Origin: Chloroflexota bacterium
GTDB taxonomy: Bacteria; Chloroflexota; Dehalococcoidia; SM23-28-2; JACOUE01
Assembly (NCBI GenBank): GCA_016178045.1
Contig: JACOUE010000021.1
Location: 1 to 38,688 of the forward strand
DNA: 38,688 nt
Direction of reading: 5' to 3'
Both the position numbers and the translations under genes were made by a program. This document shows, one piece after another, positions 1-38,688 of this stretch. Under the pieces are notes generated by a model. It did not search any database. It was not told the origin of the DNA and saw only the letters and a program-made list of their open reading frames with translations. How positions within the stretch are numbered: position 1 is the stretch's first letter; the number at the start of each line of letters is the position of its first letter.

Positions 1-1488
1 CTCGTAGCCGCCGACGCGGGCGCTCTCACCCGACTGCAGGAGCAGCGGCTCCGAGGCGACACCGAGGACGGAGAGGACCGGCGGCCCCTGCCGCCCGGCG
101 CCCTCGACGGTGTATCCCTCGGAGGCGTTGCCGGTGCCGTAGACGGCGTTCCCCATCTGGAGGAGGACGCCGTCCCCGGCCGCCGTCCCGGGAGGCAGGG
201 GGAACTCCTTCTCCAGCAAGGCGGGCACCTCCTCCGCCTGCGCGAATTCGAACACCAGGCCGCCCGCCTTCACCCTCTCCCCCTCTGACAGCTGGACACT
301 TACGCCCGATGCGTCCTCCTGGAAGGCGATGAGCCGCTGATCGTCGGAGCTGGCGGCGCGGCGCAGGCCGATGACGAACCGCTCGCCGGAGCCGTCCAGG
401 CGGATGCGGGCCAGCGCGGCCTCCACGTCGCCCTCGTCGCTGAGGGTGCGGACGGGCTCGCCCAGGATGGGCGTATCGTCGAAGAGGACGCGGCCGCCGG
501 CGGCGTCGCGCACCACCAGGTGAGGGGCGGGTCGCGTGTCCCAGAGGGGGAGCGTCTCGCGGTAGACGACGTTGCCGCTGGCCAGGTCGCGGACCTGCAC
601 CTCGGCGCCGAAGCCGTAGTAGGCGGCCTGCGAGAAGCGGTAGTGGTTGTAGGTGCAGGGGGAGTTGACGGTGGTGGTACAGCGCTTCACCTCCGTGCCG
701 CGCTGGTATATCACGAGGTCCGACCGGTAGTCCAGGGGCTGGCCGCGCTCGTTGAAGCGACCGATGGTGTCGAGGACGCGGACCTGCATCTGGTCAGGGC
801 GGGAGACGACGGGGAAGACGGGCGCGGTCGAGCCCTCGGCGATGAACAGCGGCGCTTCGAAGCCGGTGGCGCGGCTGACCACGGCGGCCAGGATAAACAG
901 GATCACCGCCGCGTGGGTGAGGAGGGTACCGCCCTGGGCCCAGGGGAAGCGGTCGGCGAAGAGGTACGTTGCTTCGCCCTCCTGGACCCGCTCGACCTTG
1001 TAGCGGTGGCGGCGCAGCACCGCCTCTAGCGCGTCCGGCGCCACCTCTCCCGTCACCGTCAGGCGGTGGGGCGCGACGCGGAAGTAGCGGTCGGGGACGC
1101 GCTTGCGGGGGCGCGTCACCGAGGCCCAGACGCCGGGGACGCGGCCGATGATGTAGACGGCGGTGGAGGCCACCATCAGCCCCAGGCTGACGGCGAACCA
1201 GCGGGCGTGGAAGATGTCGAAAAGGCCGACGCGGTGCATCCAGCCGGTGAGTGGGCCGAACTTGCCTTCCTGGAGGCCGACCCACTGGGCCTCGGCGATG
1301 ACGTCGCCGCGGACGCTGGTGGGGACCTGGGGGAGGAGCACGCCGAGGAGGCTGACGGCGGCGACAAAGGCGATGATGACGGCGGCCCAGCGGGCGCTGC
1401 TGAACAGCCACCAGAGCGCCCGCAGCGGGCTCACCCGCCGGACGAAAGCCGGCCAGTCGGTGCGCGGTAAGACGTGAGGCTCGGCCAC
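1..1488 (-). CDS. resB: ResB cytochrome c biogenesis protein (3' end off the window)
   Basis: Membrane subunit of System II (Ccs) cytochrome c maturation. With CcsA/ResC it carries heme across the membrane and attaches it to apocytochromes on the outer face. The reading frame is open from a GTG at 1488 to the window edge (496 codons, no stop). I translated it from the sequence. It starts MAEPHVLPRTDWPAF and has hydrophobic helices near residues 35-52 (AVIIAFVAAVSLLGVLLPQV), about 90-110, and another with LLTHAAVILFILAAVVSRA. A long extracytoplasmic region follows, with GRFNERGQPLDYRSD and NSPCTYNHYRFSQAAYYG, typical of ResB. The GTG lies 3 bases after the resA stop, and GGAG inside the resA end can serve as ribosome site. 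It is the last visible gene of a five-gene run starting at 4108. The family call is firm; the C-terminus is unseen. Confidence 0.9.
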   Translation of the reverse strand, partial: MAEPHVLPRTDWPAFVRRVSPLRALWWLFSSARWAAVIIAFVAAVSLLGVLLPQVPTSVRGDVIAEAQWVGLQEGKFGPLTGWMHRVGLFDIFHARWFAVSLGLMVASTAVYIIGRVPGVWASVTRPRKRVPDRYFRVAPHRLTVTGEVAPDALEAVLRRHRYKVERVQEGEATYLFADRFPWAQGGTLLTHAAVILFILAAVVSRATGFEAPLFIAEGSTAPVFPVVSRPDQMQVRVLDTIGRFNERGQPLDYRSDLVIYQRGTEVKRCTTTVNSPCTYNHYRFSQAAYYGFGAEVQVRDLASGNVVYRETLPLWDTRPAPHLVVRDAAGGRVLFDDTPILGEPVRTLSDEGDVEAALARIRLDGSGERFVIGLRRAASSDDQRLIAFQEDASGVSVQLSEGERVKAGGLVFEFAQAEEVPALLEKEFPLPPGTAAGDGVLLQMGNAVYGTGNASEGYTVEGAGRQGPPVLSVLGVASEPLLLQSGESARVGGYE

Positions 1489-1491
1489 CCG

Positions 1492-2160
1492 CTACTCCAT
1501 GATCTCGGCGATGCGCTGCAGCAGCTCGTTCTGCTGGATGGCGCCCTGCACGCGGATATCGCGCACGGTCTCAAGGAAGGGGCCCCGGTAGACGCTCCGG
1601 ACCACCCCGTCGCGGTCGATGAAGTAGGTGGTGGGCAGGCCGAGGAGGCGGTACTCGCGCCCGACATCACCCGAATGGTCGATGGGGATGGGAAAGTCCA
1701 TGCCGAAGTCGTCGCTGTAGTCCTGGATAGTGTCCCTGTCCTCCTGCAGGTTCACGCCCACTACCGCCAGCCCCTGGTCGCGGAAGCGGTCGTAGGCGTC
1801 GACCAGCTGGGGGATCTCGCGGCGGCAGGGGGAGCACCAGGTGGCCCAGAAGTTGAGGACCACGGGTTTGCCCCGCAAGCGGCTAAGGCGGAGCTCGCCG
1901 CCGTCCAGGGTGGGCAGGAGGAAGTTCGGCGCGAGCTTTCCCTCCTCGGGGCCGACATCGAATCCCGCACGGACGAGGCGGGCCGGGAGGGACACGGCGC
2001 CGTACCGCTCGCCGGTGAGGGGGCTGACGGCTTCTTCGCCGGGCCGGTACTCCAGCCACCAGATGACGAAGGCGATGGCGGCGATCACCACCACCGGCAG
2101 CAGGACGCTGCGCCAGAACCGACGGTCGGGTCGGGGCAGGGAGCCGATCTCTCCGGCCAT
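1492..2160 (-). CDS. resA: ResA/CcmG-type thiol-disulfide reductase, membrane-anchored thioredoxin
   Basis: Extracytoplasmic thioredoxin that keeps the heme-binding CXXCH cysteines of apocytochrome c reduced. The 222-residue protein has a single N-terminal anchor helix at about residues 19-36 (VLLPVVVIAAIAFVIWWLEY). A TlpA/ResA fold follows from about residue 75 (GKLAPNFLLPTLDGG). The active site is NFWATWCSPCRREIP with C109 and C112. The cis-proline is P176 in LLGLPTTYFIDRDG. Length is slightly above the usual 175-190 because of the basic N-terminal tail and linker. It sits between resC (12-base gap) and resB (3-base gap), the usual System II partners, so its role in cytochrome c assembly rather than general redox work is a safe inference. 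Confidence 0.93.
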   Translation of the reverse strand: MAGEIGSLPRPDRRFWRSVLLPVVVIAAIAFVIWWLEYRPGEEAVSPLTGERYGAVSLPARLVRAGFDVGPEEGKLAPNFLLPTLDGGELRLSRLRGKPVVLNFWATWCSPCRREIPQLVDAYDRFRDQGLAVVGVNLQEDRDTIQDYSDDFGMDFPIPIDHSGDVGREYRLLGLPTTYFIDRDGVVRSVYRGPFLETVRDIRVQGAIQQNELLQRIAEIME

Positions 2161-2172
2161 CGCTCGTCTCGC

Positions 2173-3057
2173 CTACACGCCCGCGTAGCTGTGCAGGCCG
2201 GACACCCAGAGGTTGACGGCGAAGTAGGTGAACAGCACGGCGCCATACCCGGCGACCAGCAGGACCGCCGAGCGCATGCCCGACCAGCCGCGCATGGCGC
2301 GCAGGTGCAGGTAGACGCCGTATATGAGCCAGGTCACGAGGGCAGACGTCTCCTTGGGGTCCCAGGCCCAGTAGCGCCCCCAGGCGGAGTTGCCCCAGTA
2401 GGCGCCCAGCGCTATCCCCAGGGCTAGCAGGGGGAACCCCACGATCACCGACTTGTAAGCGATCTCATCCAGCAGGTCCGCCTTCGGCAGGCGGGGGAAG
2501 CGGTTGCGTTCGCCGCCCTGGAGGAGGTACACGATCCCGGCAGCGAAGGAGACGCTGAGGGCGCTGTAGGCCAGGATCATCATGCCCACGTGGGCGGCCA
2601 GTATCCCCCGGCTCTGGAGAGCGGGTACCAGCGGCTTCACCTCGGCGGGGAAGAAGGCGGCCGCCGTCGCCATCATCGCCAGGACGACGGGCGTGACGAA
2701 GGCGCCGAGTGGGCGCTGGCCGTACCGGCGCTCGAAGAGGACGTGGAAGAGCATGACGCCTCCGGCGAAGGCGACGGTGAACTCCCACATGTTCGACCAG
2801 GGGGCGTGGCCGGCGGCCCGCCAGCGGGCGAACAGGGAGACCGCCAGGAGCGCCGTCGCCGTCCAGCTGGCGAGCGACCCCAGCCGGCCGAAGGAGTCGG
2901 GCAGGCGCTCGAGGGTGGCGACGGTCAGGGAGCCGCCGTTGGTGGCCAGGCGGCGGAGGACGACGCGGGCGCCGAAGGCGTAGCCCCAGTAGAAGACGAC
3001 GGCCGCGGCGGTGGCGATGAGGGCGGCCCAGAAGGTCGTGATCGAAAGCTGTTCCAC
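2173..3057 (-). CDS. ccsB: Cytochrome c biogenesis protein CcsA/CcsB (ResC), heme handling
   Basis: Polytopic heme transporter/ligase subunit of System II. The 294 residues contain about eight hydrophobic segments. The tryptophan-rich WWD signature is at about 221-236 (WGNSAWGRYWAWDPKE), which binds heme on the outer face. Conserved histidines that can act as heme ligands include H156 in GILAAHVGMM and H289 near the C-terminus (SGLHSYAGV). The start is a GTG at 3057. A strong Shine-Dalgarno is not obvious, which suits translational coupling to the gene ending 15 bases upstream. It precedes resA and resB on the same strand, in the classic resC-resA-resB arrangement with a different order from Bacillus. 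The family name varies (ccsA, ccsB, resC). Confidence 0.92.
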   Translation of the reverse strand: MEQLSITTFWAALIATAAAVVFYWGYAFGARVVLRRLATNGGSLTVATLERLPDSFGRLGSLASWTATALLAVSLFARWRAAGHAPWSNMWEFTVAFAGGVMLFHVLFERRYGQRPLGAFVTPVVLAMMATAAAFFPAEVKPLVPALQSRGILAAHVGMMILAYSALSVSFAAGIVYLLQGGERNRFPRLPKADLLDEIAYKSVIVGFPLLALGIALGAYWGNSAWGRYWAWDPKETSALVTWLIYGVYLHLRAMRGWSGMRSAVLLVAGYGAVLFTYFAVNLWVSGLHSYAGV

Positions 3058-3072
3058 GGCAACCGTTTCGGT

Positions 3073-3879
3073 TCAGGGGCTAAAGGCCTGGTCGAGTAGG
3101 GCCCGCACCTGGTCTATAGGCAGGCCCTGGCCCAGATATGAATCAGCGACGCGGATCTCGAAGTGGAGGTGGACCTCAGCGTTCGGGTCGGTCACGCTCT
3201 CCGGCGTACCGGAGTTGCCCACGTACCCGATCACCTGTCCTGCCGCCACCCAGACGTTCTTCTTAATGCCGGGCGCGATGCCATCCAAATGGGCGTACCG
3301 GGTGACAATACCGCCGCCGTGCTCGATCCAGACCTGGCGGCCGCGGAAGCGGTCGAGCGCTTCCTCGTCAGTATAGCCCTGCGTTTGTGAACGGGTCAAC
3401 AATTCGTCGACCTCCTCCGCTGTAAGGGGTACGTAGTCGCGGTCAGCGCGGATGACGAGGCCGGCCTTGGCCGCCAGCACCGGCATGTCCTTGAAGACGG
3501 AGGCGCAGGCCAGGCCGTCGTAGAAGTCGACGCCCTCGTGGACGCCGGCGCGGTAGGGGCGGGGAGCGTTGGGGAGGAGGTTGTCGCTGGTGGGGATGCA
3601 AGCGCCCTCGATCGGGAAGACGAAGCCGCTGAGGACGGGAGGCAGCGAGGTCCCGGTGAAGACGGTGGGCGTGGGCGTGGCGAGGAGGGTGGGGGTGGCG
3701 ACGAGGGTCGGGGTAGCCGTAGCGGTGGCCGTCGGCCTCAGGAGGAGCGTGGGCAAAGGCGTGTCATAGCCGGTAGGCCTGGAGGAGGCGGAGCCGCAGG
3801 CCGCGGCCAGCATCAGCGGCAGGAGGAGGCCGCAGATTACAGCCAGCGGGCGAAGATTGTCGCCGTGGCCCGTCGCCAT
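3073..3879 (-). CDS. M23 (LytM-type) metallopeptidase-like lipoprotein
   Basis: Predicted envelope lipoprotein with a peptidoglycan-endopeptidase fold. The 268 residues start with a signal helix ending in the lipobox LAAAC, so C28 would be lipidated. A Pro/Thr-rich spacer covers residues 49-75 (repeats of ATPTL). The M23 domain runs from about 85 to 250. Zn-site residues are visible: H114 and D118 in GVHEGVDFYDG and H239 in EVHLHFEIR, with H197 in RYAHLD and H237 as catalytic histidines, so it may be active. An insertion at about 150-182 interrupts the usual core. An upstream in-frame extension to 4020 exists, but the signal peptide argues for the ATG at 3879. It lies 16 bases after the copZ-like gene and 15 bases before ccsB. 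Why it belongs to a cytochrome c operon is unknown. Confidence 0.85.
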   Translation of the reverse strand: MATGHGDNLRPLAVICGLLLPLMLAAACGSASSRPTGYDTPLPTLLLRPTATATATPTLVATPTLLATPTPTVFTGTSLPPVLSGFVFPIEGACIPTSDNLLPNAPRPYRAGVHEGVDFYDGLACASVFKDMPVLAAKAGLVIRADRDYVPLTAEEVDELLTRSQTQGYTDEEALDRFRGRQVWIEHGGGIVTRYAHLDGIAPGIKKNVWVAAGQVIGYVGNSGTPESVTDPNAEVHLHFEIRVADSYLGQGLPIDQVRALLDQAFSP

Positions 3880-3895
3880 CCTCTCGGCGCTGCCC

Positions 3896-4108
3896 CTACT
3901 TCCTGACCGGATACCCTTCCTCCGCCATCGCCTGCTCGATGGCGGGGAGGGCAGCCTGCGCTGGGTCGTACTCGAGGGTGACGCGCTTGCTGGCGGGGTC
4001 GCCCTCCAGGAACTGCACACCGGGAAGGGCGGTGACAGCCTTGCGGATGGCGTTGATGCAGTGGTCGCAGGAGATGTTGGGGGCCTCCAGGGTCACTCTC
4101 TGGGGCAT
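3896..4108 (-). CDS. Small HMA-domain metal chaperone (CopZ-like)
   Basis: Seventy-residue single heavy-metal-associated domain protein, the length of CopZ/MerP-type copper chaperones. The metal site is ISCDHC (C14, C17), followed by the expected INAIRKAVTALPGV helix and a C-terminal EEGYPV. This family binds Cu(I) in the cytoplasm and hands it to P-type ATPases or other targets. A strong ribosome site, AGGAGGT, lies 5 bases before the ATG at 4108. It heads the run leading into the M23 lipoprotein and the cytochrome c assembly genes, about 6 kb from copA. It could serve copA or supply copper to heme-copper oxidase assembly; the second idea rests only on neighbourhood. Confidence 0.88.
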   Translation of the reverse strand: MPQRVTLEAPNISCDHCINAIRKAVTALPGVQFLEGDPASKRVTLEYDPAQAALPAIEQAMAEEGYPVRK

Positions 4109-4154
4109 GCGCTACCTCCTGGTCCATACCATGGCGCCGCGCCTGACTAAACGC

Positions 4155-4175
4155 GCGGGCTCGGCGTGAGCCCGC
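4155..4175 (-). terminator. GC-rich hairpin between the ligase-like gene and the copZ-like gene
   Basis: Perfect 8-bp inverted repeat (GCGGGCTC, 5-base loop, GAGCCCGC). It lies in the 103-base gap between the end of the asnB-ligase pair and the start of the copper-chaperone operon. On the minus strand it is followed by GCGTTTAG, a weak T-tract only, so it may be an inefficient or factor-assisted terminator. Confidence 0.4.
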
Positions 4176-4211
4176 AGGGCCAGGTTATCATCCAGGTGGA
4201 CCGCGGTAACA

Positions 4212-4937
4212 CTAATTCACCCTCCTGACCAGAGCCACGGGTGTCTGTTCGCTCCCTTGGCCTAAGGGATTGTCGGCGAAGGTCTTCTCGACCAGCCTTC
4301 TGTCTACGGAATCTGGTGCACCAAGAACCCTTTGGCCCAGGTCATTGGCATCGATTATCGCCACTTGGACCCCGGAAAGGGCGCGGGAGAGTTGTTTTGC
4401 CACCTTATCGGGGTCCTTGGGCGGAAGCTTAGCGTAGTGGTTATAGGGCGGAATCGTATAAGGTGTGGGGCCATCGATTGCGCTAATGTTCTTGTCAGCA
4501 ATGACATAGAACAAGCCCCTGATCCCGAAAAACCTGGGAACGATGGCCAGGATACCTGCAACCAGTATTCGCAGGAGGCCAGCCTCGCGAATAGCCAGTT
4601 CCATGGTCTCCGGACTGCCAATGCCAATGCCCCAAGCCGGCTTCGAAACAAGCCTCGACAGGAACCTGGCCCAAGAAGAAGGCCAGATCTGCTCCACAGG
4701 GAATGCCCTCCCCTGGGCAATGGCGACGATCTTCTCGGATACAGCCACGATGTCATCCCTCTGCAGGAATGGCGTTACCGCTTCCTTCACCACTGACATG
4801 ATGTCGTCGTCCTCAGTAACAAGAGGAGTCTTGATCGGGTAACGGGCATATTCCTTCCCGTCAACCTCAATGATCAGCTGTTTGCCCTGATTGGGCGATG
4901 GCAGGGGCACGGAATCGCTCATGGGGGTCTCCATCAA
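4212..4937 (-). CDS. F420-0:gamma-glutamyl ligase-like protein (CofE family)
   Basis: Resembles the CofE/FbiB ligase family, which joins L-glutamate to an acidic acceptor using GTP. The 241 residues include DDIVAVSEKIVAIAQGR (about 61-77), matching the family's start-strand and SKIVSxxEGR motif. GLFYVIADKNISAIDGPT stands where CofE has its metal-binding Asn/Asp segment. VAIIDANDLGQRVLGAP stands where CofE has SDTFGRP. The region GLLRILVAGILAIVPRFFGI is unusually hydrophobic. No F420 biosynthesis genes are seen nearby, so the acceptor is unknown. The start may be the second ATG at 4922 (MSDSVPLP). Either start overlaps the 3' end of asnB (by 71 or 56 bases), implying coupled translation. Base composition is lower in GC than the flanks. 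The family call is fairly good; the reaction is open. Confidence 0.68.
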   Translation of the reverse strand: MMETPMSDSVPLPSPNQGKQLIIEVDGKEYARYPIKTPLVTEDDDIMSVVKEAVTPFLQRDDIVAVSEKIVAIAQGRAFPVEQIWPSSWARFLSRLVSKPAWGIGIGSPETMELAIREAGLLRILVAGILAIVPRFFGIRGLFYVIADKNISAIDGPTPYTIPPYNHYAKLPPKDPDKVAKQLSRALSGVQVAIIDANDLGQRVLGAPDSVDRRLVEKTFADNPLGQGSEQTPVALVRRVN

Positions 4938-6741
4938 AGAATACTCTCAACCAGAGCTCCAGATTCAGGATCCGCCAAAAGAGCAAACTGTCGTCGGTCT
5001 TGCCTTTGATGAACTCGTGAAAGGCGGCAACCACCTTCTGGGCATCGAAGTACTTCCTGGACCTAAAGTGGGCGCTCTCGAAGATAGCCAGCACCTGGTC
5101 TTTCTCCGCTCGCAGCCACGAGACTTCGGGGGTGGTAAAGCCCACCTTCCATCGCCTGCGAATGATCTTGGGCGGCAAATAGCCCCTCAGGGATCTTCTC
5201 ATAATGTATTTGTTCCAGCCGTTCCTTATCTTTAGGTGAGCTGGTAGGGAAAGTACGAAATCAACCAGATCGTTGTCCAGAAACGGCACCCTTGACTCCA
5301 CGCCAAAGGCCATGGAATTTCTGTCTTGATAACGCAAAAGGGCAGGCAGGCTGAAGATAGTCAGGTCATCGACTAGCCTTCTGTTCAAATCGTCCTTGCT
5401 GGGACCAGGGGGCGGCGTGCTCCTGCTCCCTTCAACAAAATCTCGCCGTAGTAACGTGTCGGGATCTATCGCCTGAATGATCCCCAGCCTCAGCTTCAGC
5501 TGCTCGATGAGGGGCTTCCATAGTACGTCCAGGGCAAAAAGGATCTCTTTCAAAAGCCGAAGAGGCTTCCTCTCGGTGAGCAACTGACGCAGATAGACGA
5601 AATGGTAGGGGACATAACCGGCCAGGAGCTCGTCGGCCCCCTGTCCGTCCAGGAGAACCTTTACCTTCGAAGAGGCAGCCTTCACGACCTCCCATTGGGC
5701 GAAGATGCCGGTGCTCACAAACGGCTCATCCTGGTGATAGATGACTGTCTCCAGCTGATCCCACAGATTATCTCTGCTTGGAAAGACGAGGTGCTCTTGA
5801 ACCTCTGCCGCTCGTGTCACGCAGTTTACGTAGTCGCTCTCGTCATTTATTTCGCCGGGGAACACGGCTGAGAAGGTTTTTTGCCTATCACCGATGACCT
5901 CTCTCTCTGCCAGGCCTTGTTTCAGCAGCGAGTTGATGACCATAACCACCGATGACGAGTCGAGTCCGCCGCTAAGCGAAGTCCCAATCGGCACTTCGCT
6001 GATCAACTGCCTCCTGACCGCGGTCTCGAACAGCGTGGCGAACCGCTGCGCCAGCTCGTCTTCTTTAGCAGTTTGCGGCGGGCCATCAACCTTTGGCTGC
6101 CAATACTTCTGAACCGAGACCCTGCCCTCGCTAAGCACTAGGTATGTGCCCGGTAGCAGCCTTTTAATGCCTTCGAAGAATGTTTCCTCACTGTGATCAT
6201 GAAGGCGGTAAACGAGATACTGATAGATTTGGCGGTCGTTTGGCAGCGTCTTCTTACATCGCAGGAGGGCCTTTATTTCGGAGGCGAAGTACAACTTGTC
6301 TCCTTCGACAAAGTAGTAGAGCGGCTTGATGCCCAATCGGTCTCGAGCCAGGATAAGCCTGTTCGCTTTCCTGTCGAAGAGCGCGAAAGCGAACATGCCA
6401 TTGAGCAGGGGGAACGCTTCCTCGCCGTGCTCCTCGTATAGATGGACGATCACTTCCGTGTCAGAGTTGGTCCGGAAATGGTGCCTGTCTTCTAACTGGT
6501 CTCGCAGCTCCCTATAGTTATATATCTCGCCATTGTAGACGATTACCAACGTTTCGTCCTCGTTGAAGATCGGTTGGCCCCCCCTCTCCAAGTCGATGAT
6601 GGCCAGGCGCCTGTACCCTAATGAAACCGCCTGGCTTAAGAAGTAATCTTCGTCGTCAGGTCCCCTATGGGCCAAACTGGAGACCATAGCCTTCAACAAC
6701 TCATCGTCGCGTGGACCGGCAAAACCAGCTATTCCGCACAT
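4867..6741 (-). CDS. asnB: Asparagine synthetase B-type, glutamine-hydrolysing
   Basis: Makes asparagine, or amidates another carboxyl substrate, from aspartate, glutamine and ATP. The 624 residues begin MCGIAGFAG, with Cys2 as the class II amidotransferase nucleophile after Met removal. AHRGPDD (24-30), YNGEIYNYREL (69-79) and RDRLGIKPLYY (133-143) are the standard glutaminase motifs. The synthetase domain has the PP-loop SGGLDSS at 257-263 and GQGADELLAGY further on. Length matches the AsnB/exopolysaccharide-associated group (about 600-650). No Shine-Dalgarno is obvious. Its GC is visibly lower than the neighbours: hand counts of two 60-base lines at 5881 and 6481 give 32/60 and 28/60, against 44/60 for a line inside copA at 8281. 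It overlaps the ligase-like gene downstream, so the two are likely co-expressed and perhaps acquired together. Confidence 0.92.
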   Translation of the reverse strand: MCGIAGFAGPRDDELLKAMVSSLAHRGPDDEDYFLSQAVSLGYRRLAIIDLERGGQPIFNEDETLVIVYNGEIYNYRELRDQLEDRHHFRTNSDTEVIVHLYEEHGEEAFPLLNGMFAFALFDRKANRLILARDRLGIKPLYYFVEGDKLYFASEIKALLRCKKTLPNDRQIYQYLVYRLHDHSEETFFEGIKRLLPGTYLVLSEGRVSVQKYWQPKVDGPPQTAKEDELAQRFATLFETAVRRQLISEVPIGTSLSGGLDSSSVVMVINSLLKQGLAEREVIGDRQKTFSAVFPGEINDESDYVNCVTRAAEVQEHLVFPSRDNLWDQLETVIYHQDEPFVSTGIFAQWEVVKAASSKVKVLLDGQGADELLAGYVPYHFVYLRQLLTERKPLRLLKEILFALDVLWKPLIEQLKLRLGIIQAIDPDTLLRRDFVEGSRSTPPPGPSKDDLNRRLVDDLTIFSLPALLRYQDRNSMAFGVESRVPFLDNDLVDFVLSLPAHLKIRNGWNKYIMRRSLRGYLPPKIIRRRWKVGFTTPEVSWLRAEKDQVLAIFESAHFRSRKYFDAQKVVAAFHEFIKGKTDDSLLFWRILNLELWLRVFFDGDPHERFRAPAIAQSGQTADH

Positions 6742-7024
6742 AGGAGACTATATGGCCGCGCCTGCTGGTTCGCCTGCGACAGGAGCAGACAGCGCAATCT
6801 GCCAGCAGCCTGGGCGACGGCTTAGGTCACCTTCGACTCTAAAGGTATCGATGCATCGCATACAGGGCTATTCTACCCAGCAACCGCCATCCAAGTCTTT
6901 CCCGGCAAGTTCGTGGTGTCGCCGCAGGTTGGCAATTACGACCGCCGCGGCCGTAGCGTTGGCGATGGCGGCCACCTCTCGCACCTCCGATAAGTGTAAC
7001 GCCCGGCGGCGGGAAACCGCACGG
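6742..7024. other. Non-coding stretch upstream of asnB
   Basis: I see no convincing gene in these 283 bases. Open frames here lack family features. A self-complementary GATGCATC core occurs near 6850. The stretch continues the lower-GC composition of asnB at its left and merges with a permease remnant at its right. After a frame change from that remnant, a minus-strand frame (REVAAIANATAAAVVIANL) reads on to a stop and may be its continuation, but this is weak. Confidence 0.4.
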
Positions 7025-7164
7025 CCCAAGGTTGCGACTGACGGCCAGGGCCAGCGGGAGGCCCAGCAGGAATCCGGCGAGCGCGACGATTAGGCTTTGT
7101 GCTGCGACGACACGGTACAGGTAGCCGTGTGACGCGCCGAGCGCCTTGAGGATGCCGGCCCGCC
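7025..7164 (-). pseudogene. Remnant of an FtsX/MacB-type ABC transporter permease
   Basis: The minus strand encodes AGILKALGASHGYLYRVVAA followed by QSLIVALAGFLLGLPLALAVSRN. This is the classic FtsX-domain segment (Gi-LKALGAS, then a hydrophobic helix with GxxxGLPLAL) found near the C-terminus of MacB/LolC-like permeases. No start codon, no N-terminal domain and no partner ATPase are present. The segment begins abruptly just after the stop of the 71-aa gene and loses frame after about 45 codons. It is best read as a deletion remnant marking an old rearrangement between the copper operon and the asnB segment. Confidence 0.6.
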
Positions 7165-7176
7165 CTGGTTCTGTGT

Positions 7177-7392
7177 CTAGCCCCTGAGGCGCTTGCGCAC
7201 CCAGGGGGTCACTGTGGGCATGAGGATTATCATGCTCAGGAGGAACACCCAGACCGACCCGCCCACGCGGGCCACCCAGGTGTAGTCCCCCGTAAGAACC
7301 GTGACGCTGAAGAACACCGCCGCCGCTAGGAACGACACCGCGGTGTAGATGACAGCACTGACGCGGCCGGCTTGCCGGGGAAGGAACCTCAT
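7177..7392 (-). CDS. Small two-helix membrane protein downstream of copA
   Basis: Seventy-one residues of unknown function. It has two hydrophobic helices, about residues 12-34 ([21 protein letters not shown]) and 41-62 ([21 protein letters not shown]), a basic N-terminus ([10 protein letters not shown]) and a basic C-terminus (WVRKRLRG). The positive-inside rule puts both ends in the cytoplasm. Its ATG overlaps the copA stop by four bases (ATGA), so it is translated with copA. An accessory role in copper export or ATPase stability is inference from this coupling. There are no cysteine or histidine metal motifs; the only potential soft ligands are Met1 and M54/M58. Confidence 0.72.
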
Positions 7393-9971
7393 GACCGCGC
7401 CTCCAGGGCCGCGAGCGGCGGCTCGGCCGCCGCCTGCGGCGGGGCGGCGGGGGGCCCCCGCTTGACGGGCGGTCGGTAGCCCCGCATGCGGAGGGTGTTC
7501 ATGGTGACGGAGAGGCTGCTGGTAGCCATCAGCAGGGCGGCCAGCTCCGGGCTCACCACCTGGGCCAAGAACGGGTAGAGCAGCCCGGCCCCCAGCGGAA
7601 TCGCGGCCGCGTTGTAACCGAAGGCCCAGAACAGGTTCTGCTTCACCAGTCGCATGGTGGTCCTGGCCACCTGGATGGCGGCGACCACGTCCGTGATGTC
7701 GTCCCGGATGAGGATGACATGGCCGGTCTCCTTGGCGACGTCGGTGCCGGAGCCGATGGCCATACCGACGTTGGCCTGGGCCAGGGCGGGGGCGTCGTTG
7801 ATGCCGTCCCCCACCATGGCCACCGTCTTTCCCTCATCCTGAAGCCGCCGCACCTCGGCGGCCTTGTCCTGGGGCAGCACCTCCGCCAGGACGCGGCCGA
7901 TCCCCAGGCGGCGGCCGATGGCCTCTGCGGTGCGGCGGTTGTCGCCGGTCATCATGACCACTTCCAGGCCCAGCCGCTTCAGCTCCTGCACGGCCCGCGC
8001 CGACGTCTCCTTCAGGGTGTCCGCCACGGCCACAATGCCCTTGGGCAGGTCGCCGGCGGCCACGAACATCACGGTCTTGCCCTCATTCTCCAGACGCTCC
8101 GCCTCCGCCGTGAGGCCGTCGAGGGCGACGTGCCGGTCGGCCAGGAGCTTGCGATTGCCCAGGAGTATGGCCGTTCCGTCGAGGCGGGCCTCTACGCCGT
8201 GGCCGGGGATCGCCTGGAAGCTCTCTGCGGTCACCACCTCGATGCCGCGGGCACGGGCCCCACGCACGATGGCCTCGCCCAGGGGGTGCTCCGAGTTCAC
8301 CTCCGCCGCGGCGGCCAGCCGCAGCACCTTGTCGGGAGTGCCATCAAGAGCGACCACGTCGGTAACGGAGGGTTCGCCCTTGGTCAAGGTTCCCGTCTTG
8401 TCCAAGACGACAACCCGAATCTTGGACGTGGCCTCCACGGCGTCGGCGCCCTTGAACAGGATGCCGAACTCGGCGCCCTTGCCGGTTCCGGCCATCATGG
8501 CGCTGGGCGTGGCCAGCCCCACGGCGCAGGGGCAGGAGATGACCAGCACCGTCACCGAGATCAGCAGGGATAGTCCGAAGACGCCCAGGTCCTCCAGCTT
8601 ATACGGCGTGAGCACAAGGCGGCTGTCGGGCGTGAACCAGAGGTCGAATCCGACGAAGAACCAGAAGAGGAAGACGGCCAGGGCCAGGGCGTGCACCCCC
8701 AGGATGAAGTGGCCGGCCACCTTGTCGGCCAGGGCCTGGATGGGCGCCTTGGTCGTCTGCGCTTCCTCCACCAGCTTGATGATCTGGGACAGGGCCATCT
8801 CCTTGCCCACACGGGTGGCGCGGAAGCGAAAGGCGCCGGTCTTATTCAGGGTGCCGCCGATGACGTCGTCGGCAGGGCGCTTCTCCACCGGCAGGCTTTC
8901 GCCGGTGATCATCGATTCGTCGACGGCTGAATAGCCCTCAATGACGACGCCGTCGACGGGGACACTCTCCCCCGGGCGCACCACGCAAATGTCGCCCACC
9001 TCCACCTCATCGGCGGGGAGCTCCAGGTCCTGGCCGCCGCGGAAGACGCGGGCCCGCCTGGGCTGGAGTTTCATCAGCTTGCGGATCGCCTCCGAGGTGC
9101 GGCCGCGGGTGAGCGCCTCCAGGTATCGGCCCAGGACGATGAACGCGGTGAGGAGGGCCGCCGCCTCGTAGAAGGTGGCCTTCGCGCCGCCGAAGCCGGC
9201 GCCGGGCCAGAAGGTGTTGATGACGGCGATCATGTAGGCGGCGCCGATACCGGTTGCGTACAGAAGGTTCATGTCGGTGACGCCGCGGCGCAGCCCGTTC
9301 CAGCTGTTCACGAAGAACTGACGGCCCGGCCCGAAGACAATAGGCGTGGTGAGAAAGAAGAGCCAGATCTTGTTGCCCATGAACGCGGGCAGGACGTCGT
9401 CCAGCACCCAGTAGTCGCGAAAGGTCCCGAGCATGACGATAGCGCCCAGGGGCCAGGCCATAAGCATATTCACGAGCTGCCGCCGTATTTCCTGCCGGCG
9501 GAGGCTGCGCTCGCGGTCCAGGGCGTCCTCCCCCTCGCCCTTCTCGCTCACGTCGTAGCCCAGGCCGCGGACCGTCGTCTTGATCGCCGCCGCCGAGACC
9601 AGACCCTCGGCGAACTCCACCGTCACGGTGTCCGTGGCCAGGTTGACCTCCACGGAGGCAATGCCGGGCAGGGTGCCCAGGGCGGTCTTGATGGCGGCCT
9701 CGCAGTGGCTGCCCATCATCCCCAGGACCAGCAAATGCAGGCGCGACCAGGGCACCTCATAGCCGATGTCGCGGATGGCCCGCTCGATCGCCGGGAGGGC
9801 GCAGGCTTCGGGATCGAGCACGAGGCCCGCCTTGCCTGCGGCCAGGGAGACGGTGGCGGCCTGCACGCCGGGGAGGCCCTTGAGGGCCTTCTCGACCTTG
9901 TTCACGCAGGCGGCGCAGGTCATCCCGGCCACGGGGATGGTGATCTCGCGCATCTTCTCTTCAGTCGTCAC
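7389..9971 (-). CDS. copA: Copper-exporting P1B-type ATPase
   Basis: Pumps Cu(I) out of the cytoplasm using ATP. The 860 residues show an N-terminal HMA domain with GMTCAAC (C19, C22). A second HMA-like domain reads GMMGSHC: only C90 remains and the first cysteine is Gly87. Eight membrane helices follow, with the metal-site CPC at 480-482, phosphorylation motif DKTGTLTKG (D524), NSEHPLGEA in the nucleotide domain, MTGDNRRTA and [16 protein letters not shown] motif ([11 protein letters not shown]) is in the actuator domain. The start may be the GTG at 9971 or the ATG at 9953 (MREITIP); the latter has a purine-rich GAAGAGAAG upstream. It follows csoR by 30 bases on the same strand and is presumably derepressed by copper. 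Specificity for Cu over Ag is not separable from sequence. Confidence 0.95.
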
Positions 9972-10001
9972 AATCCAACACCTAAGTGACGTTCGGAGCC
10001 G

Positions 10002-10271
10002 CTAGGAGCGGTGGGCAAGCGTGTACAGCTCCAGCAGCTCGCTCACCACCTGGTCGCCGCGGCCGTCGCGGATGCCGTCGATGGCGCAGGTATGGAGGTG
10101 GCCGTCCAGGATGATCGCCTCCAGCTTCTCGATGGCGCGGCGGACGGCGAAGGTCTGCTTCAGTATCTCCGGACAGTACTTCTCTTCTTCCACCATGCGG
10201 CGCACGCCCTGGAGGTGCCCCTCGATATAGTTCAGGCGCTTGAGTACGTCGCTCTTTGTTTCGGCGCGCAT
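10002..10271 (-). CDS. csoR: CsoR-type copper-sensing repressor
   Basis: Small all-helical repressor (89 residues) that releases its operator when Cu(I) binds. The CsoR fingerprint is intact: C33 in EEEKYCPEIL, then H58 and C62 in LDGHLHTC, with the spacing (25, then 4) of the copper-binding C-H-C set. This separates it from nickel or formaldehyde sensors of the family. The N-terminal RLNYIEGHLQGVRRMVEE helix carries conserved basic DNA-contact residues. AGGAGGCAGC precedes the ATG at 10271. It is first in the csoR-copA-membrane protein operon, and a G/C-rich operator-like repeat lies directly upstream, so autoregulation is likely. Confidence 0.93.
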   Translation of the reverse strand: MRAETKSDVLKRLNYIEGHLQGVRRMVEEEKYCPEILKQTFAVRRAIEKLEAIILDGHLHTCAIDGIRDGRGDQVVSELLELYTLAHRS

Positions 10272-10285
10272 GCTGCCTCCTGTTG

Positions 10286-10347
10286 ACCCACACCCCCTGG
10301 GTGGGGGGTACCACCTATAGGGTAGGGCAACACCAAGGAGCTGTCAA
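10286..10347 (-). promoter_or_regulatory. csoR-copA promoter with CsoR-like operator
   Basis: Read on the minus strand: TTGACA (10347-10342), a 17-base spacer, then TACCCT (10324-10319) as -10. Immediately downstream at 10310-10286 is an imperfect inverted repeat of C and G runs (TACCCCCCACCC then AGGGGGTGTGGGT). This resembles described CsoR operators, which pair long C runs with G runs. Its position over the start of transcription suits repression. The -35 also overlaps the stop of the upstream Kelch remnant. Confidence 0.7.
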
Positions 10348-10608
10348 GAGCCCTGGGGCCGGAGGGCTTCACTGGCGGCGCTCTCGGAGAAGCCGGGGCC
10401 GGGACCGCCGGCAATGACGTATATGGTATCGCCCACCGCGGCGGCCCCCAGTCCGTGGCGAGACCTGGGGGATCACCGTCATCGCTTCCCAGCTAATCGG
10501 TCGCCCAGGGCCGCTGCCGCCGCAGGCGAAGGCGAGGAGAATGACGGTAACGACCGGGCCAGCGAGGCCAAGCCGCAGGCCTACCTTGCAAAGACTAGGT
10601 GTCGTCAC
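10344..10608 (-). pseudogene. Decayed Kelch-repeat lipoprotein
   Basis: A GTG at 10608 opens a frame with a lipoprotein-like signal (GPVVTVILLAFACGGSG, lipobox FAC). It leads into WEAMTVIPQVSPR and then runs out of phase. In the next frame the same DNA continues GLGAAAVGDTIYVIAGGPG and GFSESAASEA to a TGA at 10346-10344. WEAMT-IPxxR-GLGAAxVGDxIYVIGG is the blade pattern of Kelch beta-propellers. So the signal peptide and a single blade remain. A frameshift separates them, and the other blades expected of a propeller are absent, presumably lost by deletion. It is the last piece of the alcohol dehydrogenase side of the region and ends inside the csoR promoter. Confidence 0.6.
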
Positions 10609-10620
10609 AGGCCCTCGGCG

Positions 10621-10746
10621 CTACTCAGAGAAGTTGATCACGACGAGAAAGAAAATACTCACTGCCAGGCCAACGACCGAAATGCCCAGCAAGACAACAA
10701 AGAGGGCGGCGACCTCGATCCTGGAGCGGCCTACGCCTTGGCTCAT
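10621..10746 (-). CDS. 41-residue single-helix membrane peptide
   Basis: ATG at 10746 to TAG at 10621. The peptide starts MSQGVGRSRIEVAALF and has one strong hydrophobic helix (about 12-37) followed by NFSE. It begins 5 bases after the stop of the alcohol dehydrogenase gene, on the same strand, which favours coupled translation. I do not recognise a family. The short basic head and uninterrupted helix look like a real small membrane protein, though a leftover from the decayed neighbour is possible. Confidence 0.45.
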   Translation of the reverse strand: MSQGVGRSRIEVAALFVVLLGISVVGLAVSIFFLVVINFSE

Positions 10747-10751
10747 CTAGG

Positions 10752-11786
10752 CTACGGCGTCAGGACGACCTTGACGCAGTTCTCCTTGCGGTTGGCGAAG
10801 ATGTCGTAGGCGTGGGGGGCCTCGGCCAGGGGCATGGTGTGGGTGATGATGACCGACGGGTCGAGCTTGCCTTCCTTGATGAAGGAGAGGAGCTGGGCCA
10901 TGTAGTTCTTCACCGGACACACCCCGATCTTGAACGTCAGGTCGCGCAGGAACGCCTGGAACATGGGGAAGGGGAACTCCGGCTCGGAGTACATCCCCAC
11001 CGCCGAAATGGTCCCCCCGGGCCGAACGAAGGTGAAGCAGCTACTCAGCGAGTCGGCATGACCGACGGACTCCAGCACGACGTCGGCGCCGCGGCCGTCG
11101 GCGAGCCGGCGGATTGCGTCCAGGGGGTTGGCTTCCTTCATGTTCACCGGGATGGAGCCGATCTTCTCGGCCAGGGCCAGCCGCTCGGGGATAGCGTCGA
11201 TGGCCACCACCGCGGCCGGCTGAAACAGCCGGGCGCACATCTGGGTGAAGAGCCCGACGGGGCCGCTGCCGACCACCGCCACCACGTCGCCGGGCTGGAT
11301 GCCTCCCTGGTCGGCGCAGAAGTAGCCGGTGGAGAGGATGTCGCCCACAAAGATGGCCTTTTCGTCGGGGATGCCGTCCGGGACCTTCTCGAGGGTGAAG
11401 TGACCGAAGGGGACGCGCAGGTACTCGGCCTGGGCCCCGCCGATCTGGCCGAAGCCGAAGTACTGTATCTTGACGCACTGTGTCGGCCAGCGTCGCTGGC
11501 AGTAGAAGCACTCGCCGCAGCTGGCGGTGAACGCACCCACCACACGGTCGCCGGCCTTCAGGTTCGTGACAGCGGAGCCCGTCTCCTGCACCACGCCGAT
11601 GTACTCATGGCCGAAGGTCCAGCCCGTGATGGGCATAGGGAGACGGCCGTTGTAGACATGGAGGTCGGAGCCGCAGACGGCAGCGGCAGCCACCTTGATG
11701 ATTACGTCGGTGGGGTCCTGGACGGCAGGCTCGGGGACGTCCTTGACTTCGACCTTAAAGGGGCCTTCGAACGTGACACCTTTCAT
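10752..11786 (-). CDS. Zinc-dependent medium-chain alcohol dehydrogenase family protein
   Basis: NAD(P)-dependent oxidoreductase of the MDR superfamily, 344 residues. Catalytic zinc ligands are expected in AAAVCGSDLHVYNG (Cys) and GHEYIGVV (His-Glu). Structural zinc cysteines are in ASCGECFYCQRRWPTQC (four Cys). The Rossmann motif VAVVGSGPVGLF follows. The CGSDLH and QYFGFGQIGGAQAEY segments recall glutathione-independent formaldehyde dehydrogenase and sorbitol/threonine dehydrogenase-like members, so the substrate is not fixed. The start is the ATG at 11786, with GAGGAGG a few bases upstream. A longer in-frame extension to 12014 reads through repeat DNA and is rejected. A 41-aa membrane peptide follows closely. 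Confidence 0.88.
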   Translation of the reverse strand: MKGVTFEGPFKVEVKDVPEPAVQDPTDVIIKVAAAAVCGSDLHVYNGRLPMPITGWTFGHEYIGVVQETGSAVTNLKAGDRVVGAFTASCGECFYCQRRWPTQCVKIQYFGFGQIGGAQAEYLRVPFGHFTLEKVPDGIPDEKAIFVGDILSTGYFCADQGGIQPGDVVAVVGSGPVGLFTQMCARLFQPAAVVAIDAIPERLALAEKIGSIPVNMKEANPLDAIRRLADGRGADVVLESVGHADSLSSCFTFVRPGGTISAVGMYSEPEFPFPMFQAFLRDLTFKIGVCPVKNYMAQLLSFIKEGKLDPSVIITHTMPLAEAPHAYDIFANRKENCVKVVLTP

Positions 11787-11811
11787 GTAACCTCCTCGCA
11801 GAGCAGCGGGC

Positions 11812-11833
11812 GGGTCAGGCTTAAGCCTGACCC
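11812..11833. repeat. Perfect 22-bp palindrome, first copy
   Basis: The core GTCAGGCTTAAGCCTGAC sits inside a fully self-complementary 22 bp (11+11). A second, slightly imperfect copy with the same arms lies at 11958-11975. Both flank a short non-coding stretch between the dehydrogenase and xdhC genes. This looks like a dispersed extragenic palindromic element rather than an operator, but only two copies are in view. Confidence 0.6.
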
Positions 11834-11957
11834 CCAGACGGATGGTGCAAGCGGTACCCGACGGGGCGACCTGAGAATACGGCAGGCCGGATGGGATTGT
11901 CAAAAGCGATGCCGCGGCCTGAAGGGTGTGGCGCTTTGCCGGCCATCGGGCCGCTGT

Positions 11958-11975
11958 GTCAGGCTGAAGCCTGAC
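11958..11975. repeat. Second copy of the GTCAGGCT palindrome
   Basis: GTCAGGCT, two unpaired bases, AGCCTGAC. The element supplies the last codons and the stop (EGQASA*) of the small XdhC-family gene on the minus strand, which suggests that its insertion redefined that gene's end. Confidence 0.55.
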
Positions 11976-12324
11976 CTTCGGGCAGGGAAGGCCCGGGGGG
12001 CGCGGTGACGCCATCAGGGGCGACCCGCTCGACGAAGACGTCCATGACGCCGCCGCAGATCTTGTCGTCGCCGTCGATGGGGTTGGTGAGGTCGACGCGG
12101 ACGAGGCGGGGGCGGCCGTCCTCGAGCGTGGCCATCGCCTCGGTGCAGACCTCGGCCTCGCCGCAACCGCCGCCGATGGTGCCGCAGAAGGAGCCGTCCG
12201 GCCGCACCAGCATCTTGGCGCCGGCCCGCCGGGGGGTAGAGCCGCGGGTGGCGGCCACGGTAGCCAGCACCACCGGGAAGCCCTCCCGCAGGGCGCGCTC
12301 CAGCTCCTGATACACGTCGTTCAT
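11959..12324 (-). CDS. XdhC/CoxI family protein, N-terminal domain only
   Basis: 121 residues matching the N-terminal XdhC_CoxI domain: FPVVLATVAATRGSTPRRAGAKMLVRPDG, then GTIGGGCGEAEV and ICGGVMDVFVE. In this family the domain helps mature or insert the molybdenum cofactor into xanthine- or CO-dehydrogenase-type enzymes. The Rossmann C-terminal half is absent, but the next gene of this family (12829-13689) has it, so the two may form the split pair common in CoxI/XdhC loci. The ATG at 12324 is favoured; an upstream ATG at 12339 (MLGRAMNDV) is possible. The tail APDGVTAPPGPSLPEGQASA is low-complexity and ends in a repeat, so the C-terminus may have been altered. No molybdenum hydroxylase is in the window. 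Confidence 0.82.
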   Translation of the reverse strand: MNDVYQELERALREGFPVVLATVAATRGSTPRRAGAKMLVRPDGSFCGTIGGGCGEAEVCTEAMATLEDGRPRLVRVDLTNPIDGDDKICGGVMDVFVERVAPDGVTAPPGPSLPEGQASA

Positions 12325-12463
12325 GGCTCGCCCCAACATAATACGACGCACCAATCGGGGCAGGCAATCCATTAGGCCCGTTTACCGTTCCTTAACCTTG
12401 GTTTAACCCAGGTCAAGCTGGCTGTTTACTGACACGCCCCGCCGGCTGGGGGAAAATGATGCC

Positions 12464-12492
12464 GTGACGAGCTCAAAGGGAGGGTTTGGGAC
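12464..12492 (+). repeat. 30-bp repeat, copy 1 (start of hypothetical gene)
   Basis: Begins GTGACGAGCTCAAA and ends GGGAGGGTTTGGGAC. Compared with the reverse strand of 16206-16235 it differs by one substitution and one single-base indel. Confidence 0.7.
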
Positions 12493-12832
12493 GCCACGGA
12501 GGGTATGGGACTTGCGACACCGGGCAATCTTAGCAATCGCAGTGGTGGCCGGAGCTCTGGCGATAGGCCTGGGACTCGGGAACGGGCTGATTGCGGAAGG
12601 CGGGGAGGCCCCTGAGGCTCTCCCCGCCGCAGCTCTCTCCACCAGCTGCAGCGGCAACCCCGGTGACCCCTTCGTGGTGTGCCAGACGGAAGAGTCCGTC
12701 GTCTCGATCGTTGACGGGGACATCCACACCGAGCACCTGGCCGCCGCCTCGTCGGTGATGAACGGCGGGCCGACAGCGCCGGACGGCCCGATCGTCGCCG
12801 ACTTCCTGCTCCTCGAAGAGCGCCCCGCTTAG
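12464..12832 (+). CDS. Hypothetical signal-anchored protein
   Basis: Unrecognised 122-residue protein on the strand opposite its neighbours. It has a basic head (TPRRVWDLRHR), one helix at about 21-40 (AILAIAVVAGALAIGLGLG), then a 75-residue extracytoplasmic part with two cysteines (STSCSGNPGDPFVVCQTEE) and no known domain. The two cysteines could form a disulfide. The start is a GTG with GGGGGA about 10 bases upstream. Its stop overlaps the stop of the convergent xdhC gene. The first 29 bases of the frame recur almost exactly at 16206-16235, so the start region may be a DNA element rather than, or as well as, coding. Confidence is moderate. Confidence 0.5.
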   Translation: MTSSKGGFGTPRRVWDLRHRAILAIAVVAGALAIGLGLGNGLIAEGGEAPEALPAAALSTSCSGNPGDPFVVCQTEESVVSIVDGDIHTEHLAAASSVMNGGPTAPDGPIVADFLLLEERPA

Positions 12833-13689
12833 TCCTCACCCGGGGGCACCCGCTCGGCGGGAGCGACGCCCCGCTTCGGCTTCTTCACCTCGCGCATCGG
12901 CAGGCCCGTGCCGCCCCGGCGCACCTGGAGGACCTCTGCCATGATCGCCACGGCGATCTCCTCCGGCGTCTCCGCCCCGATGTCCAATCCGATGGGCGTG
13001 TGCACCCGCGCCACGGCCTCGGGGGGCGCCCCGTCCTCGACGATGTGCTGGAGGACGGCGCTCACCCGCCGCCGGCTGCCGATCATCCCCACGTAGCGCG
13101 CGGGCTTCTCCACCACCTGGCGCAGGCTCACCTCATCCTGCTTGTGGCCGCGCGTGACGCAGACGACGTAGGTGCTGGCGTCGATGGGGTAATCGCGGAG
13201 CGTCTCCACGAAGCGGCCGCGGATAACCTCGTCGGCGTCGGGGAAGCGGTCGCGGTTGGCGTACTCGGGGCGGTCGTCGATCACGGCGACGTGGAAGCCG
13301 CACAGCTTGCCGATCTCTGCCAGGGCCTTGCCGATGTGGCCGCCGCCGACGATGAGGAGCTTCGCCGGCGCCTCGTGGGGCTCGATCATCACCTCATAAG
13401 CGCGCTGCCCTTCCGCCTCCAACCGGGTGAGGCGGCGACCGTCAACGGCGAAGTAGAAAGTCTCGATGCCGTGGCGCTGGAGCGTTTCGCGGGCGGCCTC
13501 CACTACAGCCGCTTCCAGGGGCCCACGGCCGAAGGACCCGAGTATCGAGCCGTCGCCGCGGAGGAGGAGCTTGGCGCCGATCTCCACGGGCCCCTCAGGG
13601 CCGGAGATGACGGTGGCGACGGCTACGGGCGGGCCGCCGTTCAGGGCGGCGAGCGCTTCGCGGACGATAGCGGCGTTCTCGACGGGCAT
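12829..13689 (-). CDS. XdhC family protein with Rossmann domain
   Basis: 286 residues with both XdhC parts. The N-terminal domain (about 1-85) has VAVATVISGPEGPVEIGAKLL. The C-terminal Rossmann domain starts at about 108 with KLLIVGGGHIGKALAEIGKLCGF and VAVIDDRPEYANRDRFP. It continues YVVCVTRGHKQDEVSLRQVV, YVGMIGSRRRVS and HTPIGLDIGAETPEEIAVAIMAE, all highly typical. Family role: chaperone or cofactor-delivery factor for molybdenum hydroxylases. The C-terminal MREVKKPKRGVAPAERVPPGED tail is charged and probably disordered. Nine bases separate it from the VOC gene on the same strand. Its partner is likely the single-domain gene at 11959. Confidence 0.9.
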   Translation of the reverse strand: MPVENAAIVREALAALNGGPPVAVATVISGPEGPVEIGAKLLLRGDGSILGSFGRGPLEAAVVEAARETLQRHGIETFYFAVDGRRLTRLEAEGQRAYEVMIEPHEAPAKLLIVGGGHIGKALAEIGKLCGFHVAVIDDRPEYANRDRFPDADEVIRGRFVETLRDYPIDASTYVVCVTRGHKQDEVSLRQVVEKPARYVGMIGSRRRVSAVLQHIVEDGAPPEAVARVHTPIGLDIGAETPEEIAVAIMAEVLQVRRGGTGLPMREVKKPKRGVAPAERVPPGED

Positions 13690-13698
13690 GGCCGGGGG

Positions 13699-14094
13699 CT
13701 AGTCCCGCTCACCCCCGTCGAAGGCGAGGAACTCGAGGCGGTTGCCGAAGGGGTCGCGGCAGAAGAAGCGCCGCCGCCCCGGGATGGGCACCGCCTCCTC
13801 GACGGCGACACCGGCCCCCTCCAGCCGACCGCGCAGCGCCTCCAAGTCGGCGACGAGGAAGGCGGGGTGCCGGCTGGTGCTGTCGTTGCGGTAGTCGCCG
13901 GACGGGGCGAAGAAGACATGGAACTCGCCCTCGCCGCAGCGGTACCAGACGCCCTGGCGGCCGGCCGCGGGGAGGGAGTAGGGCCGCGGCATCTCCTCCA
14001 GGCCGAGGACGCCGCCGTAGAAGCGGCGGGCCTCCTCCGCGCGCTCGGCGGGGACGTTCATCTGGACGTGGTGCAACCCGACGATCTCAGACAT
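13699..14094 (-). CDS. VOC (glyoxalase/bleomycin-resistance fold) protein
   Basis: 131 residues with the paired beta-alpha-beta-beta-beta modules of the vicinal oxygen chelate superfamily. The first module starts VGLHHVQMNVPAERAEEARRFY with a histidine in the metal-ligand position. The second has SRHPAFLVADLEALRGRLE, and FFCRDPFGNRLEFLAF ends in the usual N-x-(I/L)-E-F metal glutamate. Members include dioxygenases, glyoxalases and resistance proteins; the substrate is not predictable here. A clear GGAAGGG site precedes the ATG. It probably shares a transcript with the downstream xdhC gene. Confidence 0.87.
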   Translation of the reverse strand: MSEIVGLHHVQMNVPAERAEEARRFYGGVLGLEEMPRPYSLPAAGRQGVWYRCGEGEFHVFFAPSGDYRNDSTSRHPAFLVADLEALRGRLEGAGVAVEEAVPIPGRRRFFCRDPFGNRLEFLAFDGGERD

Positions 14095-14124
14095 GGCCCT
14101 TCCCGGCTCAGATTGGCGATGCCA

Positions 14125-15363
14125 TTATACGCCGCCGCGGGTCGCCAGGAAGGCGCGGTCCTCCTCCAGGAAGCGGCGCCAGACGTTCCGCGACATCAGG
14201 CAGGAGTCGGAGTCGAAGAGGCGCTGCATCAACTCAGTGCGGAGGCGGCGGCCCGCGACGTTGTCGGGGTCGGCACGGAGGAGGACCTGGAGCACGGGCA
14301 GGGCCAGCAGCGGGCGCCCCTCGTCCAGGAGGGCGCGGGCCTTCGCTACGATTTGCTCGTCGTCCCCGATGAGGCCGCGGAGGGCGGCCGCCACCTCCTG
14401 GCGCGGCTGGGGGATGAGGTCGGCGGGGTCGGAGTCGTACCAGCCGGCGTAGCGGCGGTGGATGGTGATGACGGCGAACTCCAGCCGCGAGTAGTACGGC
14501 CGCAGGTGGGGGCTCTCCGCCAGGTGGGGAGGCAGCCGCACCTCCGCCACCATCCGGTCCAGGGTCTCGCCCTCGTTCAGGCGGCGGCACACCTCGTCGT
14601 GCAGGTAGCGGAGGGCCTCGATGTTGTGAGAGAGGACCTCCCGCACTTGCTCGCGGCCGAGGTGGGCGCGGTTGCCGTGGCCGGGGCAGACGGCGGCGGG
14701 GTCGATCTGCTGGACGCGCTCAAGCGTCTCAAACCACTCCCGCTCGAAGCGGACGACCTTGAAGGGGTTGCCGAGGTTGGGCAGGACGCCGATGAGGAAG
14801 TCGCCGGAGAAGACGACGTTCGCGTCGGGGACGTGGATCACAGTAGCGTCGTCGGTCTCGCCGCGGCCGTGGAAGAGGTCGATGTTACGGCCGCCCAGCT
14901 GGAAGGAGTAGTGCTCGTGGTAGGCGAGGTCGGGGTAGCGGAAGCGAGGGCGGAAGTCGGGCGGGATGGGGAGGTGGAACTGGAGGGCGTTGATGCGGTT
15001 GGTGTGCTCGTTCAACTTCTCGTACTTGCGGAAGCGCTCGGCCACCATCTCGTGGGCGATCACCCGGCAGAGCCCGTCCTCGTCGAAGACCTGGGCACCC
15101 AGGGTGTGGTCGACGTGGCCGTGGGTGTAGATAAGGTAGCGCACAGGCTTATCGGTGGTCTTGCGTATCTCCTCGAGGAGCAGGCGGGAGGCCGGGCCGC
15201 CGGCGGTGTCGATGACGACGACGCCGTCGTCGGTGATGACCCAGCCGGCGTTGGAGAACCCGCGGGCGAAGTAGACGCCCTCGGCGACCGGCTGGACCTG
15301 GAGGGTGCGGGGCAGACCTTCGCGCGGGGGCCAGGCTTGGGACTCGGGCTGGGGCTGGGTCAT
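14125..15363 (-). CDS. MBL-fold hydrolase with alkyl-sulfatase-type C-terminal domain
   Basis: Metallo-beta-lactamase-fold enzyme, 412 residues. The dinuclear metal motif is THGHVDHTLG (H81, H83, D85, H86), with a second-shell CPGHG further on. The C-terminal third, with YAGWYDSDPADLIPQP and LPVLQVLLRADPDNVAGRRLR, resembles the alkyl sulfatase dimerisation domain (the GWYDG-NP and DPDN-xAR features). Sulfatase or related ester hydrolase activity is therefore plausible but unproven. The ATG at 15363 has a strong GGGAGGTG six bases upstream; the longer frame to 15432 is rejected. It is transcribed divergently from the DNA glycosylase gene, across a shared palindrome. Confidence 0.85.
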   Translation of the reverse strand: MTQPQPESQAWPPREGLPRTLQVQPVAEGVYFARGFSNAGWVITDDGVVVIDTAGGPASRLLLEEIRKTTDKPVRYLIYTHGHVDHTLGAQVFDEDGLCRVIAHEMVAERFRKYEKLNEHTNRINALQFHLPIPPDFRPRFRYPDLAYHEHYSFQLGGRNIDLFHGRGETDDATVIHVPDANVVFSGDFLIGVLPNLGNPFKVVRFEREWFETLERVQQIDPAAVCPGHGNRAHLGREQVREVLSHNIEALRYLHDEVCRRLNEGETLDRMVAEVRLPPHLAESPHLRPYYSRLEFAVITIHRRYAGWYDSDPADLIPQPRQEVAAALRGLIGDDEQIVAKARALLDEGRPLLALPVLQVLLRADPDNVAGRRLRTELMQRLFDSDSCLMSRNVWRRFLEEDRAFLATRGGV

Positions 15364-15407
15364 GGCGGCACCTCCCTGGGCCTTTCGCAAACCGCGACGG
15401 ACAGACG

Positions 15408-15433
15408 GATGATAGCAGCCCCGTGCTATCATC
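15408..15433. promoter_or_regulatory. Perfect palindrome across the divergent MBL/glycosylase promoters
   Basis: GATGATAGCA, a 6-base loop GCCCCG, then TGCTATCATC: ten perfect pairs. Each arm holds TATCAT, a 5/6 match to the -10 consensus, reading outward towards each divergent gene (plus strand 15427-15432, minus strand 15414-15409). No good -35 is seen for either. It could be a dimeric repressor or activator site controlling both genes. Confidence 0.55.
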
Positions 15434-15442
15434 GGAAGCGGC

Positions 15443-16111
15443 TTGGCCCTACGCGAGAAGCTCCTCGATATCTACGGCCGCCTCTACGACGCCTACGGGC
15501 CCCAGCACTGGTGGCCGGGGGAGACGCCGTTCGAGGTGGTCGTGGGGGCGGTGCTCACCCAGTCGGCGGCGTGGGGGAACGTGGAGAAGGCGCTGGCCAA
15601 CCTGAAGGCGGCGGGCGCCCTCTCGGCGGAGGGGCTGCTGCGGGTGCCGGAGGGGGAATTGGCCCGCCTCGTCTACCCGGCGGGGTACTACAACGCCAAA
15701 GCCCGCAAGCTGAAGGCGTTCGCGGCGCTGCTGTGGGAGCGTTTCGGGGGCGACCTCGACCGCCTCCTCGCGACGCCCGCCGAAGAGCTGCGACCGCTGC
15801 TCCTCTCGACGCACGGGATCGGCCCGGAGACGGCGGACTCGATACTCCTGTACGCGGCCGGCCGGCCCGTCTTCGTAGTCGACACCTACACGCGGCGGCT
15901 GTTCGGGCGGCTGGGCATCCGCCCGGACCGCGACGAATATGCTGCCTGGCAGTCGCTGTTCATCCAGAACCTGCCGCGGCACGCCCGGCTCTTCAACGAG
16001 TACCACGCCCTCATCGTGGAGCACGGGAAAACGATCTGCCGCAGGACGCCGCTCTGCGCCCGCTGCCCGCTGCTGGCCGTGTGCGCCTTCGGCCAGGCCA
16101 CCGCCCGCTGA
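15443..16111 (+). CDS. Endonuclease III-family DNA glycosylase (MagIII-like)
   Basis: Base-excision repair glycosylase of the HhH-GPD superfamily, 222 residues. The helix-hairpin-helix reads LLSTHGIGPETADSILLYA (about 121-139). The catalytic Asp is in VFVVDTYTRRLFGRLG. Where bifunctional EndoIII has GRKTA with a Schiff-base lysine, this protein has GPETA, so it should be monofunctional. The overall pattern, including GIGxETADSIL, is that of the 3-methyladenine glycosylase MagIII group. A C-terminal four-cysteine cluster (ICRRTPLCARCPLLAVC) likely binds a 4Fe-4S cluster. The start is TTG at 15443 with GGAAG upstream, only about 10 bases beyond the putative -10, so the leader is very short. Confidence 0.85.
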   Translation: MALREKLLDIYGRLYDAYGPQHWWPGETPFEVVVGAVLTQSAAWGNVEKALANLKAAGALSAEGLLRVPEGELARLVYPAGYYNAKARKLKAFAALLWERFGGDLDRLLATPAEELRPLLLSTHGIGPETADSILLYAAGRPVFVVDTYTRRLFGRLGIRPDRDEYAAWQSLFIQNLPRHARLFNEYHALIVEHGKTICRRTPLCARCPLLAVCAFGQATAR

Positions 16112-16205
16112 CCTGTCGGGGTGATTTGTCGTTTTTTCACAATGCAGCGTTTGGGCTATAGACGGAACGATGTAACACTCGCGGTGGAACCCCGTCTATA
16201 TTTAT

Positions 16206-16235
16206 GTCCCAAACCCTCCCTTTTGGGCTCGTCAC
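16206..16235 (-). repeat. 30-bp repeat, copy 2 (intergenic)
   Basis: The reverse strand begins GTGACGAGCCCAAAA and ends GGGAGGGTTTGGGAC, matching 12464-12492 with one substitution and one added A. As in copy 1, a GTG opens a frame here (VTSPKGRVWDINIDG, stop after 32 codons). Copy 1 is in a predicted gene start, and this copy is in a structured intergenic region. Confidence 0.7.
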
Positions 16236-16273
16236 AGGAAGGCTTACCGGCAAGCTCTTCCTGTGATGCTTTT
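16232..16273 (+). terminator. Strong intrinsic terminator after the glycosylase gene
   Basis: TCACAGGAAG (16232-16241) pairs perfectly with CTTCCTGTGA (16257-16266). The loop itself can extend by GCTT/AAGC with one bulged base. ATGC then TTTTT follow immediately. It ends transcription from the plus-strand glycosylase gene or from the candidate RNA. Confidence 0.75.
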
Positions 16274-16282
16274 TAGGGCAGT

Positions 16283-16317
16283 TAACGCCGTCCGATTTCG
16301 GGCGGCGTTAGCGCTTT
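16283..16317 (+). terminator. Second hairpin terminator upstream of the YchF-like gene
   Basis: TAACGCCG (16283-16290) pairs with CGGCGTTA (16303-16310), and the inner CCGA pairs with TCGG, leaving a tight loop. GCGCTTTT follows. It lies only about 30 bases before the next start codon, so it could also act as an attenuator for that gene. Confidence 0.6.
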
Positions 16318-16345
16318 TCCTGGCCGTGCGATAATCGAGGGCGGT

Positions 16346-17440
16346 ATGGACCTCGCCATCGTGGGCCTCCCTCTGAGCGGAAAGACTACCCTCTTTCAGG
16401 CCCTGGCCGGGCCCCACGCCCAGCGCGACGGCGGCCGCCAGGCAGACGCCCGCAGGGAGCATGTCGCGGTGGTCAGGACACCGGACGAGCGGCTGGAGAA
16501 GCTCGCCGCCCTCTTCCAGTCGAAGAAGGTGACGCCCGCCGAGGTACGCCTGCACGATCTGCCCGCTCCCCTGGAGCGGGGTGCCGCCCTGTCCGGCGAA
16601 GCGGCCTCTTCGCTGGGCCAGGCCGACGCCATCGTCCACGTGGTGCGGGCCTTCCAGCGCGAGGACGTGCCCCACCCGGAGGGGAGCGTCGACCCCCACC
16701 GCGACGTCGAGGCGCTGAACCTGGAGCTCGCCTACCACGACCTCGCCATCATCGAGAGGCGACTGGAGAAGCTGGACACCGTCGTCCGCTCGGCCCGGCC
16801 GGGCGAGCGGGAGGCGGGCCTGCGGGAGCAGCAGCTCCTCCGGCGGCTGAAGGAACGGCTGGAGCAGGACGAGCCCCTGCGCGGACAAGTCACTGACGAA
16901 TCGGAGATGCGGCAGCTGGCCGGGTACGGCCTGCTCACCCTGAAGCCGGTGCTCCTGCTGGTCAACATCGACGAGGGGGACGGGGGCCGCACGGCGGAGG
17001 TCGAGGCGGAGTTCCGCAGCCGGCACCCGGGGCCGCAGACGGAGGTCGTGGCCCTGTGCGCGAAGCTGGAGGCGGAGCTGGCCGAGCTTCCGGAGGACGA
17101 GACCGCCGCCTTCCGCCACGAGCTGGGCGTCGCGGACAACGGGGCGGGCCGACTGCTATCGGCGGCCTACCGGCTGCTCGACCTGGTCACGTTCTACACC
17201 GTGGTGGGCGACGAGTGCCGCGCCTGGCCCGTGCCCAAGGCGACGACAGCGCTGGCGGCGGCCGGCCGCATCCACACCGACATGGAGCGCGGCTTCATCC
17301 GGGCGGAGGTGATCCCCTGGGACCGCTTGCTGGAGCAGGGCTCCCTGGCGGAGGCCAAGAAGCACGGCCTCCTGCGCACCGAGGGTAAGCAGTACGCCGT
17401 GCAGGACGGCGACGTCCTGCACATCCTGTTTCACGTCTAG
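16346..17440 (+). CDS. Divergent YchF/OLA1-like P-loop NTPase
   Basis: 364 residues, the length of YchF, an Obg-family ATPase/GTPase that binds ribosomes and responds to oxidative stress. The P-loop is GLPLSGKTT (7-15). The usual DIAGLVKGAS segment (G3) reads DLPAPLERGA at 71-80, so the conserved glycine is gone and the GEGLGN stretch after it is missing. DAIVHVVRAF fits YchF. The G4-like position is NIDE (207-210), close to YchF NVAE. The C-terminal TGS domain is clear (FYTVVGDECRAWPVPK, then GRIHTDMERGFIRAEVI and LHILFHV). So the scaffold is YchF but the switch region is altered. This may be a second, specialised paralog. Convergent with trmO. Confidence 0.8.
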   Translation: MDLAIVGLPLSGKTTLFQALAGPHAQRDGGRQADARREHVAVVRTPDERLEKLAALFQSKKVTPAEVRLHDLPAPLERGAALSGEAASSLGQADAIVHVVRAFQREDVPHPEGSVDPHRDVEALNLELAYHDLAIIERRLEKLDTVVRSARPGEREAGLREQQLLRRLKERLEQDEPLRGQVTDESEMRQLAGYGLLTLKPVLLLVNIDEGDGGRTAEVEAEFRSRHPGPQTEVVALCAKLEAELAELPEDETAAFRHELGVADNGAGRLLSAAYRLLDLVTFYTVVGDECRAWPVPKATTALAAAGRIHTDMERGFIRAEVIPWDRLLEQGSLAEAKKHGLLRTEGKQYAVQDGDVLHILFHV

Positions 17441-17457
17441 CGACCCGCCTCGCCGCG

Positions 17458-17988
17458 CTAGCCGCCCCACTTCGACCGAATGCCTCCACGCAGGCCGGCG
17501 ACCCACTCCGGGACGCGGGCATCGGCGACGCCGTCGTAGAACGGGAGGTACGGCTTCAGGTCCAGCACCGGCGTCCCGTCGATGGCGTCGAGGCCCCGCA
17601 CTTTGAGGACGTTCCCCTTTATCCCCAGCAGCTGCACCACCGTGCAGCCTATGGGGTTCGGCCGGATCTGGCTGCGGGTGGCGAGGACGCCCTGCAGAGG
17701 GTACTCCGGCTTGTCCATCGGGTGGAGGCGCAGCTTGGAGCCGCGGACATCCTCGGGGATGGCGTGCAACCAGGTGAGCACGATGAGGTGCGAGTAGTCG
17801 GACAGGCCGAGAAGCGCTTCGGCGAGCTCCGGCTTGAGCACGACCTCCGAGGTCACGCTCTCCCAGCCGCGCGGTCTCGTCTTCTTGACGCGGTTGCGCA
17901 CCCGTCCAATGGGGCCGATGGTGACCGGAGACAGCGGCCCGGGCTCCGGCGGGGCCCCGGCCAGCAGCTTTCGCAGGCGGTCCAGCAT
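17458..17988 (-). CDS. trmO: tRNA N6-threonylcarbamoyladenosine methyltransferase TrmO (TsaA/YaeB family)
   Basis: 176 residues of the TrmO beta-barrel family, which uses S-adenosylmethionine to methylate t6A37 in some tRNA-Thr. Family features: PIGRVRNRVKKTRPRGWE, the DYSHLIVLTWLHAI strand, RLHPMDKPEYPLQGVLATRSQIRPNPIG and VLKVRGLDAIDGTPVLDLKPYLP. The RSPxRPNPIG signature appears as RSQIRPNPIGCT. The N-terminal 20 residues are extra. The ATG at 17988 has AAGGAGG six bases upstream, so the longer frame is rejected. It lies 22 bases downstream of the GH63 gene on the same strand; a functional link is not apparent. Confidence 0.88.
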   Translation of the reverse strand: MLDRLRKLLAGAPPEPGPLSPVTIGPIGRVRNRVKKTRPRGWESVTSEVVLKPELAEALLGLSDYSHLIVLTWLHAIPEDVRGSKLRLHPMDKPEYPLQGVLATRSQIRPNPIGCTVVQLLGIKGNVLKVRGLDAIDGTPVLDLKPYLPFYDGVADARVPEWVAGLRGGIRSKWGG

Positions 17989-18010
17989 GACGGCCTCCTT
18001 CTTACCTCGC

Positions 18011-19345
18011 TCACTCTCGCTTCGACTTCCGCCCTCGCCCCCTACCCTTCGCCGGCTCCAGCATGTCGACGACAAGGGTGGACCAGCCGAAGGCGCGGGC
18101 GCCGTGGGGCCGGCCCGTATAGGGGTTATAGAACTCGCGGAAGCCGCCCTTCTCCACCAGCTCCCGCGTCCGCCTTGCGATGGTGGCGGCGATGTCGCCG
18201 AAGCCGTGCTTCTGGAGCCCCCGAACGATGAACCAGTTGATACAGACCCAGGTGGGCCCGCGCCACAGTCCCGACTCCAGCGGCGAGCGGAACGAAGGAT
18301 CGAAGGCGGGCTCGCCGACGGCGCAGGTGGGCAGGGGGTAGGGTAACCAGAACTGCCGCTCGTCCAGCACGTACTCCTTCACCAGCCGCTCGGCTTCTGC
18401 GGCGGGAATGTCGTCCAGGATAAGGGGGAAGAGGCCGCTCACCGTCTTCACCGGGGCGATCTTCTCGCTCCTGGAGTAGAGGTCGTAGTAGAAGCCGTCG
18501 GGCCCACGGCAGCGCTCGAGGACCGCCCGCTCCACCCGCTTCGCCCGGTCGTCGTAGAGGCGGGCCTTCGCGGGGTCACCCTGCTTCTTCCAGAGCCGCG
18601 AGAGGCTAGCCAGGCCCTGGGCGTAGATGCAGTTATAGGCTACGTCCTCCACATTGAAGCGGTCGAGCCGGAAGATGAGGGGGAGGTTGTAGTTGAGCAT
18701 CCGGTTCCACAGGTCGAGCGTGCGCACGGCCAGGACGGTGCCCGTGGCCCAGGGCCGCCCGTGAGCGGCGCCGAATGGCCTACCCGAGGCGAGCTTCGCC
18801 GTGCCCAAGACGACGTCGTACGACGGCTTGTGGTCCAGGCCCGACTCGTACGGGTGGATGATGGAGACGAGGCCGTCGCCGTCGGGGTCGCGGCGGCGGG
18901 CGAGCCAGCGGTAAAAGCGCTCGACGGCGGGGAGCGTCTCCGCCAGGAAGGCGCCGTCGCCGCTCCGCTCGTGCACGATCTCGAGGGCGGTTGCCAGCAC
19001 GGGCGGCTGCACCAGCTGGGAACGCACGGGATGGAGAAGGGCGCGGCTGTGGAGGTAGAAGCGATAGGGGTAGATGGCCCGCTTGTCCCAGCAGACGCGG
19101 TGGGGGATGCGGCCGTCGCGAGCCTGGGCACGGAGGAGCGTCCGCAGCTCCTCCTTCGCCTGCGCCAGGTCGAAGTAGGTCCAGACCACGGCGTGGAAGC
19201 AGGAGTCCCAGAACCACTGGTAGGGGTAGGTGATGCTGGAGGGGACGCAGAAGGAGTACGGCTGGCCGTCGAACGGGGATACACCCTGGCGGAGGTTGCC
19301 GCTGAGGAGGCGGTGCGCCGCCTCCCGCAGCTCTTCGTCGGTCAT
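18011..19345 (-). CDS. GH63-type glycoside hydrolase (glucosylglycerate/mannosylglycerate hydrolase-like)
   Basis: 444-residue (alpha/alpha)6-barrel hydrolase. Family signatures: YQWFWDSCFHA (about 42-52, with D47), HPYESGLDHKPSYD (165-178, general-acid Asp171), GLWRGPTWVCINW and REFYNPYTG followed by GARAFGWSTLVVDML (base Glu404). These match mycobacterial-type glucosylglycerate hydrolase and related GH63 enzymes that recycle the compatible solutes glucosylglycerate or mannosylglycerate. Trehalase-like activity is the main alternative. No signal peptide, so cytoplasmic. The basic tail GRGRGRKSKRE is odd. No solute synthase gene is in the window. Confidence 0.85.
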   Translation of the reverse strand: MTDEELREAAHRLLSGNLRQGVSPFDGQPYSFCVPSSITYPYQWFWDSCFHAVVWTYFDLAQAKEELRTLLRAQARDGRIPHRVCWDKRAIYPYRFYLHSRALLHPVRSQLVQPPVLATALEIVHERSGDGAFLAETLPAVERFYRWLARRRDPDGDGLVSIIHPYESGLDHKPSYDVVLGTAKLASGRPFGAAHGRPWATGTVLAVRTLDLWNRMLNYNLPLIFRLDRFNVEDVAYNCIYAQGLASLSRLWKKQGDPAKARLYDDRAKRVERAVLERCRGPDGFYYDLYSRSEKIAPVKTVSGLFPLILDDIPAAEAERLVKEYVLDERQFWLPYPLPTCAVGEPAFDPSFRSPLESGLWRGPTWVCINWFIVRGLQKHGFGDIAATIARRTRELVEKGGFREFYNPYTGRPHGARAFGWSTLVVDMLEPAKGRGRGRKSKRE

Positions 19346-19449
19346 GGCGACGGCGATTATAGCAGGGCTACAGGTTCAATCCAGAGTTAGCCTAAGCGGG
19401 CGGGAAAGCGTTTCGTCTAGTAGGGGCGGGCCCGGCATGCCGGAGGGGG

Positions 19450-21422
<1,973 letters not shown>

Positions 21423-21448
21423 GAGCAACACCGAGGGAAGCTCCCTCC

Positions 21449-22129
21449 GTGTCCGAACAGTCTGACCATCAGCGCGTAGCCGAGCACCTGCTCCAGCTGT
21501 ACGGCGGCGACCCCTTCGCCCACGTCTACCAGGCTTCGAACAACCACCGCGAGGCCCACGGTCCCGACTGCGGCGTCTACCCCTCCGAGCCCCAGAAGAT
21601 GCGACTGCTCAACACGATCGTGCGGGCGGCCGGCGGCAGGCGGGTGCTGGAGATCGGCTGCGGCCTGGGCTACAGCGCCCTCTGGCTCGCCGACGCCGTC
21701 AGCCGAGACGGTGTCGTAGAGACGATCGACCGTTTCCCGGAGCACATCGACCTGGCCCGCCGGTTCGCCGTCGACGCCGGCATGGATGGCTGCATCCAGT
21801 TCCACGCCGGCGAGGCAGCGGACATCCTCCCGGCCCTCTCCGGCCCGTACGACGTCATCCACGACGACGGCTGGTTCGGCCGGGAGCCGCCCTACTTCGA
21901 GCGCGTGGTGGCGTTGCTGCGCCCGGGCGGGCTGCTGGTGATGTCGAACTGGTTCCTGCTGGAGCAGGCCATCACCGGAGAGCCGTCCATGGACTGGAGC
22001 CAGTTCGCCGGGCGCGACTGGGCGAAGGCCGTGACCTCCTACGCCCAGAAGTTGGTCGCGCGGCCGGACCTGCACGTCTCCTTCATGCTTAGCCCCGCCT
22101 GGGTCGCCCTGGCGGTGAAGGCCGAGTGA
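21449..22129 (+). CDS. SAM-dependent methyltransferase, O-methyltransferase-like
   Basis: 226-residue class I methyltransferase. SAM-binding motif I is [19 protein letters not shown], followed by the acidic loop [18 protein letters not shown] and [31 protein letters not shown]. The arrangement recalls catechol/caffeoyl-CoA-type O-methyltransferases, though the metal-binding DAxK set is not clear (HDDGWF instead). The start is GTG at 21449, 26 bases after gyrB, with GGGAAG upstream. Its stop overlaps the next gene by four bases. The substrate is unknown. Confidence 0.78.
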
Positions 22130-22554
22130 CCGCCCTCATCGTCGAGACGACGGCGGGGGAGGAGTGCCCGGTCGACTTCCAAGGGGACACGGCGGTACTG
22201 GTCTACTTCCTGTCGTTCGCGGCGGCGGAGCGGTTCGGCGCCCAGCACGAGCTGGCCCAGGTCGCCGCCGCCCTCAAGCGCCAGCTCCGCATCGACCTGG
22301 CGCCCCTCCTCAAGTTCTCCGACGCCGTCCCCGAGGACGCCCGCGACATCGAGGAGCTGGAGGCGATCTGGCAGGACGCCGCCCCCCTGGAGGCGGCCGC
22401 CCGCCTGGCGGCCGATGCTATCGACGGCACGCCGAAGCTGCGAGAGCTAGCGCAGGACTACGCCGGCCTGTTGGAGCGGCTGCGGGAGCTGGCGGAGATC
22501 GCCCGCTGGGCGGCGGAGCGAGCCGCGAAGGTGCGGCTGACCTATATCCTCTAG
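22126..22554 (+). CDS. Hypothetical protein coupled to the methyltransferase
   Basis: 142 residues, family not recognised. The N-terminal part (ECPVDFQGDTAVLVYFLSFAAAERFG) is mixed. The rest is helical, rich in Ala, Leu and Glu, with heptad-like stretches (LEAAARLAADAIDG, YAGLLERLRELAEIARWAAERAA), suggesting a coiled-coil or helical bundle. No cysteines beyond one near the N-terminus, no membrane helix. Start overlaps the methyltransferase stop in GTGA, so the two products are probably made in fixed ratio and may form a complex. Its end overlaps the convergent nadD stop by four bases. Confidence 0.65.
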   Translation: MTALIVETTAGEECPVDFQGDTAVLVYFLSFAAAERFGAQHELAQVAAALKRQLRIDLAPLLKFSDAVPEDARDIEELEAIWQDAAPLEAAARLAADAIDGTPKLRELAQDYAGLLERLRELAEIARWAAERAAKVRLTYIL

Positions 22555-23156
22555 CGGTACAGCCCCTGCTCGCGGATATAGCCTTCGACCACGCCGGGCA
22601 CCAGGTACCGTATCGAGCGGCCGGTGCGCAGGCGCTCGCGGATGTCGCTGGCGCTGATGTCGATGCGGGGCATATCCAGCCAGACGATCCGCTCCGAGAT
22701 GCCCGGCAGGCTTGCGTCCAGCGCCTCCAGCGACCGCGCCTCCAGCTCGCCGCGGGGGGCCACCGCCAGCCCCGCCAGCTCGACGATGCGTTCCGGCCGG
22801 TGCCAGTTGGGGAGGTCCAGCAGCGCGTCCTGCCCCAGGATGAAGAACGCATCAGACCCCGGCGACAGCGCCTGGGCCAGCCCCTCCAGCGTATCCGCGG
22901 TGAAGGACGGCCCCTCCTGATCCACCTCGACGCCGCTCACCTCAAAGGGGCTGTCCGCCAGGGCGAGGCGCACCATGTTCATGCGGTGGACGGCGCGGGT
23001 GATGCTGCGGTCCGCCTTGCGCCAGGGGTCGCCCGCGGGCACGAAGACCACCCGGTGAAGGCGGAGGGTCTCGCGGGCGTGCTCGGCCAGGACCAAGTGC
23101 CCCAGGTGGACTGGGTCGAAAGTGCCGCCGAGCACCCCCAGCCTCACCCTTCCCAC
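22551..23156 (-). CDS. nadD: Nicotinate-nucleotide adenylyltransferase
   Basis: Converts nicotinate mononucleotide and ATP to deamido-NAD. The 201 residues start with LGVLGGTFDPVHLGHLVLAEHA, holding the GxxxPxHxGH nucleotidyltransferase motif. VVFVPAGDPWRK, VEVDQEGPSFTADTL, FFILGQDALLDLPNWHRPERI and the ISASDIRERLRTGRSIRYLVP signature follow. Length and motifs are those of bacterial NadD. It lies downstream of obgE, whose 3' end overlaps the nadD start by 13 bases, a common obgE-nadD arrangement in Gram-positive lineages. Confidence 0.95.
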   Translation of the reverse strand: MGRVRLGVLGGTFDPVHLGHLVLAEHARETLRLHRVVFVPAGDPWRKADRSITRAVHRMNMVRLALADSPFEVSGVEVDQEGPSFTADTLEGLAQALSPGSDAFFILGQDALLDLPNWHRPERIVELAGLAVAPRGELEARSLEALDASLPGISERIVWLDMPRIDISASDIRERLRTGRSIRYLVPGVVEGYIREQGLYR

Positions 23157-24406
23157 TCCACTTCCAGCCCGCCGAAGCGAACCGTGTCGCCCGGGCGGGC
23201 ACCGGCGCGGCGCAGGGCACCCACGACCCCCATCCGGCCCAAGCGTCGCCAGAACTCGGCACGGCCTTCCTCCACCTCCACGGGCATCATCTCAGCGAAG
23301 GTGACCACGCGCTCTCCCTCTACCCTGAAGCCGCTGTCATCGTGCGAGACGCGGAAGCCGCCCTTGGGCCGGCCCTTCGCCTCCGGCGGCACAGGGGCAG
23401 CCTCCGGCGGAGCCCGCTCTCCGGCCAGGAGGCCCGCCAGCCGTTCCAGGAGATTATCGACTCCCTCACCGCTGGCGGCGGAGATAAACAGCGGGTCGAC
23501 GCTGCGCCCCTCCAGGGCACGCCTCACCTCAGGCACGCGCTTCCTCACCTCCGCCAGGTCCAGCTTGTTCACCGCCACGACCTGATCTTTGGCCGCGAGC
23601 CGCTCGTCGTACTGGCGGAGCTCGGCATTAACGGCGTCCATACCGGCCAGGACGTCCTCATCCCTGCCGTCCAGCAGGTGAACCAGCAGGCGCGTGCGCT
23701 CCACGTGCCGCAGGAACTCCAGGCCCAAGCCTGCCCCGCGGTGGGCCCCCTCGATGAGCCCGGGGATATCGGCGAGAACAAAGCTGGTCCCGCCCACCAT
23801 GGCCACGCCCAGCGACGGCTCCAACGTGGTGAAGGGGTAATCTCCAACTTTCGGGTGGCCTGCCGTAGTTGTCCCCAGCAGCGTCGACTTTCCCACATTC
23901 GGCAGGCCGATTATCCCCACATCTGCCAACAGCTTCAGCTCCAGGATCAACACCGCTTCCCCACCACGCCCGCCCCTCTGGGCTATGCGCGGGGCCTGAT
24001 AGGTCGCCGTGGCGAACCGGGCGTTGCCCCAGCCACCCAAGCCCCCCCAAGCCACCGTGAGCACCTGGCCGTCCTCCACCAGATCACCCACGAGTTGCCC
24101 CTCACGACGATCCGCCTTTCGCCACACCTGTGTCCCCGCAGGCACCCGCGCGTACTCGCTCTGTCCGCGCGCGCCGTGCAGACCGGAGCCCTTCCCATGC
24201 ACTCCCCGCCCCGCCTGGTACGTCTTCCTCCTCGCCACCTCGTACAGCGTGCTCATCCCACCGTCCACCATCAAATACACACTTCCCCCGTCTCCACCGT
24301 CACCCCCGTCAGGTCCCCCTCTCGGCACAAACTTCTCTCGGCGAAAGCTAACACAGCCATTGCCGCCGTTCCCGCCCTTGACGACGATCTGTACTCGATC
24401 TATCAT
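23144..24406 (-). CDS. obgE: Obg GTPase
   Basis: Ribosome-assembly and stress GTPase with the full Obg layout in 420 residues. The glycine-rich N-terminal domain occupies about 1-158 (KGGNGGNGCVSFRREKFVPRG and later AWGGLGGWGNARFATATYQAP). G1 is GLPNVGKST (167-175), G3 is DIPGLIEGAHRGAGLG, G4 is NKLD, and G5-like is SAASGEG. The C-terminal OCT domain runs from about 345 (FRVSHDDSGFRVEGERV, then GARPGDTVRFGGLEVEW). It starts at the ATG at 24406 and ends in the beginning of nadD. Essential gene in most bacteria. Confidence 0.96.
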   Translation of the reverse strand: MIDRVQIVVKGGNGGNGCVSFRREKFVPRGGPDGGDGGDGGSVYLMVDGGMSTLYEVARRKTYQAGRGVHGKGSGLHGARGQSEYARVPAGTQVWRKADRREGQLVGDLVEDGQVLTVAWGGLGGWGNARFATATYQAPRIAQRGGRGGEAVLILELKLLADVGIIGLPNVGKSTLLGTTTAGHPKVGDYPFTTLEPSLGVAMVGGTSFVLADIPGLIEGAHRGAGLGLEFLRHVERTRLLVHLLDGRDEDVLAGMDAVNAELRQYDERLAAKDQVVAVNKLDLAEVRKRVPEVRRALEGRSVDPLFISAASGEGVDNLLERLAGLLAGERAPPEAAPVPPEAKGRPKGGFRVSHDDSGFRVEGERVVTFAEMMPVEVEEGRAEFWRRLGRMGVVGALRRAGARPGDTVRFGGLEVEWEG

Positions 24407-24575
24407 GCTGCCTCACAATAGATGATTATACGGCCTGTGTCCTAGTTAGTTAGTAGGAGACGGTATTAGGGGCGTGGAGAGGGTGGAAATGACAGAGACG
24501 GGGCGGTAATGCGGGAGACGTGTCGAAGGGCATGGGACTAGGGTGGAGAAGGGTGGAGAGGCGCGATGTTGGGGC

Positions 24576-25934
24576 TCAGCCGTAGCGGGAGGCGAGGAGG
24601 TTGCGGATCTCGGTCACCTGGAGCTTGAGGGGGGGGTCGCTCTTGCTCAGGTTGGTGATCTTGGTGTAGGCGTGGATGACGGTGGAGTGGTCGCGGTTAC
24701 CGAGGAGGCGGCCGATCTCCTTGAGCTGGAGCTGGGACTCCTCCCGCAGGAGGTACATGGCGATGTGGCGGGCGTCGGCGATGGGCTTAGTGCGGTTCTT
24801 GCCGGCCAGGGCGTGGGGCTGGAGCTTGAAGTACCGGGCGACGGTGTTGATGATGGTGTCCGGCGAGGGCGGTGTCGGGCCGGTCGAAGGTGAGAGGGCT
24901 GACACCGCCTGCCGGGCGATGTCGAGAGTGATAGGGCTCTTAGCAAGCCGCGCGTAGGCTAGGACACGGTTGAGGGAGCCCTCAAGCTCGCGGACGTTGT
25001 CCCGGAACCGCTCGGCGAGGTAGCCGGCGACGTCGCCGGGGAGATCGGCGCGGCGTTCGGCAGCTTTCGCATCGAGGATGGCTAGTCGTGTCTCGAGGTC
25101 GGGCGGCTGGATGTCGGCCACGAGCCCGCCCTGGAAGCGAGAGCGCAGGCGCCCCTCGAGGAAGCACAGGGCCTCCGGGGGCCGGTCAGAGGTGACGACG
25201 ATCTGGGCGCCGCCGGCGTGGAGGTCGTGGAAGGTATAGAAGAATTCCTCCTGAGTGCGGTCCTTGCCGGCCAAGAACTGGATGTCGTCCACTAGGAGGG
25301 CCTGGCTGTGGCGGTAGCGGCGGCGGAACTCGTCGTTGCGGTGCTGGGCGATGGCGGTGATGAAGTCGTTGGTGAAGTGCTCGGCTGTGAGGTAGGCGAG
25401 GCGGACGCCGAGGCCGGCCAGGCGGTGTCCGATGGCGTGGAGGAGGTGGGTCTTGCCCAGGCCGACGGGCCCGCAGATGAAGAGTGGATTGTAGACCTGG
25501 GCCGGCGTCTCAGCGACGGCGAGGGCGGAGGCGAAGGCGAGGCGGCTGTTCTCGCCGGCGATGAAGCGCTCGAAGGTGTAGTTCTCATTGAGGGGGAGAC
25601 GGGGCGGCGGGCTCGAAACTGCGGCCGCGGTGTCCGCGGGCTGGGCGCCGAGAAGGGGCGGCGCGCTGGAGCCGTTGTGGCCGTCCAGCTGGAAGCTGAC
25701 CTGTACCGGCCGGCCGACGATCTCGCCGACGGTCTTGGAGATGAGCGGGTGGAGCTTTGTTGACAGCCAGGTAGTGTGATAGTCGCTGGGGGTGCCGACG
25801 ACGAATTGGCCGTGGTCCAGGGCTAGGCCGATGGTCTCCTTTAGCCACGTCTCGTAGTTCGGGCGGGTAACTTGAAGCTGAAGCTGACCGAGGGCGGTCT
25901 CCCAGATGCGCCGGGCGGGCATGTTCTCGTCCAT
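24576..25934 (-). CDS. dnaA: Chromosomal replication initiator DnaA
   Basis: AAA+ initiator that binds DnaA boxes and melts oriC. The 452 residues include domain I (IWETALGQLQLQVTRPNYETW, LDHGQFVVGTPSDYH). A low-complexity linker spans about 88-115. Walker A is GPVGLGKT (155-162), Walker B LLVDDIQFLAG (about 213-223), and sensor/R-finger segments follow. The C-terminal helix-turn-helix has the DnaA signature ADARHIAMYLLREE and GRLLGNRDHSTVIHAYTKI. The ATG at 25934 has TTTGGAGG upstream. The gene is unlinked to dnaN, recF and rpmH, and no DnaA-box cluster is seen beside it, so the locus need not mark the origin. Confidence 0.96.
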   Translation of the reverse strand: MDENMPARRIWETALGQLQLQVTRPNYETWLKETIGLALDHGQFVVGTPSDYHTTWLSTKLHPLISKTVGEIVGRPVQVSFQLDGHNGSSAPPLLGAQPADTAAAVSSPPPRLPLNENYTFERFIAGENSRLAFASALAVAETPAQVYNPLFICGPVGLGKTHLLHAIGHRLAGLGVRLAYLTAEHFTNDFITAIAQHRNDEFRRRYRHSQALLVDDIQFLAGKDRTQEEFFYTFHDLHAGGAQIVVTSDRPPEALCFLEGRLRSRFQGGLVADIQPPDLETRLAILDAKAAERRADLPGDVAGYLAERFRDNVRELEGSLNRVLAYARLAKSPITLDIARQAVSALSPSTGPTPPSPDTIINTVARYFKLQPHALAGKNRTKPIADARHIAMYLLREESQLQLKEIGRLLGNRDHSTVIHAYTKITNLSKSDPPLKLQVTEIRNLLASRYG

Positions 25935-25981
25935 CGGGCCTCCAAAGGCTGGCTGGGACCTGCGGAGAGTGGACGGTCGAA

Positions 25982-26011
25982 AAGTAGCAGGGGGCAGGGA
26001 AGGGCGTCAAT
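25982..26011 (-). promoter_or_regulatory. Putative dnaA promoter
   Basis: On the minus strand: TTGACG (-35, 5/6), an 18-base C-rich spacer, then TACTTT (-10, weak), about 48 bases before the dnaA ATG. Confidence 0.4.
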
Positions 26012-26092
26012 TGTCTTATGGCAAGTCGGCGGGCAAAATCTTGCCCCTTTCCACACTGGTAAAGTGGCCTTAGGGCCGGGAGGACGGTCTGC

Positions 26093-26098
26093 TATAAT
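26093..26098 (+). promoter_or_regulatory. -10 box of a coaX promoter
   Basis: Perfect TATAAT 51 bases before coaX. The best-spaced -35 (TTAGGG, 26070-26075) is poor, so strength probably depends on the -10. It is divergent from the dnaA promoter. Confidence 0.45.
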
Positions 26099-26149
26099 GG
26101 CGGCGCGCTGGGGGATGGCCCCAGACAGGGCTAACGTAGGCGGCCGCAA

Positions 26150-26923
26150 ATGCTCCTAGCGATCGACGTGGGCAATACAAACGTCACCCTCGGCGTATTC
26201 GAGGGGGAGGGCCTCCGCGCGACCTGGCGCTTCGCCACAGACGTAAACAAGCTGGGGGACGAATACGGCATTCTGATGCTGAAGCTCCTGGAGCACGAGG
26301 GGATCCGGTCGGGAGACATCGGGGAGGCCGTCGTCGCCTGCGTTGTGCCGGACCTGGAGCCCACGTTCGAGGGCCTCTGTGAGCGCTATTTCGGGGTGCG
26401 GCCGCTGCCGGTGGGGACGGGTGTGCGGACGGGCCTGCGCATCCTGTATGATGCGCCGCGGGACGTCGGTGCGGACCGCGTGGCCGACGCTGTGGCCGCC
26501 ATCCACCTGTACGGAACCCCCCTGGTGGTTGTCGACTTGGGGACGGCGACCGTGTTCGACGCCATCAGCAAGGAGGGCGACTACTTGGGCGGTGCCATCG
26601 CTCCTGGGCTGGGCATAGCCGCGGAGGCCCTCTACCAGCGGGCGGCCAAGCTGTACCGGGTGGAGCTGACCAGGCCCAAGACCGCTATCGGCCGCAACAC
26701 GGTAGCGGCCATCCAGTCGGGGATGGTCTTCGGCTACGTGGGGCTGATCGAGGGCATCGTGGCCAGGTTCAAGGACGAGCTGGGCGACGGAGCGAAGGTG
26801 ATCGGCACCGGCGGCTATGCTGAGCTCATCGCCAAGGAGACCTCCGTCATCGACGTGGTGAACCCGGACCTGACCCTCGAGGGTCTGCGCATCATCCACC
26901 AGCTGAGCAAGACGCAGGGATAA
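26150..26923 (+). CDS. coaX: Type III pantothenate kinase
   Basis: First enzyme of coenzyme A synthesis, phosphorylating pantothenate; the type III kinases use an ASKHA fold and need a monovalent cation. The 257 residues start LLAIDVGNTNVTLGVFEG (the DxGNTN phosphate motif). They continue VGADRVADAVAAIHLYG and PLVVVDLGTATVFDAIS (metal and pantothenate site), GGAIAPGLGIAAEAL and VIGTGGYAELIA. Length is typical. It is followed after three bases by coaBC, so this is a two-step CoA operon. AGGCGG precedes the ATG. Confidence 0.95.
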   Translation: MLLAIDVGNTNVTLGVFEGEGLRATWRFATDVNKLGDEYGILMLKLLEHEGIRSGDIGEAVVACVVPDLEPTFEGLCERYFGVRPLPVGTGVRTGLRILYDAPRDVGADRVADAVAAIHLYGTPLVVVDLGTATVFDAISKEGDYLGGAIAPGLGIAAEALYQRAAKLYRVELTRPKTAIGRNTVAAIQSGMVFGYVGLIEGIVARFKDELGDGAKVIGTGGYAELIAKETSVIDVVNPDLTLEGLRIIHQLSKTQG

Positions 26924-26926
26924 GGG

Positions 26927-28126
26927 ATGTACAACCTCAGCGACCGCTCCGTGGTGCTCGGCGTGACCGGGAGCATCGCGGCCTACAAGGCGGCGGACCT
27001 TGCCAGCAAGCTGACCCAGGCGGGGGCGCTGGTGGATGTGGTAATGACCGATGCCGCGACGCGGTTCATCACCCCGCTGACCTTCTACAGCCTTACGGGG
27101 CGGCAGGCTCACGTGGACATGTTTGACACCGCCTCCGGGGCGGCTGAGGTGCACGTGGAGCTGGCGCGGCGGGCGGACGTCCTGGCGATCGTCCCGGCAA
27201 CGGCCACCACCATCGCCCGGCTGGCCCTGGGCCTCGCCGACGACATGGTGAGCCTCACCGCCCTGGCCACCAAGGCGCCGATTGTCGTCTGCCCGGCCAT
27301 GGACTCGCAGATGTGGGAGCACGAGGCGACCCAGACCCACGTCGACACGCTGAAGCGGCGGGGCGTGCTGGTCGTGGGGCCGGAGGTGGGGCGGCCCGCC
27401 TCGGGGCACGTCGGGGCGGGGCGCCTGGCCGAGCCGGATACTATCGTCGGCGCCGTGCGTTATCTAGTGGGAAAGAGCAAGGGTGACCTTCTGGGTTGGA
27501 AGATTGTGGTCAGCGCGGGCGGCACCCGCGAGCCCATAGACCCTGTGCGTTACGTCGGGAACTACTCGTCTGGGAAGATGGGGTATGCGGTGGCAGAAGC
27601 CGCGCGCGACCGGGGCGCAGAGGTCACGCTGGTGAGCGCCGCGTCCCTGCCCGCGCCGTTCGGGGTGAACCTTGTGCTCGTGCAGCGGGCGGAGGAGATG
27701 CGCGAGGCCGTCGCCCGGGAGTGCGAGGGGGCGGACGGCCTTGTAATGGCGGCGGCGGTGGCGGACTACCAGCCGGCGGCCGCCGCCGGACACAAGATGA
27801 AGCGGACGAAGGCAGGGGTGACACTGGAGCTGGTGGCGACGCCGGACATCCTGGCTGAGGTGGCGAAGGCCGACCGTCTGGTGCGGGTCGGCTTCGCGGC
27901 AGAGAGCCAGGACTTGGTGGTCAATGCCCGCGAGAAGCTGCGGGCGAAGGGGCTGCACCTCATCGTAGCGAACGACATTACTGCCGCGGGCTCGGTCTTC
28001 GGCAGCGACATGAACCAAGTGGTCGTCCTGGACCGCGACGGCGGCCAGGAGGAGCTTCCGCTGCTGCCGAAGTACGAGGTGGCGCGGCGGATTCTGGACC
28101 GGGTGGCAGCATTACTCGCCAAGTAG
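26927..28126 (+). CDS. coaBC: Bifunctional phosphopantothenoylcysteine decarboxylase / phosphopantothenate-cysteine ligase
   Basis: Steps two and three of CoA synthesis. In the 399 residues the flavoprotein CoaC half (about 1-185) shows VLGVTGSIAAYKAADLASKL and IVVCPAMDSQMWEHEATQ (the usual PAMN motif has Asp here). The CoaB half starts near 190 with KIVVSAGGTREPIDPVRYVG and NYSSGKMGYAVAEAA, then VMAAAVADYQPAAAAGHKMKR and IVANDI. AGGGATAAGGG precedes the ATG. It begins three bases after coaX and ends 14 bases before the next methyltransferase gene. Confidence 0.95.
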   Translation: MYNLSDRSVVLGVTGSIAAYKAADLASKLTQAGALVDVVMTDAATRFITPLTFYSLTGRQAHVDMFDTASGAAEVHVELARRADVLAIVPATATTIARLALGLADDMVSLTALATKAPIVVCPAMDSQMWEHEATQTHVDTLKRRGVLVVGPEVGRPASGHVGAGRLAEPDTIVGAVRYLVGKSKGDLLGWKIVVSAGGTREPIDPVRYVGNYSSGKMGYAVAEAARDRGAEVTLVSAASLPAPFGVNLVLVQRAEEMREAVARECEGADGLVMAAAVADYQPAAAAGHKMKRTKAGVTLELVATPDILAEVAKADRLVRVGFAAESQDLVVNAREKLRAKGLHLIVANDITAAGSVFGSDMNQVVVLDRDGGQEELPLLPKYEVARRILDRVAALLAK

Positions 28127-28140
28127 AGAGGAGGCCGGCC

Positions 28141-28956
28141 ATGGCCGACGGGTTCACCCTCGAGAAGTTCGCCCGTCACCCGTTCTACCAGGAGATTAAC
28201 CGCCGCCTGGTGAAGCTGGCTGGCCTGCGGCCCGGGCAAAAGGTCGTCGATCTTGGCGCCGGCACGGGCGCCGTGACCCGTCTGCTGGTGGAGGAGGTCG
28301 GGGATGGGGGCAACGCCGAGGTCATCGCTGTGGAGCCGTCGGAGTCGGCGCTGGAGGTAGCGCGGCGGAACCTGCAGGACCTGCGGGGTGCGGTAGTCCG
28401 CTTCGGCCAGGGCGGGGCAGAGAGGCTGTCGCAGCTGGTCAAGCGGCAGGTGGACGCCGTCTTCTTCTGCAACGCCATCCATCTCATCCGTGAGAAGGCG
28501 AAGGTGGTGCAGGAGGTGTACCGGACGCTGCGGCAGGACGGCACCTTCTCCTTCAGCACCTCCTTCTATGAGGGTGCGGAGCCGCCGGAGTCGGAGCAGT
28601 TCTACCGGCGCTGGATGGTGCGGGCGCTGCGGGCTCTCAAGACGAACTACGGCCTGATGCCGGACCGCGCGGAGCGGGCGACGGCACGGGAGCGCCTCAC
28701 CGCGGCCGAATACGTGGAGCTGCTGGAGGCGAACGGCTTCCGCATCCGCGACAAGGAGATTGTGACCGTGAACATGCCCCTCGAGAGCTTCGAGGACATC
28801 AGCGAGTACGAGCTCTGGATCACGGGGGTCCTGCCCGGCGTACCCCTGGCCGCGGGCAGCCAGGCGCTGAAGATCGGCGTGCGGGAGGCGTTCGAGGAGC
28901 TGGGGCTGAAGTCGTCGCCGCGCAACTGGCTGCTGGTGGTAGCCAGCAAGTCGTAG
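28141..28956 (+). CDS. Class I SAM-dependent methyltransferase
   Basis: 271 residues with a UbiE/Methyltransf_11-like fold. Motif I is VVDLGAGTGAVTRLLVEEV (about 37-55), then AEVIAVEPSESALEVARRNL, DAVFFCNAIHLIREKAKVVQ and the RTLRQDGTFSFSTSFYEG strand. A long C-terminal half (about 150-271) carries GLMPDRAERATARERLTAAEYVELLEANGFRI, common in SAM enzymes acting on small molecules. Substrate unknown. GAGAGGAGG lies just upstream of the ATG. It probably shares the coaX-coaBC transcript; whether it acts in CoA metabolism is not known. Confidence 0.82.
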   Translation: MADGFTLEKFARHPFYQEINRRLVKLAGLRPGQKVVDLGAGTGAVTRLLVEEVGDGGNAEVIAVEPSESALEVARRNLQDLRGAVVRFGQGGAERLSQLVKRQVDAVFFCNAIHLIREKAKVVQEVYRTLRQDGTFSFSTSFYEGAEPPESEQFYRRWMVRALRALKTNYGLMPDRAERATARERLTAAEYVELLEANGFRIRDKEIVTVNMPLESFEDISEYELWITGVLPGVPLAAGSQALKIGVREAFEELGLKSSPRNWLLVVASKS

Positions 28957-28958
28957 GC

Positions 28959-29849
28959 TCAGGCCTCCGTGGCCTTCGCCCGCTCCTGCGGTAGTATCCA
29001 CCGCCTGACCCGGGGCCAAGGCAGGCGCTCCACGATCTTCCTCAGCCTGGGGTAGACCCAGCGGTTGACCGCGAGGGCGACCGGGATCCCCATCAGGGAG
29101 GCCGCGGCGCCGGCGATGACGTCCAGGAAGAAGTGGTTGGCGGTGATCGCCACCGCGAACACCTGCATTACCGGTAGGGCAACGCCGATGGGCACGGCGA
29201 GCCACATCCAGCGTCGGCCCCAGAAGGCCCAGACGATGCCGATCCCCAGCAGGAGGTCCCAGCCGAAGTGGAGGCTGGGCATGGCGGCGTAGGGGTTGAC
29301 GAAAGCCCGCGTGGACGACGACTGGTAGGCGTAGCCCAGCAGGTCCTGGACGGTGTCCTTGAAACCGGCGACGTCGGGCGGAAGGGTCTGGCTGAACTGG
29401 ACGGCCAGTTTGGGCAGCTCTCTGGGCGGCGCTACCGGGTAGGACCAGTAGACGACGAGGGCGATCGCGCCCGTGGCGAGGAAGGCGTCGCGGATGAGGG
29501 TGTACTTGTGCCGCTGCCAGTAGTAGAGCGCGAAGGCGAAGGCCCCGATGAGCGGAAGGTGGAGCCAGAAATAGACGATGTTGGCCGCCTGCACCAGGAA
29601 CAGGTGGTTCAGGGTCCACTCCTGCATGTCGGCTTCCCAGAAGAAGCCGAGCCGCCGCTGAAGGCCGATGACGTCCAGGGCGTTGGCGAACGCCGTCTCC
29701 GGCCGGTCGATGGCAGCGCCTCGGACGCCGAAGTAGAGGAGGAAGGCGACGCCCACCAGGAGGCCCTCCAGCAGGTCGCGTTTGCTGAAGGGCCTTGCGA
29801 GGCGCCGCCAGAGGCCGGCGCCTTCGGTTTCGGCTTCTGGTCCTGCCAC
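28959..29849 (-). CDS. PAP2-superfamily membrane phosphatase/transferase (AUR1-like)
   Basis: Integral membrane protein of 296 residues with about six helices. PAP2 motifs: NPYAAMPSLHFGWDLLLGIG (the PSLH catalytic block) and ITANHFFLDVIAGAAAS (NHFxLD with the nucleophile/acid histidine). The first basic/Arg block is not clear, and VAPPRELPKL lies where the first motif would be. This is the PAP2_3 arrangement of inositol-phosphorylceramide-synthase-like proteins, which hydrolyse or transfer lipid phosphates. GTG start at 29849 with an AGAGG-like site upstream. It is convergent with the methyltransferase gene (two bases between their stops). Confidence 0.83.
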   Translation of the reverse strand: MAGPEAETEGAGLWRRLARPFSKRDLLEGLLVGVAFLLYFGVRGAAIDRPETAFANALDVIGLQRRLGFFWEADMQEWTLNHLFLVQAANIVYFWLHLPLIGAFAFALYYWQRHKYTLIRDAFLATGAIALVVYWSYPVAPPRELPKLAVQFSQTLPPDVAGFKDTVQDLLGYAYQSSSTRAFVNPYAAMPSLHFGWDLLLGIGIVWAFWGRRWMWLAVPIGVALPVMQVFAVAITANHFFLDVIAGAAASLMGIPVALAVNRWVYPRLRKIVERLPWPRVRRWILPQERAKATEA

Positions 29850-29984
29850 CTGTAGCCTCTGTCGCTTCTAGACGGCGCGGTCATAGCCGCTGCACGGCCA
29901 CCGTCGCCGCTAGTAAAGCACCGACAAGGACTTATTTCAACCGCCGTGCGGCCGGTTCCGGCTCGCGATCGCGTGCTATTCAGC

Positions 29985-30013
29985 TTGCCGCAGCAGGACG
30001 GCGAGTCTATGAT
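29985..30013 (+). promoter_or_regulatory. Putative pepA promoter
   Basis: TTGCCG (-35, 4/6), a 17-base spacer, then TATGAT (-10, 5/6), 36 bases before the aminopeptidase ATG. Confidence 0.6.
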
Positions 30014-30049
30014 TGGCCTGCACCAGTCACCTCACCAGGAGGCGCGGCC

Positions 30050-31555
30050 ATGCAGATAAAGGTAGAGGGGGGCGATATCGCGCGCTGCCCGGCGAAAGCG
30101 ATCATCGTCAACCTGTTCGAGGGCGTGACCAGCCCCGGGGGCGCCACCGGCGCCGTCGACGTGGCCCTGGACGGCGCGATCAGCCAGCTCATCCAGGAAG
30201 GGGAGATCAAGGGCAAGGAGAAGGAGCTGACCCTCATTCACACCCTGGGCCGCATCCCCTCGCCGCGCGTCCTCGTCGTCGGTCTGGGCAAAGCGGACAA
30301 GTTCAGCATCGACAAGGTCCGTGATCTGACGGCGACGGCGCTGCGCCACCTGCGCAAGGTGGGCGCGGAGAGCGTCGCGACTATCGTCCACGGCGCAGGC
30401 ATCGGCGGGTTCGACCCGGAGGAGGCGGCCCAGGCCGTCGCCGAGGGGGCGGTGATGGGCCTCTACCGCTTCACCCGGCACAAGAAGCCAGAGCAGGACG
30501 AGCGCGAGATCCACGAGCTGACCGTTGTTGAGTTCGACGCTAATAAGGTGGACGTGCTGCGCCGGGGCGTCGAGCGGGGCGCTGTCCTCGGCGAGGCCGC
30601 CAACCACGCCCGCGACATGGCCAACGAGCCGGCCAACGTCCTCACGCCCGCCGCGCTGGCGGAGAAGGCCCGCGCACTGGCCGAGGACACCGGCCTTGAG
30701 TACGAGGTGCTGGAGCGGGAGGAGATGGAGCGGCAGGGCATGGGGGCCATCCTGGGGGTGGCCGCCGGCTCCACTCAGCCGCCCAAGCTCATCGTCATGC
30801 GCTACAAGGGGAACCCGTCCGCGCCGGTGGCCGTGGGGCTCCTGGGCAAAGGGATCACGTTCGACTCGGGCGGCATCTCCATCAAGCCGGCGGCGGGCAT
30901 GGAGGAGATGAAGGGCGACATGTCGGGCGGCGCGGCGGTCGTCGCCGCCGTCTGGGCCGCGGCGAAGCTGCGCCTCCCCGTCAACGCCACCGTCGTCGTC
31001 CCCGCCACGGAGAACATGCCGTCCGGCTCGGCGACCAAGCCGGGCGATGTGCTGCGGGCGATGAACGGCAAGACCATCGAGGTGATCAACACGGACGCCG
31101 AGGGGCGCCTCGTCCTCGCCGACGCTGTCTGCTATGCCCGCCAGCAGGGCCTCTCGCCGCTCATCGACGTGGCTACACTGACGGGGGCGATGCAGGTCGC
31201 CCTAGGACCGGGGGCCACTGGGTTCATGGCTACGGACGACTCGCTGGCGGCGAAGCTGCTGCGGGCGGGGGAGGTGGCCGGGGAGCGGATGTGGCGGTTC
31301 CCGCTCATCGACGAGTACCGCGAGCATTTGAAGAGCGACGTCGCCGACATCAAGAACACGGGCAACCGCTACGGCGGCGCCATCAATGCTGCCGAGTTCA
31401 TCCGCTTCTTCGTGGAGGATACGCCCTGGGTGCACATCGACATGGCGCCCACCGACAACGTGGACAAGGACAAGGGCGTCTGGGTGAAGGGAGCGACGGG
31501 CATCCCGGTGCGGACGCTGGTGCACCTGCTGCGGTCGCTGGCGGACGCGGAGTGA
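30050..31555 (+). CDS. pepA: Leucyl aminopeptidase (M17 family)
   Basis: Cytosolic dizinc aminopeptidase that removes N-terminal residues from peptides. The 501 residues have the M17 signature NTDAEGRLVLADA in the C-terminal catalytic domain, plus LLGKGITFDSGGISIKPA (metal-binding Lys and Asp) and DMSGGAAVVAAVWAAAKL. NHARDMANEPANVLTP marks the domain boundary and DVATLTGAMQVALGPG follows. The N-terminal macro-like domain (1-165) is normal. The ATG at 30050 has CAGGAGG upstream. A longer frame to 29795 is rejected because it reads through promoter DNA. The next gene starts 4 bases after its stop. Confidence 0.95.
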   Translation: MQIKVEGGDIARCPAKAIIVNLFEGVTSPGGATGAVDVALDGAISQLIQEGEIKGKEKELTLIHTLGRIPSPRVLVVGLGKADKFSIDKVRDLTATALRHLRKVGAESVATIVHGAGIGGFDPEEAAQAVAEGAVMGLYRFTRHKKPEQDEREIHELTVVEFDANKVDVLRRGVERGAVLGEAANHARDMANEPANVLTPAALAEKARALAEDTGLEYEVLEREEMERQGMGAILGVAAGSTQPPKLIVMRYKGNPSAPVAVGLLGKGITFDSGGISIKPAAGMEEMKGDMSGGAAVVAAVWAAAKLRLPVNATVVVPATENMPSGSATKPGDVLRAMNGKTIEVINTDAEGRLVLADAVCYARQQGLSPLIDVATLTGAMQVALGPGATGFMATDDSLAAKLLRAGEVAGERMWRFPLIDEYREHLKSDVADIKNTGNRYGGAINAAEFIRFFVEDTPWVHIDMAPTDNVDKDKGVWVKGATGIPVRTLVHLLRSLADAE

Positions 31556-31559
31556 GGGC

Positions 31560-32018
31560 GTGGCGACCTGGGAAGAGTTCGCCAGAGAACAGCCGGAGTT
31601 GGCGGCCTTTGGTGCCGTCCGGTTTGAGACGGCCCAGGTAGCTTACCTAGCGACAGTGCGGCCCGACGGCGCGCCCAGGGTCCACCCGGTGACCCCCGTC
31701 ATCGGCGGCGGCGGCCTCTTCCTGTTCATGGAGCCGAGCTCACCCAAAGGGCAGGACCTGCGACGGCAGAGCCTGTACGCCCTGCACTCGCTGGTGACAG
31801 ACCAGGACGGCACGAACGGAGAGTTCACGGTAAGCGGGGAGGCCAGGCCGGTGGAGGACGCGGCTGTTCGCGCCCTGGCCGCCGCGGCCGCTCCTTACGA
31901 CCCAGCGAAGCGTTACGTCCTGTTCGAACTGAGCGTGGAGGAGGCCGCGTCCACGGTGTACGTGGACGGTCAGCCGGTCCGGAGGCGGTGGCGCCAGGGC
32001 AAAAGCAGCAACAGGTAG
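31560..32018 (+). CDS. Pyridoxamine 5'-phosphate oxidase-fold protein
   Basis: 152 residues of the split-barrel flavin-reductase/PPOX superfamily. VAYLATVRPDGAPRVHPVTP is the classic strand pair that binds FMN or another cofactor. FLFMEPSSPKGQDLRRQSLYALHSL and GEFTVSGEARPV complete the barrel. Members bind FMN, heme or F420. Which one applies is not decidable, though an F420-binding relation to the ligase-like gene at 4212 can be tested. GTG start at 31560, four bases after pepA. Confidence 0.78.
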   Translation: MATWEEFAREQPELAAFGAVRFETAQVAYLATVRPDGAPRVHPVTPVIGGGGLFLFMEPSSPKGQDLRRQSLYALHSLVTDQDGTNGEFTVSGEARPVEDAAVRALAAAAAPYDPAKRYVLFELSVEEAASTVYVDGQPVRRRWRQGKSSNR

Positions 32019-32023
32019 CGGGT

Positions 32024-32052
32024 TTGACTTTGGAAGGGTCGGTGCCTATACT
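32024..32052 (+). promoter_or_regulatory. Promoter of the tRNA-tuf operon
   Basis: TTGACT (-35, 5/6), exactly 17 bases, then TATACT (-10, 5/6). It lies 51 bases before the first tRNA and is the best promoter of the window, as expected for tRNA and elongation-factor genes. Confidence 0.8.
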
Positions 32053-32103
32053 ACGTGTGGTCGCCCTAGTGGGCGAACATTAAATTTTTGGCGGTTTGCT
32101 GCT

Positions 32104-32178
32104 GCCGAAGTGGCGCAATGGTAGCGCAAGCGATTTGTAATCGCTAGGTTGGGGGTTCGAATCCCCCCTTCGGCTCCA
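32104..32178 (+). tRNA. tRNA-Thr (anticodon TGT)
   Basis: The acceptor stem GCCGAAG pairs perfectly with CTTCGGC. The anticodon stem AGCGA/TCGCT encloses the loop TTTGTAA, so the anticodon is TGT. The T-arm is GGGGG TTCGAAT CCCCC. CCA is encoded at 32176-32178. First of three tRNAs ahead of tuf. Confidence 0.95.
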
Positions 32179-32193
32179 GTAAAGGGAAAAGCC

Positions 32194-32281
32194 GGCGGGG
32201 TGGCTGAGTGGTTAAAAGCACCGGGCTGTAAACTCGGCGCCCTAATGGGCTACGCAGGTTCGAATCCTGCCCCCGCCACCA
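32194..32281 (+). tRNA. tRNA-Tyr (anticodon GTA)
   Basis: The acceptor GGCGGGG pairs with CCCCGCC. The anticodon loop CTGTAAA gives GTA. A long variable arm, as in bacterial tRNA-Tyr, accounts for the 88-base length. CCA is encoded. It starts 15 bases after tRNA-Thr(TGT). Confidence 0.95.
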
Positions 32282-32301
32282 GAAGCGCGTTCGAAATAGC
32301 G

Positions 32302-32377
32302 GCCCACATAGCTCAGTTGGTAGAGCACGCCCTTGGTAAGGGCGAGGTCGCCGGTTCGAATCCGGCTGTGGGCTCCA
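32302..32377 (+). tRNA. tRNA-Thr (anticodon GGT)
   Basis: The acceptor GCCCACA pairs with TGTGGGC. The stem CGCCC/GGGCG encloses TTGGTAA, so the anticodon is GGT. The D-arm AGCTCAGTTGGTAGAGC is standard. CCA is encoded. Directly upstream of tuf, as in tRNA-tufB operons of many bacteria. Confidence 0.95.
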
Positions 32378-32506
32378 GCTTTAGGATAGGGAAGCAGAGG
32401 TTGGACAGGGACGCCCGGGAAGGCCCCGGCGCCAAGCTCCGGCCTCTAGACCTCAAGAGGAGGGAGGCATGGCCAAACAAAAGTTCGTGCGCACCAAGCC
32501 TCACAT

Positions 32507-32586
32507 CAACGTGGGCTGCCTCCTCCGCGGCATCGAGCGGGACGAGGTAGAGCGCGGACAGGTGCTGGCGGCCCCGGGCTCCATCA
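32507..32586 (+). repeat. 80-bp direct repeat, misplaced copy inside tuf
   Basis: Identical base for base to 33106-33185 (offset 599). Its left edge coincides with a shared 10-mer CAACGTGGGC that would occur in both the normal tuf start (HINVGT) and the donor site (DNVGC). It replaces the G1 to G3 region of the gene. Confidence 0.9.
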
Positions 32587-33105
32587 CGTCGCCGCCAACG
32601 ACGGGCCCATGCCCCAGACCCGGGAGCACGTGCTCCTGGCCCGCCAGGTGGAGGTGCCGGCTATCGTGGTCTACCTGAACAAGGTGGACATGATGGAGGA
32701 CCCGGAGCTGCTGGACCTGATCGAGCTGGAGGTGCGGGAGCTTCTCACCAAGTACGGCTTCCCCGGAGACGAGGTGCCCATCGTCCGGGGCAGCGCCCTG
32801 AAGGCGATGGAGAGCAAGAGCGCCGATTCCGACGCTCCCGAGTACCAGAGCGTCTGGGAGCTGATGAAGGCCGTCGACGAATACGTCCCGGAGCCGCAGC
32901 GGCCGCGCGACAAGCCCTTCCTGATGCCCATCGAGGACGTGTTCGGCATCAAGGGACGCGGTACCGTGGTGACCGGCCGGGTCGAGCGGGGCGTCGTCAA
33001 GCCTGGAGAGGAGATCGAGATCGTCGGCTTCGGCGAGACGCGCAAGACTGTCGTCACCGGCGTGGAGATGTTCCGCAAGATTCTGGACTCGGGTGAGCCG
33101 GGCGA

Positions 33106-33185
33106 CAACGTGGGCTGCCTCCTCCGCGGCATCGAGCGGGACGAGGTAGAGCGCGGACAGGTGCTGGCGGCCCCGGGCTCCATCA
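33106..33185 (+). repeat. 80-bp direct repeat, in-place copy inside tuf
   Basis: Encodes the normal EF-Tu domain 2/3 segment starting [20 protein letters not shown], in frame with the rest of the gene. It is the source of the copy at 32507-32586. Confidence 0.9.
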
Positions 33186-33486
33186 AGCCGCACACCAGGT
33201 TCGATGGCGAGGTGTACGTCCTGGCCAAGGAGGAGGGTGGACGGCACACCCCCTTCTTCCCCGGCTACCGGCCGCAGTTCTACATCCGCACCACGGACGT
33301 CACCGGCACCATCCAGCTGCCGGAGGGTGTGGAGATGGTGATGCCTGGCGACAACATCAAGATGACGGTGGATCTCATCACCCCGGTCGCGCTGGAGGAG
33401 GGTGTACGCTTCGCCATTCGCGAGGGCGGCCGCACCGTGGGCGCGGGCGTGCTCACCAAAGTACTGGAGTAGAGGCAGGGCTGTAG

Positions 33487-33651
33487 GTGGCGAAGAAGGA
33501 GGACCGGATAATAGTCGACCTCGCCTGTAGCGAGTGCCGGTCGCGCAACTACACCACGGTCAAGAACCGCCGCAATGACCCTGACCGGCTGGAGCTGCGG
33601 AAGTTCTGTGCCCGCTGCCGGAGCCACCGCCTTCATCGGGAGGCGCGCTAG
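33487..33651 (+). CDS. rpmG: Ribosomal protein L33
   Basis: 54-residue protein read directly from the sequence; GTG at 33487 to TAG at 33649-33651. It begins [19 protein letters not shown] and ends with [14 protein letters not shown]. Two CxxC pairs (CSEC, CARC) make the zinc ribbon of the zinc-containing L33 type, and [20 protein letters not shown] is the standard core. It lies 14 bases after tuf and just before secE, the usual tuf-rpmG-secE-nusG order. Confidence 0.93.
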
Positions 33652-33709
33652 GGTTACAATGGTCTCAGGCGAACGGGCGAAAGCCCGCTCCCGCTGAGAA
33701 GGTGTTTTG

Positions 33710-34060
33710 ATGAACCGAGCGCTCAGACGCCATCCCATGGCTGCCAGGGCTAAAGGGGCCCGCGGGCCCGTCCGCCCTGTGCCCAAGACGGCCGGTGCGC
33801 GGCCGGCCGCCCCGAGCCGGACGGCGGGCCTTGCCTCCGTGGCCGGCTGGCGGCCGCGCTTCGTGATGGATATCATCGCCGAGCTGCGGAAGACGGTGTG
33901 GCCCTCACGGCAGACCACTCTGCACCTGACCGTAGTGGTCGTAGTGGTCGGCATCATCATGGGGGCGGTCCTGGGCGGCATCGACGTTGGTTTCGGCTGG
34001 CTCATCGACCGCGCGCTCTTGGGCCAGAACTTCTTCGACAGACTGGGCCTGGGCGGGTGA
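33710..34060 (+). CDS. secE: Preprotein translocase subunit SecE
   Basis: Small essential subunit of the SecYEG channel. The 116 residues include a long basic, proline-rich head (about 1-48). Then comes the conserved cytoplasmic helix AELRKTVWPSRQTT (the SecE signature with KTxWPS) and one membrane helix (LHLTVVVVVVGIIMGAVLGG). The head is longer than in single-helix SecE of about 60 residues. The start is the ATG at 33710 with AAGGTG upstream; the preceding TTG is ignored. A GGGC-GAAA-GCCC hairpin and a TACAAT hexamer at 33655 lie between rpmG and secE. nusG starts 4 bases later. Confidence 0.93.
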   Translation: MNRALRRHPMAARAKGARGPVRPVPKTAGARPAAPSRTAGLASVAGWRPRFVMDIIAELRKTVWPSRQTTLHLTVVVVVVGIIMGAVLGGIDVGFGWLIDRALLGQNFFDRLGLGG

Positions 34061-34064
34061 GATT

Positions 34065-34757
34065 GTGGCGCGAAGGAAGAAGGCCGAAGAGGCAGAAGTA
34101 CTCGTCGAAGAAGCCCCGGCTGTAGAGGAGAGCACGCGGGCCCGCCGCAAGCGGGAAGTGCCGCCTGAGGAAGAGATCTTCCGCCCCGGCTGCCGCTGGT
34201 ACGTAATCCACACCTACTCCGGGTATGAGGACAAGGTCAGGACGAACCTGGAGCAGCGTGTCCGTTCCATGGACGCCCAGGACCTCATCTTCCGCGTGGT
34301 CGTGCCCTCTGTGGACGAGATCGAGATACGGGACGGCCAGAGGCGGACGGTGCAGAAGAAGATATTCCCGGGCTACGTGCTGGTGCAGACGGTGGAGTTG
34401 GGGGCGGAGGAAGACCCCAGCCGCGCCCCGGAGGAGCGCGAGCTCTCGAGCCGGGCGTGGTTCGTGGTCCGAAACACGCCGGGCGTCACCGGCTTCGTCG
34501 GGTCCGGCACCCACCCGATCCCCCTGGACGACACCGAGGTCGCGTCCATCCTCAAGCAGATGCGGGCCGAGGAGCCGCGGGTCAAGGTGGGCTTTCAGGT
34601 CGGCCAGAGCGTGCGCATCATCGGCGGGCCGTTCCAGGACTTCATCGGCACCGTGGACGAGATAAACATTGAGAAGGGGAAAGTGCGGGTGCTCGTCTCC
34701 TTCTTCGGCCGGGAGACGCCGGTGGAGTTGGACTTCCTCCAGGTGGAGCGGCTGTAG
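34065..34757 (+). CDS. nusG: Transcription termination/antitermination factor NusG
   Basis: Binds RNA polymerase and couples it to the ribosome or Rho. From the GTG at 34065 the protein has 230 residues. An acidic/basic N-terminal extension (about 1-45, EEAEVLVEEAPAVEESTRARRK) precedes the NGN domain, CRWYVIHTYSGYEDKVRTNLEQR to FVVRNTPGVTGFVGSG. The KOW domain is FQVGQSVRIIGGPFQDFIGTVDEINIEKGKVRV with FFGRETPVELDFLQVE. The insert LGAEEDPSRAPEERELSSRA in NGN is typical of Gram-positive-like NusG. It starts four bases after secE. The upstream in-frame residues to 33987 overlap secE and are rejected. Confidence 0.94.
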   Translation: MARRKKAEEAEVLVEEAPAVEESTRARRKREVPPEEEIFRPGCRWYVIHTYSGYEDKVRTNLEQRVRSMDAQDLIFRVVVPSVDEIEIRDGQRRTVQKKIFPGYVLVQTVELGAEEDPSRAPEERELSSRAWFVVRNTPGVTGFVGSGTHPIPLDDTEVASILKQMRAEEPRVKVGFQVGQSVRIIGGPFQDFIGTVDEINIEKGKVRVLVSFFGRETPVELDFLQVERL

Positions 34758-34788
34758 CGGGCCGAGTATCTCGTCCTATTTGATGGGG

Positions 34789-34811
34789 TTGCAGGGCCGC
34801 GAGCCCTGCAA
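34789..34811 (+). promoter_or_regulatory. Perfect hairpin in the rplK leader
   Basis: TTGCAGGGC, 5-base loop CGCGA, then GCCCTGCAA: nine perfect pairs, 27 bases before the rplK ATG, without a T-tract (TTTGACG follows). L1 is known to repress the L11-L1 operon by binding its leader RNA, so an autoregulatory role is possible. A processing site is the alternative. Confidence 0.45.
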
Positions 34812-34837
34812 TTTGACGAGACGGAGAACGTAGCGGC

Positions 34838-35263
34838 ATGGCGAAGAAGATCAGAGCGGTGATAAAGCTGCAGCTGGATGCGGGCAAGGCGACGCCCGCG
34901 CCCCCGGTGGGGCCGGCGCTGGGCCAGCACGGCGCCAATATCATGGCGTTCTGCAAGGAGTACAACGAGCGCACCGCCGCCCAGGGCGGTAGCATCGTCC
35001 CCGTAGAGATCACGATATTCGAAGACCGGTCGTTCAGCTTCATCCTGAAGACGCCGCCCACGTCCGACCTCATCAAGAAGGCGCTGGGCCTGGAGAAGGG
35101 GTCGGCGTCGCAGAGGCGGGAGAAGGTGGGGATGCTGACGCGGGAGCAGGTCCGCCAGATCGCTGAGGTCAAGATGAAGGACCTGAACGCGGACGACGTC
35201 GAGGCCGCCGAGACGATGGTGGAGGGCACCGCCCGCAGCATGGGCGTCGAGGTAGCCTCCTAG
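34838..35263 (+). CDS. rplK: Ribosomal protein L11
   Basis: 141 residues, the standard L11 length. [34 protein letters not shown] carries the conserved proline-rich thiostrepton-binding region. [23 protein letters not shown] and [33 protein letters not shown] are the C-terminal RNA-binding domain. It forms the GTPase-associated stalk base with 23S rRNA and L10. It follows nusG after 80 bases and precedes rplA by 11. Confidence 0.97.
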
Positions 35264-35274
35264 GGAGTCAAGCG

Positions 35275-35997
35275 ATGGCAAAGCGGGGGAAGAATTACCT
35301 TCAAGCGCTTGAGAAGATCGACCGCACCCGCACGTACGAGCCGCGGGAGGCGGTGACGCTGGTAAAGGAGACGTCGTTCGCCAAGTTCGACGAGACGGTA
35401 GAGCTGCACGTGCGCACCACCCTCGACCCCCGCCACGCCGACCAGCAGCTGCGCGGGACCGTGGTCCTGCCCCACGGCCTGGGCAAGAGCGTGAGCGTGC
35501 TTGTCTTCGCCGATGGTGAGGCGGCGCGGCTCGCGGAGGAGGCGGGGGCGGACCACGTTGGCACAGACCAACTGGTCAAGAAAATCGAGGACGGCTGGCT
35601 GCAGTTCGACGTCGCCCTGGCGACGAAAGAGGTGATGGGGAAGGTGAGCCGCCTGGGCCGCGTCCTCGGTCCGCGCGGCCTGATGCCGAACCCCCGCGCC
35701 AACACCGTCGTCGAGGGGGAGGACCTGCCGCGGGCGATCCGCGACGCCAAGCAGGGCCGGGTGGAGTTCCGGCTGGACCGGACGGCGCTGGTGCACGTGC
35801 CTATCGGCAAGGTGAGCCTGAGCGAGGACGCCCTGCTGGAGAATCTGGTGAACCTGGTGGAGGCGCTCGTGCGAGAGCGGCCGGCCGGGGCCAAGGGCCA
35901 GTTCGTCAAGACGATGACGCTGACCACCACCATGGGGCCGGGGATCAAGCTGGACCTGCCGACCACCCTCTCCCTGAGCTCGGCCGTCGCCGTCTAG
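35275..35997 (+). CDS. rplA: Ribosomal protein L1
   Basis: 240 residues of L1: [81 protein letters not shown] (the L1 signature) and [22 protein letters not shown]. It forms the mobile stalk near the E site and can repress its own operon. GGAG precedes the ATG. The operon ends here; rplJ and rplL, which often follow, are not in the window. The next gene is on the other strand. Confidence 0.97.
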
Positions 35998-36062
35998 GCG
36001 GCCGCAGACGCAAAGTCCCGAAGCAGTTGAAAAGTCGAGAGCGCTTTCGCGTTAACCCGCGG

Positions 36063-36596
36063 TTAGGAAAAGCCGGGGTCTGGCATCCACCCCGGCACGA
36101 ACTTGCGCCACTCTTCCTGGTCTTCTAGGTATGGGTAGAAGGTGCGGAAGTAGCTTCCGGTGGGCCGGAACGGCTGGTGGATGAGGTGCATGTGGGCTTC
36201 CTGGGGAGTGCGGCCGGCCTTGCGGTGATTGCACGGCTTGCAGGCCGCCACCACGTTCTCCCAGTCGTGGATACCGCCGCGGCGGCGGGGGACGACGTGG
36301 TCCAGCGTGAGGTCCTTGGTCTGCTTGCCGCAGTACTGACAGCGGAAGTGATCGCGGAGGAAGACGTCGCGGCGGGTGAGGCGTCCCTGGGGGCGCGGCC
36401 GGCGGATGAGGTAGATGAGGCGGATGACGGAGGGGATGGGGAAGGATAGGGTAATGGTGTGGAGGTACCCGCGGCCGTTCTCGAGGATCTCGGCCTTGCC
36501 CCGGTCGACGAGGATGAAGGCGCGCCGGACCGTGCATACGTTCAACGGTTCGTAGTTCTGATTCAGGACCAATACTGGCGCGGATACTAGCCCCAT
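36063..36596 (-). CDS. HNH endonuclease domain protein
   Basis: 177 residues, a common stand-alone HNH protein. The N-terminal half (VLVLNQNYEPLNVCTVRRAFILVDRGKAEIL) is a conserved non-nuclease part of this subfamily. The HNH domain (about 94-138) has CQYCGKQTKDLTLDHVVPRRRGG then NVVAACKPCNHRKAGRTP, i.e. two CxxC zinc knuckles around the DH(V)-P-R-GG and N-H catalytic residues. It is widespread in actinobacterial and Chloroflexota genomes; the target is unknown. Not flanked by a methylase, so a restriction pair is unlikely. The ATG is at 36596. Confidence 0.87.
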   Translation of the reverse strand: MGLVSAPVLVLNQNYEPLNVCTVRRAFILVDRGKAEILENGRGYLHTITLSFPIPSVIRLIYLIRRPRPQGRLTRRDVFLRDHFRCQYCGKQTKDLTLDHVVPRRRGGIHDWENVVAACKPCNHRKAGRTPQEAHMHLIHQPFRPTGSYFRTFYPYLEDQEEWRKFVPGWMPDPGFS

Positions 36597-36714
36597 GTCC
36601 GAACATTCCCCGTAGCGCCATGTTAGCAGAAGGCAAAAAACGACGCAACGCTAAACTGATTATTCCTCCGACTTCGCAGTTGCCCCAGTTTCGGCCGCTC
36701 CCTATCCTGAGGCC

Positions 36715-37695
36715 ATGGCCCGGCGGAAGCTGCTGGAAGGCGCCGGCTTCGTGCCCAACTGGACGAGCGTCGTGGGCGCCGTCGAGGGGGTGCTGCGCTA
36801 CCTGGGGCACGACTACCCCACGTCCTACCTGATGGGCGTAACGGGCCACGCCTTCCGGCTGGACGTGGACGCGGGCGGGGCGGAGGCCATCGGGCCGGCG
36901 GGGCCGCTGTCCGTCGGCTGGGAGGCGGCGGCCGAGACGTACTCCCTGCTGGGACGCGGCTTCGACTTGCTCTGCCTGCGGCGGGACGAGACGGAGTTCG
37001 ACCGCCGGTGGCGGAGGGCGCTGGACGAGATGAAGCGCAGCATCGACCGGAGCCTGCCCGTCATCGCCTCCGACCTGTTCATCGCCGAGTTCGGGGTCGT
37101 CTTCGGCTACGACGACCGCGAGAAGGTGCTGCTTGTGGATACGGTGGCCTCGGAGCAGGTGGGCCGCCGCCTGCCGTACGACAGCTGGCCCAGCAGCGAG
37201 GGTCTCGGGCGGGCGTACGTGCTCCTGCCGTCGCGGAAGGCGCAGCCGCCGGACCCGGAGGCGGAGCGGCAGGCGCTGCGGTTCGCCGTGGTCCACGCGG
37301 AGCGGGGCGAAGGGGGCGACGGTGGGGAGAGGCACGTGCACGGCCTCAAGGCGTATGAGCGGTGGGCCGAAGCGCTGGAGGGGGAGGGACCGCTGTCGGC
37401 GTACGGCAACGCCTACCAGGGGCAGGTGGTGCAGTCGGCGCGCCGGTACGGCGCCGAGTTCCTGAGGGCCCTCGCCCCGACCCATCCGGCCGCCGCCGAG
37501 GCGCTCTCCACAGCGGCCGCGGCTTACGACAAGGCGGTGCTGGCGCTGACCCGTTTCACCACCCTATTTCCCTTCCCCCACGGCGGCGACGTCCAGGGCG
37601 AGGCGTCGCGCCGGTTGGGCGCGCTCTACCTGCGGCGGGCCCTGGCCGCCGAGCGGGAGGCAGTCGAGGCCCTGAAGGCGGCCGCCGACAAGTAG
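36715..37695 (+). CDS. Hypothetical protein, BtrH/papain-like fold possible
   Basis: 326 residues of uncertain family. The N-terminal WTSVVGAVEGVLRYLGHDYPTSYLMGVTGHAFRL and the later AEFGVVFGYDDREKVLLVDTV have the spacing and wording of BtrH_N-like or C39-like cysteine-peptidase/acyltransferase folds, in which a Cys sits ahead of the first helix and a His ahead of VVVGYDD. Here those places hold Thr/Ser and Glu-Phe, so the classical dyad is missing. The C-terminal third is helical and Ala/Arg-rich (SAYGNAYQGQVVQSARRYGAEFL). No signal peptide or membrane helix. ATG at 36715 with TGAGG upstream. The match is by eye and weak; function unknown. Confidence 0.5.
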   Translation: MARRKLLEGAGFVPNWTSVVGAVEGVLRYLGHDYPTSYLMGVTGHAFRLDVDAGGAEAIGPAGPLSVGWEAAAETYSLLGRGFDLLCLRRDETEFDRRWRRALDEMKRSIDRSLPVIASDLFIAEFGVVFGYDDREKVLLVDTVASEQVGRRLPYDSWPSSEGLGRAYVLLPSRKAQPPDPEAERQALRFAVVHAERGEGGDGGERHVHGLKAYERWAEALEGEGPLSAYGNAYQGQVVQSARRYGAEFLRALAPTHPAAAEALSTAAAAYDKAVLALTRFTTLFPFPHGGDVQGEASRRLGALYLRRALAAEREAVEALKAAADK

Positions 37696-37751
37696 TAGCG
37701 GATTCGGCTAAAAAAGATAATCGGTTGCCTCGAACTGTTGTGCGTTCATTA

Positions 37752-37781
37752 TTGACACAGGTCAGGGGGCGACCCTATGAT
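37752..37781 (+). promoter_or_regulatory. pyrG promoter
   Basis: TTGACA (6/6) at 37752-37757, an 18-base spacer, then TATGAT (5/6) at 37776-37781, 35 bases before the pyrG ATG. Confidence 0.75.
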
Positions 37782-37816
37782 ATTGGGCGGGCTGCGGGGG
37801 CCCCCACCAGGGCTGG

Positions 37817-38688
37817 ATGTCGATCAAGTACGTATTTGTTACCGGTGGCGTAGTTAGTTCCGTAGGGAAGGGCATCACCACCGCCGCCATCGGGCGCCTC
37901 CTCAAGTCCCGCGGCATCCAGGTCGTAATCCAGAAGCTAGACCCCTACCTCAACGTCGACCCCGGCACCATGTCCCCGTATCAGCACGGGGAGGTGTATG
38001 TCACCACCGACGGCGCCGAGACGGACCTCGATCTCGGCCACTACGAGCGGTTCCTGGACCAGGACCTGACCTCCGCCAGTTCCGTCAGCACCGGCCAGAT
38101 CTACCAGGCGGTGATCGGCAAGGAGCGCCGGGGCGACTACCTGGGCCGCACCATCCAGCCCATCCCCCACGTCACCAACGAGATCAAGGAGCGCATCCGC
38201 GGCATCGGCGAAAGCAGCGGGGCGCAGGTGGGCATCGTGGAGGTGGGCGGCACGGTGGGCGACATTGAGGGGCAGCCGTTCCTCGAGGCGATCCGCCAGA
38301 TGCGGAACGAGGAGGGCCGGGACGATACGCTTTCCATCCACGTCACCCTCCTGCCCTACATCGCGACCACCGGCGAGCTGAAAACGAAGCCCACCCAGCA
38401 CAGCGTCCGCGAGCTACGGAGCATGGGCATCCAGCCCGACGTCGTCGTCTGCCGCAGCGACCGGCCCGTGGCCGACGAGCTGCGGGACAAGATATCGCTC
38501 TTCTGCGACGTTCCCGCGCGGGCTGTGGTCCCGCTCCTGACCATGCCCACTATCTACGAGGTGCCCCTGGTGCTGGAGGAGGCCGGCCTGGGCGACTACG
38601 TCATGGAGCGGCTGGGGCTGCCCCAGAGGAGCCGTGACCTCGCCGACTGGCAGGAGTGGGTGGAGCGCCTGAAGAACCCGCAGGGCAG
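37817..38688 (+). CDS. pyrG: CTP synthase (3' end off the window)
   Basis: Makes CTP from UTP, ATP and glutamine. The frame is open from the ATG at 37817 to the window end (290 codons visible, no stop). It starts [20 protein letters not shown], the invariant PyrG N-terminus and P-loop, then [51 protein letters not shown] and THSVRELR-like [20 protein letters not shown]. All lie in the synthetase domain; the C-terminal glutaminase domain is outside the window. A near-consensus promoter precedes it. Confidence 0.95.

Follow-up and report, generated by a model that had tools for sequence, protein, structure and literature searches.

An asparagine synthetase-like protein and a CofE-like ligase form a recurrent, often fused pair in bacteria: a candidate two-step amide-forming module

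CofE, which joins glutamate to F420-0, uses GTP. Its active site lies at the dimer interface and is closed by a long domain-swapped hairpin that contacts F420; the cofactor is also held by Arg234 (Af R234) of the partner subunit, which stacks on the isoalloxazine (PMC10861534). CT611, a Chlamydia protein of the same orthologous group (COG1478), makes up for the loss of folC in an E. coli mutant (PMC1971073). The AsnB family, for its part, includes proteins of Listeria and other bacteria that amidate the mDAP of peptidoglycan, and according to the available part of the source these mDAP-amidating AsnBs (LtsA type) lack both the aspartate-binding D and the aspartate-binding R (PMC8554201). Matches to PF01996, the family of CofE, are easily taken as evidence of F420 synthesis. 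Here we describe a pair of genes in which an AsnB-type protein is coupled to a CofE-like protein.

The locus and its counterparts in other genomes

The window, i. e. the whole stretch of 38,688 nucleotides analysed here, contains the two genes between a copper-type ATPase gene and a CopZ-like ORF (Table 1). An M23 peptidase ORF is also present in the window at 3073-4020. The extent of the overlap depends on which start codon of the CofE-like gene is used: TTG at 4937 gives 71 bases, ATG at 4934 gives 68 and ATG at 4922 gives 56, so that ORF coordinates and start codons agree with the overlap of 56-71 bases claimed in an earlier note on this DNA. The lower GC content that the same note had claimed for the pair is also found: it is 54.4%, compared with 67.9% in the remainder of the window, and GC3 of the two genes is 0.67/0.66 compared with 0.91 for the neighbouring copA. 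Owing to this composition and to its position between copA and the CopZ-like ORF, the pair looks like a joint insertion. Among the matches listed in the class search, no genome of the same order exceeded the level of true CofE (best E 1.2e-5), and E < 1e-60 was reached in two other genomes of the class. A recent joint transfer of the pair would be the simplest reading.

Table 1. Coordinates of the gene pair and its flanking genes in the window
Feature	Position	Strand	Remarks
CopZ-like heavy-metal-associated protein	3896-4108	-	name inferred from translation; flank of presumed insertion
CofE-like (PF01996) ligase	4212-4937	-	241 aa; PF01996 58.8 bits
AsnB/CofE-like reading-frame overlap	4867-4937	-	71, 68 or 56 bases depending on start codon
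AsnB	4867-6741	-	624 aa; PF00733, PF13537 and TIGR01536 matches
Copper-type P1B ATPase (copA)	7389-9971	-	PF00122, PF00403 x2; other flank of presumed insertion

Viral and plasmid origins of the pair were considered and rejected: zero relatives were found in viral_contigs and zero in plasmids, and two "phage" matches are unannotated, unverified human-gut scaffolds.

The neighbourhoods of other genomes, a check that had been suggested for this locus, revealed that the pair is not confined to it but recurs elsewhere, in many cases as a fusion. The class search, a phylum sample and GTDB genomes (80 of 86 GTDB loci kept) together yielded 101 distinct loci after L071 and L072 had been dropped as duplicates of L075 and L098; the fragments L151 and L154 were left out of the domain alignment. 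In 50 of the 101 loci a single frame of more than 600 aa encodes AsnB first, followed by a C-terminal CofE-like domain. Separate but adjacent genes were found in the window and in four other loci (L075, L069, L070, L150). At L152 another ORF separates AsnB from the CofE-like gene, and at L153 only the end of AsnB is present. The other loci are mostly standalone CofE-like genes from Clostridia, Patescibacteria and some Chloroflexota. Two close relatives from the class search are G212 (69% identical), in which the genes overlap too, and G022, in which both halves lie in one frame. In an actinomycete order the CofE-like gene was present in 25 of the 218 genomes; in 18 of these it is part of a frame of more than 800 aa, and in the remaining 7 it stands alone, immediately following the gene for the principal sigma factor. 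A clostridial class contributed 17 carriers out of 216 genomes, all 17 with standalone genes. A structure model of the fusion reached a pTM of 0.68, and its relative domain orientation was not relied on. No third gene recurred across lineages among the neighbours of the fused and standalone genes. Both parts belong to known superfamilies; a full-text literature search, the scope of which left out most subscription journals and preprints, returned no description of an AsnB-CofE fusion.

Properties of the two proteins

Comparison of the CofE-like protein with PF01996, which had been proposed earlier, gave a family match (58.8 bits, cut-off 25), but the score for the CofE equivalog TIGR01916 was far too low (37.5 bits, cut-off 180.65). 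The fold is that of CofE. The AF2 model (pLDDT 92.4) superimposed on the CofE structure 2phn with a VIA Z of 14.3 over 183 residues at 3.4 A, the next family reaching a Z of 4.5; Foldseek matches at E < 0.001 were CofE chains only, and comparison of the CofE-like and CofE profiles resulted in an hhalign probability of 98 (E 2e-13). The differences are in two places. The spacing from motif to motif is 26-28 residues in all 58 CofE-like sequences as against 46 in all 19 CofE sequences; from its position, the missing segment of about 20 residues probably is the hairpin by which CofE contacts F420. The C-terminal tail has a median length of 8 residues compared with 29 in CofE, the alignment of the model to 2phn stops at residue 222, and the tail that would bear the equivalent of R234 is absent. 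For the metal ligands of CofE, sequence and profile alignments disagree on the residue to which they map in the window protein. The CofE-like protein is a protein of CofE fold that has apparently lost the F420-binding parts, and it is not the CofE of its genome.

The AsnB protein consists of a class II glutaminase and an AMP-forming synthetase domain (PF00733 252.6 bits; PF13537, GATase_7, 164.9 bits; TIGR01536 448.4 bits, cut-off 267.1) and is the sole full-length Asn_synthase of the genome. It remained below the cut-offs of TIGR03104 (323.1 vs 570.1 bits) and TIGR03108 (389.6 vs 816.9 bits), the two profiles for N-acetylglutaminylglutamine amidotransferase / XrtA amidotransferase. Trees were calculated from 32 of 56 linked AsnB rows and 76 of 99 CofE-like rows, with most degenerate AsnBs and near-identical actinomycete rows excluded. 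In the AsnB tree (32 linked sequences, 28 controls) the linked AsnBs formed a single clade with a support of 100/98. Within this clade the fused rows grouped together (92/67). The window AsnB and that of G212 stood next to them, and a second group of unfused AsnBs was basal.

As the linked rows had been gathered via their CofE-like partner, a search in the reverse direction matters. With the window AsnB as the query, 36 of 294 class genomes had strong AsnB matches, three of which fell into the clade. All three have a CofE-like gene alongside, compared with none of the 27 other AsnB loci read. When a fusion AsnB was used as the query on a sample of 400 genomes of the phylum, the CofE-like gene was present in 13 of 13 genomes with a clade AsnB and in 7 of the 387 others (Fisher p 9e-20, kinship ignored); the AsnB and the CofE-like phylum searches appear to share the same genome draw. 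Two of the 13, G381 and G479, have AsnB and the CofE-like gene on different contigs, hence the co-occurrence is not due to linkage alone. The fusion and co-occurrence results mean that the pairing of AsnB with the CofE-like protein is more than chance.

The motif states of the linked AsnBs differ from those of asparagine synthetase. Human asparagine synthetase with the exchange E364Q is inactive (PMC6748925). The window AsnB, which retains Cys2, HRGPD and SGGLDSS and has DGQGADE in place of SGEGSDE, carries Gln in this column, and 54 of the 56 linked AsnBs have a residue other than Glu; the two that do have Glu are both degenerate. In what we take to be the E. coli numbering of the aspartate-pocket sites, this column is Glu348 and the other two are D384 and R387. 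At D384 the window AsnB has Ala and none of the 56 linked AsnBs has Asp, whereas Arg is kept at R387 in 56 of 56. The Gln of DGQGADE is shared by unlinked AsnBs from a broader group and thus is not peculiar to the pair. The earlier suggestion of an acceptor other than aspartate is supported by the loss of the Glu and Asp of the pocket. The retained R387 and the Gln of the unlinked AsnBs speak against the module proposed below. Judged by these residues, the linked AsnB is probably not an asparagine synthetase.

Alternative readings of the pair

Fusion to a decayed partner raises the question of what the AsnB half contributes. The AsnB half is degenerate at nine fused actinomycete loci (L114, L115, L116, L118, L121, L123, L126, L139, L144), where the catalytic Cys, the SGGLDS motif or both are lost; at all nine the CofE-like motifs are intact. 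Possibly, the CofE-like protein does the chemistry, and the main role of AsnB is that of a scaffold, a dimer surrogate or a regulator, its amidotransferase activity being secondary or ancestral. Such a role would also fit with the swapped hairpin that closes the active site of CofE (PMC10861534), since this segment is absent from the CofE-like protein. However, most linked AsnBs, that of the window included, keep Cys2, HRGPD and SGGLDSS, and CofE-like proteins exist without an adjoining AsnB in Clostridia and Patescibacteria. We regard such a role of AsnB as improbable. What the decay of AsnB at nine loci does suggest is that the CofE-like reaction is the core, and that the AsnB step is optional or has been lost there.

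The precedent of CT611 (PMC1971073) raises the question of folate. The CofE-like protein would then be a FolC2-like folate polyglutamate synthase and AsnB a coincidental passenger. In the window genome no folC scores above the cut-off (24.7 bits), and at L149 a formate-THF ligase gene lies upstream of the CofE-like gene. Yet FolC is above the cut-off in 46 of 54 carriers, the CofE-like protein reaches 21 bits with TIGR04132 where 350 are required, and neither the fusion nor the clade-specific AsnB would be explained. A role in folate polyglutamylation thus seems quite unlikely, and folate is the weaker alternative to an envelope precursor as the acceptor. As a general replacement of FolC the CofE-like protein was rejected on account of the same 46 carriers, although the window genome is not among them.

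A modification of F420 itself, by additional glutamylation of the tail or by amidation, would require F420 in the cells that carry the pair. Profile searches of the window contig with PF01996, PF01933, TIGR01819 and TIGR03551 had the CofE-like gene as their sole match. Elsewhere the genome does carry cofD (contig C19), cofH (contig C24) and a true CofE (contig C53; TIGR01916 292 bits vs 180.65). Hence the earlier statement that no F420 genes are nearby holds for the contig and the profiles searched but not for the genome, and the idea of a unit separate from F420 gains from the second, true CofE, as the CofE-like gene is not the only one. Among 54 carriers, CofD was above the cut-off in 20, namely in 18 of 28 with linked and 2 of 26 with standalone genes, and in G212 the pair is found about 1.2 kb upstream of cofG/cofH-like genes on the same contig. 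Against this, no CofD beyond about 25 bits was detected in 9 of the 28 linked carriers (G212, G342, G434, G665, G670, G672, G673, G675, G677), so that pairing is conserved without CofD as the earlier note had envisaged, nor in 24 of the 26 standalone carriers; in the standalone genomes G640-G663, CofD was above the cut-off in 0 of 24. Moreover, the CofE-like protein lacks the hairpin segment and the R234-bearing tail by which CofE holds F420. We therefore consider F420 as the substrate of the pair very unlikely.

An ordinary asparagine synthetase co-delivered by horizontal transfer beside an unrelated gene, as might be read from the TIGR01536 score above the cut-off, its being the sole full-length Asn_synthase in the genome and the foreign GC, can practically be dismissed in view of the single clade, the 50 fusions, the co-occurrence even of unlinked genes and the lost aspartate-pocket residues.

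We are confident that the pair is a dedicated module that serves neither F420 nor asparagine synthesis.

Gene neighbours, a possible acceptor and relation to known systems

To which compound this module could be devoted was approached through the neighbouring genes. The neighbour set comprised 49 same-strand proteins within 250 bases in 58 loci, 46 of which were scanned with Pfam. Eleven of the 46, from 7 lineages, are peptidoglycan-related: a bifunctional PBP and a flippase that matches MurJ weakly (L053; L055 has a partial copy of the PBP), an alanine racemase (Alr) whose gene overlaps the fused one (L062), MraY ahead of the CofE-like gene and FtsW behind it (L081), MurB (L231, L232), NamZ (L142), an SLT domain (L086) and VanW (L236). 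The M23 peptidase ORF of the window was excluded from this count, because the CopZ-like gene intervenes before the pair, but kept among the 46 scanned. In 83 control genes farther off, no peptidoglycan family had at least 2 members among the best 25 of 148 families. A second enrichment count was disregarded as partly circular, some of its queries having come from the neighbours. The majority of the neighbours are non-envelope genes (GroEL, GGDEF/EAL, HAD, tRNA synthetase, formate-THF ligase and sigma-factor genes), and several CofE-like genes adjoin sigma factor, folate, tRNA or signalling genes. The cell-envelope component named as one possible target in the earlier note is thus indirectly favoured by the peptidoglycan genes and disfavoured by most of the other neighbours.

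The gene order at L081 is mraY, CofE-like, ftsW, murG and a fragment of murC; in E. coli the slot of the CofE-like gene is occupied by murD. A general replacement of MurD was rejected, since G658 carries the CofE-like gene as well as a MurD above the cut-off.

Our best explanation, which is offered tentatively, is a two-step amide-forming module for an acceptor other than F420; the most plausible candidate would be a precursor of peptidoglycan or some other component of the envelope. It starts from the observed association, fusion, folds and motif states. In the order of chemistry that we infer, the CofE-like half would activate one of the acceptor's carboxylates as an acyl phosphate with the help of an NTP and join an amino acid, probably glutamate, to it, as CofE does on F420-0. 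The AsnB half would hydrolyse glutamine for its nitrogen, then adenylate and amidate a carboxylate that belongs either to this acceptor or to the residue just attached. The CofE-like step would be the core and the AsnB step optional. Such a mechanism could account for the fusion, the standalone CofE-like genes, the decay that affects AsnB only and the loss of the F420 and aspartate pockets. That both steps act on one acceptor we hold to be slightly favoured; that the acceptor is a peptidoglycan precursor in particular is a possibility to which we give somewhat less than even weight.

A more far-reaching proposal would be that the CofE-fold enzyme, alone or fused to AsnB, is an undescribed peptidoglycan-precursor ligase that occurs across Chloroflexota, Actinomycetota, Bacillota and Patescibacteria and whose gene occupies the slot of murD in one cell-wall cluster at least. 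The Mur ligases and the ATP-grasp enzymes would then be joined by a third, unrelated kind of ligase for glutamate or other amino acids that acts on the stem peptide. We rate this as rather unlikely. If the link to peptidoglycan is true, Actinomycetota, Clostridia and Chloroflexota would have a so far unknown step of cell-wall tailoring. Should it be false, predictions of F420 from PF01996 alone would still need correcting, as the CofE-like branch is widespread, has kept the fold without the F420-holding parts, and is fused to a pocket-less AsnB and found in lineages without F420.

With CofE and the N-terminal domain of FbiB (PF01996, TIGR01916) the CofE-like protein shares fold and profile kinship, but it is about 20 residues shorter at the hairpin, has a tail of 8 instead of 29 residues and in many carriers occurs without F420 genes. 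The window AsnB has the class II glutaminase, the AMP-forming synthetase, Cys2 and the PP loop in common with the asparagine synthetase AsnB (TIGR01536); in contrast to the latter it has Gln for the catalytic Glu and Ala for the aspartate-binding Asp, and it belongs to a dedicated clade whose members are fused to a ligase in most lineages. The mDAP-amidating AsnB/LtsA type acts on stem peptides rather than on aspartate, and its missing aspartate-binding Asp recurs in the linked AsnBs, which unlike it keep R387. Hence, of the two features described in the available part of PMC8554201, the linked AsnBs show one, the D being lost and the R kept; a ligase fusion is not mentioned for the mDAP type in that part of the source. 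FolC2 (CT611) and the TIGR04132 ligase are COG1478/PF01996 relatives that work outside F420 synthesis, but the CofE-like protein is far under the TIGR04132 cut-off and its carriers mostly have FolC. The ligase of MurT-GatD, a Mur ligase, has a fold unrelated to that of the CofE-like protein, and its glutaminase is of a different class. As described in PMC8554201, however, this lipid II isoglutaminyl synthase is likewise a unit of a ligase and a glutamine amidotransferase, and it acts on a carboxylate of the stem peptide.

Halves of the fusion that have degenerated

In nine of the fusions (L114, L115, L116, L118, L121, L123, L126, L139 and L144) the AsnB half is degenerate, Cys2 and/or the SGGLDS motif being gone, and despite this the CofE-like motifs are intact. 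Judged by their sequence, these AsnB halves are pseudoenzymes that the fusions have retained. A member of the AsnB clade dedicated to CofE-like partners (L199, genome G381) is 855 aa long and has a C-terminal stretch without a recognisable CofE-like domain, which is perhaps a decayed one. A second contig of G381 holds an intact standalone CofE-like gene.

F420 and folate genes

In genome G212, cofG/cofH-like genes lie on the same contig as the pair (C40; locus L075 and its duplicate L071). Despite these genes, no CofD over the cut-off was found in G212. CofD over the cut-off was found in five Chloroflexota genomes (G312, G296, G490, G537, G588), none of which gave a CofH match at E 0.001. Possibly these five are users of salvaged FO, or there are gaps in their assemblies. 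In the genome of the window, whose assembly is roughly 90% complete, no folC exceeded the TIGR01499 cut-off (best 24.7 bits).

Gene neighbourhoods

Between the pair and copA the window holds a remnant, by its reading the end of a permease that we take to be of the FtsX/MacB type.

Remnant in the window
Feature	Position	Strand
Presumed end of an FtsX/MacB-type permease	about 6990-7180	-

In the order of G680, the principal sigma factor gene (rpoD/sigA) immediately precedes the standalone CofE-like gene at all seven actinomycete loci read (L223-L229), with an overlap in some. Downstream follows an opposite-strand gene, in L223 a sugar-transfer-associated ATP-grasp (PF14397). In Clostridia (L230-L233) the CofE-like gene has a solute-binding-protein gene on one side and murB on the other, enclosed by a uvrC ... 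murB-PHP-rapZ-yvcK neighbourhood; yvcK was not found in L232.

Scaffolds labelled 'Bacteriophage sp.'

Two unverified gut scaffolds with this label carry a full AsnB-CofE fusion (MT835656.1, L073) and a CofE-like gene (MT838774.1, L074), respectively. MT835656.1, which groups with the fusions from actinomycetes, appears to be bacterial DNA.
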